Shown: piece after piece, positions 1 through 64,000 of the stretch
Layout: each line of letters opens with the position of its first letter
Position numbering within the stretch: the first letter of the stretch is position 1
Source: Oscillospiraceae bacterium
GTDB lineage: Bacteria; Bacillota; Clostridia; Oscillospirales; Oscillospiraceae
Direction: 5' to 3'
Assembly: GCA_017458065.1 (NCBI GenBank)
Contig: JAFTGD010000042.1
Location: forward strand, 208,896-272,895
Length of the DNA: 64,000 bases
The notes under the pieces: model-generated
What the model was told of the DNA's origin: nothing
Databases searched by the model: none
The model's input: the letters and a program-made list of their open reading frames with translations, nothing else
Program-made: the position numbers and the translations under genes

Positions 1-88
1 CATTATTTTAGCACTATATAGAGGCAATTGGAATGGCTTTTGCCCACTGTCACACGCAGGGGACAAGCTCGCCGGTTAGTCGTGTGAT

Positions 89-163
89 ACTTGCCATCGG
101 GGGGCAAAAACTTGCCATCGGGGAAAAGATTCCATTGAAAAAAACCGCTGAAATGATTAAAAT
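89..163 (+). promoter_or_regulatory. Promoter with paired LytTR-like repeats
   Basis: A 14-base sequence, ACTTGCCATCGGGG, occurs exactly at 89-102 and again at 110-123, 21 bases apart (two helical turns). Just downstream are TTGAAA (135-140) and TAAAAT (158-163) with a 17-base spacer. Paired direct repeats upstream of the -35 are the usual arrangement for LytTR regulators, and the first gene downstream encodes one. Autoregulation is inferred. Bases 1-88 hold nothing recognisable. Confidence 0.6.
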
Positions 164-187
164 GGGTCCTGAGTGAGGTGATGGACC

Positions 188-886
188 GTGATCCGCATTG
201 CAATTGTAGAAGATACCGCCTTTGACCGGCAGGTCCTGAAGGACTGTCTGCGCGAATACAGCCAGGAGACCGGAACGGAACTGCAGATCACGGAATTCAC
301 CGGCGGGACGGAGCTCATGGAGCGCTATCCCGAGGAGCTGGACCTGATCTTTCTGGATATCATGATGGAGGGGATGGACGGGCTGTCCGCCGCCCGGATG
401 CTGCGTCGGCGGGACAACAAGGTCCTGCTGGTGTTTGTGACCAGCATGGTCCAGTATGCTGTGCAGGGCTACAGCGTGGACGCGATGGACTTTATCGTAA
501 AGCCTGTGACCTATACCGGACTCAAGCTGTGCATGGACCGCGCGGTCAAGCGCCTGAACGAGGCAGCCCCGGTGCGGCTCTGCTTCACCAACCGGGAGGG
601 GAAGCACTCTGTCCCCGCCTCGGAGATCTGCTATATCGAATCGCTGGAGCACCGGATCGTCGTGCACACCACACAGGAGGAGATCACAGCGGACATGTCC
701 CTTGCCGCGGCTGAGAAGCTGGTGAAGGCGCTTCCCTTTTTCCGCTGTCATGTGTCGTATCTGGTGAATCTCCGTTTCGTGGACCGCATCAGCGGCAATG
801 ACGTCTGGGTCAACGGGGACCGGCTTTCGATCAGCCGCTACCGGCGGAAGGAATTTCTGGAAGCCTGGTCCGCCTATCTGGGGTAA
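188..886 (+). CDS. LytTR-family response regulator (AgrA-like)
   Basis: Cytoplasmic response regulator of 232 residues. Residues 1-120 form a receiver domain, with acidic residues E8 and D9, probable phosphoacceptor D57 in FLDIMM, and the conserved lysine in FIVKP. Residues about 135-232 form a LytTR DNA-binding domain ending in the typical ISRYRRKEF. The GTG start is chosen because GAGGTG lies 8 bases upstream. The gene is followed after 11 bases by its likely sensor kinase. No agrB or agrD peptide genes are seen, so the input signal is unknown. Paired repeats in its promoter suggest it controls itself. Confidence 0.9.
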   Translation: MIRIAIVEDTAFDRQVLKDCLREYSQETGTELQITEFTGGTELMERYPEELDLIFLDIMMEGMDGLSAARMLRRRDNKVLLVFVTSMVQYAVQGYSVDAMDFIVKPVTYTGLKLCMDRAVKRLNEAAPVRLCFTNREGKHSVPASEICYIESLEHRIVVHTTQEEITADMSLAAAEKLVKALPFFRCHVSYLVNLRFVDRISGNDVWVNGDRLSISRYRRKEFLEAWSAYLG

Positions 887-897
887 GAAGCGCTGCC

Positions 898-2220
898 ATG
901 ACAGAACTGATCTCTCCTTTTCTGATCGGCATCGGCCAGACGGCCGCCGTGCTGGTCTACCTGCTGTACGGCGATCGGGACGCGCTCCGGGAAAGGCCTG
1001 CCCGCTGGGCGTACACCGCGGGCTTTTACCTGCTGCTGAGTCTGGCGCAGGCCAGGCTGCATCTGTACCTGTCCGCACAGGGGACCGGCAGCCTGCCGAC
1101 GCTGCCGTTTCTGGCGCTGAGCTGGCTGCTCTACGCGCTGTTTCTGGTTCTCTGGAGCCGCGCCCCCTGGACGGTCTGCTGCTTTCTGGCCTTCGTGCTG
1201 ATGCTGGCGGACAACTGTATCTGGCCGCTGGTCAGCACCGTCTCCCGCATGCTCTGGGGCGTCAACTATCTGTACGACGGCCGTTTCCTGCTCAGGATCC
1301 CGTTTATCCTGGCGCTTTCCGCACTGGAATGTGCCCTGGCCTACGGCATCCGCAGACTCCTGCCCGAGATGCGCAAGATCCATCTGACACTTTACGACAC
1401 CGTCCTCGCCGCGGCGATTGTGATCCCCTTTCTGTACATCCGGACGCTTTCGGGGCAGAGTCTCAGCCAGGACAACAAGCTGGTTCAGATCATCATGACG
1501 GTCTGCTGCCTCGTGGCGGTCATCACGCTGGCGGCCGAGATCGGCCATTCCTCCAGCGAACATGAAGAGCGCCGCGAAGAGCAGATGCAGAGCGTGCTCC
1601 GCCAGCAGCAGGCGATGTTTGAGCAGAAGCTGCAGGACGCGGACAGCCTCAACCGCAAGTATCACGACATGAAGAACTTTCTGCTCTATCTGCGCGCCCA
1701 TGAGGGCGGCGGGCAGGAATTGGACAGCTCCATCGACCAGCTCATGAAGAGCATCGAGCCCTACGGCAACGCCGTCTCTACCGGCAACACCGTTGTGGAT
1801 GTGATCCTGGGGGAGAAGCTGGCCGTCTGCGCGGAGGAAGGGATCGTCTGCGTCCCCTATCTGGACGGGAGCCTGCTGGACTTTGTAAAACCGCTGGACC
1901 TCTGCACACTGATCGGCAACGCCATGGACAACGCCATCGAGAGCTGCTGCCGGATCCCCGAGCGGGAGCGGCGCCATATCCGCCTGCACAGCGTACAGCG
2001 GGGCGAGACCGTGGTGCTCACCGTACGCAACACCTTTGACCGCGCGCCGGACTTTCGCGGCGGGCTGCCGGCCACCACCAAGGAAGATGCCGGGAATCAC
2101 GGCTACGGACTGCGGAACATGCAGTATCTGGCCGAGAGCTACGGCGGGACGCTCTCCTGCCGGATCGAGAACGAGGAGTTTGTCCTGACCATTGTGCTGC
2201 AGCGGGACGCCGCTGTCTGA
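898..2220 (+). CDS. Sensor histidine kinase, GHKL type (AgrC-like)
   Basis: Membrane sensor kinase of 440 residues. The first 210 residues contain about six hydrophobic segments with no large extracellular domain. A coiled stretch (about 218-250) leads to the phosphorylation motif KYHDMKN with H256. The C-terminus has a GHKL ATPase with N-box GNAMDNAIE and G-box GYGLRNMQ. This is the layout of AgrC/VirS-type kinases that sense peptides or small ligands in the membrane. It pairs with the LytTR regulator just upstream, and the transcript ends at the hairpin at 2250. The ligand cannot be read from the sequence. Confidence 0.9.
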   Translation: MTELISPFLIGIGQTAAVLVYLLYGDRDALRERPARWAYTAGFYLLLSLAQARLHLYLSAQGTGSLPTLPFLALSWLLYALFLVLWSRAPWTVCCFLAFVLMLADNCIWPLVSTVSRMLWGVNYLYDGRFLLRIPFILALSALECALAYGIRRLLPEMRKIHLTLYDTVLAAAIVIPFLYIRTLSGQSLSQDNKLVQIIMTVCCLVAVITLAAEIGHSSSEHEERREEQMQSVLRQQQAMFEQKLQDADSLNRKYHDMKNFLLYLRAHEGGGQELDSSIDQLMKSIEPYGNAVSTGNTVVDVILGEKLAVCAEEGIVCVPYLDGSLLDFVKPLDLCTLIGNAMDNAIESCCRIPERERRHIRLHSVQRGETVVLTVRNTFDRAPDFRGGLPATTKEDAGNHGYGLRNMQYLAESYGGTLSCRIENEEFVLTIVLQRDAAV

Positions 2221-2237
2221 GACTTTGAAAATACTGC

Positions 2238-2263
2238 CTGAGCATGCCACAGCCGCGGGTCAT
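2238..2263 (+). repeat. Left copy of imperfect direct repeat flanking the TA cassette
   Basis: A 26-base segment that overlaps the left arm of the terminator recurs at 3196-3221 with 3 mismatches. The two copies bracket the toxin-antitoxin genes. Confidence 0.6.
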
Positions 2264-2282
2264 AACGACCCGCGGCTGTTTT
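2250..2282 (+). terminator. Rho-independent terminator of the two-component operon
   Basis: A perfect 12-bp stem, CAGCCGCGGGTC (2250-2261) with GACCCGCGGCTG (2267-2278), has a 5-base loop and is followed by TTTT. Confidence 0.85.
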
Positions 2283-2441
2283 GCATGTTTGTGACTTATA
2301 TCTATTGCCGGGAATAAATCTTCCGTTTTGCATAATTCCTGCAATAGATTTTTGTACGTTTTTTACTATTGCCGTCAATATGCCATTATGATATTATGCA
2401 AGTTAGAGAGCAGTTGTATTTCTACTGGAAGGGGTGTCTTT

Positions 2442-2627
2442 ATGGCCATTAGTAAAGCCCAACAAAAGGCTGTAGCAAAATATAAGAATGCAAACTATGA
2501 CAGAATAGAATTGACCGTTCCCAAAGGGAAAAAGGAAGAATACAAAGCCGCTGCTGATCAACTTGGTATATCTCTCAATGCATTTATTAACGAGGCTGTC
2601 GATGCTGCCATGCAGAGAGCAAATTAG
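2442..2627 (+). CDS. Small ribbon-helix-helix-like protein
   Basis: A 61-residue basic protein with an Arc/CopG-like pattern: YDRIELTVPKGKKEE as the DNA-binding strand, then two helices (EYKAAADQLGISLNAFINEAVDAAM). The ATG at 2442 is chosen because GGAAGGGG precedes it; an upstream in-frame extension has no ribosome site. It lies 15 bases before the antitoxin gene, so it may be an extra repressor of the cassette or an antitoxin in its own right. Base composition is clearly more AT-rich than the flanking two-component and Fic genes, which suggests transfer. Confidence 0.75.
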   Translation: MAISKAQQKAVAKYKNANYDRIELTVPKGKKEEYKAAADQLGISLNAFINEAVDAAMQRAN

Positions 2628-2642
2628 AAAAGAGGTTTCATT

Positions 2643-2864
2643 ATGAGCAACCGTGAAAGAATCATGCAAATTGTTGATCGTCTTCCGGAATATAAGCTGA
2701 CTCAGATTTTGGTATTCTTACAGGGCATCCAATTTGACGATGACTTAGAAGATGATCTGTTTTGTGAGAAGCTTTATCAAAGATACCTTGAAGACGATGA
2801 TCCAGAGAAGCATAACACGATTTCTCTTGAAGATCTTGCCGCCCGTGAAGGTATCGCACTATGA
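2643..2864 (+). CDS. Antitoxin partner of RelE-like toxin
   Basis: A 73-residue acidic protein. A helical N-terminus (RIMQIVDRLPEYKLTQILVFLQGI) is followed by a strongly acidic tail (DDDLEDDLF, LEDDDPEKHN), a form common in antitoxins that wrap around RelE/ParE toxins. It overlaps the toxin gene by four bases (ATGA), so the two are probably translationally coupled. Assignment rests on size, charge and position next to the toxin. Confidence 0.75.
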   Translation: MSNRERIMQIVDRLPEYKLTQILVFLQGIQFDDDLEDDLFCEKLYQRYLEDDDPEKHNTISLEDLAAREGIAL

Positions 2865-3121
2865 AGTATCAGATTCTCGTTGAAAAACCTGCTGAAAAAT
2901 TCATCTCGCGTTTACCAAAACCGGAAAAAGAAAGAGTGCTGCGGGCAATCAGCAAGTTACCAAATACAGGTGATATTAAGCGCTTGCAGGGACGAACCAA
3001 TAAAGATCTCTTTCGTCTCCGTGTTGGAGAATACCGGATCATCTATCGCGTGGACAACGGCAAATTGATTGTGTGCGTGATAGATGCAGGTAACCGAGGT
3101 GAAATATACAATCGTTATTAA
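2861..3121 (+). CDS. RelE/ParE-superfamily toxin
   Basis: An 86-residue basic protein with the full RelE/ParE fold pattern: KYQILVEKPAEKFISRLP at the N-terminus, the GDIKRLQGRTNKDLFRLRVGEYRIIYRV core, and a final strand ending in NRGEIYNRY. Members of this family cut ribosome-bound mRNA or poison gyrase. The arginines and the C-terminal Tyr fit a RelE/YoeB-like mRNA interferase, but the target is not decided by sequence. It forms one operon with the two small genes upstream. Confidence 0.88.
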   Translation: MKYQILVEKPAEKFISRLPKPEKERVLRAISKLPNTGDIKRLQGRTNKDLFRLRVGEYRIIYRVDNGKLIVCVIDAGNRGEIYNRY

Positions 3122-3195
3122 TCATGCAGAATGCTGTACGGGATCTGTCGTTTTACGGCGCGTAAACAAACCGGTCGGATCCATGATACTGCCGC

Positions 3196-3221
3196 CTGAA
3201 CATGCCGCAGCCGCGGATCAT
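3196..3221 (+). repeat. Right copy of imperfect direct repeat flanking the TA cassette
   Basis: Matches 2238-2263 at 23 of 26 bases. The pairing arm of the original terminator is not preserved here, so this is a decayed copy rather than a second terminator. Confidence 0.6.
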
Positions 3222-3271
3222 AGATGCCCGGTCAGCTCCGGATTGTTTTTGAAATAGGAAAACTCAGAAAC

Positions 3272-3320
3272 CTTCGTTATTTCAAATTAGCTTGACAAGT
3301 TGAAATAACGAAGTTATACT
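3272..3320 (+). promoter_or_regulatory. fic promoter overlapped by an inverted-repeat operator
   Basis: TTGACA (3292-3297), a 17-base spacer and TATACT (3315-3320) form a near-consensus promoter. A perfect 14-bp inverted repeat, CTTCGTTATTTCAA (3272-3285) and TTGAAATAACGAAG (3300-3313), encloses the -35 and fills the spacer. A bound repressor would block polymerase. The Fic protein has a C-terminal winged-helix-like region, so autoregulation is possible. Confidence 0.75.
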
Positions 3321-3355
3321 CTCATCAGTATTTCAGAAACGAGGAGGACCTGCGC

Positions 3356-4498
3356 ATGAAAAACCGCGCCGGTGAATGGAAGCGGAACATGTCCGGGGAG
3401 GCGGCCTATCAGTCATTTTCCCCTGCCCCGTTGCCGCCGGAGCCACCGGTCGTGCTGGATGCAGAAACGGTCGAGCTGCTGGTGCGGGCCAACTGTCAGC
3501 TTGCCACGCTGGATGGGATCGCTGCGAGGATTCCCAATATGCCGCTGTTTGTATCCATGTATGTGCGCAAAGAGGCTTTGATGTCCTCTCAGATCGAGGG
3601 TACGCAGGCAACCTTGGAAGATGTGCTCGACCCGATGCTGGAGGCCAACACCAACCGAAGCGTGGCGGACGTAGTCAACTACATCAAAGCCACAGATTAC
3701 GCCGTGAAGAGGTTAGAGACCCTGCCCCTCTGCAATCGTCTGCTCCGTGAGACGCACGCCGTGCTGATGGAGGGCGTGCGGGGACAGGAAAAGTACCCCG
3801 GTGAGTTTCGCCGTTCGCAGAACTGGATCGGCGGCCAGGGCAGCAACCTTAAAACCGCGCGCTATGTTCCACCCTCGCCAGAGGATATGGAGCAGGCCAT
3901 GTCTGACCTGGAGAAGTATATCAACAGTGAGGACGGGCAAGACGAGCTGATCCGCGCGGCGCTGATCCACTATCAGTTTGAGACGATCCACCCCTTCCTT
4001 GACGGCAACGGACGGATAGGGCGGCTGCTCATCACGCTCTACCTGATGGAAAAGAAGGTTTTGAGCACTCCGGCGCTGTATATCTCCTATTTCCTCAAAC
4101 GAAACCGCGTAGAATTCTATGACCGCATGACGGAGGTACGCCGGAACGGCAGCTATGAGCAGTGGGTGCACTTTTTCCTGCAGGCTGTTGAGGAATGTGC
4201 GCGGGATGCCATTGAGACAATCGACCGGCTGACCGCGCTGCACGAGAAAAACACCGCCATCGTCGGCGGCATGGGGCGCTCAGCCAAGAACACGTTGCTG
4301 GTATTCCGCTATCTTGAGGCCAATCCGATCATTGATATCCGCAAAACGGCGCAGGCGCTGTCGCTGTCGTTCAACACAGTTGCCGCCGCTGTACGCCGCT
4401 TAACTGAGGCGGGCATTTTGATTCAGACTGACACAACCAACCGAAACCGCAGCTTTGCTTATGAAGACTATCTGGACATTCTGAGAAACGGAACATAA
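3356..4498 (+). CDS. Fic family protein (probable AMP-transferase)
   Basis: A 380-residue Fic protein. The active-site loop HPFLDGNGRIGR is intact (H212 to R223), and an N-terminal inhibitory helix motif SSQIEG (77-82) identifies a self-inhibited class II Fic enzyme. Such proteins usually transfer AMP from ATP to a hydroxyl side chain of a target protein. The last 80 residues look like a winged helix (ALSLSFNTVAAAVRRLTEAG). The start has GAGGAGG 9 bases upstream. No separate antitoxin is needed, because the inhibitory helix is built in. The target is unknown. Confidence 0.9.
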   Translation: MKNRAGEWKRNMSGEAAYQSFSPAPLPPEPPVVLDAETVELLVRANCQLATLDGIAARIPNMPLFVSMYVRKEALMSSQIEGTQATLEDVLDPMLEANTNRSVADVVNYIKATDYAVKRLETLPLCNRLLRETHAVLMEGVRGQEKYPGEFRRSQNWIGGQGSNLKTARYVPPSPEDMEQAMSDLEKYINSEDGQDELIRAALIHYQFETIHPFLDGNGRIGRLLITLYLMEKKVLSTPALYISYFLKRNRVEFYDRMTEVRRNGSYEQWVHFFLQAVEECARDAIETIDRLTALHEKNTAIVGGMGRSAKNTLLVFRYLEANPIIDIRKTAQALSLSFNTVAAAVRRLTEAGILIQTDTTNRNRSFAYEDYLDILRNGT

Positions 4499-4525
4499 AT
4501 GCGGAGCCTACACATCTTCGCATAA

Positions 4526-4559
4526 AAACGCCGCCCGGACGGACGGCGTTTGATTTTTT
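4526..4559. terminator. Bidirectional terminator between fic and the SIMPL gene
   Basis: Stem AAACGCCG (4526-4533) with CGGCGTTT (4544-4551). A T-run follows on the plus strand, and an A-run precedes it, giving a T-run on the minus strand. It can end both converging transcripts. Confidence 0.75.
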
Positions 4560-4574
4560 GGTTTTCCTCTGTGA

Positions 4575-5273
4575 TCACGAATCGGCTTTAAACGTAACCA
4601 CAATGCTGGAACTGACGGTCAGTTTTGCCGCCTGCACAACGGTGCCTGCAGCAGATTCCTCCGCCGCCACCATGTCAAAGGAATTCCGGATCCCTTTGTC
4701 ATAGCTATAGGTATTCTGCTCCGCGATATCTTCAATGCCGCGAAGCTGCAGCCCGGCCGCATCCGCGAGGACTGCCGCTTTGGCCTGCGCATCCTCCACA
4801 GCCAGCCTCATTGCCTTTTCTTTCGCTTCGCTTGTGTCCGTGGCTGAGAAGCTGATGTCGTTCAAGGTGTTTGCTCCGGCGCCGAACGCGAGGTCGATTA
4901 CTTCCCCGACCCGGTCGATGTCCTTCACCCGGATGGCCAGGGTCGAATTTGCGTTGTAGGCCGTGATCTGCTCAGACCCGCCGGAATAGTCGTACATGGC
5001 GTAGATGTTGATGTAGTCGGTGTTGATATCCTCTTCCGCGATGCCGCCGGCCGTCAGGGCGGCGCGAATGGCCGCTACCGCCTCGTTCGCCTTCGCCTGA
5101 GCGGTCAGCACATCCGGATCGGCGGCGCTCACGCCAAGCGAGACAACCGCCGCATCGGCAGGGACCAGCACGTTTCCCGTGCCCGTAACCGTGATTTCGG
5201 AATCCGCAGAGGCAAACACCGGGATCATCGCCAGAACGAGCATCGCCAGGAGCAGAGAAACTGTTTTCTTCAT
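4575..5273 (-). CDS. Secreted SIMPL-domain (DUF541) protein
   Basis: A 232-residue protein with a signal peptide (MKKTVSLLLAMLVLAMIPVFASA) and no lipobox cysteine. The mature part is a SIMPL domain: ITVTGTGNVLVPADAA is the typical opening and a long helix (TAQAKANEAVAAIRAAL) follows. Relatives such as BP26 and YggE form ring-shaped oligomers at the cell surface; their biochemical role is poorly known. It is a single-gene unit ending at the terminator at 4526. Confidence 0.88.
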   Translation of the reverse strand: MKKTVSLLLAMLVLAMIPVFASADSEITVTGTGNVLVPADAAVVSLGVSAADPDVLTAQAKANEAVAAIRAALTAGGIAEEDINTDYINIYAMYDYSGGSEQITAYNANSTLAIRVKDIDRVGEVIDLAFGAGANTLNDISFSATDTSEAKEKAMRLAVEDAQAKAAVLADAAGLQLRGIEDIAEQNTYSYDKGIRNSFDMVAAEESAAGTVVQAAKLTVSSSIVVTFKADS

Positions 5274-5386
5274 ATTGATAGGCCTCCTTGTTGATTTGGT
5301 GGCCTTATTCTACTCCTGCCCCTGCCGGGAAACAACAAACACGCTGTGAATTCAGAATTCTTCAGAATTCCGGCTTTGCTGTGTCT

Positions 5387-7315
5387 TTATCCCAGCACCG
5401 CGGCGCCCCAGGGGGACAGGGTGAGGGGCTCTCCCTCGCGGTGCGTCTCTCCGGTCAGGCGGTCCTGCCCGGAGACCGGGCAGAGAAGGGTCTGCTCCGC
5501 ATCGGAAAAGTTCAACACAAAGTGCAGCTTTCCGCGCTGCATACTGACAATGGGCCACTGCTGCGCCGGGACCGCAATGCCTGCCGCGGCCGCGGCCTGT
5601 GCGAGAGCGGTTTTCAGTTCCCCGTTTTTCAGCGTGCAGCCCAGATACCACGCGGTCCCCTGCCCGAAGCGGTTCCGCGTCAGGGCGGCGTACCCGCCCC
5701 AGTGCGGGTCGTCATAGCGCTTCAGGACTTCCGCGCCCTCGGCCTCCAGCAGTTCCATCCAGAGGTGCCGGTCGTTTTTGGTGAAGCGGTCGTAGTGCAG
5801 GCCGAACACATCCGTCAGGCCATAGGGCTGCCGCTCATGGCGGGGCCTGGCGTTCTCATCCGCGTAGAAGCTGCGGAAACCCGCGAACACGCTGCCGCCC
5901 TGTGCGACATAGTCCCGCACCCGGGCGATCATCTCTTCGGACGCGCAGTAGAACTCCGGGAAGACCAGCAGCCGATAGCCGCTCCAGTCCGTCTCACGGT
6001 CATAAAGGATGTCGCAGTCGAGGTTCAGCTCATACAGCGCCTGATGGAAGCTGTTCACCACATCGTTGTAGCTCAGGCGCCTGTCGGTGGGAAACCACTT
6101 CATTGCGTGCAGGTTCTCCGGACTCACAATCACGGCGATGGGTGCGCGGGCCTTCTCTTCCAGCTCCGGGGCAAGCGTCCGAAGCATCCGGCCGATCTCC
6201 CGGACCTCGGCATAGGTCTCGCCCGGTTCCCCGTCGTGGCTGAGAATCCCCTTCCAGTAGGTCTCGAGCCCGCCGTGGATGGAGGCCCAGGGCCAGTACA
6301 TCTGGCCGCAGGCGCCGGCCGCCAGATGCGCCAGCGTCATCAGCTTCAGCTGTCCGGGCCAGGGCAGCCACCCGGTGAAGGCCTGGGTCTGGCTCTCCAA
6401 AACCAGATACGGCTCGCGCTTCAGCGGGCGCATGAGGCTTCCGCCGAAGGCGATCTCCCTGCCGGTCAGCTCGCCGCAGGGCGGGCAGTAGACGTCCGTC
6501 CCGATCAGGGTCAGGGCCTTCGCGGCCTCAAAATGGCTGATGCCCGGCTGGACGCCGCAGGAGTATCCCTCCTGCTGTCCCTCCGCGCCGAAGAACTTCC
6601 ACTCATAGTCCAGGTTGTGGGTGACAAACTGGTCCTCCCGCTTGTACTCCGAGACGATCCCCGCCTGCCAGAGAAGGAATTCTGCCGCGAGTTCCCGCCG
6701 GTATTCCTCAAAGGCACAGGCGTAGCCGCCGTTCACGGTCCCCTCCGGGTCCGGCAGCTCCTCAAAGCTCGCCACCGAGCTGCTCCAGTGCCGGAGGCCG
6801 AAGGCGGCATTCACCGCCTCGATGCTGCCGAAGCGCTTTTTCAGCCAGGCACGGAAGCCGTCAAGCACGCGTGTGTTGTTCATCCCATAGTGCTTGGTCT
6901 CGTTGTCGATCTGAAAGCCGATCACATTGGCGCAGCTCGCCGTACGGGACACCAGCTCCCGGATGATCCGCTCGGCATAGAAGCGGTAGGTCGGGTTGGT
7001 GATGTCCATGTTCTGCCGCGGGCCGAATTTGTTCCTGCCCAGGATCTCAGGGTCTAGGTCCGCCAGCCACTTGGGCACCGCGTAGGTGGGTGTGCCGATG
7101 ATGACGTCGATGCCGAAGCGCTCCGCCGCCTCAATGACCCTCATCACGTGGGAGAAGTCAAATTCTCCGCAGCGCGGCTCCTCCACCGACCAGGTGGACT
7201 CCGCGATGCGGATCGTGTTCATCCCGGCGTCCCGGATGAGCGCCATATCTTTCTCCAGCCGGTCCTCCGGCTGGTATTCCTCATAATACGCCGCACCGAA
7301 AACGAATTTTTTCAT
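5387..7315 (-). CDS. Beta-galactosidase, glycoside hydrolase family 42
   Basis: A 642-residue cytoplasmic enzyme without a signal peptide. It opens with FGAAYYEEYQPEDRLEKDMALIRDAGMNTIRIAESTWSVEEP in segments typical of GH42. The acid/base glutamate lies in GFQIDNETKHYG and the nucleophile glutamate in YLVLESQTQAFTGW; both are present. It hydrolyses beta-galactosides taken up as oligosaccharides. It is the last gene of a minus-strand set with a GPH symporter and a GH5 enzyme, which fits import and intracellular breakdown of a plant or host glycan. Length is close to the family norm (about 650-690). Confidence 0.92.
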   Translation of the reverse strand: MKKFVFGAAYYEEYQPEDRLEKDMALIRDAGMNTIRIAESTWSVEEPRCGEFDFSHVMRVIEAAERFGIDVIIGTPTYAVPKWLADLDPEILGRNKFGPRQNMDITNPTYRFYAERIIRELVSRTASCANVIGFQIDNETKHYGMNNTRVLDGFRAWLKKRFGSIEAVNAAFGLRHWSSSVASFEELPDPEGTVNGGYACAFEEYRRELAAEFLLWQAGIVSEYKREDQFVTHNLDYEWKFFGAEGQQEGYSCGVQPGISHFEAAKALTLIGTDVYCPPCGELTGREIAFGGSLMRPLKREPYLVLESQTQAFTGWLPWPGQLKLMTLAHLAAGACGQMYWPWASIHGGLETYWKGILSHDGEPGETYAEVREIGRMLRTLAPELEEKARAPIAVIVSPENLHAMKWFPTDRRLSYNDVVNSFHQALYELNLDCDILYDRETDWSGYRLLVFPEFYCASEEMIARVRDYVAQGGSVFAGFRSFYADENARPRHERQPYGLTDVFGLHYDRFTKNDRHLWMELLEAEGAEVLKRYDDPHWGGYAALTRNRFGQGTAWYLGCTLKNGELKTALAQAAAAAGIAVPAQQWPIVSMQRGKLHFVLNFSDAEQTLLCPVSGQDRLTGETHREGEPLTLSPWGAAVLG

Positions 7316-7333
7316 ATCGCTCTCCGTTGAAAG

Positions 7334-7360
7334 GAGGGGCTGCTGTTGGGGCAGCCCCTC
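7334..7360 (-). terminator. Intercistronic hairpin between symporter and GH42 genes
   Basis: A perfect 10-bp stem, GAGGGGCTGC with GCAGCCCCTC, with a 7-base loop. Only TTT follows on the minus strand, so it is more likely an attenuator or RNA-stability element than a full stop. Confidence 0.5.
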
Positions 7361-7398
7361 AAAGTGTTTTCTTATAATAGGTCAGGCGCGGGGTTTTG

Positions 7399-8799
7399 TC
7401 AATCCTTGCTGCCCGCCCAGCGGCCGGCGGCGAGGTCCTCGACGACCTTGTCATAGTGCTTGTCGAGATCGAACATCAGCAGGCACACCACGCCGATGAC
7501 GGCGATGATCAGGGGAACCCAGATGACCGCGGTGTTGATGGCGGCAACGGAGGATGCGCTGGTGGGATCGGCGTCAAAGCCGCCGGCGGAGAGGATCCAG
7601 CCGAGGGCCGCGGTGCCGAGACCGGAGCCGATCTTCATGGTGAAGGAGGAGGCGGCGTTGCCCATGCCCATGGCGGCGACGTTGCTCTTCCACTGGCCGT
7701 AGGTGATGGCGTCCTGCAGCAGGCCGAACATGGTGGCGGCGCCGCAGCCGAAGCCGAGACCCTTGAGGATGTTCGCGGCGAGCACGAGGTTCACGTTCTG
7801 TCCGGCCAGCAAGGTCAGCAGGAAGGCCACGCCTGCCGCGGCCATACCGATCATGCCGGTCCAGCGTTTGCCGATCTTCTTCATGATGAAGGGCGTCAGG
7901 AACATCATGCCCATCTGGCTGAGGGACAGGGCGTTGGCGAGCAGGGAGTAGGACTCAGGCGCGTTCAGCACATACTGGGCAAAGTAGTAGTTGGCGCCGA
8001 AGAAGGTGGACATCATGAAGTACAGCGCAAAGAGGAAGATAACCATGATGACCCAGTACTTGTTGGTGACCAGGCTCTTGAGGCACTCGCCGACGGAGGG
8101 GCCTTTTGCCTTTTCGCCCGCTTCCTCTTCCTTCTCCTCTACGACGCGCTCCTTGCAGCAGAAGAAGGTGATGAGGTTCAGAACCACGAAGACCAGCATC
8201 AGCACGATGAAGGCCAGGGTCCAGCCCTTCTGGCTGTTCTCGTCGCCGCCGAAGGCCGTGACAAGCTTCAGCGTGACGGAGTTGATGGTCATGGTGCCGA
8301 AGGTGGCCAGCAGCATGCGGAAGTTGCCCAGCAGGCCGCGCTCATACTGGTTGGTGGTCATCAGACCCTGCAGGGTGGCATAGGGCACGTTCAGCGCGGT
8401 GTAGAAGATGGTGGAGACCAGGTTGTAGGTCAGGAAGGCGTAGGCGATCTTCAGCGTCATGCTGAAGCCGGCGGGGATGGTGAACATCAGCACGGTGCAG
8501 ATGGCCAGAGGGATGCTCGCCCGGATGAGCCAGGGCCGGGCTTTGCCCCACTTGGTGTGGGTCTTGTCGACGATGCGGCCCATGATCAGGTCGCTGACGC
8601 CGTCAAAGATCTTGGAGATGGCCATGACGCTGGCGGCGGTGGCGCTGGGGATGCCGACGACGCTGACGTAATAGACCAGCAGGAACGCGGAGATGGCGGA
8701 GTAGACAAGGTTTCCGGCATAGTCGCCGATACCGTAGGCGATACGCTCCAGCCAGGAGAGCTTTGCGTTGGGATCGAGAGTCTGTGCTTTCGTACTCAT
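7399..8799 (-). CDS. GPH-family glycoside/cation symporter (MelB-like)
   Basis: A 466-residue polytopic membrane protein with about twelve transmembrane helices. It has the MelB/GPH opening ERIAYGIGDYAGNLVYSAISAFLLVYY and the cytoplasmic loop motif DLIMGRIVDKTHTKWGKARPWL. These carriers bring in di- and oligosaccharides with Na+ or H+. It lies 43 bases downstream of the GH5 gene and 83 bases upstream of GH42, so its substrate is likely a beta-linked gluco- or galacto-oligosaccharide. The exact sugar is not shown. Confidence 0.9.
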   Translation of the reverse strand: MSTKAQTLDPNAKLSWLERIAYGIGDYAGNLVYSAISAFLLVYYVSVVGIPSATAASVMAISKIFDGVSDLIMGRIVDKTHTKWGKARPWLIRASIPLAICTVLMFTIPAGFSMTLKIAYAFLTYNLVSTIFYTALNVPYATLQGLMTTNQYERGLLGNFRMLLATFGTMTINSVTLKLVTAFGGDENSQKGWTLAFIVLMLVFVVLNLITFFCCKERVVEEKEEEAGEKAKGPSVGECLKSLVTNKYWVIMVIFLFALYFMMSTFFGANYYFAQYVLNAPESYSLLANALSLSQMGMMFLTPFIMKKIGKRWTGMIGMAAAGVAFLLTLLAGQNVNLVLAANILKGLGFGCGAATMFGLLQDAITYGQWKSNVAAMGMGNAASSFTMKIGSGLGTAALGWILSAGGFDADPTSASSVAAINTAVIWVPLIIAVIGVVCLLMFDLDKHYDKVVEDLAAGRWAGSKD

Positions 8800-8842
8800 T
8801 GGTTTTCTCCTTTTACAAGTTTTATATATTCAGGTTCTTTGC

Positions 8843-10015
8843 TTACACGTTTGCCGGGAACCAGCCCAGATCCACGCTCTTGCCCAGATCCCAGCAGTCC
8901 CAGCCGCGCCAGTTGGGCTCGTTGCAGGGATCGAGGAGCAGCTTGTAGTTCCAGTAGAAGTAGCCGCTGCCGTTCTCCCAGGCCGCAAGCTGGGCGTTGG
9001 CCAGCTGCTCGTAGAGGTACTTTTTCTTCTCAGGGCTCAGGCCCTCGCTCTCGGTGAAGTCCATCCCGTTGAGCGCCGTCTGGCCGCCCCTGGTGTCCAC
9101 GCCGACGGCCAGCGAGTTGAAGAGGCACCACTCGCCGCAGACGATGGGTACATACTCCTGGACCTCCGCGATGTCCCTGGCGTAGTTCTCCTGAATGTAC
9201 TTGATGTAGCCGTTCAGGGTCTGCTCGCAGCCGTAGGCCTCGGCCACCATCAGGTACTGGTGCGTGTCGAGGTATACCCTGCCGGTGAACTTCTCCTGCG
9301 TCAGGAAGTCCTTCCAGTCCTTCAGACGGAAGGCGTCGTGGAAGACCACAAACGCGCCGTCCTTCAGGTTCGGTTGAATCCGGTCGAAGGCGCGGGTGTA
9401 GAAGCCGCGCAGAAACTCCATGGTGTTCGGGGCGCTGCCGGCGGCCAGCTCCGGCTCCACCGGGGGATAGCGGTTGGGGACGTTCATCGTCGTCCACATG
9501 GGCTCGGTGATCGGCTCGTTGATGGGGGTGATGCCGAAGAGGCCTTCACGCCGGCCGTAGCGCTTTGCCAGCTTCTCCAGCACATCCAGGACAAAGTCCA
9601 CTTCCTCCGGGGTCTGACTCCATTTGCAGACGCCGCAGATACCGCCGTTGTCAAAGCCGTTCTGGCTCAGGGGCGCGGTGTGCAGGTCGACGAGGATCTT
9701 GATGCCGTACTTTTCGGCCCAGTTGAAGGCCTTGTCCAGCTCCTCGATGCAACCGATGAAGGGCGGCCGGTCGCCGAAGATGAAGTAGGGGACGGGAATG
9801 CGCACGGTGTTCAGGCCGATGCGGCGGATGGTTGCAAAGTCGCGCTCGGAGATATACTCGCTGCGGTGGACCTTGATCCGCGCCTCATAGACCTCCGGGG
9901 AGAGCTGCCGGGGCAGGTAGTATTCGTCCTCCGCCGTGGTGCCGTCGAAGAGGGCCGGGCTCATCCATTTTTCCAGAACCAGCCAGTTGCCGAGGTTAAC
10001 GCCTTTGATATACAT
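8843..10015 (-). CDS. Glycoside hydrolase family 5 enzyme (exo-glucanase-like)
   Basis: A 390-residue cytoplasmic TIM-barrel hydrolase without a signal peptide. KGVNLGNWLVLEKWM resembles exo-1,3-beta-glucanases of GH5. The acid/base glutamate is in ITPINEP and the nucleophile in VCGEWCLF; the RIPV strand motif and a histidine in DLHTAP are also in place. Substrate is inferred as a beta-glucan oligomer; a beta-mannosidase or beta-glucosidase role is possible. It is the first gene of the GH5-symporter-GH42 set. Confidence 0.88.
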   Translation of the reverse strand: MYIKGVNLGNWLVLEKWMSPALFDGTTAEDEYYLPRQLSPEVYEARIKVHRSEYISERDFATIRRIGLNTVRIPVPYFIFGDRPPFIGCIEELDKAFNWAEKYGIKILVDLHTAPLSQNGFDNGGICGVCKWSQTPEEVDFVLDVLEKLAKRYGRREGLFGITPINEPITEPMWTTMNVPNRYPPVEPELAAGSAPNTMEFLRGFYTRAFDRIQPNLKDGAFVVFHDAFRLKDWKDFLTQEKFTGRVYLDTHQYLMVAEAYGCEQTLNGYIKYIQENYARDIAEVQEYVPIVCGEWCLFNSLAVGVDTRGGQTALNGMDFTESEGLSPEKKKYLYEQLANAQLAAWENGSGYFYWNYKLLLDPCNEPNWRGWDCWDLGKSVDLGWFPANV

Positions 10016-10085
10016 GCTGTCGCTTCCTTTCCTTTGTTGATTTGATGTCTGTAACTATAAAATAACAAAAAATGCGCCCGGAAAT

Positions 10086-10183
10086 ATATCACGATTCCGA
10101 GCGCTTTATAACAATTCTTGTTTTTGTTTTTACTTTTGGCGTTTTGTCTAAATTTCAGGTCCGTTTTTTGTCTATTTTGTCCA
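10086..10183 (-). promoter_or_regulatory. Promoter of the GH5-symporter-GH42 set with AraC-like half sites
   Basis: On the minus strand, TTGTTA (10109-10114) and TGATAT (10086-10091) are 17 bases apart. Upstream lie TTTTGTCTA at 10142-10150 and again at 10166-10174, plus TTTTGTCCA at 10175-10183 (plus-strand reading). Direct half sites placed upstream of a weak promoter fit an AraC-type activator, and the gene just upstream encodes one. Confidence 0.5.
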
Positions 10184-10187
10184 GGGA

Positions 10188-12626
10188 TCAGGCCCGTGCT
10201 GTTGCCTTCTCCCCGTAGAGCTTCCGGTACTGCCTTGGCGTCATCCCGGTCCATTTTTTGAAGACCTTGCCGAAGTGGCTCTGAGAGGAAAAACTCAGGG
10301 AGGCGGCAATGTCGTCATAGGACTTCTCCGTGAAGATCAGCTCCCGCTCCGAGACGCGGATCTTCTCCCGGGCGATGTAGTCGGAGAGTGCGATCCCCTC
10401 CTCCCGGGAGAACAGCTGCGACAGATAGTCCGGGCTGATGTTCAGCACTTCCGCCAGGTCTCTCACGGTGAGCCTGGCGTTCACCCGCCTGCTCACCAGG
10501 TCGCGGCAGCGGAGAACCACCGGATTATTGGTCTTGCTGCGGCTGTGGTCCCGCACCGCCAGGCAGTATTCCAGCTCCGCTTTTCTGGTAAAGTTCATGA
10601 TTTCGTCCTTGCTTTTGAGCTCTTCGATCTGCTGGACAAAGACGTCCTCCATCGAGAAGGCCAGCTCCGGGGATACGCCGCCCTCGATGGCGGAGCGGGA
10701 GGAGAGCGTCAGCACGACAATGGCCAGGTTCTTCCAGTTGCGCAGTTCCTCCCGGGACAGAGTCCCGACTCTGGAGAGATCCAGCTCCCCGATGGCGCGG
10801 TGCAGGCCCTCCACGTCGCCACGGCGGACGCATTCCTGCTCACGGAGCTCCTGTTCATAGGAGTTGTGGCTCCTCTCGCTCTCGTGCAGGTCGGCGCTGA
10901 GAGACTGGACCTTTTTGCGCAGCTTCTTCTGCAGCGCGTCCGCGTGGACCCCTTCCCGGCTGCTGGTCGGCGCGCCGGTCAGCAGGTCCGGCTCCAGATC
11001 GCGGTATTCGAAGAAGTCGAAATCCGCGGTCATCCTATGCCGGATCAGATCGGCGCAGGTCAGACCCACAAAGGTCCCCGTGAACTCGCCGTATTGGGAA
11101 TACTCGTCGGAGAACTCGCTGGTGTCGAAGGCGGGGCCGATCTCCTCCCAGGCTTCGCCGTCAAAGGACAGGCTGAACTGGGACTCTCTCCCTTTCACGC
11201 GCAGCTTCATCCACACAGGGCCGTCCCCGGCCGCGCGCCGGGCGCTGTTGAAGTCGGTCTTTTCGCCGTTATTCAGCCGGACCACCGAGATCGCCGGTCC
11301 CCCCAGCGTATCGCTCCAGTACTTGCGCAGGTAGGCATAGTTCATGTTGTCATAGTAGAGGATGAGTCCGGCGCTGTGCTGGTGGATCTCGGGTCTGAAA
11401 TCCATTTTTGTGACGGTCTCCGCGTTCACACTCCGCAGCTTCCGCGCCAGGATGCTGACCTGGTTGAGCGAGCTTCTCGCCTCCTGGCCCCTCATGCGCA
11501 GCCAGCCGGGGCGGGCTTTGAGGTCGCAGAAGCTGTTGGCGTTGATGCGCGGTGCGTAGTACTGGATGCCCAGGGTCCCGCTGTCAAAATCGTCCCGCTC
11601 GGGGATCTGCGCCGGCTCCCAGTCGGGAAGCGCACTCCCCTCCACAAAGGTCTGCGCCATATTGCCGCCCGATTGAAGGCGCAGCCAGCCGTCCTCGGTC
11701 CAGGTCATCCTCTGGATGGCCGTCTCACGGCCCAGGGTGCACCGCAGTTCCGGGGTAAAGGGCCTTGCGCACAGATGCACCAGCCAGGTCTCGCCGTTGG
11801 GGCAGTCCACATAGCTGCCGTGGCCGCACTTTTGCAGGTAGCTGGCGGGGTTATAATAGCGCGGCTTGAGGTGGTCGACGTCGGCGCGCTCGTTTTTGTT
11901 CTCGGGCACCGCGGTCAGGATGGGGTTGGCCGGGTCGCCCTCATAGGGGCCGAAGGGATCCTTCGCCCGGGCCATGGTGACGCAGTGATAATACCCCGTG
12001 CCGCCCTCGGCGCACATGAGGTAATACATCCCGTTTCGCTTGGTCAGATGCGGCGCCTCCAGGCAGCCGCGGTCCGTACCGCCGCGCCAGATCCGCTTCG
12101 GGTAGCCCTTGATGGCTTTGGCCTTCGGGTCGTACTCCACGATGCAGATCGCGCCAGGCTTTTCGTAGCCGGTGCGGAACTCCCAGTCCAGCGAGACCAG
12201 CCATTTCCGCCCGTCGTCATCGTGCAGCAGAGAGGCGTCGAAGCCGGCGGAGTGCAGGTAGACCGGTTCGCTCCAGGGTCCGCGGATATCCGGCGCGGTG
12301 ATGAGGAAGTTATCGATGTCAAAATACCGGGCGTTCATCGAGTTCATGACACCGTAGATCACATAAAAGAGGCCCTCCTCCTCGCACCAGGTCAGGCACG
12401 GCGCCCAGATCCCCTTGGCAGAGGGTAGGCGCCTGAGGTCGCAGGTGTTCTCGTCGGTCAGCACATTGGTATAGAGCTCCCAGTGCTTCATATCCCGGGA
12501 GTGATACACCGGGATCCCCGGGAACCACTCGAAGCTGGACACCGCGATGTAGTAGTCGTCCCCTCTGCGGCAGATGCAGGGGTCGGCGTGAAAGCCGGAG
12601 AGTATCGGATTTTTCAGCTGCATCAT
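10188..12626 (-). CDS. GH43 glycosidase fused to an AraC-type DNA-binding domain
   Basis: A single frame of about 812 residues. The first 310 are a GH43 beta-propeller (xylosidase/arabinofuranosidase type) with all three acidic residues: Asp in GFHADPCI, Asp in GFDASLLHDDDG, Glu in GCLEAPHLTK. Residues about 340-545 are a beta-sandwich like the C-terminal domain of GH43 xylosidases. A charged coiled region follows, then an AraC double helix-turn-helix over the last 110 residues (LTVRDLAEVLNISPDYLSQLF; IAASLSFSSQSHFGKVFKKWTGMTPRQYR). There is no signal peptide. It may sense a glycan by binding or cleaving it and activate the downstream GH5 set. ATG at 12626 or 12623 has AAGAAGG at the right distance; a GTG at 12644 would overlap the upstream stop. 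Confidence 0.88.
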   Translation of the reverse strand: MMQLKNPILSGFHADPCICRRGDDYYIAVSSFEWFPGIPVYHSRDMKHWELYTNVLTDENTCDLRRLPSAKGIWAPCLTWCEEEGLFYVIYGVMNSMNARYFDIDNFLITAPDIRGPWSEPVYLHSAGFDASLLHDDDGRKWLVSLDWEFRTGYEKPGAICIVEYDPKAKAIKGYPKRIWRGGTDRGCLEAPHLTKRNGMYYLMCAEGGTGYYHCVTMARAKDPFGPYEGDPANPILTAVPENKNERADVDHLKPRYYNPASYLQKCGHGSYVDCPNGETWLVHLCARPFTPELRCTLGRETAIQRMTWTEDGWLRLQSGGNMAQTFVEGSALPDWEPAQIPERDDFDSGTLGIQYYAPRINANSFCDLKARPGWLRMRGQEARSSLNQVSILARKLRSVNAETVTKMDFRPEIHQHSAGLILYYDNMNYAYLRKYWSDTLGGPAISVVRLNNGEKTDFNSARRAAGDGPVWMKLRVKGRESQFSLSFDGEAWEEIGPAFDTSEFSDEYSQYGEFTGTFVGLTCADLIRHRMTADFDFFEYRDLEPDLLTGAPTSSREGVHADALQKKLRKKVQSLSADLHESERSHNSYEQELREQECVRRGDVEGLHRAIGELDLSRVGTLSREELRNWKNLAIVVLTLSSRSAIEGGVSPELAFSMEDVFVQQIEELKSKDEIMNFTRKAELEYCLAVRDHSRSKTNNPVVLRCRDLVSRRVNARLTVRDLAEVLNISPDYLSQLFSREEGIALSDYIAREKIRVSERELIFTEKSYDDIAASLSFSSQSHFGKVFKKWTGMTPRQYRKLYGEKATARA

Positions 12627-12640
12627 GACACCTTCTTTGC

Positions 12641-13216
12641 TCACCGGATCTGCACCGGCTCGGTATAGACGCCGTCTGCGAGTTCGGTCCGGTAGATGGC
12701 GCAGTTTTCAATGTATTTGGACCAGTAGCTGCCGCGCTCGGGCGGCGTCAGATACGAGAGGGCGCCCTTCATGGCGATGGCGTGGGTGGAGAGCAGGATT
12801 TCCTTCTCCGCGGCCAGGGGCTTCAGCTCCTCCAGCAGCGCGCCCAGCCGCTCGGTGACCGCGGCCAGCGGCTCCATCCCTTCCGGAGCCGGGTTGTGCT
12901 CAAAGTCGCTGAAGAAAAACGCCACTTCCGGGGCGGGGCGGGTCAGGTCCATCCCCTCGTAGGGGCCGAATTCCATCTCGATCAGCCGCTCGTCGATCTT
13001 CCGCTCGACGCCGGGTGCAGCCAGCTCCGCGGTGCGGAGGGCGCGGTCCAGCGGGCTGGAGTACACGAGATCAAAACGGATGTTCTGTTCCTTCAGCCAG
13101 TCCCCGGCCTCCCGGGCCTGGCGGATCCCCGTCTCGTTCAGGCGGTAGTCGGCGCGCCCGGCCAGGATATTGCGGCTGTTCTGTTCGGTCTGTCCGTGGC
13201 GGATGATATAGATCAT
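12641..13216 (-). CDS. Histidine phosphatase family protein
   Basis: A 191-residue protein of the phosphoglycerate-mutase-like superfamily. The catalytic motif IIRHGQTEQN is at the N-terminus, with the acid/base region MEFGPYEGMD and the second histidine in LLSTHAIAMKG. Family members act on small phosphate esters or phosphoproteins. It sits just upstream of the GH43-AraC gene with almost no gap, so it may be a sugar-phosphate phosphatase of the carbohydrate locus. The substrate is unknown. Confidence 0.88.
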   Translation of the reverse strand: MIYIIRHGQTEQNSRNILAGRADYRLNETGIRQAREAGDWLKEQNIRFDLVYSSPLDRALRTAELAAPGVERKIDERLIEMEFGPYEGMDLTRPAPEVAFFFSDFEHNPAPEGMEPLAAVTERLGALLEELKPLAAEKEILLSTHAIAMKGALSYLTPPERGSYWSKYIENCAIYRTELADGVYTEPVQIR

Positions 13217-13392
13217 GCGGATGCTCCTTTCCTGCGGTCCGGCGCCGGTGTATTCACTTCCTGACGATTCTGCATGCGTTTTCCTCTCTTTCCGCCGCCA
13301 GGTCGGGCCTTTCGGTTCTGCCGACCATCATAATCTGTTTGCTGCGCTTTTTCAAGAATTTTAAATGCGGCCGCCAGACCCTCTCTTTTTCC

Positions 13393-14328
13393 TCACGGCC
13401 GCAGGCCTTTTCTCTCATCGGCGAAGATGCGGTCGTACTGTTCCCAGCGGGCTTTGTATTCGCCCTCCATATACCGGCAGAACAGGTTTAGCAGGCCCTG
13501 GTTTTCACTCTGCTCCGAACAGAGAAAGCCCAATTCCCAGTGAAAACCGGTCAGCACACTGGTCTTGTTCCAGTCAAATTCCGGGACATTCGTTTTCAGG
13601 ATATCAAACCCGACGGTGTTTCCGTGTTTGATCTGGTAAAATGCGTCCAGGGTCAGGGGCACGGTCTGATAGGGGAAGTGAATACCGCTCTGTGCGCACA
13701 GTTCCCACAGCGGCCGCATGCTGACCTCCAGACTCCCCATTCCCAGGCAGGGAATCCCTTCAAGATCCTCCGGTTTCAGATATCGCTTTCCTCCGAAAAG
13801 CTCAGGATCCTCATGATCCAGCGCTACCTCATATTCCCTCAGCACATGCATGCGGCAGCCCTCACGGCGGCAGGGCATTTGCAGGATACAGCCCGCATCC
13901 AGCTGCCCGTCCTCCACCGCGCGGATCACCGCGTCATTCTCCATCTGTTCCACCTGAAGCCGGATATCCGGAAATCCGCCCTGAAACCCGCGCAGAATCA
14001 GCTCGTTGTCCGGCAGAATAAAAGGAAACAGGCTCATCGAAAACCCGATCCTCAGACGTACCGCTCCGGCGGTCAGGCTGACCAGCCCCCGTTCCATCTC
14101 GTCGAAAGCCCGGAGGGCATCGCGTCCGGCCGTGTTCAGATAGGCGCCGTATTCGGTCAGCGTCAGCTTGTTCCGGACGTTCTCGAAGAGCGGCTTGCCG
14201 ATTTCCTCTTCCATCACTGCAATGGCCTGACGCAGGGACTGCCGTGCAATATAAAGCGCGTCCGCGGCTTTGGAATAATTCATATATTCGGCTGTCTTTA
14301 GAAAGTATCTCAGCTGTGTGATATTCAT
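13393..14328 (-). CDS. LysR-family transcriptional regulator
   Basis: A 311-residue regulator. An N-terminal winged helix (MNITQLRYFLKTAEYMNYSKAADALYIARQSLRQAI) is followed by a substrate-binding-like effector domain. The start at 14328 has GGAGG 4-8 bases upstream; an upstream in-frame ATG lacks a site. It is divergent from the flavoprotein reductase gene at 14440, and divergent LysR regulators usually control their neighbour in response to its substrate. The inducer is unknown. Confidence 0.9.
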   Translation of the reverse strand: MNITQLRYFLKTAEYMNYSKAADALYIARQSLRQAIAVMEEEIGKPLFENVRNKLTLTEYGAYLNTAGRDALRAFDEMERGLVSLTAGAVRLRIGFSMSLFPFILPDNELILRGFQGGFPDIRLQVEQMENDAVIRAVEDGQLDAGCILQMPCRREGCRMHVLREYEVALDHEDPELFGGKRYLKPEDLEGIPCLGMGSLEVSMRPLWELCAQSGIHFPYQTVPLTLDAFYQIKHGNTVGFDILKTNVPEFDWNKTSVLTGFHWELGFLCSEQSENQGLLNLFCRYMEGEYKARWEQYDRIFADERKGLRP

Positions 14329-14339
14329 GTCGCCCCTCC

Positions 14340-14362
14340 AAACGCAGGAAAAGCCTGCGTTT
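14340..14362. promoter_or_regulatory. Inverted repeat in the LysR/reductase intergenic region
   Basis: Perfect 9-bp arms AAACGCAGG (14340-14348) and CCTGCGTTT (14354-14362) with a 5-base loop, just upstream of the lysR ribosome site. It could be a regulator site or a leader hairpin. A TATAGT at 14405-14410 is a candidate -10 for the reductase gene. Confidence 0.45.
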
Positions 14363-14439
14363 CTCGTCATATTATATATTCTTTTTCCCTCCGCGTAAAG
14401 ATGTTATAGTGGAATCATCATCCATACAGGAGGTTTCTT

Positions 14440-16419
14440 ATGTCCGACAAAACACTTTCCCGCAGAGACTTTCTCCGCGGCGCCGCGGCCCTCGGCGTCA
14501 TGGCCACCGGTTCAGCCCTCGGCATCACTCATGCGTCTGCAGAAGAGATCCCGGCAACCTATATTCCCGGCACCTATACCGCCACCGCACCCGGGTTCGG
14601 CGGCGATGTCACCGTGACCATCACGGTGGATGAAACCAGCATTCTTGAGGCCAGCATTACCGCAGACGGCGAGACGGAGTCCATCGGTCAGGTTGCCGCC
14701 GCCGAACTGAAGGATCAGATCCTTTCGCTCCAGACCTATCAGATCGACGCCGTCAGCGGCGCCACCAACACTTCCCGTGCCGTCAGGCAAGCATGCGAGT
14801 CCTGCATCGCCCAGGCCAAAGGTATTGACGTCAGCCTCCTGCAGGCGGCGGACGCCGAGGCCGAAGCCGGCCAGGGGCAGGCTGACTGGCTTGGCGAGGC
14901 GCCCGTTATCGAAGAGAGCGACGTGATAGAAACCGTCGAGACCGAGGTTCTGGTTATCGGCGCCGGCACGGCCGGGCTCTTTGCCGCCTGCTCAGCGGTT
15001 GAAGAGGGTGCAAGGACCATTCTGATTGAAAAGATGGACGAGGAATTCGGCGGTTCCGGCATCCGCGATACCCTCGGCGCCATCGGCAGCCGCGAGCAGC
15101 TGGCCGACGGCGACAATCCGGACAAGTTTGACGTCATCACCGAGCTCTACCGGCAGTCTAACGGCTACGGCGACCAGCGGCTCTACAAACTCTGGGCCGA
15201 CAACTCCGGCGAGGCCATCGACTGGTACACCGACCGCGTGACCGAAGGCGGTCTGCGCTTCCGCCACGAGGTAGACAGCCATACCGTGGATGTCCGCTAC
15301 CCCATCTATGATGTCGGTCATTCCCTCCAGATGAGCGATACGGAGGGCGCCCACGGCGCCACTGCGAACATTCTGAAAGAGTACGCAAAAAAACTGGGGC
15401 TTGAGATCCACTACAAGACCGCGCTGGTGTCCCTGATCAAGGACGGAAACACCGTGACCGGCATCTATGCCTCTACCGAGAAAGGCTATGTCCGATATAA
15501 CGTCTCCAAGGGCGTCATCGTCTGTACGGGCGGCTACAGTCTGAATATGGACATGCTCAAAGCGCTGCAGCCGGAAACCGCCAAGATGATCAACATCAAC
15601 TACTCCTATCCCGGCAGCCAGGGCGACGGGATCAAGGCCTGCCTGTGGGCGGGGGCCGCCATGGACGAAACCCACTGCGGCATGCTGTTTGACCGCGGCG
15701 CTGTCATGCCGGACCAGGTCGGCTGCCAGACGCCCGGCGTCCTCTTCTGGATGGGAAGCCAGCCTTTCCTGAAGGTCAATCTTGAGGGCGAGCGCTTCAC
15801 CAACGAATCCGGCTGCTATGACCACATCCTGCACACCGCCTATACCCAGCCGGGCATGACCTACGCCATGGTCTGGGACGCCAACTATATCGAAGACATG
15901 ATGCGCTTCGACACTCACGGCTGCAGCCGCATGTTCGATCACGAAAACGGCGCCGAATCCGTCTGGCCTCTGGCCCTGAACGAGGGCTACTTCATGCCCA
16001 TGTACCGCGATCAGGGCTACGTTGTGAAAGCCGACACCATCGAAGAGCTGGCCGAAAAACTCGGCCTCCCCGTTGAGAATTTCAAGAAAACCGTCGACCG
16101 CTACAACGAACTCTACGACTTGCAGAAGGACGAGGACTTCGGCAAGGAGCCTTACCGTCTCTCGGCAATGCGCACCGCGCCGTTTGAGGGCGTCCGTATG
16201 AGCGGCGGATACTTCATCTGCACCATGGACGGAATCCGCATCAATACGGACCTCAACGCCATTGACACCGAGGGCAATCCCATTGAGGGGCTCTATGTCG
16301 CGGGCGACTGCTCCGGCGGATACTTCGCCACCAGCTATCCGAACCTGCTGGCAGGCGCCGCAGCCGGGCGCAGCGTCACCTTCGGCCGTCTGGCCGGCAA
16401 AAACGCCGCGAAGAGATAA
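14440..16419 (+). CDS. Exported FMN/FAD-dependent reductase (fumarate/urocanate reductase family)
   Basis: A 659-residue flavoprotein. A twin-arginine signal (SRRDFLRGAAALGVMATGSALG) is followed by an FMN-binding domain whose SGAT motif (DAVSGATNTSRAV) carries the threonine used for covalent FMN attachment. An FAD-binding reductase domain starts at VLVIGAGTAGLFAA and ends with GLYVAGDCSGG. Related enzymes reduce fumarate, urocanate, cinnamates or other unsaturated acids as extracellular electron acceptors. No heme domain is present, so electrons must come from another flavoprotein or quinone donor elsewhere. AGGAGG precedes the start. The acceptor cannot be named. Confidence 0.88.
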   Translation: MSDKTLSRRDFLRGAAALGVMATGSALGITHASAEEIPATYIPGTYTATAPGFGGDVTVTITVDETSILEASITADGETESIGQVAAAELKDQILSLQTYQIDAVSGATNTSRAVRQACESCIAQAKGIDVSLLQAADAEAEAGQGQADWLGEAPVIEESDVIETVETEVLVIGAGTAGLFAACSAVEEGARTILIEKMDEEFGGSGIRDTLGAIGSREQLADGDNPDKFDVITELYRQSNGYGDQRLYKLWADNSGEAIDWYTDRVTEGGLRFRHEVDSHTVDVRYPIYDVGHSLQMSDTEGAHGATANILKEYAKKLGLEIHYKTALVSLIKDGNTVTGIYASTEKGYVRYNVSKGVIVCTGGYSLNMDMLKALQPETAKMININYSYPGSQGDGIKACLWAGAAMDETHCGMLFDRGAVMPDQVGCQTPGVLFWMGSQPFLKVNLEGERFTNESGCYDHILHTAYTQPGMTYAMVWDANYIEDMMRFDTHGCSRMFDHENGAESVWPLALNEGYFMPMYRDQGYVVKADTIEELAEKLGLPVENFKKTVDRYNELYDLQKDEDFGKEPYRLSAMRTAPFEGVRMSGGYFICTMDGIRINTDLNAIDTEGNPIEGLYVAGDCSGGYFATSYPNLLAGAAAGRSVTFGRLAGKNAAKR

Positions 16420-16453
16420 CCGTACCGAACGGGAAGCTGAATAAAAAAACCTA

Positions 16454-16497
16454 AAAAGAGAACGTCTTCCAATCAGTCTGAAGACGTTCTCTTTTTT
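16454..16497. terminator. Bidirectional terminator after the reductase gene
   Basis: Perfect 16-bp stem, 16454-16469 with 16480-16495, 10-base loop, with T-runs on both strands. It serves the reductase gene and the converging peptidase gene. Confidence 0.85.
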
Positions 16498-16593
16498 GCT
16501 GTTATGTTTGACTGCGCTTTGCTTTCTCCCCTGTTCTCATGGAGAGCGCATATCGCCGTGTGCCCAAATCCATTTCCGTTTTCTTATCGCTTG

Positions 16594-18279
16594 TTATACC
16601 CGGATCTTCTCCAGCAGGGCGTCTACCCGCTGGGCCAGGGTCTTCAGCGCTCCCGGCTCAAAGGGGGACGGGAAGCCCGCTTCTTCCAGCAGGTCGGTCC
16701 AGACCTTCTCGCCGCCCTGGCGGCTCAGGCGCAGGTAGCGCCGGAAGGCGTCGTCATAGTCCTCCTGGGAGGCCAGCAGGAAGCAGAAGGCCGCCGTCTG
16801 GGCCAGGCAGTAGTCGATGTAGTAGAAGGGGCTCTCATAGATGTGCATCTGGTACTGCCAGCGCGTCCCCTTCTCCAGATAGGGCATGCCCTCCATCGAG
16901 ATATGCGGGCGGAACTGCTTCTCCAGCTCCAGCCAGGCCGCATCCCGCTCGGCGGGGGTCATATCGGGGTTTTCATACACGATGTGCTGGAAGGCGTCCA
17001 CCATGGTCCCGTAGGGCAGGAAGGAGAAGGCGTCCAGCGCATGCATGAAGCGGTATTGATCCGCGTTCTCGCCGAAGAACTTTGCCATATACGGCCAGGC
17101 GAAAAATTCCATGCTCATGGAGTGGGTCTCGGCCGTCTCCATGCCGCCGCAGCCCAGCTCCAGGGCGAAGCGGTTGTCCGCGATCAGGTAGGCGTTGAGC
17201 GCGTGGCCGGCCTCATGAGTCACCACGTCCACATCCCCGGCGGTACCGTTGAAGTTGGCGAGGATGAAGGGCTGTTTGAACTTCGGAAACTCCGTGCAGT
17301 AGCCGCCGCCCCACTTGTTCTTGCGGCTGTCGACGTCGAAGGCTTCGTTTTCCAGCATCATGTCGATAAAGGCGGCGGTCTCCTCGCCCATGGCGTGGTA
17401 CATCTCTTTCGCCGCGGCGAAGATCTCGGCCTTGCCGAAGGGCTTCGGGTCGCCGCCCGGGATGATCACACCGTCGTCATAGAGATGGTAGTCCTCGACG
17501 CCGAGGCGTTTTGCGTTTTCCGTGCGCAGGTGCGCGATCACGGGGACGATGTCCTTCAGAATGTTCTCGCGGAAGACGCGGACCTTCTCCTCGTCGTAGC
17601 AAAGGCGGCCCATCCGGTGGTAGCCCAGCTCGACAAAGTTCTTGTAGCCCATCTTCTTCGCCATGCGGTCGCGGACATGCACCATCCGGTCGTAGATGCT
17701 GTCCAGCTGCTCCTGATGCTCGGCGAGCCCGCGGCCCAGGACCTCATAGCACTCCTTGCGGGTCGCCCGGTCTTCGTCCTTGGCGTACTTCATCAGCATG
17801 GCGCGGGGCATGGTCTCGCCCCGGAAGGTAAACTCCATCCCGCTCATCAGGTCGGAGTACTCCCGGACCAGCTTGTTCTCCTCGATCATGTCCTCCACGA
17901 TCTCCGGCGACATGGACTTTCTCTCCACTTCCATCGCCTTGAACAGCACCGGGGAGAGCTTCTCCTCCAGTTCCGCGCGGAAGGGGGAATCCAGCAGCGC
18001 GGAGGCGTACTGGACGGAGTAGTTCTGCACCGCGGGGCCGATCTCGTCGTAGTATTCGTTCTCGGCGACATAGAACTCGTCCACCGTGTTGCAGGAGTAG
18101 CGCATATAGGCCAGGGCCGTGTTGGTGGTATACTCCAGCATGAGCCTGCGCTCGTCCTCGCGGGCGGCCAGGATCTCGTCGACGGAGGCGGCGTTCCGGA
18201 TGCGGGCGAGCACGTCCTCCATCACGGAGGTGACTTCTTCGATGGTTACTCTGCGATAGGGCAGTTCGGATACTTTCAT
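16594..18279 (-). CDS. M3-family oligoendopeptidase (PepF-like)
   Basis: A 561-residue cytoplasmic zinc peptidase. The motif VVTHEAGHALNAY supplies the HExxH zinc ligands and catalytic glutamate; the third ligand is probably in GGMETAETHSMSMEF. Such enzymes degrade short peptides. The ATG at 18279 is chosen because GAAAGGA precedes it; a longer in-frame extension runs through the promoter and is not coding. It is a single gene. Confidence 0.92.
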   Translation of the reverse strand: MKVSELPYRRVTIEEVTSVMEDVLARIRNAASVDEILAAREDERRLMLEYTTNTALAYMRYSCNTVDEFYVAENEYYDEIGPAVQNYSVQYASALLDSPFRAELEEKLSPVLFKAMEVERKSMSPEIVEDMIEENKLVREYSDLMSGMEFTFRGETMPRAMLMKYAKDEDRATRKECYEVLGRGLAEHQEQLDSIYDRMVHVRDRMAKKMGYKNFVELGYHRMGRLCYDEEKVRVFRENILKDIVPVIAHLRTENAKRLGVEDYHLYDDGVIIPGGDPKPFGKAEIFAAAKEMYHAMGEETAAFIDMMLENEAFDVDSRKNKWGGGYCTEFPKFKQPFILANFNGTAGDVDVVTHEAGHALNAYLIADNRFALELGCGGMETAETHSMSMEFFAWPYMAKFFGENADQYRFMHALDAFSFLPYGTMVDAFQHIVYENPDMTPAERDAAWLELEKQFRPHISMEGMPYLEKGTRWQYQMHIYESPFYYIDYCLAQTAAFCFLLASQEDYDDAFRRYLRLSRQGGEKVWTDLLEEAGFPSPFEPGALKTLAQRVDALLEKIRV

Positions 18280-18360
18280 GTTGCGTTCCTTTCTATTCAA
18301 AATCTGTATTTTGCGGTTGTCGGCGGTCCTGCGCCGGTCGGTGCAGCGGCCGCAGGGAAA

Positions 18361-18389
18361 AGTATAGCATTTTGCCGCCCCCCGCGCAA
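18361..18389 (-). promoter_or_regulatory. Promoter of the M3 peptidase gene
   Basis: On the minus strand, TTGCGC (18384-18389), 17-base spacer, TATACT (18361-18366). Confidence 0.6.
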
Positions 18390-18435
18390 TGACAAGTTTT
18401 TCTGTCCTCTTATTCTGCAATCCTTTTGAACGCAA

Positions 18436-18474
18436 AAAAGTCTGAACCCGGAAACGAACCAGGTTCAGACTTTT
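18436..18474 (-). terminator. Terminator of the tcdA-ttcA operon
   Basis: Perfect 13-bp stem, AAAAGTCTGAACC with GGTTCAGACTTTT, 13-base loop. On the minus strand the stem runs into TTTTTT. Confidence 0.85.
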
Positions 18475-18484
18475 GCTTTTTTGC

Positions 18485-19357
18485 TTATTCCTCGTGAAAA
18501 CTCGATGCGTTTTCTTCCTCGCGAAACTGCTCCAGAAAACTGTGCATCTCGCCGTTCGATTTGTAGCCGGGGAAGGTGTCAAGATGTACGGCGTGGATGG
18601 CGTTAAAGATGCTGCGGTCGATGTTGGGGTTGTCTTTGCGCAGTCGGCGGATCAGGATTTTCATCTCCTTGCGCTTGCTGCCGCCGGAATCATCGTCCGG
18701 AAGGGAGCAGTTCTCCGTAAACCGGCAGGCGCACTGGATGAAATCCAGCTCGTTATACCGTTTCCAGGCCAGGATATCTTCCTCATGGACGCAGTAGAGC
18801 GGACGGATCAGCGTCATGCCCTCAAAGTTCTGGCTGTGGAGCTTTGGCAGCATCGCCTGCAGCTGGGATCCGTAAAACATGCTCATCAGCGCCGTCTCGA
18901 TCACGTCGCTCAGATGGTGGCCCAGGGCGATCTTGTTGCAGCCCAGCTCCTTTGCCTTGCTGTAGAGATAGCCGCGGCGCATCCTGGCGCAGAGATAGCA
19001 GGGCGAGCCGTCCACCGAGGCGGTCACGTCAAAAATGTCGGTGTCGAAAATCTGGATCGGGATGTTCAGCAGCTTCGCGTTGTCTTCAACCTTTTTCCGG
19101 TTATACTCATTGTAGCCCGGGTCCATCACCAGAAAGACCAGCTCAAAGGGCACGTCGCTGTGACGCTGCAGCATCTGCAGCAGCTTGGCGTCCAGAAACG
19201 AGTCCTTTCCGCCCGAGATGCAGACGGCGATCCGGTCTCCTTCCTGGATCAGCTCGTACTGTTTGACGGCGTTGATAAACGGCCGCCAGATCGTCTTGCG
19301 GAATTTCTTGTTGATGCTCTGCTCCACAAGCTGGTATTTTTCCAATTCTCTGCTCAT
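18485..19357 (-). CDS. TtcA-like tRNA 2-thiolation protein
   Basis: A 290-residue PP-loop ATPase. The ATP-binding motif ISGGKDSFLD lies near residue 45. A CxxC pair (SPCYLCARMRRGYLY) and a further cysteine (KELGCNKIALGHH) fit iron-sulfur binding as in TtcA, which thiolates cytidine 32 of tRNA. A HHLSDVIET motif is the family signature. The start overlaps the tcdA stop by four bases (ATGA), so the two are co-translated. Another PP-loop substrate cannot be excluded. Confidence 0.85.
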   Translation of the reverse strand: MSRELEKYQLVEQSINKKFRKTIWRPFINAVKQYELIQEGDRIAVCISGGKDSFLDAKLLQMLQRHSDVPFELVFLVMDPGYNEYNRKKVEDNAKLLNIPIQIFDTDIFDVTASVDGSPCYLCARMRRGYLYSKAKELGCNKIALGHHLSDVIETALMSMFYGSQLQAMLPKLHSQNFEGMTLIRPLYCVHEEDILAWKRYNELDFIQCACRFTENCSLPDDDSGGSKRKEMKILIRRLRKDNPNIDRSIFNAIHAVHLDTFPGYKSNGEMHSFLEQFREEENASSFHEE

Positions 19358-20109
19358 TGCTTCACCAGATCCTTTACAACTTCGCCTGCGATAATAAGCC
19401 CTACGACCGAGGGCACAAAGGCCACCGAACCGGGGATATCCCGGCGGTCGGTGCAGTGGCGCTTCGTCCCCGGCGGGCAGATACAGTTGGTCCGGCAGCT
19501 GATGCTCATATCCTCCAGCGGCCGGATGGGCTTCTCTGTCGAATAAACCACCTTCAGGTGCGTGACACCGCGTTTTTTGAGCTCCCGCCGCATAACCCGC
19601 GCCAGCGGGCAAACCGAGGTCTGCGTAATATCCGCCACGCGAAAGGCCGTGGCGTCCAGTTTGTTGCCGGCGCCCATCGAGCTGATGATCGGTGTCCCGG
19701 CCGCCCGGGCCGCCAGCACCAGCTGGATCTTGCCGCTCACGGTGTCGATGGCGTCTACCACGTAATCGTATTGGGAGAAGTCAAACTGCTCCGCCGTCTC
19801 CGGCAGATAGAAGGTCTTATGGGTTTGAACCTCGCAGCGGGGATTGATCTCATGGACCCGTTCTTCCGCCACATCCACCTTGTATTTCCCGACGGTCCTG
19901 CGCGTGGCCAGGATCTGCCGGTTGATGTTGGTCAGACAGACCCGGTCGTCGTCCACCAGATCCAGCGCGCCGACGCCGGATCTCGCCAGCGCTTCGACCG
20001 TATAGCCGCCCACGCCGCCGATCCCGAAAACGGCCACACGGCTTTGCGACAGCTTTTCCATGGCTTCCGGCCCCAGCAGCAGCTGGGTCCGTGAAAATTC
20101 ATTGAGCAT
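19354..20109 (-). CDS. tcdA: tRNA threonylcarbamoyladenosine dehydratase
   Basis: A 251-residue E1-like ATPase of the MoeB/ThiF/HesA family. The nucleotide-binding motif AVFGIGGVGGYTVEAL and LVDDDRVCLTNINRQ are intact, and the cysteine-rich C-terminus CRTNCICP is typical of TcdA (CsdL). It cyclises the N6-threonylcarbamoyl group of tRNA position 37. It is the first gene of a two-gene tRNA-modification operon with the TtcA-like gene, behind a strong promoter at 20185. Confidence 0.9.
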   Translation of the reverse strand: MLNEFSRTQLLLGPEAMEKLSQSRVAVFGIGGVGGYTVEALARSGVGALDLVDDDRVCLTNINRQILATRRTVGKYKVDVAEERVHEINPRCEVQTHKTFYLPETAEQFDFSQYDYVVDAIDTVSGKIQLVLAARAAGTPIISSMGAGNKLDATAFRVADITQTSVCPLARVMRRELKKRGVTHLKVVYSTEKPIRPLEDMSISCRTNCICPPGTKRHCTDRRDIPGSVAFVPSVVGLIIAGEVVKDLVKQ

Positions 20110-20184
20110 GTTGCAGTTCCTTCATTTGATCAGATTCTCCCGGAGAAACAGGTCTCTCTCCGACGGTTTTCCGGCATCCAGAGT

Positions 20185-20213
20185 AGTATAAACAAAACAA
20201 CATACTCCGTCAA
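20185..20213 (-). promoter_or_regulatory. Promoter of tcdA
   Basis: On the minus strand, TTGACG (20208-20213), exact 17-base spacer, TATACT (20185-20190). Confidence 0.75.
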
Positions 20214-20292
20214 TGGGAAATTTATGTCCCCGCCGCCGGCACGGATCAATGCTCCATCGTTCTTCAATGTAGCCGGGATGGGTGTCCTTCCC

Positions 20293-22077
20293 TTACTCCA
20301 TATACGCGCCTTTCATAGCGCTGACAGCGTGCCGGGCATAGAGTTTCAGCAGACCGCTCTGATACTTGCTCATAAAACCGGTCCATGCCTTCCGCCGTTC
20401 CTTTAGGACGGCGTCGATCTCTTCTGGCGTTTTCCGTTCACTCCGGATGCCGACGATCTCAAGACAGCGCGTCTCCACATCAATCTCAATGAGGTCGCCC
20501 TCCTCCACAAAGGCGATAGGCCCGCCGACCCCAGCCTCCGGGCTCACGTGGCCGATCACCGGACCGCGGGACGCGCCGGAGAAGCGCCCGTCGGTGATCA
20601 GGGCGAAACTGGCGGCCAGCTTCGGGTCGGCACAGATGGCCTCGCCGGTATAGAACATCTCCGGCATGCCGGAACCGCGGGGCCCTTCATAGCGGATAAA
20701 GACCGCATCGCCGGGACGCACTTCACCGTGCAACACCGCGTCGATGCAGGCTTCCTCGCTGTCATAGGGCTTCGCGGTGAGGGTAGCTTTGAACATGTTC
20801 TTCGGGCAGGCTGTATGCTTGATAACACAGCCCTCCGGGGCAAGGTTCCCGCGCAGGATCGCAATGCTTCCGTCGGTCCCCTTGGCGTCGTCAAAGTCGC
20901 GGATGATATCCCCGCGCCGGACCGTGAGGCCAAGGGCGGCGGATTTTTCCCGCAGGAGCCGGTCGCAGTGTTCGTAGAAGCCGTTTTTCTTCAGGTCCTC
21001 TAGGTTTTCGCCCAGGGTCCTGCCGGTGACGGTAAGCACGTCCAGGTGCAGCATGGATTTGATCTCCTCCATTACCCTCGGCACGCCGCCGGCATAATAG
21101 AAGTACTGGGCAGGCCAGTCCCCCGAGGGTCGGATATTCAGCAGGTAGTGTGCGCCCCGGTGCATCCGATCAAAGGTGTCGGCATCGATGGCGAAGCCGA
21201 ACTCGTGGGCAATGGCCGGCAGGTACATGGTGGCGTTAGTGGAGCCGGAGATGGCCGCATGAACCATGATAGCGTTTTCAAAGTTCTTCATTGTTACGAT
21301 GTCCCTGGCCCGGATCCCCTGGTTCACCAGCTGCATCAGCTGCTTTCCCGCCGCCCGGGCGGCCTTGGCGAGCTCCGGCGCGGTCGCGGGCATCAGAGCG
21401 GTTCCCGGGAGCATCAGTCCCAGGGCTTCGGCCATGATCTGCATGGTGGAGGCGGTGCCCATGAACGAACATGCGCCGCAGCTGGGACAGGCGTTGTGCT
21501 TGTAGTACTCCAGCTGTTCGCTCGGGATGACGCCGGTCTTTTCCCAGGCGTCGAACTTGCCGATCTGCTCCAGGGTCAGCAGATCGTTGATGGCGCAGGC
21601 AGGATCCTGTACCACATACTGTCTCGGCAGGACATGGGCCTCCATAACGCCGCCGGTGACGACGATAGCGCTCATGTCCTTCAAGCGACCAATGCTCATA
21701 AGTATGGCGGGCATAGACTTGTCGCAGCTGGCGATGAACACGCCGCCGTCGATGCCCGTGGCGTTGGCCTGGGCTTCGACCAGGTTCACGATGGCGTCTC
21801 GGTGGGGCAGGGAATAATTGATGCCGTCGTGGCCTTGGGCGATGCCGTCGCATATATCGGTGGCAAAGTATCGCGAAGCTTTGCCGCCGTTTTCGCTGAT
21901 CCCTTGCACTGCCTGTTCGACAAAGCGGTTGAGATGCGCTGAGCCCGGGTGACTGTCGCCGAAGGTGCTCTCCACCATGATCTGAGGCTTATCCAGATCT
22001 TCAACCTTCCATCCCATCCCCATCCGGAGCGGGTCCATCTCAGGTGCCCGTTTCCGTACTTCCTGACTTTTCAGCAT
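20293..22077 (-). CDS. IlvD/Edd-family sugar-acid dehydratase
   Basis: A 594-residue dehydratase. Iron-sulfur ligands lie in ASCDKSMPA and CPSCGACSFMGTAS, and the catalytic serine region TDGRFSGASRGP is intact. The family includes dihydroxyacid dehydratase and gluconate, xylonate and 6-phosphogluconate dehydratases. The neighbours are a KDG kinase and KDPG aldolase, so conversion of a hexonate to 2-keto-3-deoxygluconate is more likely than branched-chain amino-acid synthesis. The ATG at 22077 has AGGAG upstream. It has its own promoter candidate at 22124. Confidence 0.85.
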   Translation of the reverse strand: MLKSQEVRKRAPEMDPLRMGMGWKVEDLDKPQIMVESTFGDSHPGSAHLNRFVEQAVQGISENGGKASRYFATDICDGIAQGHDGINYSLPHRDAIVNLVEAQANATGIDGGVFIASCDKSMPAILMSIGRLKDMSAIVVTGGVMEAHVLPRQYVVQDPACAINDLLTLEQIGKFDAWEKTGVIPSEQLEYYKHNACPSCGACSFMGTASTMQIMAEALGLMLPGTALMPATAPELAKAARAAGKQLMQLVNQGIRARDIVTMKNFENAIMVHAAISGSTNATMYLPAIAHEFGFAIDADTFDRMHRGAHYLLNIRPSGDWPAQYFYYAGGVPRVMEEIKSMLHLDVLTVTGRTLGENLEDLKKNGFYEHCDRLLREKSAALGLTVRRGDIIRDFDDAKGTDGSIAILRGNLAPEGCVIKHTACPKNMFKATLTAKPYDSEEACIDAVLHGEVRPGDAVFIRYEGPRGSGMPEMFYTGEAICADPKLAASFALITDGRFSGASRGPVIGHVSPEAGVGGPIAFVEEGDLIEIDVETRCLEIVGIRSERKTPEEIDAVLKERRKAWTGFMSKYQSGLLKLYARHAVSAMKGAYME

Positions 22078-22123
22078 GTTGTGCTCTCCTTTTTTCGGTC
22101 TCAACACGGTCGTTCTACAGCAG

Positions 22124-22152
22124 ATCATAGTCTGCATCCAAAGAAAAAGCAA
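22124..22152 (-). promoter_or_regulatory. Promoter of the dehydratase gene, overlapping a terminator
   Basis: On the minus strand, TTGCTT (22147-22152), 17-base spacer, TATGAT (22124-22129). The -35 lies within the distal arm of the hairpin at 22144-22180. Confidence 0.5.
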
Positions 22153-22180
22153 GAGAACAACTGCGTTTCTCTCGCTTTTT
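22144..22180 (-). terminator. Terminator between the kinase pseudogene and the dehydratase gene
   Basis: A 14-bp stem with one mismatch (22144-22157 with 22167-22180), followed on the minus strand by TTTTTCTTT. Confidence 0.7.
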
Positions 22181-22249
22181 CGGGTTTTCAGCTGCTTGAC
22201 GATTTTACAACTGCAATACCGCCGGATTCCCGTTTTTCAGATTTTTGTT

Positions 22250-23336
22250 TTATCGTTTGATATCGTAATCCGTATTCATCAGGGCCTGAATACCCTTCAC
22301 GTCGTCGGTAATGTTTGCATCGCCGTGAATGGTGTGCTTGAGAACGGAACTCGCCACCGCGAAATTGATCATCTCCATGGGCTTGAAGCCGTTCATCATG
22401 GCGTAGATCAGGCCGCTGGCAAAAGCGTCGCCTCCGCCCACACGGTCGAGGATGTTGAAGGTAAAAAGTTTGCTCTCAAACGTATGCCCCTGATACCACA
22501 TATAGGCCATGAGTCTGTTTTCACTGCCGGAATGGGCATACCGTACATGTCTGACGATGCATTTGAGATTCGGTCTGCGGCTTACAAACGCCTGAAAGAC
22601 CTCGTCTTGTTGCTCGTAACTTGGCTGAAGGGGAATGCCTTCTTTCAGATCGCCCTTCGCGTGATCTTGCTCATCCCGCCACAGATGGTAGGGTTCGATT
22701 CCAAAAAGGACATCCACATAGGGTAGCAGCTCGGTACAGCAGTCCCTCGCCGCTTCCCAGGTCCAGAGCCCGGAGCGGAAGTTGCCGTCAAAGCTCACGG
22801 TCAGTCCAAGCTCCTTCGCCTTTCGGGCGCAGGCGAGACAAAATGCAGCACAGTCTGGCGAAAGCGCCGGCGTAATACCGCTTAAGTGCAGCCATTCGAA
22901 ACCCGTAAGCAGCTTGTCCAGATCAATTCTTGAGAAGTCATATTCCGTGATGGCACTGTGCTTTCGATCCATAGATCACTTTGCTCGGCCAGATCCCGTA
23001 ACCTGCTTCCAGATAGTAGGTACTGAGACGATGGGTCGGTGTTTCTTCCGGCGTTGTGAGAATGACAGGAGCACAGTGTACATCGTTGCTGCAAAGCATA
23101 CGCACGGCGCTCTTCCCGAGAGAATTGTTCGGCACGACACTGAAAAAAGTGCTGTCGATGCCTAAATTTGCCAGAGCCAAAGCGATATTGGCCTCACTCC
23201 CGCCATAGCTTGCTTCAAAATTGGTCGCAACCCCGATTTTCTCGTAGTTCGGCGGGGTCAGGCGCAGCATGATCTCGCCGAAGGTAATGAATTTCTGTGT
23301 CGTCCCACCCGATAGAAGCGGATTTCTATGCTCCAT
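22250..23336 (-). pseudogene. PfkB-family sugar kinase split by a frameshift
   Basis: The first 120 or so codons (from 23336) encode a kinase N-terminus: FGEIMLRLTPPNYEKIGV and GGSEANIALALANLGI. That frame runs through PSKVIY and then reads out of register to a stop at 22938. The remaining 240 codons, including DRKHSAITEYDF and the catalytic DRVGGGDAFASGL, are in another frame ending at 22250. Removing one base of the CC pair at 22969-22970 restores VIYDRKHSAI, which is normal for 2-keto-3-deoxygluconate kinases. It is either a recent inactivation or a sequencing error. It starts right after the intact paralogue. Confidence 0.85.
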
Positions 23337-23337
23337 T

Positions 23338-24435
23338 CTATCGTTTTACTCTTGCGCCCGCACCGCCCATGACGGCTTCGACCTCATTGACGGAAGCCAT
23401 GGAGGTATCGCCCGGAGTGGTCATCGCCAGCGCGCCGTGGGCCGCGCCGTAGTTGACGGCCTTCTCGGCGTCGCCCGTGGTCATCAGGCCGTAGACCAGG
23501 CCCGAGGCGAAGGAATCGCCGCCGCCCACGCGGTCCATGATCTCGAGACCGTTGTACTCCTTGGACTGGTAGATCTCGCCGTCGGCCCAGCAGATGGCCT
23601 TCCAGTCGTTGACCGTCGCAGTCTTCACCGTACGCAGCGTGGTAGCAACTACTTTGAAGTTCGGGTACGTCTCGGCAGCCTTGCCGATCATCTTCTTGTA
23701 GCCGTCAAGGTTCAGCTCTTTCAGGTTCTCGTCGTTGCCCTCGATCTCAAAACCCAGGCAGGCGGTGAAGTCCTCCTCGTTGCCGATCATGACGTCGACG
23801 TATTTTGCGACCTCACGGTTGACCTCCCTGGCCTTTTCCAGCCCGCCGATGGCGCTCCACATGGAGGGGCGGTAGTTGAGGTCATAGGAGATGACAGTAC
23901 CGTACTTCTTCGCGGTCTTGCAGGCTGCGATGACAGTCTCGCAGCTCTGTTCGGAGAGCGCCGCGTAGATGCCGCCGGTGTGCAGCCAGCGCACCCCCAG
24001 CTTGCCGAAGATATACTCAAAATCGAAGTCCTCAGGTGTCGCCTGGGAGATCGCGGTGTTGACCCGGTCGGAGCAGCCCACGGCGCCCCGGATGCCGAAG
24101 CCGCGCTCGGTAAAGTTGATGCCGTTGCGGCAGATGCGCCCAATGCCGTCGGTCTTCTTCCAGTAGATAAGATCGGTAGATACGCCGCCCTGTTCGATAA
24201 AGTCCTTCATCAGCTTGCCCACCTCGTTGTCGGCAAAGGCGGTGATTACCGCTGTGCTCATGCCGAAGCACTTATGCAGCCCACGGATGACGTTATACTC
24301 GCCGCCGCCCTCCCAGGCGCGGAAGCTGCGGGCGGTGCGGATTCTCCCCTCGCCGGGATCCAGGCGGAGCATGATTTCGCCGAGAGACACGGCGTCAAAA
24401 CGGCATTCTTCTTTCGGACGCAGATTGAGTTCCAT
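23338..24435 (-). CDS. 2-Keto-3-deoxygluconate kinase, PfkB family
   Basis: A 365-residue sugar kinase. It opens with AVSLGEIMLRLDPGEGRIRTARSF and has the sugar-binding GGGEYNVIRGL. The catalytic base and anion hole are in DRVGGGDSFASGL. It would phosphorylate KDG to KDPG, the substrate of the aldolase encoded 15 bases upstream. It lies between eda and the frameshifted paralogue in one minus-strand operon. The second kinase is only distantly similar, so the two may have had different substrates. Confidence 0.87.
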   Translation of the reverse strand: MELNLRPKEECRFDAVSLGEIMLRLDPGEGRIRTARSFRAWEGGGEYNVIRGLHKCFGMSTAVITAFADNEVGKLMKDFIEQGGVSTDLIYWKKTDGIGRICRNGINFTERGFGIRGAVGCSDRVNTAISQATPEDFDFEYIFGKLGVRWLHTGGIYAALSEQSCETVIAACKTAKKYGTVISYDLNYRPSMWSAIGGLEKAREVNREVAKYVDVMIGNEEDFTACLGFEIEGNDENLKELNLDGYKKMIGKAAETYPNFKVVATTLRTVKTATVNDWKAICWADGEIYQSKEYNGLEIMDRVGGGDSFASGLVYGLMTTGDAEKAVNYGAAHGALAMTTPGDTSMASVNEVEAVMGGAGARVKR

Positions 24436-24450
24436 GATATTTTTCCTCCC

Positions 24451-25092
24451 TTATCCTCTGGCTTCTTCGACGATTTCTCTGGACTTCTTGCAAAGCCCCG
24501 TGATCTCATCCCACTTGTTGTTGTCGATCAGGTCCGCTGTGACCATATAGCTGCCGCCGCAGGCTGCGATTACCGGGGAAGAGATGTACTCTTTCAGATT
24601 CTTCAAGGAGATGCCGCCGGTGGGCATGACCTTGAACATCGGGAAGGGTGCAGACAGGGCCTTGATCTTGGCAAGGCCGCCGCTCTGCTCGGCCGGGAAG
24701 AATTTCAGCACTTCCAGGCCGAATTTCAGCGCCTGATGATACTCGGACGCAGTGGTGCAGCCGGGGAAAATGGGGATGTTCTTCTCCTGTGCGTAGGCTA
24801 CCAGCTCAGGATCAAAGCCGGGCGTGACGATAAACTCGCCGCCTGCCTCAATGACCTTGTCGATCTGCGCGGTATTGGTGACCGTGCCCGCACCGACGAT
24901 CATCTCGGGATTGGCTTCCTTCATGAGACGGATGGCAACATCCGCACCGGCTGCGCGGAAGGTGATCTCCGCCACAGGTACGCCGCCCGCGCAAAGGGCC
25001 TTGCCGAGGTTGGCGGCGTCACGTTCCGGATGGTTAAGCTTAATCACCGGCACTACACCGATGGCGCTAATCTTTTCGTTCATTGCGTTCAT
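24451..25092 (-). CDS. eda: KDPG aldolase
   Basis: A 213-residue class I aldolase. Key motifs are GVVPVIKLNHPE, VGAGTVTN, FIVTPGF, IPIFPGCTTASEYHQAL and the Schiff-base lysine in VLKFFPAE. It splits 2-keto-3-deoxy-6-phosphogluconate to pyruvate and glyceraldehyde 3-phosphate, the last step of the Entner-Doudoroff branch encoded here. The start is taken at 25092 after GGAGG; a second in-frame ATG lies nine bases on. The further upstream frame has no ribosome site. Confidence 0.9.
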   Translation of the reverse strand: MNAMNEKISAIGVVPVIKLNHPERDAANLGKALCAGGVPVAEITFRAAGADVAIRLMKEANPEMIVGAGTVTNTAQIDKVIEAGGEFIVTPGFDPELVAYAQEKNIPIFPGCTTASEYHQALKFGLEVLKFFPAEQSGGLAKIKALSAPFPMFKVMPTGGISLKNLKEYISSPVIAACGGSYMVTADLIDNNKWDEITGLCKKSREIVEEARG

Positions 25093-25147
25093 TTTTTTAT
25101 TCCATACCTCCGCAATAAATACGTGATAAAGCTTAATATCGGGAGAA

Positions 25148-26104
25148 TTAAACCTGCCGGTACTGCGGCTCGCGCCCTTCCAGCGCATCTATGATCTGCT
25201 GTGCGGTCACAATTCCGCAGTTTTCGAGGTTCTCATAGGATTCCGCACCGTTGTGGGAAGTCGCAATCACGTTGGGGAGTGTAAGAAGCGGGGTGTTCTC
25301 CGGCGTCGCCGGTTCATGCACAAAGACGTCCGATGCAAAAAAGCCCACCTGCCCGCTCACAAGCGCGTCATACATTGCCTCTTCATCCACTACCTCGCCG
25401 CGCGCGTCAGTGACAAAGATTACGCCTTTCTTGCAGAGTTTGAGGCTCTCGCGGTTGATCATGTTTTCCGTTGATGGAAGCAGCGGGACCAGAATGCAGA
25501 TGATGTCACTCTCCTTCATGAGCTCTTCAAAGCTCTTAAATTCCACACCGTATTTTTCGGCGGTCTCCCGGTCCTGCACCACATCATAGGCGATGGTGCG
25601 GCAGTCGAAACCCGTGAGCTTCTTCGCCACCAGTTTTCCGATATAACCGAAGCCCAGGATGCCGACCGTTTTCCCCGATACCTCGTGGAAGTTCAGGTTT
25701 TTCCATTGTCCTTCTTTTGTCATTTCATTTTGCCTCGGCAAATCCCGAATACCAGCCAGCAGAAGCGTCATGATATGCTCGGCGACAGAGTTGGCGTTAA
25801 CACCGGGGCAGTTGGTAACCATAATCCCATGACGCTTTGCAGCCTCGGTATCTACAGAATTCATACCGGTACCGTAACGTGCAAGAATTTTTACGTTCGG
25901 TGCGGCGCTCATCGCCTCCTCCCCCCAGGGCTCGCAGTTAGCGATACAGCCATCGATGTCCCCGATCATTGGGAGCAACTCTTCCAGAAAATAGTCCCGG
26001 TCAAGCGGCGTGGTCACGACCTCATAGCCTTTGTCCAGCAGCATCTGATAGCCCGTTGGGCTGAATTTCTTATAGTTGGGCTTGGCAATCAGCACTTTTT
26101 TCAT
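25148..26104 (-). CDS. D-2-hydroxyacid dehydrogenase (SerA-like)
   Basis: A 318-residue NAD-dependent dehydrogenase. The Rossmann motif GILGFGYIGKLVAKKL is intact, as are the catalytic arginine (TDARGEVVDE), glutamate (FVHEPATPEN) and histidine (ATSHNGAES). The family includes phosphoglycerate dehydrogenase and 2-ketogluconate reductase. Its place between a TRAP transporter and the Entner-Doudoroff genes suggests it interconverts a keto-acid sugar and its hydroxy acid, for example 2-ketogluconate, but this is inference. Confidence 0.85.
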   Translation of the reverse strand: MKKVLIAKPNYKKFSPTGYQMLLDKGYEVVTTPLDRDYFLEELLPMIGDIDGCIANCEPWGEEAMSAAPNVKILARYGTGMNSVDTEAAKRHGIMVTNCPGVNANSVAEHIMTLLLAGIRDLPRQNEMTKEGQWKNLNFHEVSGKTVGILGFGYIGKLVAKKLTGFDCRTIAYDVVQDRETAEKYGVEFKSFEELMKESDIICILVPLLPSTENMINRESLKLCKKGVIFVTDARGEVVDEEAMYDALVSGQVGFFASDVFVHEPATPENTPLLTLPNVIATSHNGAESYENLENCGIVTAQQIIDALEGREPQYRQV

Positions 26105-26138
26105 AATACAAATACCTCTTTCTTTGTGAGAAACTTTA

Positions 26139-27434
26139 TCACAGAACCATGCCTGACAGTCTGGGTAATGTCTCCGAAATCGCCGGGATATAAGTGATGC
26201 AGAGCAGGCAGAAAAGCATTACTACAATAAAGATGATGATGCCTTTGCAGACCGTCTCCAGCGATGTATTACCAACGCGGGCAGCAACAAAGAGATTGAT
26301 GCCGAGCGGGGGAGTAATAAATCCGATGGCGAGGTTAACCACCATGATGATGCCGAAGTGAATCGCTGAAAGCCCCAGTTGCAGCGCAACTGGCAACAGA
26401 ATCGGGGAGAGCACCATCATAGCTGGCGTAGTATCCATGAAGCAGCCAACAATCAGCAGAAGAATATTGATCAAAATCAACACGATAACTGGATTGCTGG
26501 AAACATTGAGGATACCCTGCGTGATCATGGCCGGGATCTGCTCAATGGTGAGAATACGCGTAAACGCTGTAGCCGCCCCAATGATCGCCATCGTTGTACC
26601 GTTGGTGGAGCATGCGCTCGCAATGGTATTGAAAAGTTGCTTCGGTGTGAGTTCACGGTAGATAAACATACCGCATACAAAGGCGTAAACTGCCGCGACG
26701 GCAGCCGCTTCCGTTGGGGTAAAAATGCCGCCGTAGATGCCGCCAAGAATAATGACCGGATCAATTAATGCCCACTTGGCATCCCAGATGATGGCAAGGC
26801 GCTCCTTACTGGTATATCTCCGGCTGTCGCCCTTCCACCCCATTTTCTTGCAGTAGAAGTAGCAGAGAACGCAGAGGCAAACCCCGATGAAGATACCCGG
26901 CAGGAATCCTGCCAGGAACATGCCGGTGATGGATGTCGTTGTGGAAACGCCATAAATGACCATGGGTATGCTGGGAGGAATAATGACACCGATGCAGCCG
27001 GCACAGGCTACGCATGCAAGTGTAAAGCTCTTGCTGTATCCTTTATCGAGCATACTTGGAACAACCATGGCGCCAACTGCGGCGACTGTGGCCGGGCCGG
27101 AACCACTGACAGCGGCAAAGAACATGCAAACCACAACCGTGACGATTGCGAGACCGCCCGTAATGTGCCCGAAGTATGCGTTACAGACATTCAGAATTCT
27201 TTTCGATACACCCCCTGCGGCCATCAGCTCGCCGGCAAGAATGAACAGCGGGATCGCCATAATCGGAAAGGAATCTGTGCCGCCTATCATCTGCTGCACC
27301 ATAAAACTGGAGGTAAGACGCGAGCTGTTAAAGACAACACAAAGAGACGCCATGCCAATGGCAATGCCGACCGGGACGTTCAAAATCAAAAACACAACAA
27401 GGGAAACAAACAAGATAATGGCAGCCTGACTCAT
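26139..27434 (-). CDS. dctM: TRAP transporter large permease, DctM type
   Basis: A 431-residue membrane protein with about twelve hydrophobic helices. Family motifs include FPIMAIPLFILAGELMAAGG, SGSGPATVAAVGAMVVPSM and ITPPLGINLFVAAR. It forms the Na+-driven channel of a tripartite transporter with the DctQ protein, whose gene it overlaps by four bases. The likely cargo is a sugar acid, given the dehydratase, kinase and aldolase downstream. Confidence 0.92.
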   Translation of the reverse strand: MSQAAIILFVSLVVFLILNVPVGIAIGMASLCVVFNSSRLTSSFMVQQMIGGTDSFPIMAIPLFILAGELMAAGGVSKRILNVCNAYFGHITGGLAIVTVVVCMFFAAVSGSGPATVAAVGAMVVPSMLDKGYSKSFTLACVACAGCIGVIIPPSIPMVIYGVSTTTSITGMFLAGFLPGIFIGVCLCVLCYFYCKKMGWKGDSRRYTSKERLAIIWDAKWALIDPVIILGGIYGGIFTPTEAAAVAAVYAFVCGMFIYRELTPKQLFNTIASACSTNGTTMAIIGAATAFTRILTIEQIPAMITQGILNVSSNPVIVLILINILLLIVGCFMDTTPAMMVLSPILLPVALQLGLSAIHFGIIMVVNLAIGFITPPLGINLFVAARVGNTSLETVCKGIIIFIVVMLFCLLCITYIPAISETLPRLSGMVL

Positions 27435-27916
27435 CCTTCATACTCCTCTCCGTTTTTGATGCAGCGAATCCTGTAAAGAATCGTCTGGATCTGGCGGATC
27501 ACGGCGAAACCAAAGCCGAAAAAGGTCGAAATATAGACATATTTAAAAGGGATGCTCATTGCGGAGGAAACGCGCGTCTGTTTCAGAGAATAGGCCAAAC
27601 CTGTATAAGCGATATAGCAGGCAAAGAAAAGGAAAACCAGGTCGCCGATGATCACCACATATTTCCGGACTTTCTTCGGAAAGAGGCCAAGTGCCGCGTC
27701 AATTTTAATGTGCTTTCGCATCTGGCAGCCATAGCTTATCCCGAGATAAACCAGCCAAATAAATATATAGCGGGCAAGTTCCTCAGACCAACTCAGCGAA
27801 TTGTGAAACACGTAACGTGCCACAACTTGGATGAAAATGATGACTGCCATGACGCTCATCAGGACTACGCAACAGCATTTTTCGAGATTCTCATCCATCC
27901 ATTTGAGAACTTTCAA
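27431..27916 (-). CDS. dctQ: TRAP transporter small permease, DctQ type
   Basis: A 161-residue protein with four transmembrane helices and the family motif YVFHNSLSWSEELARYIFIWLVYLG at residues 35-60. It connects binding protein and large permease. It overlaps dctM by four bases and is separated from dctP by a hairpin that may lower its expression relative to the binding protein. Confidence 0.92.
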   Translation of the reverse strand: MKVLKWMDENLEKCCCVVLMSVMAVIIFIQVVARYVFHNSLSWSEELARYIFIWLVYLGISYGCQMRKHIKIDAALGLFPKKVRKYVVIIGDLVFLFFACYIAYTGLAYSLKQTRVSSAMSIPFKYVYISTFFGFGFAVIRQIQTILYRIRCIKNGEEYEG

Positions 27917-27975
27917 TTCACGACACTCCTTTATGACATCAGATCTCCAGAGTCAATTTCCGCGGGAAAAACAAC

Positions 27976-28023
27976 GAGAGCCGCTGTGGCATGGAAAGCT
28001 GCCCCATGTCAACAGCGGCTCTC
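27976..28023 (-). terminator. Attenuating hairpin between dctP and dctQ
   Basis: A perfect 12-bp outer stem, GAGAGCCGCTGT with ACAGCGGCTCTC, encloses an inner GGCATGG/CCATGTC pairing. On the minus strand it is followed by TTGTTTTTC. It would end most transcripts after dctP. Confidence 0.75.
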
Positions 28024-28031
28024 TCCAAACT

Positions 28032-29048
28032 TCAGTCTCTTGCGGCAGCAAGCGTGTCAATCAGCTGCTGGCCCAGTTCAGGGTGCTCCATCTTCTGCAT
28101 AGCCATCGTTGCACAGTCGGCGGAATCTGCAGCGGCCTTGAATTCTGCCAGGACGTCGTCAGAAAGTTTGACTACTTTGCAGCCGGCGGCCTCAATGGTC
28201 GCAACATCTTCTGCTTCATATTTTTCAGACTGTTCGCGCTCGTACTGGGTAGCTTCCGACATAGCCCGGGTAATAGCGTCCTGCTGTTCTGCCGTCAGAC
28301 TGTTCCAGCGGTCAAGATTCATGACGACATAGTAGGGAGTGAAGCTGTGACGGGTTTCGGCTGCAAATTTTTCGACTTCCTCAAACTTGTTGCCGACAAT
28401 AATTCCGTAGGGGTTTTCCTGTCCGTCAACAGTTCCCTGTTGCAGCGCAGTGAAGACCTCAGAAAACGCCATCGGGGTCGGGTTGGCACCCATCGCCTTC
28501 CATGCGGCCAGATGAATTGCATTATCCATTGTGCGCAACTTCAAACCCTTCAAATCCGCAACAGTATTAATCTCTTTGTTGTTTGTTGTGACGTTGCGGA
28601 AACCGTTCTCCCAGAGCGCCAGCCCTTTCAGATTCAGACTTTCTACGCCGTTTAGGATTGCCTGCCCTGCTTTGCCGGCAAAACCGACGTCGAAAACTTC
28701 ATCCCTGCTAAGAAACAGATACGGCGTGTCAAAGATATAGAAATCATTGTAAGAGGAGGCCACAGAAGATGTAGACCCGATAGAAATGTCGCACTCACCG
28801 GTTTGGGTCATTTCCCATCTCTGCTCATCATTGCCAAGCTGATTATCTGGGAAGTCCTTGCAGACAATAGTACCGCCAGAATAATCCTCCACCAGCTCAA
28901 TGAATTTCGTCACTGCATCTTTTGCATTCATGGATGTGACACCGCCAATGATCAGTTCGACTGGCTTTTCTTTTGCTGCCTCCGCAGAAACAGCAAACAT
29001 GGATACCATAATCAGGATCAACAGGGTCGCGAGGAGTCTTTTTTTCAT
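28032..29048 (-). CDS. dctP: TRAP transporter substrate-binding protein, DctP type
   Basis: A 338-residue exported protein with a signal peptide (MKKRLLATLLILIMVSMFAVSAEA) and no lipobox. It has the DctP pattern, including the arginine in LKGLKLRTMDN that binds the carboxylate of the ligand and the PMAFSEVFTALQQGTVDGQENP motif. It captures an organic acid for the DctQM permease. It is the first gene after the operator-bearing promoter at 29167. Confidence 0.92.
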   Translation of the reverse strand: MKKRLLATLLILIMVSMFAVSAEAAKEKPVELIIGGVTSMNAKDAVTKFIELVEDYSGGTIVCKDFPDNQLGNDEQRWEMTQTGECDISIGSTSSVASSYNDFYIFDTPYLFLSRDEVFDVGFAGKAGQAILNGVESLNLKGLALWENGFRNVTTNNKEINTVADLKGLKLRTMDNAIHLAAWKAMGANPTPMAFSEVFTALQQGTVDGQENPYGIIVGNKFEEVEKFAAETRHSFTPYYVVMNLDRWNSLTAEQQDAITRAMSEATQYEREQSEKYEAEDVATIEAAGCKVVKLSDDVLAEFKAAADSADCATMAMQKMEHPELGQQLIDTLAAARD

Positions 29049-29126
29049 TGCTTTTCTTCCTTTCTGTTTTGAAATATCAATAACATGGTCATTGCCATAT
29101 TATTTTACAGAACTTTGCGCCGCCGC

Positions 29127-29144
29127 ACGTCGTACGCGCGACGT
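29127..29144. promoter_or_regulatory. Inverted repeat in the dctP leader
   Basis: ACGTCG (29127-29132) and CGACGT (29139-29144) with a 6-base spacer, GC-rich in an AT-rich setting, downstream of the dctP promoter. A second binding site for the local regulator is possible. Confidence 0.4.
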
Positions 29145-29166
29145 ATGACGACCGATGATGGCAAAA

Positions 29167-29202
29167 ATATAACACCATTAACTTTAGCTTGTCAATGGTG
29201 TT
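29167..29202 (-). promoter_or_regulatory. dctP promoter with overlapping inverted repeat
   Basis: On the minus strand, TTGACA (29190-29195), 17-base spacer, TTATAT (29167-29172). Perfect 9-bp arms AACACCATT (29171-29179) and AATGGTGTT (29194-29202) cover both promoter elements. It is the best candidate operator for the FadR-type regulator encoded next door. Confidence 0.7.
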
Positions 29203-29274
29203 TTTGAAATAACTTTATATTTTGTCAGTTTCACCAGTAATATGGACTGGGTTTTGTAGATTATTACCAAAGAA

Positions 29275-29997
29275 TCAAATTTCTGATGTTTGTTTTGCTT
29301 TCAGCCGTTCAATGTTTTCAAGATTGGATTCAATATGCTTCAGCATGTTGGCTTTGGCCCCCTTTGTATCGTTCGAACAGATTGCTTCCATTGTTGCCCT
29401 GTGAAGCTCAACGGTACTTTGGAGCATATCTGGATCTTTGAATCTGGTGAAAATCTGAACACTGTAAGTCACAATAGAGAGTAGTTCAGACAGGACGTTG
29501 TTATGTGTACAGGATGCAATATAATGATGGAAAGCAATATCTTCCAAACAGTGGTCTAAACCATTAGAGATTTTTTCCTCGACTGCTTCGCAGCGCTGTC
29601 GCAGCTCCTGTTTTTCATCTTCCTGAATACGTTTAGCGGCCAACGAGGCGATCCATGGTTCAAGATGAACACGGACTTCATAAAGTTCTTCTGCTAGCTT
29701 AATTTTGTCGGTAATGTATTCAAATCCCAGCGGGTCGTTCACCTGTCCGATCTTCTCGGTTACAAAAGTACCTTTTCCACGGCGAATCTCCAGGCAGTTG
29801 CGTGCAACCAACAGTTTTACCGCTTCCCGGATAGTTCCTCTGCCGACATTCAGTCTCTCTGCCAGCTCAAACTCATTTGGAAGCTTATCCCCGACTCCGA
29901 TGTTCTGTTCCTTGATGAGATCGCTGATCTGTTCCGCAACCCGTTCCGACAGCGATAATTCCTTGTGCTGCTGTACCGTTTTAAAAATACTATCCAA
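29275..29997 (-). CDS. GntR-family regulator, FadR subfamily
   Basis: A regulator of about 240 residues. An N-terminal winged helix (LSERVAEQISDLIKEQNIGVGDKLPNEFELAERLNVGRGTIREAVKLL) is followed by an all-helical FCD ligand domain. Such proteins usually repress sugar-acid operons until the acid or its metabolite binds. An ATG at 30036 would lie inside the promoter's -10 TATAAT, so it cannot be on the transcript. The TTG at 29997, with AGAAGGG upstream, is preferred; a GTG at 30006 is another option. It probably controls the TRAP and Entner-Doudoroff genes. Confidence 0.87.
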   Translation of the reverse strand: MDSIFKTVQQHKELSLSERVAEQISDLIKEQNIGVGDKLPNEFELAERLNVGRGTIREAVKLLVARNCLEIRRGKGTFVTEKIGQVNDPLGFEYITDKIKLAEELYEVRVHLEPWIASLAAKRIQEDEKQELRQRCEAVEEKISNGLDHCLEDIAFHHYIASCTHNNVLSELLSIVTYSVQIFTRFKDPDMLQSTVELHRATMEAICSNDTKGAKANMLKHIESNLENIERLKAKQTSEI

Positions 29998-30034
29998 AGT
30001 ACACACCGCCCTTCTGCTACATACGACATCCGAC

Positions 30035-30069
30035 ATTATAAAGGAAATCTACCTCTCTCGTCAAGAGGT
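30035..30069 (-). promoter_or_regulatory. Promoter of the FadR-type regulator gene
   Basis: On the minus strand, TTGACG (30059-30064), 18-base spacer, TATAAT (30035-30040). A short inverted repeat ACCTCT/AGAGGT (30051-30056, 30064-30069) overlaps the -35. Confidence 0.65.
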
Positions 30070-30154
30070 GTACTTTTTAATATGATGTGTTTTTTGAAAA
30101 ATTCGGCAAGATTGCGAGGAATGTGTAAAGTACAGCACGACAGATTTTATATCT

Positions 30155-30237
30155 GAAAATTTGTTGATTTGCTCCTTATTTCATACTCAAAAATTTGTTG
30201 AAAACAGCTTGACTTCATACTCGATTTTTTGTATTAT
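30155..30237 (+). repeat. Tandem 34-bp repeats leading into a promoter
   Basis: Two units, 30155-30188 and 30189-30222, share AAAATTTGTTGA near the start and TTCATACTC at the end, each 34 bases apart. A promoter TTGACT (30209-30214), 17-base spacer, TATTAT (30232-30237) sits on the second unit and drives the ATPase gene. Confidence 0.6.
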
Positions 30238-30280
30238 TACCTTGGTAAAGCCTTTTATTCTCTATACTCGGAGGATCTAT

Positions 30281-31633
30281 ATGGACATTAAAAGAAAAGC
30301 TTACAATCAGCTGTTACACTGGAAGAATGCTTCCCCCTCTTCCAAGGCAATCCTTATTAAAGGCGCCCGCCGGGTCGGAAAAAGCTATCTGGCAGAAGAA
30401 TTTGCAAAGAATGAATATGCCAGTTACATTCTCATTGATTTCGCCAGTCCTTTAGCTGGGACGAAAGCGATTTTTGATCGGTATGGAAACCGACAGAATC
30501 TGAATGAGTTTTTCAACCAGCTTTCTGTTCTATATGGCATTCCCCTGATCGAAAGAAGGTCTGTTTTCATCTTTGATGAAATTCAGAAATATCCCAAAGC
30601 CAGGGAACTCATCAAATATCTTGTGGCAGACGGTCGTTATGATTACATTGAGACCGGTTCCCTGATTTCCATCCATAAAAATGTAAAAGACATCGTAATC
30701 CCATCCGAGGAAGAAGAACTGCTCCTTCACCCTCTTGATTTTGAAGAGTATCTTTCTGCATTGTCCGATCCCGTCACAGTTCCGTTCCTGCGAGAAGCCT
30801 ATCAAGCCAGCCGGCCCCTGGGGAATATGCTCAAACCCATGATGGATAAGCTGAGGGGATATATGCTGGTTGGAGGCATGCCACAGGCTGTTATTGAATA
30901 CGCCACTTCAGGAAATATAGACCGGGTGGAGCACATTAAGCGTGGAATCATCAAGCTATATCGGGAAGACATTGCAAAATACGCCGAGGGTTATGTTGCA
31001 GAAGCAAAGGCTGTTTTCAATGCAATCCCTTCGCAACTTGCCCATCATGATAAAAAAATCAAATATTCCTCTTTAGGAGAGGGAGACCGTTTCTCCAGCT
31101 ATAAAGACGCGATTCGATGGATTGACGATTCCATGGTTGGTTCTCTTTGTTCTGGAACCGATCAGCCTGACCTTTTCAGTGAGTTCGCGGTTCAGCCATC
31201 CAAACTGAAATGCTATATGGGCGATACCGGCCTGCTGTTGACGCTGGCTGCAGGTACAAACTATCTGAAAAGCGATTTGTATAAGACTTTTATGAAGGGA
31301 AGCCTGTCCGTGAATCAGGGTATGATGACCGAGAACCTGGTAGCGCAGGCCTTATCTGCTTCAGATGTTCCTTTGCGCTTCTATGAAAAAACCGTCAGCC
31401 ATGATGGCGTCACAAAGAAATACGAAGTGGATTTTCTGATTGTTGTGGATGGAAAAGTGATTCCCCTGGAAGTCAAGAGCGGTAATCGAAAAAAACATCC
31501 TTCTCTGGATTATTATTGTCAGACGTATAAGAAACAGACTGGAAAAGGAATTATTTTGACGAAGGGCGATCTTCGTATCACTGAGGAATATCGTTATATT
31601 CCTCTGCCTATGGCCTGGTTTTTACTGGAATAG
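30281..31633 (+). CDS. ATPase with DUF4143 and a nuclease-like C-terminus
   Basis: A 450-residue protein. Walker A is KGARRVGKSYLAEEF and Walker B is SVFIFDEIQKYP. The middle carries the DUF4143 pattern. Near the C-terminus, KKYEVDFLIVVDGKVIPLEVKSG fits the D...ExK pattern of PD-(D/E)XK nucleases. Such genes are common and patchy in gut bacteria, and their role is unknown. The start at 30281 has GGAGG upstream. Composition is AT-richer than the origin block, suggesting an acquired gene. Confidence 0.87.
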   Translation: MDIKRKAYNQLLHWKNASPSSKAILIKGARRVGKSYLAEEFAKNEYASYILIDFASPLAGTKAIFDRYGNRQNLNEFFNQLSVLYGIPLIERRSVFIFDEIQKYPKARELIKYLVADGRYDYIETGSLISIHKNVKDIVIPSEEEELLLHPLDFEEYLSALSDPVTVPFLREAYQASRPLGNMLKPMMDKLRGYMLVGGMPQAVIEYATSGNIDRVEHIKRGIIKLYREDIAKYAEGYVAEAKAVFNAIPSQLAHHDKKIKYSSLGEGDRFSSYKDAIRWIDDSMVGSLCSGTDQPDLFSEFAVQPSKLKCYMGDTGLLLTLAAGTNYLKSDLYKTFMKGSLSVNQGMMTENLVAQALSASDVPLRFYEKTVSHDGVTKKYEVDFLIVVDGKVIPLEVKSGNRKKHPSLDYYCQTYKKQTGKGIILTKGDLRITEEYRYIPLPMAWFLLE

Positions 31634-31664
31634 GAAATGTCGACAGAAGACATGGACAGAAGAA

Positions 31665-31689
31665 ACAGCGCAGCAGGCTGCTGCGCTGT
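31665..31689. terminator. Terminator between converging genes
   Basis: Perfect 11-bp stem, ACAGCGCAGCA with TGCTGCGCTGT, and a 3-base loop. T-rich sequence follows on the minus strand, so it mainly ends the foldase operon. Confidence 0.65.
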
Positions 31690-31706
31690 CGTCTTCCGTA
31701 TAGCTC

Positions 31707-33137
31707 TTACTCTGTGACGAAGGACATCAGATTCGGCTGCTCATGACCCGGGAGCCACTCGAGCTCGAGGGAGTCGGCCAGGGCCTGCAGCTTCTCGCCG
31801 TATTCCTGATTCGCCGCCAGCATACGGGCGGTTCTGGCCTCGCCGGTGACGCTGTTGAACTCGACAATGGCGTCCGGGGAGTACGGCAGACGCAGGATGA
31901 TGTGGTAGCCGTAGCTGGTGTCGACGATGTCAGAGATCTCATACTCCTCCAGCGCGTTGGCGGCGTTTTCAAACACCGGCACCATGGTGCCCGGCGCGTA
32001 GGTGTAGCCCTCGGGATAGTGGCGCTTGCCCGGGTCCTCGCTGAGTTCCGTCACCTTCTGAAGGAAGGCCTCCTTGCGCGCCTGGGGATCCTCGATGGCG
32101 CGCAGCTCGGCAAGCAGCGCCTCCAGGTCCGCCTTCTTTGCCGCGAGGGCAGCCTCGTCCAGCTCCTCGCCGGTGCTGTCGTCGATGTTCCGGAAGAGGA
32201 TGTGGGCGGCGCTGATGTACTCGTTGTCCTCCAGGAACTTGAGGGCTGTCTCATCGTCGATGTTCTCGGCCTTTTCGCCGTAGATCTTGTTGAAGCTCTC
32301 CTGATACAGGAAGTTCTGCGTCACGATGCGGGCGTACATGTCCTCGGAGAGGTGGATGCCCTTCAGGTACTCCAGGAACTCCTCCTTCGTGGCCCCTTCG
32401 CCCATCGCCGAGACGATATCCTGCTCCATCTGGCTCTCGATCATGGCCTGCATCTCTTCGCCGACCTCGACGCCGTTCTGCTCGGCAAAGGTCTCCAGCG
32501 CGCCGAGCTGGATCATCAGGTTGTCCGCGCTCTCCAGCGCCGCCTCGGCATAGGTGTCGCCGTCCTCTTCAATGGCGTCGCCCCAGGCAAACTCCATTCC
32601 GTAATAGGCGGACATGGCGTCAAAGTAATCCTCGATCTGGCCGCACTGCGTGAAGAGAATGTAGAAGTAGTCTCCCCAGGTCTCCTCTTTGCCGGCGACC
32701 TTGAGGACCTTTTCATCCGGATCGTACAGGCTGCGCAGGGCCTCATAGTTGAGACGGCCGGAGGCCGTGTCGGGCTCGTCAGGCACCGTGGACGGCGCTT
32801 CCTCAGCCGGTTCGGCGGCAGCTTCCGCGGGCTCCGCCTCAGCGGCGGGCTCCTCTTCCGCGGCCGGTTCCGCGGCTTCGGCGGGTGCGGCAGGCTCTTC
32901 CGCAGCCTCTGCCTCAGCGGGTTCCTCTGCGGGCTCGGCGCTGTCCTCGCCGGTGACATAGACCGCCGTCGGGCCGTCTGCGCCGCCGATGACGCTGACG
33001 GTGGGCTCCTGCGTATCGGAGGTTACAATGTTCGGCAGAACCTCGTTATAGGGGGCCCGCTCCTTCGAACCGGTCAGCCCGAAGATTCCGATGATCACCA
33101 GGCAGACGACCAGAAGGCCGATGACAAATTTTTTCAT
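31707..33137 (-). CDS. Parvulin-like foldase (PrsA/SurA type), membrane-anchored
   Basis: A 476-residue extracytoplasmic protein. An uncleaved or signal helix (residues 5-21) is followed by a short conserved segment with GGADGPTAVY (51-60), then an Ala/Glu/Pro-rich linker to about residue 120. Next comes a SurA/PrsA-like helical chaperone part and a C-terminal parvulin domain (YISAAHILFRN to YGYHIILRLPYSP). It would help fold exported proteins. The ATG overlaps the mfd stop by four bases. Confidence 0.8.
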   Translation of the reverse strand: MKKFVIGLLVVCLVIIGIFGLTGSKERAPYNEVLPNIVTSDTQEPTVSVIGGADGPTAVYVTGEDSAEPAEEPAEAEAAEEPAAPAEAAEPAAEEEPAAEAEPAEAAAEPAEEAPSTVPDEPDTASGRLNYEALRSLYDPDEKVLKVAGKEETWGDYFYILFTQCGQIEDYFDAMSAYYGMEFAWGDAIEEDGDTYAEAALESADNLMIQLGALETFAEQNGVEVGEEMQAMIESQMEQDIVSAMGEGATKEEFLEYLKGIHLSEDMYARIVTQNFLYQESFNKIYGEKAENIDDETALKFLEDNEYISAAHILFRNIDDSTGEELDEAALAAKKADLEALLAELRAIEDPQARKEAFLQKVTELSEDPGKRHYPEGYTYAPGTMVPVFENAANALEEYEISDIVDTSYGYHIILRLPYSPDAIVEFNSVTGEARTARMLAANQEYGEKLQALADSLELEWLPGHEQPNLMSFVTE

Positions 33138-36100
33138 GATGCGCTCCTTTCTTCGCTGTCCCCGCCCCAGGCGAGGGCAAACTCACGTGCTTCGTCGATG
33201 ACGTTCTTTTTGGACTTTATCTTCAGGCTGAGACAGGGTTTGGACCCCGCCTCCACACGAAGCTTCCCTTTGTATTCCGGCCGGGCATAGAGCTCCGAGA
33301 CCTTCTCCATGTTGAACTCTTTGAGCGTGAACCGCAGCTCGCCCTGCTTCTGGACGATGTCGGTGATGCCCGCGTTGCCCGCGACGCCCCGGAGAATCGC
33401 CACCTGGATCAGGGCGTTGACCCCCGGCGGTGGATCGCCGTAGCGGTCGATCAGCTCGTCCAGCAGGTCGTCGGCCTCTGCCTCCGTGCGGATCTGGGCA
33501 ATGCGGCGGTAGATGTCCATCCGCTGCTCCGAGGAGGGGATATACCGGTCGGGGATGTTGGCCGCCACAGCGAGGTCCGCCGAGCATTCAGCCCGCTGCG
33601 GGATCGGGATGCCGCGCTCTTCCAGCACGGCCTCGTTTAAGAGCTTCATATACATGTCGTAGCCGACATCCACCATATGCCCCGACTGCTCCGCGCCCAG
33701 GAGGTTGCCCGCACCGCGGATCTCGAGGTCGCGCATGGCGATCTTCATCCCCGCGCCGAACTGGGCAAAGTCCCGCATGGCGGTCAGGCGCTTTTCGGCG
33801 ATCTCGGTGAGGACCTTGTCGCGGCGGAAGGTGAGATAGGCCGAAGCCCGGCGCGTGGAGCGGCCGACGCGGCCGCGGATCTGGTGGAGCTGGGCGAGGC
33901 CCAGCTTGTCCGCGTCCTCCACGATCAGGGTGTTGACGTTCGGGATGTCGATGCCGGTCTCGATGATCGTCGTGCAGACCAGCACCTGCGTCTCGCCCTG
34001 GACCACGCTGTCCATCACCCGGGCGAGCTCGTTCTTGTCCATCTTGCCGTGGGCCACGGCGACGCTGGCGTTCTCCAACTGCTGGGCGAGGCGGTAGGCC
34101 GTGCGGTCGATGTCCTCGATGCGGTTGTGGAGATAATAGACCTGGCCGCCGCGCTGCAGCTCGCGCCGAATCGCCTCGGCAATGATGCCCCAGTCGTGTT
34201 CCATGACAAAGGTCTGGACCGGCTGGCGGTCCTCCGGGGCCTCTTCGATGTTGGACATGTCGCGGATGCCGCTCATGGCCATGTTCAGGGTCCGGGGGAT
34301 GGGCGTTGCCGAGAGCGTCAGCACGTCCACGCCGCGGGAGAGCTCCTTGATGTGTTCCTTGTGCGTCACGCCGAAGCGCTGCTCCTCATCCACCACCAGC
34401 AGGCCCAGGTTCTTGAACTTCACGTCCTTGGACAGGAGCCGGTGCGTCCCGATGACGAGGTCGCATTTTCCGGTCTCGAGGTTTTTGATGGTCTTGCCGT
34501 TGTCGCCGCCGGTGCCCATCCGGCTCAGAAGCCCGATCTCCACCGGGAAGCCGAAGAAGCGCTGCAGCGCGGTCTGGTAATGCTGCTGCGCCAGCACCGT
34601 GGTCGGCACCAGGATCGCAGCCTGTTTCCCGTCGAGGATGCACTTCATCACCGCGCGGAAGGCCACTTCCGTCTTGCCGAAGCCCACGTCCCCGCAGAGG
34701 AGCCGGTCCATCGGGACAGAGGCCTCCATGTCCCGCTTGATCTCCGCCGTGCAGCGGAGCTGGTCGTCGGTCTCGGTGTAGGGGAAGTTCTCTTCAAACT
34801 CCCTCTGCCAGGCGCTGTCCGGGGAGAAGGCGTAGCCGGGCAGCCGCTGCCGCTCGGCATAGAGGGCGATCAGCTTCCTTGCCATGTCCTTGGCCGCGCC
34901 TTTGGCGCGGGAGCGGGTTTTGGCCCACTCGGTTCCGCCCATCTTGGAGAGACGGACCGGGCGGTCTTCCCCGCCGCCGGTGTATTTGGACACCATGTCC
35001 AGCTGCGTGGCGGGGACATAGAGGATGTCGGTCCCGGCGTAGCTGAGCTTGATATAGTCCTTCTCGAATCCGTCCACCTGCATTTTGACGATGCCGGCGA
35101 AGCGGCCGATGCCGTGGGTCTCGTGGACCACATAGTCGCCCACGGAGAGGTCGGAATAGCTCTCGATCCGCTTTCGGTCGGCCGGCAGCTTCCTGGCCGT
35201 GCGGCGCTTGCCCCTGCCGCGGATCAGCTGGGCGTCCGTCAGGATCGCGAGACGCAGCGAGGGGTACTCGATGCCCGAGGAGAGCGCCCCGACGCCGATG
35301 CAGCAGGCGCCGTAGTCCGGCAGCGTATCCATCTCCGGCCGGATCAGGACCGGCATACCGTGCTCCTTCAAAAACTCCTGCAGCACTTTGGCCCGGCGCT
35401 CGTCGCCCGCCAGGATCACCACACGGTAGTTCTGTTTGAGATAGACCTTCAGGTCCTCCGCGGCCGCCTGGGCGTTGCCCGCGTAGGAGGGCAGCTGCTT
35501 GGCCGGGATGCTGAGCAGCGTCTTCGGCTGGAAGCTGCCGCGGCCCAGCGTGAAGGCGTCGCCCGCGTAGAGCGGGTATTGGCCCAGCGTCTTCCAGATC
35601 TCCTCCGGCGGGAAGCAGAAGCTGTCCGCGTCGAAGGGGCAGAGCCCGTCCTTCTGCAGCGCGCGCAGGTCCTCGCCCAGCTGCTTGCGGTATTCCCTGG
35701 CCATCTCGCCGCAGCGGGTGGGCTGGTCCAGGAAGACCACCGCGTCTTCCGGGATATAGTCAAAGCCGGTGGCCGCGGGGTACAGCAGCGGCAGCCAGCG
35801 GTCCAGGTCGGTCATCGGGAGCCGGTCCCGCAGTCTGTCGGCGGCCTGGCGCAGCGCCGCCGCGATTTTACCGGCGGCCTCGCTGCCGCGCCGCTTCTGA
35901 TAGCGGTCGGCCAGCTCTTCCATCTTTTTGCACAGGACCTCGACCCCGCCGGGGGTCAGCGTCGGCAGCGACTCCGCCGCCGGGAGGATCCGGCATTCCT
36001 TTATGGCCTCGTCCCGGCGCTGGGACGAGATGTCGAAGGTGCCCATCGAGTCGATCTCGTCGCCCCAGAACTCCATGCGGACCGGCTGGTCCTCCGCCGG

Positions 36101-36664
36101 GGAGAAGAGATCGAGGATGCCGCCGCGCCTTGCAAACTGGCCCGGACCTTCCACCTGCTCGGTCCGCTCGTAGCCGCAGCGGATCAGGGCTTCCTCCAGA
36201 TCCTCGATGGCGTAGCTCTCATCGGAAGAGATCGTGAACGCCGCCCTCTGCAGGATATCCTTCGGCACGGTGCGCTGCAGCATGGCGGACACCGAGGCCA
36301 CCGTGACGGTGAGCGCTCCGGTCCGTTCTGCATCCGCCAGCGTCTGGAACACCGCGAGGCGCTGCTGCTCCACCCGCCGGGACACCGCCTCCGCCGGGAG
36401 GAAGGTATATTCCCTCAGGCCCAGGCACTGCGCCGGGCGCTGCAGCATGCTCTGCAGGTCGCGGGCGAAGTTCTCCGCCGCGGTGTCGTCCGGACAGAGG
36501 ACAAAGAGGGGTCTGTCCAGCGCCGTGCACAGGGCGGCCGCGAGGTTTGCCCGGTGGACCGCCGACAGGCCCGAAATGAGCGCGGGAAGCCCGCCGCCCT
36601 CCAGCAGAGACGGGAGGGCGGCCAGTTCTTTATGATTGAGAATCTGGTTGACCAATTCCTTCAT
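33134..36664 (-). CDS. mfd: Transcription-repair coupling factor
   Basis: A 1176-residue protein of normal family length. Order of domains: UvrB-like N-terminus, RNA-polymerase-interacting domain (VHETHGIGRFAGIVKMQV), RecG-like helicase with Walker A LLCGDVGFGKTEVAFRA and box DEEQRFGV, motif VI QIRGRVGRS, and a C-terminal TRCF domain. It pushes stalled RNA polymerase off damaged DNA and recruits UvrA. It overlaps genes on both sides by four bases. Confidence 0.96.
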   Translation of the reverse strand: MKELVNQILNHKELAALPSLLEGGGLPALISGLSAVHRANLAAALCTALDRPLFVLCPDDTAAENFARDLQSMLQRPAQCLGLREYTFLPAEAVSRRVEQQRLAVFQTLADAERTGALTVTVASVSAMLQRTVPKDILQRAAFTISSDESYAIEDLEEALIRCGYERTEQVEGPGQFARRGGILDLFSPAEDQPVRMEFWGDEIDSMGTFDISSQRRDEAIKECRILPAAESLPTLTPGGVEVLCKKMEELADRYQKRRGSEAAGKIAAALRQAADRLRDRLPMTDLDRWLPLLYPAATGFDYIPEDAVVFLDQPTRCGEMAREYRKQLGEDLRALQKDGLCPFDADSFCFPPEEIWKTLGQYPLYAGDAFTLGRGSFQPKTLLSIPAKQLPSYAGNAQAAAEDLKVYLKQNYRVVILAGDERRAKVLQEFLKEHGMPVLIRPEMDTLPDYGACCIGVGALSSGIEYPSLRLAILTDAQLIRGRGKRRTARKLPADRKRIESYSDLSVGDYVVHETHGIGRFAGIVKMQVDGFEKDYIKLSYAGTDILYVPATQLDMVSKYTGGGEDRPVRLSKMGGTEWAKTRSRAKGAAKDMARKLIALYAERQRLPGYAFSPDSAWQREFEENFPYTETDDQLRCTAEIKRDMEASVPMDRLLCGDVGFGKTEVAFRAVMKCILDGKQAAILVPTTVLAQQHYQTALQRFFGFPVEIGLLSRMGTGGDNGKTIKNLETGKCDLVIGTHRLLSKDVKFKNLGLLVVDEEQRFGVTHKEHIKELSRGVDVLTLSATPIPRTLNMAMSGIRDMSNIEEAPEDRQPVQTFVMEHDWGIIAEAIRRELQRGGQVYYLHNRIEDIDRTAYRLAQQLENASVAVAHGKMDKNELARVMDSVVQGETQVLVCTTIIETGIDIPNVNTLIVEDADKLGLAQLHQIRGRVGRSTRRASAYLTFRRDKVLTEIAEKRLTAMRDFAQFGAGMKIAMRDLEIRGAGNLLGAEQSGHMVDVGYDMYMKLLNEAVLEERGIPIPQRAECSADLAVAANIPDRYIPSSEQRMDIYRRIAQIRTEAEADDLLDELIDRYGDPPPGVNALIQVAILRGVAGNAGITDIVQKQGELRFTLKEFNMEKVSELYARPEYKGKLRVEAGSKPCLSLKIKSKKNVIDEAREFALAWGGDSEERSAS

Positions 36665-37230
36665 TCTGTGAAAACAAGCATTTTGTCCAGCTGCGCCGGA
36701 CGGAGACAGCGGGAGTAAAAGTCGATGAGGATCCTTTTCGCCACGGGGGCGATTTCCGCCGTGCCGCGGATCGGCTTTGCCGTGAGGAAGACCTCCGCGC
36801 CGCCGAGGCGGTAGCTGCAGGGGACTTCTTCATAGCCGAAGCGGGCGAAAAAGCGTTTGAGCTTGCGCAGGTAGTCCCCGCCCTCGCTGTCGTCGAACAC
36901 GGTGAGCTCGGCGAGGATGCCCTGCCGGTCGGCGTAGCGCTTGTGCAGCAGGCGCATGGCCTCGACGCCGAGTCCGTGGTCCTGGTACCACGAGAAGATG
37001 CCGAAGTACTTCAGCAGCACATAGCCGTAGACGTTCCGGACCCCGCAGAGGGCGTAGCCCTGGGTCATTCCGGTCGTGTCGTCATAGAACAGCAGAAACT
37101 CCTGATCGCCCCGTCTCACCGCTCTCCGGATCGCACCCAGGGGCAGCAGTTCTCTCCGGTCAAAGTCCATCTCCAGCGCGCTGTAGAATCTTCCGATTTC
37201 AGCCGCGTTGGCTTCTCTTACGTTCAGCAT
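36661..37230 (-). CDS. GNAT-like acetyltransferase
   Basis: A 189-residue protein with a GNAT-like pattern: MTQGYALCGVRN as beta-4, WYQDHGLGVEAMRLLHKRY as the acetyl-CoA-binding helix region, and ARFGYEEVPCSYRLGG. The pyrophosphate-loop motif is degenerate, so catalysis is uncertain. The ATG at 37230 lies 7 bases inside the 3' end of rnhA. It overlaps mfd by four bases. The substrate is unknown. Confidence 0.7.
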   Translation of the reverse strand: MLNVREANAAEIGRFYSALEMDFDRRELLPLGAIRRAVRRGDQEFLLFYDDTTGMTQGYALCGVRNVYGYVLLKYFGIFSWYQDHGLGVEAMRLLHKRYADRQGILAELTVFDDSEGGDYLRKLKRFFARFGYEEVPCSYRLGGAEVFLTAKPIRGTAEIAPVAKRILIDFYSRCLRPAQLDKMLVFTE

Positions 37231-37678
37231 GCTGTCTCCGCCTCCCCGGCATAGCGGTCCCGCTGCTCCACCGCCATGGCGTCGCAACGGTTGTTATAGG
37301 GGTTCTCCGCGTGGCCCTTGACCCAGTGATAGTGCATCTCGTGCTTCTCGGTGAGGCGCAGCAGCGTTTCCCAGAGGTCCGGGTTCAGGGCCGGGTCCTT
37401 CTTGTTGCGCATCCAGCCCTTCTTCTCCCAGCCGGCGGCCCAGCCCTTCTCCAGCGCGTCGATGACGTAGCGCGAGTCGGACCAAAGCTCCACCGCGCAG
37501 GGCTCCTTCAGCGCCTGCAGGGCCGAGATGACGCCCATCAGCTCCATGCGGTTGTTGGTGGTCTGTTTCTCTCCGCCGGAGAGCTCCTTCTCCACCCCGT
37601 TATAGATCAGGATCGCGGCCCAGCCGCCTGGGCCGGGATTGCCGCTGCAGGCCCCGTCGGTATAGATGCTGACCTGTT

Positions 37679-37682
<4 letters not shown>
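37224..37682 (-). CDS. rnhA: Ribonuclease HI
   Basis: A 152-residue enzyme. The carboxylates are in [40 protein letters not shown] and the final [10 protein letters not shown]. It removes the RNA strand of RNA-DNA hybrids. It overlaps gyrA by four bases at the start and is in the operon running from gyrase to mfd. Confidence 0.95.
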
Positions 37683-40234
<2,552 letters not shown>

Positions 40235-40246
40235 GTTTTCTCAGCC

Positions 40247-42165
<1,919 letters not shown>

Positions 42166-42187
<22 letters not shown>

Positions 42188-42456
42188 GTGTTTCTCCGTT
42201 CTGTATGCAATTGATTGATACGTTTTTCCAGTGTTCTGGACGTGCTCTGCGCCAGGAGGACCTTCTCTTCCCCGCCCTCTAAACAGATCAGGAAGGAGTT
42301 GGGGATGTCCTCCGCCGCGTTGACGACGCGGCCTGCCTTCTCCGCCGAGGAGAGAAACTCCCTCGTCAGATAGGACTGCGAGCAGATGTCCAGATCAAAA
42401 ATCCCGATCACCGTCTGTTCCGGGACGATCGCGTTTTTGCCGATGTTCAGATACAT
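42166..42456 (-). CDS. remB: Extracellular matrix regulator RemB
   Basis: A 96-residue DUF370 protein. [23 protein letters not shown] and [16 protein letters not shown] are the typical core. In Bacillus, RemA/RemB affect biofilm matrix genes. It lies between recF and gyrB and overlaps both (10 and 22 bases), a conserved arrangement in Firmicutes. Confidence 0.87.
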
Positions 42457-43556
42457 TCCCGAATCCTGCCTCCGTCGACGGAAAAGACCTTTCCGCCGGT
42501 CCGCTCCGAAATCGCGGTGTCCTCGCAGCAGGTGATAAGCGTTTGTCCGCCGCCGATGCGGTTGAGGACGTATTCCTGCCGTCTTTCATCCAGCTCCGAC
42601 AGCACGTCGTCCAGCAGCAGGATCGGGTATTCCCCGGTCTCCTGCAGGATGATCTCCCTCTCGGCCAGCTTCACGGAGAGCGCCGCGGTCCTCGTCTGGC
42701 CCTGGGAGGCAAAGCTTCTGGCCGAACGGCCGTTTATCAGGATCTCCACATCGTCCTTGTGGGCGCCTGTGAGGCACTGGGCGCTGTCCAGCTCCGCCTG
42801 GCGGTGCTTTTCCTGATGCTCGCAGATGTCGTAGTAGATCTCCTTCGCCGGGGCGAAGGGGTCCTTCACGGTGCTGACCGTGTGGTAGATAAGCTCGATC
42901 TCCTCGCCGTTGCCGGAAAAGTCCGCGTGGATCGGCTTCACCGCCTCGTTCAGGCGGCTCATATAAGAGGCACGGTACCGGATCATCTGGGCCCCGACCC
43001 GGCAGAGCGCGTCGGAGAAGGAATCCAGCGTGTCCAGCAGCGAGGGCTTCTCCCGCCAGTCCTTCAGGATCCGGGTCTTGTGCTCATAGAGCCGGTTGTA
43101 CTCGGTCAGCAGCGCGCCGTACTTCGGCCGGATCTGGGAGATGGCCTGATCCATCATTTTTCTGCGGACCGCGGCCCCATCCTTGATGAGCTCCAGATCG
43201 TCCGGGCAGAAGAGCACCGTGTTCACGGTCTCCGAGAGCTCGGCCGCGGTCTTCCGCACGCCGTTGACGGTGATCCGCTTTGTCTGGCCCGGGATCAACC
43301 GGATCTGGATCGTCTGCTGCCGCTCGTGGCTGTAGACCTCGGCCAGGATCTCGGCCTCCGAAAATTCAAAGCCGACCAGCTCCCGGTCGAAGCGGGTCCG
43401 GAAGCTCTTCCCACAGGAGAGCAGAAAGACCGCCTCCAGCAGATTGGTCTTGCCCTGGGCGTTCTGCCCGGTGATGACGTTGGTGCTGGGGGAAAAGTCC
43501 GCCGTCTCCCACTCGTAGTTCCGGAAGCCGTTGAGGGCGATCTTAAGGATCTTCAT
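42447..43556 (-). CDS. recF: DNA replication and repair protein RecF
   Basis: A 369-residue SMC-like ATPase. Walker A is ITGQNAQGKTNLLEAVF, the signature is in FASQGQTRTAALSVKLAE, and Walker B is PILLLDDVLSELD. It loads RecA at gaps and restarts forks. It overlaps the S4-domain gene by 14 bases. Confidence 0.95.
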   Translation of the reverse strand: MKILKIALNGFRNYEWETADFSPSTNVITGQNAQGKTNLLEAVFLLSCGKSFRTRFDRELVGFEFSEAEILAEVYSHERQQTIQIRLIPGQTKRITVNGVRKTAAELSETVNTVLFCPDDLELIKDGAAVRRKMMDQAISQIRPKYGALLTEYNRLYEHKTRILKDWREKPSLLDTLDSFSDALCRVGAQMIRYRASYMSRLNEAVKPIHADFSGNGEEIELIYHTVSTVKDPFAPAKEIYYDICEHQEKHRQAELDSAQCLTGAHKDDVEILINGRSARSFASQGQTRTAALSVKLAEREIILQETGEYPILLLDDVLSELDERRQEYVLNRIGGGQTLITCCEDTAISERTGGKVFSVDGGRIRECI

Positions 43557-43764
43557 GGTTCCGGACAGTCAGCTCCTGCCCGCAGAAGGACACCGTATCG
43601 CCGGGTCGGATCTTCTTTCCGCGCATGGTGCAGACCTCGCCGTTCACGGCGACCAGCCCGTCCGCGATGGCCATCTTCGCCTCGCCCCCGGACGCGACCA
43701 GTGATGCAAACTTCATCAGCGCGTCCAGCTTGATGAAGTCGCCTGTAATTGTAATGACTTCCAT
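43543..43764 (-). CDS. S4-domain RNA-binding protein (YaaA-like)
   Basis: A 73-residue protein with an S4 fold: FIKLDALMKFASLVASGGEAKMAIADGLVAVNGEV. It sits between dnaN and recF as in most Firmicutes. The family is linked to ribosome assembly, though its exact role is not fixed. Confidence 0.9.
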   Translation of the reverse strand: MEVITITGDFIKLDALMKFASLVASGGEAKMAIADGLVAVNGEVCTMRGKKIRPGDTVSFCGQELTVRNHEDP

Positions 43765-43771
43765 TGTCTTA

Positions 43772-44887
43772 TCAGTCGTTGTCTCTCAGGCGCACCGGAA
43801 GCACCATATAGAGATACGAGCTTCCCTCCGCGCCCTCGATCACAATCGGGGCGGACGGGGTGTTCATCGAAACCCGGACCTTCTCGTCGCTCGCCGCCTT
43901 CAGCGCGTCCATAAAGTAGCGGTCGTTGAAGCCGATGCGCATGCCGTCGCCGCTTCCCTCGCAGAGGCAGCTGTCCTCCGCGTGGCCGAAGGGCGTCGTG
44001 CAGTAGAACTGGAGCTCGCCCTGCTCCACCACCATCTTGACCGGGGAGGTCTGCTTGTCCTTGATGACCAGCGAAATACGGTCGATCACACGGATCAGCT
44101 CGTCCCGCTCGACGATGATCTCATAGCGGAAGGTGGACGGGATGGACTTTCTGTAGTTCATGAACTCCCCTTCCAGACGGCGGGTGATCAGGACGGTATT
44201 CCCGATCTCAAATGAGGCATGCTTGTCGCCCAGGGCGATCATGACCTCGTCCGTCTTGTCCGCGCTGCAGAGGCGCTCCACCTCGCTCAGCGAGGCGCCG
44301 GGGATGACAAAGGTGCAGGGGTTCATATTAGCGTTTTCCATCTGCTCGCTGCGTTTTGCAAGGCGGTAGCCGTCCACCGCCACCAGCGTCAGGTCGCTGT
44401 TTCCGACCTCAAACAAAACGCCCATGTAGAGCGGTCTCGACTCGGAGGTGGAGACTGAGAAAATCGTCTGGTTGATCATGTTCTTCAGGATGTTCTCCGG
44501 GATGCCGATGTTCTGCACCGCGTCCACAACGTTCAGCTCCGGGAAGCTCTCCGGATCCAGACCCATCACGTGAAACTCCGACTTGCCGCAGCGGATCGTG
44601 GTGGCGAAGCTCTCGTCCGCTTCGATGCTGACCATGCCGTCCGGCAGGCGGCGGACCAGCTCGCCGAGGAAGCGCGCCGGGATCACGATGCAGCCGCCTT
44701 CCAGCACGCTGCAGTCCAGCGTGGTGTAGATGCCGATCCGGGTATCGTAGGCTGTCAGCTTCAGCCCGTCGCGGTTGGCTTCAAACAGGATGCCCTCCAG
44801 TGCGGGGATCGGGCTCTTGGACGGGGCGGCACGGGAGACGTTGTTGACGGCGATCTGAAGATCCTTTTTCTCGCATCTGATTTTCAA
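43772..44887 (-). CDS. dnaN: DNA polymerase III beta clamp
   Basis: A 371-residue sliding clamp with three repeated domains. It starts with MKIRCEKKDLQIAVNNVSRA and ends with YLYMVLPVRLRDND. It keeps the polymerase on DNA and is the target of Hda/Soj-type regulators. GAGGTG lies upstream of the start, and the AT-rich part of the origin comes right after that. Confidence 0.96.
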   Translation of the reverse strand: MKIRCEKKDLQIAVNNVSRAAPSKSPIPALEGILFEANRDGLKLTAYDTRIGIYTTLDCSVLEGGCIVIPARFLGELVRRLPDGMVSIEADESFATTIRCGKSEFHVMGLDPESFPELNVVDAVQNIGIPENILKNMINQTIFSVSTSESRPLYMGVLFEVGNSDLTLVAVDGYRLAKRSEQMENANMNPCTFVIPGASLSEVERLCSADKTDEVMIALGDKHASFEIGNTVLITRRLEGEFMNYRKSIPSTFRYEIIVERDELIRVIDRISLVIKDKQTSPVKMVVEQGELQFYCTTPFGHAEDSCLCEGSGDGMRIGFNDRYFMDALKAASDEKVRVSMNTPSAPIVIEGAEGSSYLYMVLPVRLRDND

Positions 44888-44895
44888 AAAAAATC

Positions 44896-45128
44896 ACCTC
44901 ATTAAAGAAAATATAATATATTTTTTTAGTAAAAGAATTAGTAGAGAAAAAAACTGTCGAAAACTCGCGACTGCCCGCATGGAACGGGACGAGTTGCGGT
45001 CTGTAAAAATGTTCAAAACTCTGTCGGAAATGTTGACAGTTTTGACGGAAAATTTGTGAACCGTCCGCTTTCGACTTTTGAACCGCAGGCTGTCGAAAAG
45101 AGGAGAGCCGCGGCCGGGGGAATAGAAA
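44896..45128. other. oriC: Probable oriC: AT-rich element, DnaA-trio run and variant DnaA boxes
   Basis: The gap between dnaN and dnaA holds, in order: an AT-only stretch (44901-44927); triplets TAG-TAA-AAG-AAT-TAG-TAG in one register (44927-44944), like DnaA-trios; then TGTCGAAAA (44955-44963 and 45091-45099), TGTCGGAAA (45022-45030), TGTTCAAAA (45010-45018), and CTTTCGACT (45068-45076, opposite strand). Order and orientation match the Bacillus subtilis basal unwinding system, except that boxes read TGTCGAAAA rather than TGTGGATAA or TGTGGAAAA. No canonical TTATCCACA is present. Confidence 0.7.
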
Positions 45129-46436
45129 TCAGCCTCCGGAGCTCGTCGTGATATTCGACGTGATGTCGCGGATAACGCCGGTCATGTCCTGGTCGCTGCG
45201 CATCAGGTCCTCAATCTTGCGGATGGAGCTGAGGGCGGTGGTGTGGTTGCGGCCCAGCTCCTTGCCGATGTCGTTGAGCGAGAGGTTTGTGAGCTGCCGC
45301 ATCAGATACATGGCGATCTGCCTTGCCATGGCGGTGTTCTTGGAGCGGTTGTTGCCCTTGAGGTCCTCCGGCTTCAGGGAGTAATACTTGGCTGTTTCGC
45401 GGATGATGTTTTCCGGCTTCGGGATGTCGGTCCCCTTCTTGGTCACGTCGTCGATGGCGCGGTCCACGGAGGCGCGGGTGATGTCGCTGTTAAGGATCTC
45501 TTTATAGGCGGTCAGGCGCTTGATAACGCCCTCCAGCTGGCGGACATTGGCCGTGACGGAGGCGGCGATGTATTCAATGATGTCGTCAGGAAGGATCAGG
45601 CCGAGGCGAGTCGCCTTGTTACGGGCGATGGCCATCCTCGTCTCCAGATCGGGGGGCGCGATATCGGCCATGAGACCGCCCTCAAAGCGGGTCCTCAGCC
45701 GGTCGTCCAGCAGGGACATCTCCATCGGCGGACGGTCGGAGGTGATGACAATCTGGTGCCCGGCTTCATAGATGTAGTTGAAGGTGTGGAAAAACTCGAT
45801 CTGCGTGCTCTGCTTGCCGGCGATGAACTGGATATCGTCCACCAGGAAAAGGTCCACGTTGCGGTGCTTGTTGCGGAACTCCTCCGTTTTGCCCTCCTTG
45901 ATGGACTTGACCATTTCGTTGGTGAAATCGTCGCCCTTGATGTAGGAGATTTTCTTCTCCGGGAAGCGCTCGTGGATGGAGTGGCCGATGGCCCAGAGCA
46001 GGTGGGTCTTTCCGAGGCCGGAATTGCCGTAGATGAAGAGGGGGTTGTAGTTCTTGCCCGGGTTCTCGGCGACGGAGATGGCGGCCGCGTGGGCAAACTT
46101 GTTGGAGTTGCCGACGATAAAGTTGTCGAAGGTGTATCCGGCCATCTCCGGGAGAGGATCGTCGCCGGAAGGCTCCTTCTCATACTCCTCGTCCCCCACA
46201 AGGATCAGCAGGTCAAAGTCGCAGGCGAAGAGATCGGACAGGATCTTGGTAATGGTAGGGGAAAAGCGCTCAGAAATGATCTTCTTCTTGAATTCCGTCG
46301 GCGTACGGAGCACAAGCCGGCATTCTTCCAGCTCCACCGGCTCACAGTCGGTGAACCAGGTGTTGATGGCCGTCGGCGTCAGCTGTGTGGAGAGAATATG
46401 TTTGATTTCATTCCAGATGTCCATCAGAGAATTCAC
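45129..46436 (-). CDS. dnaA: Chromosomal replication initiator DnaA
   Basis: A 435-residue initiator. Domain I is WNEIKHILSTQLTPTAINTWF, domain II is short, and the AAA+ core has Walker A FIYGNSGLGKTHLL and Walker B VDLFLVDDIQFI. Domain IV ends with a helix-turn-helix reading LGRNHTTALSSIRKIE. The usual motif is GRDHTT; here the aspartate that contacts bases in E. coli DnaA is Asn (codon 45246-45248). The GTG at 46436 is preferred because GGAAGGGGG precedes it; an ATG at 46424 is possible. Confidence 0.95.
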   Translation of the reverse strand: MNSLMDIWNEIKHILSTQLTPTAINTWFTDCEPVELEECRLVLRTPTEFKKKIISERFSPTITKILSDLFACDFDLLILVGDEEYEKEPSGDDPLPEMAGYTFDNFIVGNSNKFAHAAAISVAENPGKNYNPLFIYGNSGLGKTHLLWAIGHSIHERFPEKKISYIKGDDFTNEMVKSIKEGKTEEFRNKHRNVDLFLVDDIQFIAGKQSTQIEFFHTFNYIYEAGHQIVITSDRPPMEMSLLDDRLRTRFEGGLMADIAPPDLETRMAIARNKATRLGLILPDDIIEYIAASVTANVRQLEGVIKRLTAYKEILNSDITRASVDRAIDDVTKKGTDIPKPENIIRETAKYYSLKPEDLKGNNRSKNTAMARQIAMYLMRQLTNLSLNDIGKELGRNHTTALSSIRKIEDLMRSDQDMTGVIRDITSNITTSSGG

Positions 46437-46496
46437 GGACGGATCCCCCTTCCAAACCGGTGAAAAAAAGCGGCGCATTTCGGCCGTTATCATCGG

Positions 46497-46542
46497 CTGT
46501 TATAAACCAATCTATTATAACAGATTTTGCGTCAACATGCAA
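46497..46542 (-). promoter_or_regulatory. dnaA promoter with inverted repeat over the -10
   Basis: On the minus strand, TTGCAT (46537-46542), 17-base spacer, TATAAT (46514-46519). A perfect inverted repeat CTGTTATAA (46497-46505) and TTATAACAG (46515-46523), 9-base spacer, covers the -10 and the expected start site. Confidence 0.7.
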
Positions 46543-46571
46543 TAAAAAACAGGAAGTACAAAAATATAATA

Positions 46572-46606
46572 AAGAAGAGAACCCGGATTTTGCGGGTTCT
46601 CTTCTT
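46572..46606 (-). terminator. Terminator of mscL
   Basis: Perfect 13-bp stem, AAGAAGAGAACCC with GGGTTCTCTTCTT, 9-base loop, then a T-rich run on the minus strand. A second GC-rich hairpin lies just upstream at 46629-46645. Confidence 0.8.
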
Positions 46607-46628
46607 ATCGGACCAAAAATACGTTCTC

Positions 46629-46645
46629 CCCCGCCGCAGGCGGGG
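46629..46645. repeat. GC-rich palindrome downstream of mscL
   Basis: CCCCGCC and GGCGGGG around GCA. It looks like a REP-type hairpin; its number in the genome cannot be seen here. Confidence 0.4.
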
Positions 46646-46680
46646 AATAACAGAACCTTTTATCGTTGTGAGCTGTGTAA

Positions 46681-47121
46681 TTACTTTTCCTGTTTCTTCA
46701 GCTCGTCCAGGATAGCCGCGAGCAGATCTTCGGAAGTGGGCTTCGGCTCTTCCTCTTCGACAGGGGCGGCTTCCTCTTCCTGCTTCTTGGCCAGCTTCTT
46801 GGCGGCTTCGGCGGCCTTGTTGGCGGCCTTCATGATGGAGAAGATGACCAGCGCGATGACGAGGAAGTTGATCACGGCGCCGATGAAGGTTCCAAGACCC
46901 AGGACGATGGCCTCAGAGTCGGCCGTCGCGGCGCGCAGGGTGATGTTCAGGGCATCGGTGTTCGGGCTCTTGAAAATGGCCGCCAGAAGCGGGGTGATGA
47001 CGTCGGCAACCAGCGAATTGGTGATGGCGCCGAACGCGCCGCCTATGACAACACCGATTGCCATCTGCAGTGCATTGCCGCGGGCAATGAACTCTTTGAA
47101 CTCCTCAATGAACTTTTTCAT
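46681..47121 (-). CDS. mscL: Large-conductance mechanosensitive channel
   Basis: A 146-residue membrane protein. The first helix has the MscL signature EFKEFIARGNALQMAIGVVIGGAFGAITNSLVADVITPLL, and a second helix (FLVIALVIFSIMKA) is followed by a long acidic C-terminal bundle. It opens under osmotic downshock. It is transcribed toward dnaA and ends at its own terminator. Confidence 0.95.
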   Translation of the reverse strand: MKKFIEEFKEFIARGNALQMAIGVVIGGAFGAITNSLVADVITPLLAAIFKSPNTDALNITLRAATADSEAIVLGLGTFIGAVINFLVIALVIFSIMKAANKAAEAAKKLAKKQEEEAAPVEEEEPKPTSEDLLAAILDELKKQEK

Positions 47122-47168
47122 GGATAATACCTCTCTTTCTATATTTTTACGGTTTCAAAACCGCAAAT

Positions 47169-48488
47169 TTACTTTTTCGGGACCAGAAGCTTTGTGCCGC
47201 CCATATACGGCCAGAGCACTTCCGGAATGGTGACGCTGCCGTCGGCCTGGAGGTGATTCTCCAGGAAGGCGATAAGCATGCGCGGCGGCGCGACGACGGT
47301 GTTGTTAAGGGTGTGCGGGAGATAGGTCTTGCCGTCCTCTCCCTTGACGCGGATGTTCAGGCGGCGGGCCTGGGCGTCGGACAGGTTGGAGCAGGAGCAG
47401 ACCTCAAAGTACTTCTGCTGTCTCGGGGACCAGGCTTCGATGTCGCAGGACTTGACCTTCAGGTCCGCCAGGTCGCCGGAGCAGCACTCCAGCTGACGCA
47501 CGGGGATCTCCATACTGCGGAAGAGCTCGACGCTGAAGCGCCACATCTTCTCGTACCAGGCCATCGAATCCTCCGGCTTGCAGACGACGATCATCTCCTG
47601 CTTTTCAAACTGGTGGATGCGGTAAACACCGCGCTCCTCAATGCCGTGGGCGCCCTTCTCCTTGCGGAAGCAGGGTGAATAGCTGGTCAGGGTTTGGGGC
47701 AGCTGGTCCTCGGTCAGGGTCTCGCCGATGAACTTGCCGATCATGGAGTGCTCGGAAGTGCCGATCAGATAGAGATCCTCCCCTTCGATCTTGTACATCA
47801 TAGCGTCCATGTCGTTCTGGCTCATGACGCCCTCCACCACGTTGCCGTGGATCATAAAGGGCGGGATGCAGTAGGTGAAGCCCTTGTTGATCATAAAGTC
47901 GCGGGCGTAGGCCAGCACGGCGGAGTGCAGGCGGGCGATGTCGCCCATGAGATAGTAGAAGCCGTTGCCGGAGGTCCTGCCGGCGGCGTCCATGTCGACG
48001 CCGTTGAAGCGGGCCATGATGTCCGTGTGATAGGGGATCTCATAATCGGGCACGACCGGCTCGCCGAAGCGCTCGACCTCGACGTTGCAGCTGTCGTCCG
48101 GTCCCAGCGGGACGGAGGAATCGATGATATTCGGGATCAGGAGCATCCGTTTGCGGATCTCGGCGGCATACTCGTCCTCCAGCTTCTCCAGCTCCGCCAG
48201 GCGGTCGTCATTTGCCTTGACGGCGGCCATATTGGCGTCGATCTCGGCCTGGATGGCGGCCTTCTCCTCCTCGGAAGCCTTCTTCAGCTTGCCGAAGAGC
48301 GGACCGTTTGCCTTGCTCAGCTTGTTCTTCTGGGCGCGCAGATCGCTGGCCTCGGTGATGGCGGCGCGGTTTTTGGCATCCAGCTCAATGACCTCGTCGA
48401 CCATGGGGAGCTTGGCGTCCTGATATTTCTTGCGGATGTTCTCCTTGACGATGTCCGGGTTCTCCCGGATGAATCTGATGTCCAGCAT
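47169..48488 (-). CDS. serS: Seryl-tRNA synthetase
   Basis: A 439-residue class II synthetase. An N-terminal coiled coil (residues 30-105) is followed by the catalytic core: motif 2 SPCFRKEKGAHGIEERGVYRIHQF and motif 3 region LPHTLNNTVVAPPRMLIAFLENH. Only 52 bases separate it from parB, too few for a T-box leader. Confidence 0.96.
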   Translation of the reverse strand: MLDIRFIRENPDIVKENIRKKYQDAKLPMVDEVIELDAKNRAAITEASDLRAQKNKLSKANGPLFGKLKKASEEEKAAIQAEIDANMAAVKANDDRLAELEKLEDEYAAEIRKRMLLIPNIIDSSVPLGPDDSCNVEVERFGEPVVPDYEIPYHTDIMARFNGVDMDAAGRTSGNGFYYLMGDIARLHSAVLAYARDFMINKGFTYCIPPFMIHGNVVEGVMSQNDMDAMMYKIEGEDLYLIGTSEHSMIGKFIGETLTEDQLPQTLTSYSPCFRKEKGAHGIEERGVYRIHQFEKQEMIVVCKPEDSMAWYEKMWRFSVELFRSMEIPVRQLECCSGDLADLKVKSCDIEAWSPRQQKYFEVCSCSNLSDAQARRLNIRVKGEDGKTYLPHTLNNTVVAPPRMLIAFLENHLQADGSVTIPEVLWPYMGGTKLLVPKK

Positions 48489-48540
48489 GGTGTTCTCCTT
48501 CTATGTTCAGTCTTTTTCCTTCTTATTGATGACGGGTAGC

Positions 48541-49419
48541 TCAGTCCTTCAGGGCCCGCAGAGCGGCGATGAGGGCTTCCCTGTCGTCTGGGTTGTCGTA
48601 AAACAGTTCGATCTTGCCGCGGCTGTTTTTCTCCGTGAGCGTGACCCGGCGTCCCAGCAGCGATGTGAGCTCCTGGCCAAGTTCCGCCGCATAGTCCACC
48701 TCATCATTGACCTCCGGCGTCTCGCCTGCCGCAGCCCGGGCCGCTTCCTTCTTCAGCCGTGAGACCAGCTGTTCGGTTCTCCGGACGGAGAGGACCTTTT
48801 CCAGCACCTGCTCGGCGGCCTTCTTCTGCAGGGACGGGTCCTCCAGCGAAAGCAGCGTTCTCGCATGCCCGGCGGAGAGCTCGCCGTTTTCCACAAGCTC
48901 TGCAACCGGCGCGCTGAGATTCAGAAGACGCAGCGCGTTTGCCACGGCGGAGCGGGACTTACCGACGCCGGCGGCCGCTTCCTCCTGGGTCAGGGCGTAA
49001 TCCTGCATCAGCTTCTGATAGCCTCTCGCCTCTTCCATGGGGTTGAGGTCCTCGCGCTGGAGGTTCTCTACCAGCGCCAGCTCTGCAACGCTCTGGTCGT
49101 CCGCCTGGAGCACTCGGACCGGAATCTCCTGAAGTCCGGCCAGTCGGGCCGCGCGCCAGCGGCGCTCGCCGGCAATGATCTGATAGTCTCCTGAATCCAG
49201 ACGGCGTACGATCACCGGCTGGATCATCCCGTGGCGGGAGATGGACGAGGCCAGATCCTGCAGGCGTTCCTCGTCAAAATGGCCTCTCGGCTGGTCTTCC
49301 CTGGGCTCCACCTTCGCGATGGGCAGGGTCATCAGCTCTTCCTCCTGGAGCATCTGAAACTCCGGTCCGAAGAGCGCCTCCAGCCCGATACCGAGACCTC
49401 TTTTTTCTTTCAGTGCCAT
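48541..49419 (-). CDS. parB: Chromosome-partitioning protein ParB (Spo0J-like)
   Basis: A 292-residue CTPase and DNA-binding clamp. It opens with KRGLGIGLEALFG and has the CTP-binding motif AGERRWRAARLAGL and a helix-turn-helix (LTQEEAAAGVGKSRSAVANALRLL). It would load at the parS sites at 50246-50408 and slide along DNA. It overlaps parA by ten bases. Confidence 0.93.
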   Translation of the reverse strand: MALKEKRGLGIGLEALFGPEFQMLQEEELMTLPIAKVEPREDQPRGHFDEERLQDLASSISRHGMIQPVIVRRLDSGDYQIIAGERRWRAARLAGLQEIPVRVLQADDQSVAELALVENLQREDLNPMEEARGYQKLMQDYALTQEEAAAGVGKSRSAVANALRLLNLSAPVAELVENGELSAGHARTLLSLEDPSLQKKAAEQVLEKVLSVRRTEQLVSRLKKEAARAAAGETPEVNDEVDYAAELGQELTSLLGRRVTLTEKNSRGKIELFYDNPDDREALIAALRALKD

Positions 49420-50183
49420 GATGTTTTCCCTTCGCTTTTGCTCAGAAATTCCTCCGCCAGCGCCATATAGGCCTTGCTCCCCTTGTTGCTCCGGTCGTAC
49501 ACCACGCCAGGGAGCCCGTGGCTGGGCGCCTCGGAGAGACGGACCGTGCGGGGGATCACCGTCTGATAGACCTTGTCCGGCATGAAGCGCCGCAGCTCGT
49601 TCTCCACCTGCAGAGTCAGGTTTGCTCTCGCGTCATACATCGTGAGGAGGATCCCCTCAATGTGCAGGCGCCGGTTCAGGCGGGAGGAACAGAGACGGAT
49701 GCTGCTGATGAGATCCGCGATGCCTTCGAGCGCGTAATACTCGCACTGCATCGGGATGAGGACGCTGTCCGCCGCGGCCAGAGCGTTCACCGTGATGAGC
49801 TCCAGCGAGGGAGGACAGTCCAGAAACATGTAGTCGTACTCGGTATAGAGCCGCTGGAGCGCCGAATAGAGAACCTTCTCGCGGTTCGGCCGCGAGATCA
49901 GCTCCACCGTCGCCGCGGCAAATTCCCTGCCGCTGGGGATCACGTCCCCGTATTTGGTATGGACGACGCAGTCCTCGCTGGGCACGTCGTGGATCATCAT
50001 GTCATAGATGTTGGGGGACTGGCTCTTCTTCACGCCCATGCCGGAGCTGGCGTTCCCCTGTGGATCGCAGTCCACCAGCAGAACCCGCTTTCCCAGCGCG
50101 GTCAGCGCGGCGCAGAGATTGACGCAGCTTGTTGTTTTACCCACTCCGCCCTTCTGGTTGGCGAAAGCGATGATTTTTGCCAT
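49410..50183 (-). CDS. parA: Chromosome-partitioning ATPase ParA (Soj-like)
   Basis: A 257-residue deviant Walker ATPase. The motif FANQKGGVGKTTSCVNL is at the N-terminus, with DCDPQGNASSGMG and the Walker B DYMFLDCPPSLEL. It works with ParB in segregation and may touch DnaA activity as Soj does. The ATG at 50183 is preferred because AGGAG precedes it; two ATGs 27-30 bases upstream lack a site. Confidence 0.94.
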   Translation of the reverse strand: MAKIIAFANQKGGVGKTTSCVNLCAALTALGKRVLLVDCDPQGNASSGMGVKKSQSPNIYDMMIHDVPSEDCVVHTKYGDVIPSGREFAAATVELISRPNREKVLYSALQRLYTEYDYMFLDCPPSLELITVNALAAADSVLIPMQCEYYALEGIADLISSIRLCSSRLNRRLHIEGILLTMYDARANLTLQVENELRRFMPDKVYQTVIPRTVRLSEAPSHGLPGVVYDRSNKGSKAYMALAEEFLSKSEGKTSWH

Positions 50184-50245
50184 AGGTTTCAGAATCTCCT
50201 TTGAAATCATCATTGAATTATACCAGCATTCGATGTCAAATGCAA

Positions 50246-50261
50246 TGTTTCACGTGAAACA
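50246..50261. promoter_or_regulatory. parS site 1
   Basis: Exact 16-bp palindrome TGTTTCACGTGAAACA, the Spo0J/ParB loading site. Confidence 0.93.
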
Positions 50262-50303
50262 ATCGAAAATCTTTTTGCTCCTCCTGCAAAACGGACCAGA
50301 AAT

Positions 50304-50319
50304 TGTTTCACGTGAAACA
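50304..50319. promoter_or_regulatory. parS site 2
   Basis: Exact TGTTTCACGTGAAACA. Confidence 0.93.
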
Positions 50320-50343
50320 ATATAAATAGAGTCATCAGAAAAA

Positions 50344-50359
50344 TGTTTCACGTGAAACA
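50344..50359. promoter_or_regulatory. parS site 3
   Basis: Exact TGTTTCACGTGAAACA. Confidence 0.93.
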
Positions 50360-50392
50360 ATCCGCCGCCGGCATCGAATAAGAAGAATATGA

Positions 50393-50408
50393 TGTTTCAC
50401 GTGAAACA
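50393..50408. promoter_or_regulatory. parS site 4
   Basis: Exact TGTTTCACGTGAAACA. The 459-base gap between parA and rpsT holds these four sites, an AT-rich stretch (50470-50580) and the rpsT promoter; no protein gene is supported there. Confidence 0.93.
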
Positions 50409-50556
50409 TCGGAGAAGGGTCCCGGCGCCGTTCGTCATTTCGGGCCGGATTCCGGCACGGAATCCCAAAATATGGTGGTAAAAAGAGCAAAGAAACACCA
50501 GAACTTGATTCCACGAACTTTTCAACAAAAAATCCCCGAAAACAGCAAGAAAATGC

Positions 50557-50585
50557 TTGCTTTTCCCGTCTTTCTTTGTTATAAT
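50557..50585 (+). promoter_or_regulatory. rpsT promoter
   Basis: TTGCTT (50557-50562), 17-base spacer, TATAAT (50580-50585). The leader carries an imperfect hairpin (ACGCGAGTG with CACCCGCGT, 50592-50613). Confidence 0.8.
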
Positions 50586-50642
50586 CACTAAACGCGAGTG
50601 AAATCACCCGCGTAGATTACAGAGGAGGAGGTGGCAAACTGC

Positions 50643-50906
50643 ATGGCAAATATCAAGTCTTCTGCCAAGAGAGACCTGAAGTCCAAAGAGCTTCGTGCGA
50701 AGAATCGCGCTGAGAAGACCGCTCTGAAGACCACGATGAAAAAGTTCGAGGCAGCTGTGACCGAGGGGAATAAGGAAGCAGCCGCCGATGCCTATAAAGT
50801 TGCTGTTAAGACTGTTGACCGTGCTGCCGGCAAGGGCCTGCTGCACAAGAACAACGCGGCACGCAAAAAGTCCGCTATGGCCGGAAAGCTCAACGGCTTG
50901 AACTGA
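50643..50906 (+). CDS. rpsT: 30S ribosomal protein S20
   Basis: An 87-residue, lysine-rich helical protein. MANIKSSAKRDLKSKELRAKNRAEKT and GKGLLHKNNAARKKSAMAGKLN are typical of S20, which binds 16S rRNA in the body of the small subunit. The ATG at 50643 is used; a GTG four codons upstream sits on the ribosome site itself. It is monocistronic, ended by the hairpin at 50928. Confidence 0.96.
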   Translation: MANIKSSAKRDLKSKELRAKNRAEKTALKTTMKKFEAAVTEGNKEAAADAYKVAVKTVDRAAGKGLLHKNNAARKKSAMAGKLNGLN

Positions 50907-50927
50907 AACATTCTTGATTTGATGACG

Positions 50928-50962
50928 AAGGGGCGCAATCTTTGCGTCCCTTGGGCTTTTTT
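50928..50962 (+). terminator. Terminator of rpsT
   Basis: Stem AAGGGGCGCAA (50928-50938) with TTGCGTCCCTT (50942-50952), one mismatch, followed by TTTTTT at 50957-50962. Confidence 0.75.
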
Positions 50963-50977
50963 GGAGGCAAAATTGAC

Positions 50978-51865
50978 ATGAAAAAGCTGATGATCATTGT
51001 CAATCCGGCCGCTGGCCGCGGCGGATTCAAGGCGTTTTTCGGGGAAGCCATGCAGGTCCTGGCGCAGGGCGACATGCAGCCCAGCCTCTTCTTTACCAAA
51101 GGCCGCGGCGACGCGACGGTCTATGCCGAACAATACGCGGCGGACTATGACGTGGTCGCCTGCATCGGCGGCGACGGCACCCTCAGCGAGGTGCTGGCCG
51201 GCCTGATGAAGATCGAAAACCCGCCTCCCGTGGGCTACTTCCCCATGGGCACGGCAAACGACGTCGCAACGACCCTCGGCCTGCCGAAGAACGACACCGT
51301 CGGCGCGGCAAAGCGCATCCTCTCCGGCACGCCCCACCCCTTTGACGTAGGCGGCTTCGGAGAAAACGAGTATTTTGCCTATATCGCCGCCTTCGGCGCG
51401 TTCACCGAGGTGAGCTATTCCACCCCCCAGGACCAGAAGCGCGCCCTCGGGCATCTGGCCTATGTGCTGCAGGGCGCGGCGCAGCTGGGCAAGATCGAGC
51501 GCATCCACACCCGCGTGGAATACGACGACGGCGTGTTTGAGGATGACCTGGTCTACGGCAGCATGTCCAACTCCACTTCCGTTGCCGGCATCGTCCATCT
51601 CCGGGAAGAGATGGTGAGTCTCGGCGACGGCATGAGCGAGCTGGTGCTGGTCCGGGATCCCGTCACGCTCGACGCCTATACCGATCTCACCTCCTCCGTC
51701 CTCTCCAGACGCTTCGACAGCGAGTATCTGGTCATCCTCCACACCAAGCACGCTAAATTCACATTCGACAAGCCCATCGCCTGGACCCGCGACGGCGAAT
51801 CCGGCGGCAAACACCGCGAGGTGGAGCTCTGCAACTACCACGCGCCGGTCCAGCTGATTTTTTAA
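50978..51865 (+). CDS. Diacylglycerol kinase-like lipid kinase
   Basis: A 295-residue DagK/YegS-family kinase. The opening [11 protein letters not shown], the nucleotide motif [17 protein letters not shown] and the [14 protein letters not shown] loop are complete. It would phosphorylate diacylglycerol or a related lipid at the membrane. The ATG at 50978 lies just after the rpsT terminator with TTGGAGG as ribosome site, so it may be read in part by readthrough. asnS follows after 14 bases. Confidence 0.88.
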
Positions 51866-51879
51866 AGGAGACGCAACAC

Positions 51880-53274
<1,395 letters not shown>

Positions 53275-53287
53275 TCCCCATCCAAAA

Positions 53288-53303
53288 TGTTTCACGTGAA
53301 ACA
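53288..53303. promoter_or_regulatory. parS site 5
   Basis: Exact TGTTTCACGTGAAACA in the gap after asnS, 2.9 kb from the main cluster. Confidence 0.93.
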
Positions 53304-53311
53304 ATCGCGAC

Positions 53312-53344
53312 AAGAGGCTGCCTCGTAACGAGACAGCCTCTTTT
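53312..53344 (+). terminator. Terminator of asnS
   Basis: Stem AAGAGGCTG (53312-53320) with CAGCCTCTT (53334-53342), extended by CTCG/CGAG and one mismatch, then TTTT. The next gene's ribosome site (GGAGAG) begins right after. Confidence 0.8.
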
Positions 53345-53353
53345 GGAGAGACC

Positions 53354-54517
53354 ATGAGAAAGAGAACCAATCTGATTTTGCTGCCGCTGCTTCTGCTGCT
53401 GATGGCGGCGGCCGCCCTCCTGCTGTACCAGAACGTGCAGCTGCGCGGCGGCCTCAGCCCGGCCGCTCCTGCCATCGAGGAGACGCCCGCGCCGGAGACC
53501 CCCGTGCCAACGCCGTCTCCGACGCCGACGCCCACCCCCACCCCCACCCCGACGCCCGAGCCGGTCTATGTCCAGACCATCCAGGAGAAGGCGCTGCGCG
53601 GCTTTGTCCCGGATCCGGCGGGTTATCACGAGAGCATGGACGCCTCCGAGCTCAGCGCTTTCCTGCAGCGGGAGGACGTGCAGGACCTGATCGGGGACAA
53701 GACGCTCCTCTGGAACGAGGGCATCGTCCGCTATCCGGATACGCCGGTACGCTGGTACTTTGACGAGACCATCCTCTGCATCGTCTGGCAGGAGGTGGAA
53801 GCCCAGGCGGTGGGCACCTTCTCCGAGGTCGTGATCGCCGACGGCTCCCAGCTGCGGCGGAAGATCTCGGCCGACGAGCTCTGGAGCTTCGCCTTCGAGA
53901 CGACCTCGCAGTTCGCCGCGGACACCAACGCGGTGCTGGCCTTCGGCGGCGACTTCTACTACCACGGGCGGGCCTGCGGCATCGGGATCTATCAGCGGGA
54001 GTTCTACCGCTTCGACCCCGTGACTTGCGATACCTGCTATATCACCTCCGACGGCGATATGCTCTTCTCCTACCGGAACCAGTTCAGCGAGCAGATCCAG
54101 GCGGAGCAGTTCGCGGCGGAAAACGACGTGCTCTTCTCCCTTGGCTTCGGCCCGGTGCTCATCGACGAGTATCAGGACGTGACGCCGGAGAGCTATCCCT
54201 GGGGCGAGGTAGACGACACCTATGCCCGCGCGGCCCTCGGCCTGCTGGAGCGGCACCACTATCTGACCATGAACATCAACTGCGCCCAGCCGGGCACCGA
54301 GTACTATAACCTGGCGACGCTCCGCCAGGCGGCCGACGCCATGCTGGCCCGCGGCTGCCGCAAGGCCTACGCGTTGGACGGCGGCCAGACCGCGACGACG
54401 GTCTTCGGCGGACAGCTCATCAATCCCGTCCAGTTCGGCCAGGAGAAAGAGATCAGCGACATCATCTACTTCGCCTCCGCCCACGGCGGCGAGCGGAAGG
54501 AAATCCCGCAGACCTGA
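53354..54517 (+). CDS. Phosphodiester glycosidase-like exported protein
   Basis: A 387-residue protein. An N-terminal membrane helix (NLILLPLLLLLMAAAALLLY) is followed by a Pro-Thr-rich linker (residues 43-72) and a domain resembling the NAGPA phosphodiester glycosidase family: FAADTNAVLAFGGDFYYHG, GFGPVLIDEY, YLTMNINCAQPGTEYYNLATLRQAADAML and ALDGGQTATTVFGGQL. These proteins probably act on glycans with phosphodiester bonds in the envelope. It lies directly after the asnS terminator, with no clear promoter. Confidence 0.85.
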   Translation: MRKRTNLILLPLLLLLMAAAALLLYQNVQLRGGLSPAAPAIEETPAPETPVPTPSPTPTPTPTPTPTPEPVYVQTIQEKALRGFVPDPAGYHESMDASELSAFLQREDVQDLIGDKTLLWNEGIVRYPDTPVRWYFDETILCIVWQEVEAQAVGTFSEVVIADGSQLRRKISADELWSFAFETTSQFAADTNAVLAFGGDFYYHGRACGIGIYQREFYRFDPVTCDTCYITSDGDMLFSYRNQFSEQIQAEQFAAENDVLFSLGFGPVLIDEYQDVTPESYPWGEVDDTYARAALGLLERHHYLTMNINCAQPGTEYYNLATLRQAADAMLARGCRKAYALDGGQTATTVFGGQLINPVQFGQEKEISDIIYFASAHGGERKEIPQT

Positions 54518-54527
54518 TAAAGACGTA

Positions 54528-54565
54528 CAGGGGCAGCGATGCAAAAAACGGCATCGCTGCCCCTG
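54528..54565 (+). terminator. Hairpin after the glycosidase-like gene
   Basis: Perfect 15-bp stem, CAGGGGCAGCGATGC (54528-54542) with GCATCGCTGCCCCTG (54551-54565). The following T-run is weak. Confidence 0.65.
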
Positions 54566-54596
54566 TTCTGCCCTCTTCCGTCCTTGGCGGCTTTCT

Positions 54597-54604
54597 GGTA
54601 TAAT
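54597..54604 (+). promoter_or_regulatory. Extended -10 element upstream of uvrX
   Basis: GGTATAAT preceded by T (TGG-TATAAT) at 54596-54604, an extended -10. The -35 is poor. No CGAAC-N4-GTTCG LexA box is seen in this 118-base gap. Confidence 0.5.
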
Positions 54605-54635
54605 GCTGTTATCCGGGTGAGAAGGGGGTGACGGT

Positions 54636-56126
54636 GTGGACCGGGTATATATCGCGATTGATCTCAAGTCGTTCTACGCTTCGGTCGAGTGTCAGGAGCT
54701 GGGGCAGGACCCGCTCACGACCAACCTGGTCGTGGCCGACGCCTCCCGCACGGAGAAGACCATCTGTCTCGCGGTCTCGCCGTCGCTGAAGGCCTGCGGC
54801 ATCCCCGGCCGAGCCCGCCTCTTCGAGGTGGTGCAGCGGGTCAAAGAGGTCAACGCCGAGCGCCAGCGCCGAAACGGCGGGCGCCCCTTCCGCGGCAAGA
54901 GCGTGTTCGCCGACGAGCTTGCGCAGGACCCGTCTCTGGAGCTTGCCTACCTCACGGCGAAGCCCCGCATGGCCTACTACATGGACTACAGCAGCCGCAT
55001 CGTCAATATCTATCTGAAATATGTCGCCTTTGAGGACCTGTTTGTCTATTCCATCGACGAGGTCTTCATCGATGCGACCCGCTATCTGCGCGGCCGCAGC
55101 CCGAGGGAGTTTGCCGAGCTGCTGGTGCGGGACGTGCTGAAGACCACCGGCATCACCGCCACCGCCGGCATCGGGACCAACCTCTACCTCGCCAAGGTCG
55201 CCATGGACGTCTATGCCAAGCACATTCCGGCGGACGCCGACGGCGTCCGCATCGCCGAGCTGGACGAGATGTCCTACCGGCGCATCCTCTGGGACCACAG
55301 GCCGCTGACGGACTTCTGGCGGGTCGGGCGCGGCATCGCCCGGAAGCTGGAGGAGAACGGCATGTTCACCATGGGCGATGTGGCCCTCTGCTCCGTCGGC
55401 GCGGAGAACGACTTCTTTAACGAGAATCTGCTCTTCCGCCTCTTCGGGGTGAACGCCGAGCTGCTGATCGACCACGCCTGGGGCTGGGAGCCCTGTACCA
55501 TGCAGGATATCAAGAACATCAGGCCCAAGTCCAAAAGCCTCAGCGTCGGCCAGGTGCTGAGCGGCCCTTACAGCGCCGAACAGGCGCGCATCATCATCCG
55601 CGAGATGACCGACGGCCTGATCCTGGACCTGCTGGAGAAGAAGCTGGTCTGCAGCCAGATGGTGCTCACTCTCGGCTATGACCGGGAGCAGCCGGAGGGC
55701 TACGACGGACCCATGGAGACCGACCGCTACGGCCGCCAGGTACCCAGGAGTGCCCACGGCTCCGTCAACCTCCCGGAGACCACCGCCTCCCGTAAGGTGA
55801 TCATGGACAGGACCCTCGAGCTCTACGACCGCATCGTGAACCCCGCGCTCTTCCTCCGCCGGATGTACGTTGTTGCAAACCAGGTCCGGACCGCGGAAGA
55901 GACCGCGTCGGTGCCGGAACAGATGGACCTCTTCCGCCTCGTGGAGGAAGAGGAGGCGAAGGAGGCTGCCGCCGCCCAGGCCAAAGAGAAAGAAGAGAAG
56001 CTGCAGACCGCCATGCTCTCCATCAAGAAAAAGCACGGCAAAAACGCCATCCTGCACGGCACCAGCTATCTGGACGGCGCCACGGGCCGCGAGCGGAACA
56101 AACAGGTAGGAGGGCACCGAAAATGA
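54636..56126 (+). CDS. Y-family DNA polymerase, UvrX type
   Basis: A 496-residue translesion polymerase. The palm residues are in IAIDLKSFYASVEC and YSIDEVFID, both complete. A helix-hairpin-helix thumb (DFWRVGRGIARKLEENGMFTMGDVALC) and little-finger domain follow, plus a charged C-terminal coil (EEEEAKEAAAAQAKEKEEK). It differs from chromosomal DinB and resembles Bacillus UvrX/YqjW, which are often on mobile elements. The GTG start at 54636 has AGAAGGGGGTG upstream. It overlaps the yolD gene by four bases. Confidence 0.9.
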   Translation: MDRVYIAIDLKSFYASVECQELGQDPLTTNLVVADASRTEKTICLAVSPSLKACGIPGRARLFEVVQRVKEVNAERQRRNGGRPFRGKSVFADELAQDPSLELAYLTAKPRMAYYMDYSSRIVNIYLKYVAFEDLFVYSIDEVFIDATRYLRGRSPREFAELLVRDVLKTTGITATAGIGTNLYLAKVAMDVYAKHIPADADGVRIAELDEMSYRRILWDHRPLTDFWRVGRGIARKLEENGMFTMGDVALCSVGAENDFFNENLLFRLFGVNAELLIDHAWGWEPCTMQDIKNIRPKSKSLSVGQVLSGPYSAEQARIIIREMTDGLILDLLEKKLVCSQMVLTLGYDREQPEGYDGPMETDRYGRQVPRSAHGSVNLPETTASRKVIMDRTLELYDRIVNPALFLRRMYVVANQVRTAEETASVPEQMDLFRLVEEEEAKEAAAAQAKEKEEKLQTAMLSIKKKHGKNAILHGTSYLDGATGRERNKQVGGHRK

Positions 56127-56527
56127 AGTACGACGCCATCCTGGACCTCCCGCACTGGGAGCCAAGGTTCCGCCTGCGCATGCCGCGGGAGAACCGCGCG
56201 GCGCAGTTCAGCCCCTTCGACCCGCTGGAGGGCTATGAGGAAGCGGTCGCCGAGACCGCCCGCGAGACGGACGCCGAGCGCTGGCTGGACGAGGAGAGCA
56301 TCTCCGCTATCAACCGCGAGCTTGCCTTTCTCAAGCCGCGCCTCAAGGACCGGCCCGCCGTCACGGTGACCTGGTTCGAGCCGGACGCCCGGAAGACCGG
56401 CGGCGCCTATCAGACCCGGACAGAGAGCGTCAAAAAAATTGACGAGTACGAATCCCGCCTGATCCTCACGGACGGGACCGAGATCCCGCTGGACCGGATC
56501 CTCTCGCTGACGCAGGAGAGCGAGTAA
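56123..56527 (+). CDS. YolD-like protein
   Basis: A 134-residue protein with the YolD pattern: MPRENRAAQFSPFDPLEGYEEAV, then a small beta-sheet domain. YolD proteins are partners of UvrX-type polymerases and have been proposed to be UmuD-like regulators of them. The ATGA overlap with uvrX supports co-translation. Confidence 0.85.
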   Translation: MKYDAILDLPHWEPRFRLRMPRENRAAQFSPFDPLEGYEEAVAETARETDAERWLDEESISAINRELAFLKPRLKDRPAVTVTWFEPDARKTGGAYQTRTESVKKIDEYESRLILTDGTEIPLDRILSLTQESE

Positions 56528-56551
56528 AAACTGATACAGAGAAAGAAAAAG

Positions 56552-56581
56552 CCTCGGCTCAACACAACGGATGAGCCGAGG
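56552..56581. terminator. Bidirectional terminator downstream of yolD
   Basis: Perfect 10-bp stem CCTCGGCTCA (56552-56561) with TGAGCCGAGG (56572-56581). On the minus strand it is followed by CTTTTTC, so it also ends the small minus-strand gene. Confidence 0.75.
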
Positions 56582-56597
56582 TCAGTCTTGTTTGATG

Positions 56598-56801
56598 TCA
56601 GTCAAAATAACGGCGGTATAGGTTGTACACGTGAGGGTCAAGCTCGCGGCGGACATTGATGCGGTGATCGTGGATACTCTGGGCAATGCTCTGCCGAAGC
56701 TTGTCGTAGTCCTCTGTCCGATGAAGACGATACTGGGGCTGGAGTCTGGACAGATTCTCAATCTGGCGGTTCAGGGTGCGAATAACGCTTTCGCGTTCCA
56801 T
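56598..56801 (-). CDS. Small hypothetical protein
   Basis: A 67-residue basic protein, mainly helical: MERESVIRTLNRQIENLSRL, then a stretch with several Tyr and Arg, ending HVYNLYRRYFD. GGAG lies 8 bases before the ATG, and a terminator follows the stop, so it is probably expressed. No family is recognised. A role beside the UvrX/YolD pair is possible but unsupported. Confidence 0.55.
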   Translation of the reverse strand: MERESVIRTLNRQIENLSRLQPQYRLHRTEDYDKLRQSIAQSIHDHRINVRRELDPHVYNLYRRYFD

Positions 56802-57053
56802 AAAAACACTCCATACGATCAGTTTGGCTTCATAACAGTTTTCATCCCCGCCTTGCTTTTCCCCGCCTGTTCCCCCCTTCCAAAAGCAGATCTCAGCGGA
56901 ACTTTTTCCTGTTTATAGCATAACACAGGATGCGCAGGGCGGCAAGGACCAGAAAATAAAGTTTTTGTAAACATATATGCCCGATACGAGCTTGAAAAGG
57001 GCAAAAAACATCAAAACTTTGAACTTTTCAGCAAAAACGGAACGGAAGCTCCC
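56802..57053. other. Intergenic stretch without a recognised gene
   Basis: About 250 bases of AT-rich sequence between two minus-strand genes. It includes CTTTGAACTTTTCAGCAAAAAC (in two parts, 57019-57040), which partly repeats the text GAACTTTTCAACAAAAAA near 50512. Nothing else stands out. Confidence 0.4.
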
Positions 57054-58025
57054 TCAGCGGTCGTCCTGCTCGTAGCGTTTCTTCAGCACGCGGTATTCCT
57101 TCCGGTCGATCAGACCGTTGCGCAGCCATTCGTCCAGCTGCGCGATGCGGGTCCGCTTGTCCCGCTGGAAGTGGTCCTCTTTGGAGTAGTCCAGGGCGAT
57201 CACGGGCTCCTGCCGCCGTCCGGACGGAGGCGCCGCGGGTCTCCGGGGTGCGCTGCTTTGCTGCGGCGCCGCCCTTCCGCGGCCCTTCTTCCCGGGGATG
57301 GCCGCGCGGATGGTCCGGAACAGGAAGAACAGCACCAGGAAGAAGGCCCCCGCGGGCAGGGCCGCCTCCAGCACTTCCAGGACACGGCTGATGATATCGT
57401 CGTCGTCCGGGGACGCGGGCGGCTCCGGGGTGGGTACGGGCGTCGGCGTCGCAGTGGGAGTCGGCAGATCGCCGGCGATGGCGTCCTGCAGCAGGTCGTC
57501 GTAGGCGGCGGTCTGGTTCATGGTTGTGTGCCCCTGGTAAGTGCGGACGTTCCTCCTGCCGAAGACGTTGGTGAGGACCATCTCTCCCCTGTTGGTGATT
57601 TGTCCGGGGATGCGGGCCACGACGTCGAGGTCCTCGGCGCCCTCATAGAGGTAGGTGTCGTCCTGGATCAAGCTTCCCTCGTTGTACAGCGCCCCTTCGA
57701 TCTCTATCGCCTGGGTCAGGACCTGCGCCCCTTCGGAGACGGTCATCGTGACGCCCTCCGGGACCCTGAACCGGCAGAATACGACGGAGGTCCCGCCGTG
57801 GATCGTCAGGTCCTCTTCAATGACGACCGGATCCGACGTTTCGCAGAACAGAATCAGCTCCGTGGCGTCTTTCGCCTGCGCGCAGAGGTCCCGCAGCTCC
57901 TCAAAGCCGGAGAACAGGAGCACTCCCTCCGCTGTCTCTGCCCGGCTCTGCACAGGCAGCGCGAAAGCCGCCAGCAGCACAACCAGCAGCACGCAGACCG
58001 TGCGTTTTATGAGCGATCTCTTCAT
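57054..58025 (-). CDS. Exported membrane protein with a C-terminal SHOCT-like segment
   Basis: A 323-residue protein. A signal peptide (KRTVCVLLVVLLAAFALPVQSRA) is followed by an extracellular domain of about 150 residues with beta-helix-like pattern (VVIEEDLTIHGGTSVVF; GVTMTVSEGAQVLTQAIEIEGALYNEGSL). Then come a PT-rich linker, a transmembrane helix (ALPAGAFFLVLFFLF), a basic cytoplasmic part, and a SHOCT-like end (AQLDEWLRNGLIDRKEYRVLKKRYE). The function is unknown. The ATG at 58025 has GGGAGGG upstream. Confidence 0.75.
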   Translation of the reverse strand: MKRSLIKRTVCVLLVVLLAAFALPVQSRAETAEGVLLFSGFEELRDLCAQAKDATELILFCETSDPVVIEEDLTIHGGTSVVFCRFRVPEGVTMTVSEGAQVLTQAIEIEGALYNEGSLIQDDTYLYEGAEDLDVVARIPGQITNRGEMVLTNVFGRRNVRTYQGHTTMNQTAAYDDLLQDAIAGDLPTPTATPTPVPTPEPPASPDDDDIISRVLEVLEAALPAGAFFLVLFFLFRTIRAAIPGKKGRGRAAPQQSSAPRRPAAPPSGRRQEPVIALDYSKEDHFQRDKRTRIAQLDEWLRNGLIDRKEYRVLKKRYEQDDR

Positions 58026-58246
58026 TCCCGATCCCTCCCCTTGGTCGATCATTCCTGCAGTTTTTTCCTGGTTTTGAGAATACGCTATCCGGCGGGAAAA
58101 TGCAAGCACGAATGTTTTCCCTGCAATGACGGGACAGATGGCGCTATGGTCTTGCAGGATTCACGCTTTTCTGCTAAACTTTATCCTTGAACGGGTCCTG
58201 CAGGGGACCTGAAAACGGAAAAACACATGACAGGAGAGAAGAGAGC

Positions 58247-59746
58247 ATGAACACGACAGCAGAACACAAGATCAGCGGCCGAACGCCGAGCTACGGCTTC
58301 TTCAGCCGGCTGTTCTACGGCATCGGCGAGTTCTTCGGCGGCGGGTGCTTCGTCATCGTCAACTCGTTTTACGCGGTATTCCTCACCAAGGCGCTCGGCA
58401 TGCCCCCGGCGCTGGCGGGCACCATCCCGATGGTCGGCAAGATCTGGGACGCGATCACAGACCCGATCATGGGCAACATCACAGACCGGACGCGCTCCCG
58501 CTTCGGGCCGAAGCGCTTTTATATCCTGATCGGCAGCATCATCTCGGCGGTGACCTTCGTCCTGATGTGGCTGCGGGTCTCCACCCCGTCGGTCGCGGTG
58601 ATGTATGTCTTCTACATCGTCACCTACTGCCTGTTCAGCACGGGCTTCACGATCTTCTCGGTCCCGTACAGCGGGCTGCTGCCGGATATGATGGACGACT
58701 ACACCATGCGGTCGAAGTTCTCCAACATGCGCATGGTGTGGTCGACGCTCGGCGCCATGGTCTGCGGCATTGTCCCGACATTCATGATCAAGGACAACCT
58801 GAACCCTGCCGCCTATATGCGCTGCGCGCTGCTGTTCGGGGTGCTGTTCTTCCTGACCTCGATCGCGGTTTTCTTCGGCACCTGGGAAAAGCAGAAAGAG
58901 CCGATCCGCTCCTCCCTGAAGGAGAGCTTCCCGCAGGCAGTCAGCGTGTTCCGCAACCGCTCCTTCCGCCTGTTCCTCGGGCTGTACCTGTTCGGGCAGT
59001 GCGGGATGGACTTCATCTCGGGCATGGCCGTTTACTATGTCGACGACGTGCTGGACGGCTACCAGAACGGCTACTTCACGTATATCATGGCGGTGCTGAT
59101 GATCTCGCAGCTGATCGGCATGGCGGTCTTCGGGCCGATCATGAGCCGCACATCCAAGAAGCAGGCCATCATGATCGGCGCGCCCGTGCGTCTGATCGGC
59201 ATCCTGGGCCTCTATTTCTTCTCCCACGAGGGGGCGAATCTGATCCCGATCCTGTGCCTTACGGCGCTGGTCGGCTTCGGCAACGCGGGCTCGCTGACGG
59301 GCATCTTTGCCATCATGGCGGATATGACGGATGTGGACGAGCTCATCACCTCCATGCGCCGGCCCGGCGTGGTCTCCAGCATGGCGACCTTCATCCGCAA
59401 GGTGTCCTCCGGCCTGTCCGCGGCGCTGATCGGCTTCCTGCTGGCGGCAGTCGGCTATGACGAGGTGCTCGCCAACACGGGCGTCAGACAGTCCGTGTTC
59501 ACACAGCGGGGCATCGCGCTCATCTTTGTCCTCGCCCCGGCGATCCTGAGCTTTTTGCTGATCGTCGTGAACCTCTTCTTCCCGATCACGGGGAAGGAGT
59601 TCGACATGGTGCAGAAGGACATCGCCCGCAGAAAGGGCGAGGAAGCCGGCGCCGCCACCGAGGACGAGAAGCAGGCCCTCGAAAAAGTGACCGGTTTTGC
59701 CTACGGCGCGCTGTGGAACCCGGCCAACGCGGGCATGAAAAACTAA
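58247..59746 (+). CDS. GPH-family sugar symporter
   Basis: A 499-residue membrane protein with about twelve helices. LFYGIGEFFGGGCFVIVNSFYAVFLTKALG and MVGKIWDAITDPIMGNITDRTRSRFGPKR are the GPH signatures. It is a second member in the window and only moderately like that at 7399. It is followed by a methyltransferase remnant and a MerR gene, so no sugar enzyme marks its substrate. The ATG at 58247 has AGGAG upstream. Confidence 0.87.
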   Translation: MNTTAEHKISGRTPSYGFFSRLFYGIGEFFGGGCFVIVNSFYAVFLTKALGMPPALAGTIPMVGKIWDAITDPIMGNITDRTRSRFGPKRFYILIGSIISAVTFVLMWLRVSTPSVAVMYVFYIVTYCLFSTGFTIFSVPYSGLLPDMMDDYTMRSKFSNMRMVWSTLGAMVCGIVPTFMIKDNLNPAAYMRCALLFGVLFFLTSIAVFFGTWEKQKEPIRSSLKESFPQAVSVFRNRSFRLFLGLYLFGQCGMDFISGMAVYYVDDVLDGYQNGYFTYIMAVLMISQLIGMAVFGPIMSRTSKKQAIMIGAPVRLIGILGLYFFSHEGANLIPILCLTALVGFGNAGSLTGIFAIMADMTDVDELITSMRRPGVVSSMATFIRKVSSGLSAALIGFLLAAVGYDEVLANTGVRQSVFTQRGIALIFVLAPAILSFLLIVVNLFFPITGKEFDMVQKDIARRKGEEAGAATEDEKQALEKVTGFAYGALWNPANAGMKN

Positions 59747-59816
59747 AGAATATCCCGTCTGAGAAGCCTGAAAAAGAAAGTTCGAAGAATATGGAACGAT
59801 CGAGGAGGAAACGATC

Positions 59817-60008
59817 ATGGCAACACCGCTGCAGAATATTCTGGATAAATACGGCATCATGGTGATCGACGGCTCCATGTCCACGGCGCTTGAGAACATG
59901 GGCCTTGATCTGAACCACCGGCTCTGGACGGCCAGAGCGCTCGCCGAGGCCCGTGAGAAATATCTTGCCATGAACAGGCCGGCTTCAATACCGAGGAAAC
60001 AGGCGTGA
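59817..60008 (+). pseudogene. N-terminal remnant of homocysteine S-methyltransferase
   Basis: A 63-codon frame whose first 50 residues (PLQNILDKYGIMVIDGSMSTALENMGLDLNHRLWTARAL in part) match the opening of MmuM-type homocysteine S-methyltransferases, normally about 300 residues. After about codon 52 the frame shifts and meets the MerR gene. GGAGG precedes the ATG, so it may still be translated. It lacks the zinc-binding cysteines and would be inactive. Confidence 0.7.
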
Positions 60009-60802
60009 AGGATTATTACACCATCGGCGAGACCGCAAAGCTGCTGGGGATATCCACCCAGACGCTGCGGTATTACGACCGGGAGAACATCCTCAGACCG
60101 GACTACATCAACGAAGAGACGGGTTACCGCTATTATTCCTACAAGCAGTTTCACATGATCGACCGCATCAAGTATCTGCAGGGCTTTGGCCTCTCGCTGG
60201 AGGAGCTCGGGATGATCATCCGGAAAGGGACTGCCGAGTATATGCTGGAGCGGCTCAGCGCCCGGAAGGAAGTGCTGCTCGAGCAGATCAGCCAGACGGT
60301 GGAGCAGATTAAGGACATCGACTGGTACATCCATTGCTTTACCTATACCGGCCCGGGCGGCGATCCCTCAGAATACTACCGCCTCCACCTGCCGGAGCGT
60401 TATGTGGTGGAAGTCCCCTGCGACCCGGAAGAACCGCTCAGCGATATGGAAATCCGCCTGGCCGAAAAGAAAGGGACGTCGCCCTACAGCGCACTGCCGT
60501 TCCGCCGCCAGTACGGATACCTCGTCCATATGGAAGATCTCGCCCGGGGGAAATTCCGCCCCAGCAGCTATTTTATTTTCACCAAATCCCGCCCGGACCA
60601 CGTCTGTCCGGACATCCGGGTGATCCCGGAGGGGGATTTTGTCTGCTTCCGCACTCCCCTTCTGAAGGAGTGCTGGGATGTACGGCAGCTCAACAGTTAC
60701 TTTACCGGTCTGCCGCACCGGGAACCGATCCTCGCTCTGGAATTTGAGGACAACCTGGTGGACTGGTCCGATGCCATGTACGAAGTGCAGATCATGATAT
60801 GA
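60005..60802 (+). CDS. MerR-family regulator with effector domain
   Basis: A 265-residue protein. The first 75 residues are a MerR winged helix (YYTIGETAKLLGISTQTLRYYDRENILRPDYINEETGYRYY), followed by a dimer coil and a GyrI-like effector domain (to residue 265) as in BmrR. It probably senses a hydrophobic compound or metabolite and twists its target promoter. The GTG start has GAGGAA upstream and overlaps the methyltransferase remnant by four bases. Confidence 0.88.
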   Translation: MKDYYTIGETAKLLGISTQTLRYYDRENILRPDYINEETGYRYYSYKQFHMIDRIKYLQGFGLSLEELGMIIRKGTAEYMLERLSARKEVLLEQISQTVEQIKDIDWYIHCFTYTGPGGDPSEYYRLHLPERYVVEVPCDPEEPLSDMEIRLAEKKGTSPYSALPFRRQYGYLVHMEDLARGKFRPSSYFIFTKSRPDHVCPDIRVIPEGDFVCFRTPLLKECWDVRQLNSYFTGLPHREPILALEFEDNLVDWSDAMYEVQIMI

Positions 60803-60807
60803 CAGCG

Positions 60808-60836
60808 GGAAACCTTATTTCAGGTATAAGGTTTCC
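60808..60836 (+). terminator. Hairpin after merR
   Basis: Perfect 11-bp stem GGAAACCTTAT (60808-60818) with ATAAGGTTTCC (60826-60836), 7-base loop, followed by TCTTCTCC. It is a weak terminator. Confidence 0.6.
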
Positions 60837-60901
60837 TCTTCTCCGCAGACCGGCCGTTATCGCCGTGCCTGCAAAAAACCAACCCGATTTTCGGAAAAAC
60901 A

Positions 60902-60934
60902 GCGCCGCTCGCAGGCATTTGCCCGGAGCGGCGC
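60902..60934 (+). terminator. Second hairpin between merR and the lyase gene
   Basis: Stem GCGCCGCTC (60902-60910) with GAGCGGCGC (60926-60934), inner GGCA/GCC pairing, followed by ATTTCTCTTT. Confidence 0.65.
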
Positions 60935-61002
60935 ATTTCTCTTTCGTGGAAGTGCCTAAAAACAGGGATTCAATTTTGTTAAAAAGTTCCACAGGTTTTT
61001 GC

Positions 61003-61031
61003 TTGACCTTGCTCCACCTATATTTTATAGA
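61003..61031 (+). promoter_or_regulatory. Promoter of the PLP lyase gene
   Basis: TTGACC (61003-61008), 17-base spacer, TATAGA (61026-61031). No riboswitch fold was recognised in the 88-base leader. Confidence 0.7.
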
Positions 61032-61119
61032 ATGAAATTGAAAGCAAAATCAAACATTTATCAAACAAGCGCGACAGCAGACAGAACCCATCCAACAAAC
61101 ACAGACGGAGGAGAGAATC

Positions 61120-62304
61120 ATGGCCTACAGACTTGACACAGAAGTGCTCTATCAGGGCACGACCCCGCAGGGCATTATCCGCAATCCTGAGACCCCCGCC
61201 ATCTATCCGGCAAGCGCGTACATCCTCGACGACATGGAGGATTATGTTTTTGCGGACAAGGGCGGCAGATACTACTACAACAGATCGGCCAATCCCAACC
61301 GGGACGAGCTCGGCGCGGCAATATCCTTCCTGGAGAAGGGAGAAAAGACCCTGATCTGCTCTTCCGGCATGGCGGCGATCTCCACGGTCCTGCTCTCTCT
61401 GCTGCAGAGCGGGGACCATGTCGTGATGAGCAAAGCCATCTACGGCGAGACCATCGAGCTTGCACAGATGATCCTTCCGGGCTTCGGCATTGAGGTCAGC
61501 TTTGCGGATTTCACCGATCCGGAGGCGGTGAGGAAAGCGGTACAGAAGAACACAAAGATGTTCTATACCGAGATCATTGCCAATCCCCTGACCCTGGTCA
61601 CGGACCTGGAAGCCGTGACGGCCATTGCTCGGGAGAAGGGCATTCTCACCGTGGTTGACAGCACCTTCACCACGCCTTTCGTTTACCGGCCTCTGGAGCA
61701 CGGCGCCGACCTGGTCCTGCACAGCATGACCAAGTATTTCGGCGGGCACAGCGATATCACGGGCGGCTGCGTGACCGCCTCCGCGGAGCTGATCGATCGG
61801 ATCTATCCCAAATATCTGCTGTTGGGCTGCTGTCTCGATCCCGTCAGCTCCTGGATGACCCTGCGCTCCGTTAAGACCATGAGCATGAGAGTCCGCGCCC
61901 AGAATCAGAACGCCATGCTCATTGCGCGGGCTTTGGCGCAGGACCCGCATGTGAAAGCGGTTTACCACCCGAGTCTGCCGGAGCATCCGCATCATGAGCT
62001 GGCATCCAGGATGTTCGACACAGACTACGGCTATGGCGCCATGCTGAGCTTCCGTCTGGAGGACGACCATGAAAAGGTCGCCGTATTTATGAAGCATTTG
62101 AAGCTGATCTGCTACCTGGGGACCCTGGGCGGCATCCGTACCACATTCACGCACCCCAGAACCGCGTTTGTCAACAACTTCTCCGGGGAAGAGCTGGACC
62201 GCATGGGCCTGGCGGAAGGCCTGGTCCGCATCTCGGTCGGAGCGGAGGACAGCCGCGACCTGATCGCAGACCTCCTGCAGGCGCTCGCCGCCATGGACGC
62301 CTGA
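61120..62304 (+). CDS. Transsulfuration-family PLP enzyme (cystathionine/methionine gamma-lyase type)
   Basis: A 394-residue fold-type I PLP enzyme. The cofactor lysine is in LVLHSMTKYFGGHSDITGG, the phosphate-binding region is CSSGMAAISTVLL, and the aspartate pairing with the ring is in VVDSTFTTPF. The family covers cystathionine gamma-lyase, cystathionine gamma-synthase and methionine gamma-lyase; the sequence alone does not choose. It is cotranscribed with a YkvI-type transporter gene 63 bases downstream. Confidence 0.87.
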   Translation: MAYRLDTEVLYQGTTPQGIIRNPETPAIYPASAYILDDMEDYVFADKGGRYYYNRSANPNRDELGAAISFLEKGEKTLICSSGMAAISTVLLSLLQSGDHVVMSKAIYGETIELAQMILPGFGIEVSFADFTDPEAVRKAVQKNTKMFYTEIIANPLTLVTDLEAVTAIAREKGILTVVDSTFTTPFVYRPLEHGADLVLHSMTKYFGGHSDITGGCVTASAELIDRIYPKYLLLGCCLDPVSSWMTLRSVKTMSMRVRAQNQNAMLIARALAQDPHVKAVYHPSLPEHPHHELASRMFDTDYGYGAMLSFRLEDDHEKVAVFMKHLKLICYLGTLGGIRTTFTHPRTAFVNNFSGEELDRMGLAEGLVRISVGAEDSRDLIADLLQALAAMDA

Positions 62305-62367
62305 CCGCAATTGCGCTCCCGATTCATCAGAATCATCAAATATAAAAAACAGAAAAAGGAGAAAGAC

Positions 62368-63462
62368 ATGAGCAAAAAGATCAACTGGAAATCCGTATTC
62401 ACCGTCATGGGCGCGATCCTCGCCTTCAACATCGGCACCGGCTTTGCCACCGGGCAGGAAGTCATGCAGTACTTCTCTGTCTTTGGCTGGTGGTCCATCC
62501 TGACCGGCGTCGCCTTTGCCGCCACCATGGCGATCGGCATCTACTGCTTCGCCGCCGCGTCCGAAAAGCACAATCTCACAAGCGGCGAACAGGTCCTCAA
62601 ATACTACCTGGGTGATGTGCTCGGGACCGTCATCAATTACTTCTACATCTTTTATCTCTATATGTGCGTCATCGTCATGTACTCCGGCGCTGCCTCTGCC
62701 CTGAACGAGCAGTACGGCGCTCCCCTTTGGGTCGGCGCCGCGGTCATCGCCGGTCTCTGCTGCATCACAAGCCTCTTCGGCCTGAAGAATATTGTCAACA
62801 TCATCAGCAAAATCGGTCCCGTCCTGATTCTCATCGCGCTGGGCATCTCGCTGATCGCGCTCATCCAGGGCATTGTCAGCGGCAGCCTGAGCGAAGGCGC
62901 AAAACTGGTCGCCGCAGGCGAGATCGAGCACATGAAGGCCTCCAACAGCTGGCTCATCGCGGGCATCATCCTGGCCACCAGCACGATCCTGTGGTATCCG
63001 AACTTCGCAGTCGAACTCAAACAGGAGCACAGCATGAAGGACCTGATGATCGGCCAGACCATCGGCAACAGCCTGGTCGGCGCGGTGGAAGTCGTCATGG
63101 GCCTGGCAATGGTCGCGAATATCGCCGCCGTTGCGGAGCTGGACGTCCCCTTCCTCTATATCGCAAGCAGAATGTTCTCCGGCTTCGGCTCGATCTACGC
63201 CATCATGATCTTTGCGGCGCTCTATACCACCACCTGCCCCCTGCTCTGGTCCTCCATCTCTCCCTTTGCGAAAGACGGCACGCCCAAGTACAAGATCCTC
63301 ATCGTGGCCGGCACGGTGATCGGCTTCATCGTCGCGATGCTGGTGCCCTACGATATCATCATGAACTATGTGTGGGTCATCTCCGGCTGGGTCGGCCTCG
63401 GCGTCACGGTGATCATGATCGTCCGTGTGATCTACGACCGCATCAAAGACGGCAGAAACTGA
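62368..63462 (+). CDS. YkvI-type membrane transporter
   Basis: A 364-residue polytopic protein with about ten helices. SVFTVMGAILAFNIGTGFATGQEVMQYF is the YkvI opening, with an unwound glycine-rich first helix as in LeuT-fold carriers. It probably moves an amino acid or related compound. Cotranscription with a transsulfuration enzyme hints at a sulfur amino acid, which is inference. The ATG at 62368 has AAAGGAG upstream. Confidence 0.82.
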   Translation: MSKKINWKSVFTVMGAILAFNIGTGFATGQEVMQYFSVFGWWSILTGVAFAATMAIGIYCFAAASEKHNLTSGEQVLKYYLGDVLGTVINYFYIFYLYMCVIVMYSGAASALNEQYGAPLWVGAAVIAGLCCITSLFGLKNIVNIISKIGPVLILIALGISLIALIQGIVSGSLSEGAKLVAAGEIEHMKASNSWLIAGIILATSTILWYPNFAVELKQEHSMKDLMIGQTIGNSLVGAVEVVMGLAMVANIAAVAELDVPFLYIASRMFSGFGSIYAIMIFAALYTTTCPLLWSSISPFAKDGTPKYKILIVAGTVIGFIVAMLVPYDIIMNYVWVISGWVGLGVTVIMIVRVIYDRIKDGRN

Positions 63463-63486
63463 AGAACAGAATCTGTCACAACATCT

Positions 63487-63520
63487 GCTTCCGGCATCGT
63501 GTGGTGCCGGAAGCTTTTTT
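63487..63520 (+). terminator. Terminator of the lyase-transporter operon
   Basis: Perfect 10-bp stem GCTTCCGGCA (63487-63496) with TGCCGGAAGC (63505-63514), 8-base loop, then TTTTTT. The 220 bases that follow to 63741 show no clear gene or promoter. Confidence 0.88.
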
Positions 63521-63741
63521 AACGGACAGGGAAGCAAAACGACCGAGGGCAGTTTTGGGACAGCATTTGGGGGAAATGGAGTCAGAAACCGAGCCGGAAA
63601 CTAAAGAATTTCCCAAGAATCATAAGTTTTCTTAACTTCGCTTGTAATTTCCTCCGCCGAGTAGTACGATTCAGCCAGATGGAAGAGAACCGTATCCGGC
63701 AGCCGGAATCCCGCCGTGCTGCCAGACAGGAGGGAATGAAA

Positions 63742-64000
63742 ATGAAGCGTAAAATCCTGCTTACCGCAGTCGTCTGCGTGCTCATGCTGCTGACGGCCTG
63801 CGGCTCCCGAAGCGGGAGGCAGAACCCGGCTGCGACCCCGACCTCGCCCGGCCTGCTGCTGACGATGGAACCGACCACGCCGACTCCCGCGCCGACCGCG
63901 CCTGCGGCGTCACCGGCGGCAACCGCATCGCCGCTGCCCTCGACGATCCCGATGCCGGCCCCCTCGGTAAGCCCGACGCCCGCGCCGGTCCCGACCGCCA
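63742..64000 (+). CDS. PT-rich lipoprotein, cut by the window edge
   Basis: An open frame running off the window: MKRKILLTAVVCVLMLLTAC is a lipoprotein signal with lipobox LTAC. The next 65 residues are Pro, Thr, Ala and Ser rich, a flexible linker that holds a domain away from the membrane. The domain itself is beyond the edge. AGGAGG lies 8 bases before this ATG; an ATG two codons earlier is too close to it. The function is unknown. Confidence 0.75.
   Translation, partial: MKRKILLTAVVCVLMLLTACGSRSGRQNPAATPTSPGLLLTMEPTTPTPAPTAPAASPAATASPLPSTIPMPAPSVSPTPAPVPTA

Follow-up and report, generated by a model that had tools for sequence, protein, structure and literature searches.

Putative DnaA boxes with a purine at position 6 in a clade of Oscillospiraceae whose DnaA carries Asn433

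The 64-kb stretch of Oscillospiraceae DNA analyzed here, termed the window, carries dnaN (43772..44887) and dnaA (45129..46493) on its minus strand. The 241-bp intergenic gap that runs, in the same orientation, from the dnaN start to the dnaA stop (44888..45128) is a putative oriC. The likely start of dnaA is an ATG at 46424, giving a protein of 431 amino acids with a Bac_DnaA_C domain (PF08299, E = 1.3e-26) that can be aligned with 1j1v and 3pvp. Sequence and alignment place an Asn codon of this gene at 45246..45248 (minus strand), the position of E. coli Asp433, exactly where an earlier sequence-only reading had located it. Upstream of dnaA, and on the same strand, lie an mscL-like gene, serS, parB and parA (46681-50213; names from translations). 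The start of dnaN is a TTG (44885-44887), and a TTG start with a conserved GAGG ribosome-binding site is predicted in all nine gaps of the clade defined below (the window, L027, L050, L057, L058, L059, L062, L147 and L172).

From the dnaN side, the gap begins with an AT-rich stretch (44908..44926) that may serve as the unwinding element and that lies at a place matched by AT-rich sequence in an alignment of the clade. On the plus strand there follow six DnaA-trios, TAG TAA AAG AAT TAG TAG (44927..44944), all in one register and all with a middle A, the outer ones of which are largely kept in the clade alignment. A 10-nt spacer (44945..44954) then leads to a trio-adjacent DnaA box, TGTCGAAAA (44955..44963; TTTTCGACA in gene orientation), which forms a conserved island in that alignment. 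Further along the plus strand lie a variant box, TGTTCAAAA (45010..45018), whose gene-orientation form TTTTGAACA occurs in seven of the nine clade gaps including that of the window, and a second variant, TGTCGGAAA (45022..45030; TTTCCGACA), a word also found in L059. These are followed by a weak box-like site with two mismatches to TTWTCNACA, TGTTGACAG (45031..45039; CTGTCAACA), and by a second exact copy of TGTCGAAAA (45091..45099).

The gap has the layout of a basal-unwinding-type origin, namely trios, a 10-nt spacer and a box, and the sequence-only reading had described this arrangement with correct coordinates. The sections of PMC8287927 that set out rules for basal unwinding ask for at least three middle-A trios and a box with at most two mismatches to TTATCCACA no more than 16 bp from the trios, and describe a peak of trio-box spacers at 10-13 bp. 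The six trios of the window lie within these rules, as does its box TTTTCGACA, which has two mismatches to TTATCCACA and a spacer of 10. Element order, spacer length, middle-A trios and the AT-rich stretch are all shared with the Bacillus subtilis basal unwinding system, whereas the window has TTTTCGACA in place of TTATCCACA and has no clear second tandem box. By eye, no good box abuts the first one, and the next boxes are at least 46 bp away; a second tandem box is predicted in 57% of genomes in the same sections of PMC8287927.

Two copies of TGTCGAAAA within a gap of this size are far from a chance expectation. The word is expected 0.42 times per 64 kb, or about 0.0016 times per 241 bp, such that the Poisson probability of two copies in the gap is about 1e-6. 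The whole genome (3.6 Mb) has 28 copies, compared with 66 for the reversed pattern, and the word is thus not common in general. The sequence-only reading had TGTCGAAAA occurring exactly twice and the canonical box absent. Both statements are true of the gap and neither of the window, in which a third TGTCGAAAA lies at 19042 and TGTGGAWAA is present at 45785 and 48887, both outside the gap and near chance (expected 0.71). One other close pair of TGTCGAAAA in the genome (G000:C20 200830/200997; L241:1431-1606) brackets a gene for tRNA-Ser and is likely incidental.

For comparison we assembled 341 loci from the genus, the order and named genome contigs, of which 287 have domain IV and 270 a dnaA-dnaN gap, yielding 257 distinct gaps. 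The clade is defined as the nine distinct gaps whose DnaA is at least 79% identical to the window DnaA, and among its named members are Oscillospiraceae bacterium RGIG3778, from roe deer abomasum, and RGIG7103, from water buffalo abomasum. "Genus" here means a DnaA at least 61% identical to that of the window, which gives 97 gaps (the nine of the clade and 88 others at 61-79%) and also admits four named non-clade loci (L063-L066) whose genus membership is assumed by identity. The genus set came from 102 genomes searched, 98 of them with a domain IV match and 94 fetched (G067, G087, G090 and G113 being left out); in the order set, 276 genomes had a DnaA match, and we read those given as loci plus 60 picked for diversity. 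Exact sites are those conforming to TTDTCNACA, the narrower definition is TTWTCNACA, and R-type sites are TTWTCRACA. E. coli residue numbers were carried over by alignment from residue 432 and are rough away from the helix. A tree built by a quick method from domain III, with domain IV excluded, holds 105 of 108 rows (domain III was unusable in L158, L296 and L298) and carries long-branch warnings for outgroups, e.g. L074. The nine clade DnaAs form one group on this tree (SH-aLRT 94).

The unusual box is common to the clade and not private to the window genome. Position 6 of the exact sites in the nine clade gaps is G 18 times, A 10 times and never C or T, whereas the 88 other genus gaps have C 145, A 81, G 3 and T 1; grouped as C/A versus G/T, clade and others differ with a Fisher p of about 4e-17 over sites that are not independent. 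Under the narrower definition the counts are G 16 and A 10 for the clade and C 130, A 75, G 2 and T 1 for the others, and base-shuffled clade gaps contain about 0.4 such sites in total. The consensus for E. coli is given as TTWTNCACA in the relevant lines of PMC7561715, and this canonical C at position 6 is found in 0 of the 28 exact sites of the clade. The trio-adjacent box has G in eight clade gaps and A in one, compared with C in 56, A in 16, G in none and no call in 16 of the other 88. An exact G site is present in seven of the nine clade gaps; in L050 the exact sites are A only and the G site has one mismatch, and L059 has only TTTTCGACC and TTTCCGACA, with one mismatch each. Outside the clade, a C site is present in 71 of the 88 genus gaps, 16 have A only, and two have any G (L171, G alone; L194, C and G). 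Position 5 is G in 11 and C in 26 cases in the clade versus G in 8 and C in 210 in the others. The related Oscillospiraceae resemble the clade in placing their boxes in the dnaA-dnaN gap with a median spacer of 10, and differ from it in having C/A where the clade has A/G at position 6.

The nine clade gaps align poorly. Only a few islands stand out, mainly at the trio-adjacent box, at the outer trios and at the ribosome-binding site. Boxes without C are nonetheless several, at differing places and on both strands. This joint absence of C from boxes on both strands, despite the poor alignment of the gaps, argues for a change in the protein that reads them rather than for a single drifting site.

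More widely, G-type trio boxes were sought with patterns that require exact boxes beside CTACTA/TAGTAG and that miss other layouts. Twelve of 394 genomes in the order had a match, and tblastn of all 15 match loci placed only those of G000, G057 and G485 at dnaA-dnaN; G485 has TTTTCCACA nearer to the trios than its G-type match. In the class, 53 of 391 genomes had a match and, apart from G000's own, dnaA/dnaN was present at none of the 29 match loci and 8 further places checked.

GC skew in the window is weak and equivocal, being negative on both outer flanks, and the contig runs about 18.6 kb past dnaA. The window gap has two exact R-type sites, one short of the three-site clusters scored in relatives. 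In the long contigs of two clade relatives, G076:C16 (199,705 bp) and G110:C8 (153,508 bp), the minimum of cumulative GC skew in 10-kb bins falls at or next to the dnaA bin, and the gap is the only place where three exact R-type sites fall within one 300-bp span. Clusters of three C-type sites within 300 bp are absent from both contigs.

We consider it probable, judging from these sequence comparisons, that the gap is the chromosome origin and that DnaA-box specificity in the clade has changed from C/A to A/G at position 6, perhaps on a permissive Asn. As a property of the clade, the variant initiator specificity proposed in the sequence-only reading is well supported. If the specificity is switched, domain IV of the window protein should prefer TGTCGAAAA over TGTGGAAAA. 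On TTTTCNACA, the clade protein should likewise prefer A/G over C at position 6, and an RNHAT relative such as L017 should prefer C/A. A different and rather unlikely account is that specificity is relaxed and not switched, with a DnaA that accepts any of A, C and G at position 6 and clade origins that drifted to G/A. Such tolerance would suit the fact that A is common across the genus, and also the G sites of L171 and L194, both of which have an unshifted recognition helix. Nevertheless, a complete absence of C from the exact sites of nine diverged gaps is unexpected for drift under full tolerance. L171 (RNHATV), from the group that the tree sets beside the clade, is possibly an intermediate state: its sole exact sites are two copies of TGTCGAAAA, and the box nearest its trios is TTTCCCACA. 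Since L171 lacks the changes of the clade, G can occur without them.

Residue 433 is among the base-specific contacts named in the parts of two reports that deal with them (residues 399, 423, 432-435 and 438-439 in PMC5043019; R399, P423, D433, H434, T435 and H439 in PMC7561715). The sequence-only reading had proposed that Asp to Asn at this residue changed together with C to G in the box, and had suggested checking whether the box tracks Asp/Asn in the DnaA motif. The relatives contradict this pairing. Asn433 is present in 96 of the 97 genus gaps and in 87 of the 88 outside the clade, only two of which have any G site. Relatives that share the RNHTT motif keep non-G boxes as well: L044 (GRNHTT) has TTTTCCACA beside its trios, and of the seven relatives outside the clade that carry RNHTT, C sites occur in five and the other two have nothing but A. 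The domain III tree shows two changes at residue 433: one lies at the base of the genus or near it, and the other is a change to Asp in L140. Because L296 and L298, which have Asn and lie outside the genus, are not placed on the tree, Asn may be older still. The order on the tree is Asn433 first and the box shift later, on the one branch where residue 430 was lost and Val437 became Ala/Thr.

Replacement of Asp433 by Asn alone, as the event that re-specified position 6 from C to G, is accordingly not a sufficient cause, given that relatives with Asn keep C/A boxes, and we rate it as very improbable. Across all 257 gaps, the 138 with Asp have C 213, A 68, G 3 and T 2, and the 110 with Asn have C 148, A 106, G 23 and T 1, with G-containing gaps numbering 11 of 110 for Asn (seven of them from the clade) versus 3 of 138 for Asp. 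Fourteen Asn gaps outside the genus have C 4, A 16 and G 2, and two distant Asn genomes, L046 and L090, have a trio-adjacent G box. One-mismatch G boxes adjoin the trios of two Asp DnaAs as well (L077 and L303). Once the clade is removed, however, G occupies 5 of 250 Asn sites versus 3 of 286 Asp sites (Fisher p = 0.48). Without the clade, A relative to C is commoner with Asn than with Asp (p = 0.0002, uncorrected for kinship), and phylogenetically independent pairs scored with TTDTNNACA (7 supported) lean toward a purine with Asn (means of 2.9 same and 0.3 opposite) and are not significant. Asn433 may loosen position 6 without giving G by itself. Nine gaps have His at this residue (L055, L079, L288, L289, L290, L323, L326, L327 and L339), and C predominates at their exact sites (C 13, A 3, G 1).

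Least probable of all is selection on the TCGA core for some other reason, e.g. methylation or a regulator site over the boxes, which would fit the 29 occurrences in the nine clade gaps versus 5 expected from base shuffles but is opposed by the box-like context of 25 of the 29 (loose rule) and by the recurrence of box-like A sites without TCGA (TTTTCAACA, TTTTGAACA).

Several other changes in domain IV separate the clade from the 88 other genus gaps entirely or almost without overlap: Asn/Val in place of Gln397, Leu in place of Tyr/Phe429, the loss of residue 430, and Ala (eight) or Thr (one) in place of Val437. In the clade, Lys427, Thr435, Lys395, Gln416 and Thr455 are also fixed or almost fixed, and few DnaAs outside it have them. 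The deletion at 430 removes one residue before the recognition helix and leaves a short turn. This short turn alone is rejected as the cause, as it occurs with Asp in 36 gaps that have C 90, A 14, T 2 and G 0; it also occurs with Asn in four gaps outside the clade, where exact sites are found only in L011 (A 5). Two Asp DnaAs outside the clade have Ala/Thr437: L053, with C 3 and A 1, and L304, with A 1. The identity of residue 435, Ala as opposed to Ser/Thr, was considered as a predictor of A or C. The non-clade genus gaps show a raw trend only (NHA, C 126 and A 47; NHS, C 7 and A 22; NHT, C 11 and A 11), and independent pairs are not significant. A combination of changes is the simplest reading, with none singly explaining the shift. 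The nine clade gaps amount to one evolutionary event, so the link between box and protein depends on one branch, on which several domain IV changes were fixed, and causes are not separable there from passengers.

In the switched-specificity reading, domain IV of the clade DnaA would bind boxes of the form TTWT[C/G][A/G]ACA, and the box set off from the trios by 10 nt would load DnaA as a filament on the trio strand and so open the AT-rich stretch. The preference at position 6 would have moved from C/A to A/G in the ancestor of nine gut Oscillospiraceae lineages, with boxes across the origin following. Asn433, already there before the shift, may have been permissive, and the leading candidates for the step that came later are the shorter turn ahead of the recognition helix and the replacement of Val437 by Ala/Thr. 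What C and A have in common in the major groove is an amino group; A and G are both purines. The later step perhaps shifted Asn433 to where it reads the N7 of a purine. A more specific version, which we put forward tentatively and hold to be somewhat less than an even prospect, is stepwise epistatic re-coding in one lineage: Asn433 spread without a box change, the short turn and Val437Ala then moved the recognition helix to read a purine in place of a base bearing an amino group, and the boxes across the origin were rewritten, with earlier states still kept by close relatives.

DnaA is an essential protein whose box is commonly regarded as nearly fixed. A protein-site pair that seems to have co-changed within a single genus, and that has sequenced relatives before and after the step, makes the order of mutations in an essential protein-DNA code testable in domain IV variants. 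Lineage-specific box changes are also known from Thermotoga maritima (AAACCTACCACC) and from epsilonproteobacteria (T at position 5); these concern other box positions, whereas the clade shift is at position 6, within one genus and beside close unshifted relatives. Passages of PMC6669920 and PMC5043019 report or suggest domain IV differences as the cause of diverged boxes, and the former describes the T. maritima box and a domain IV chimera. Among the matches listed from open-licence literature, there was no report of TTTTCGACA or of TGTCGAAA/TTTCGACA (the latter judged by title) as a DnaA box. Origin finders that score TTATCCACA would under-call the origins of this clade. One further gap, L052, has trios and box on the strand opposite to the usual one when inspected by eye, which may mean that its unwinding module is flipped with respect to dnaA and dnaN.
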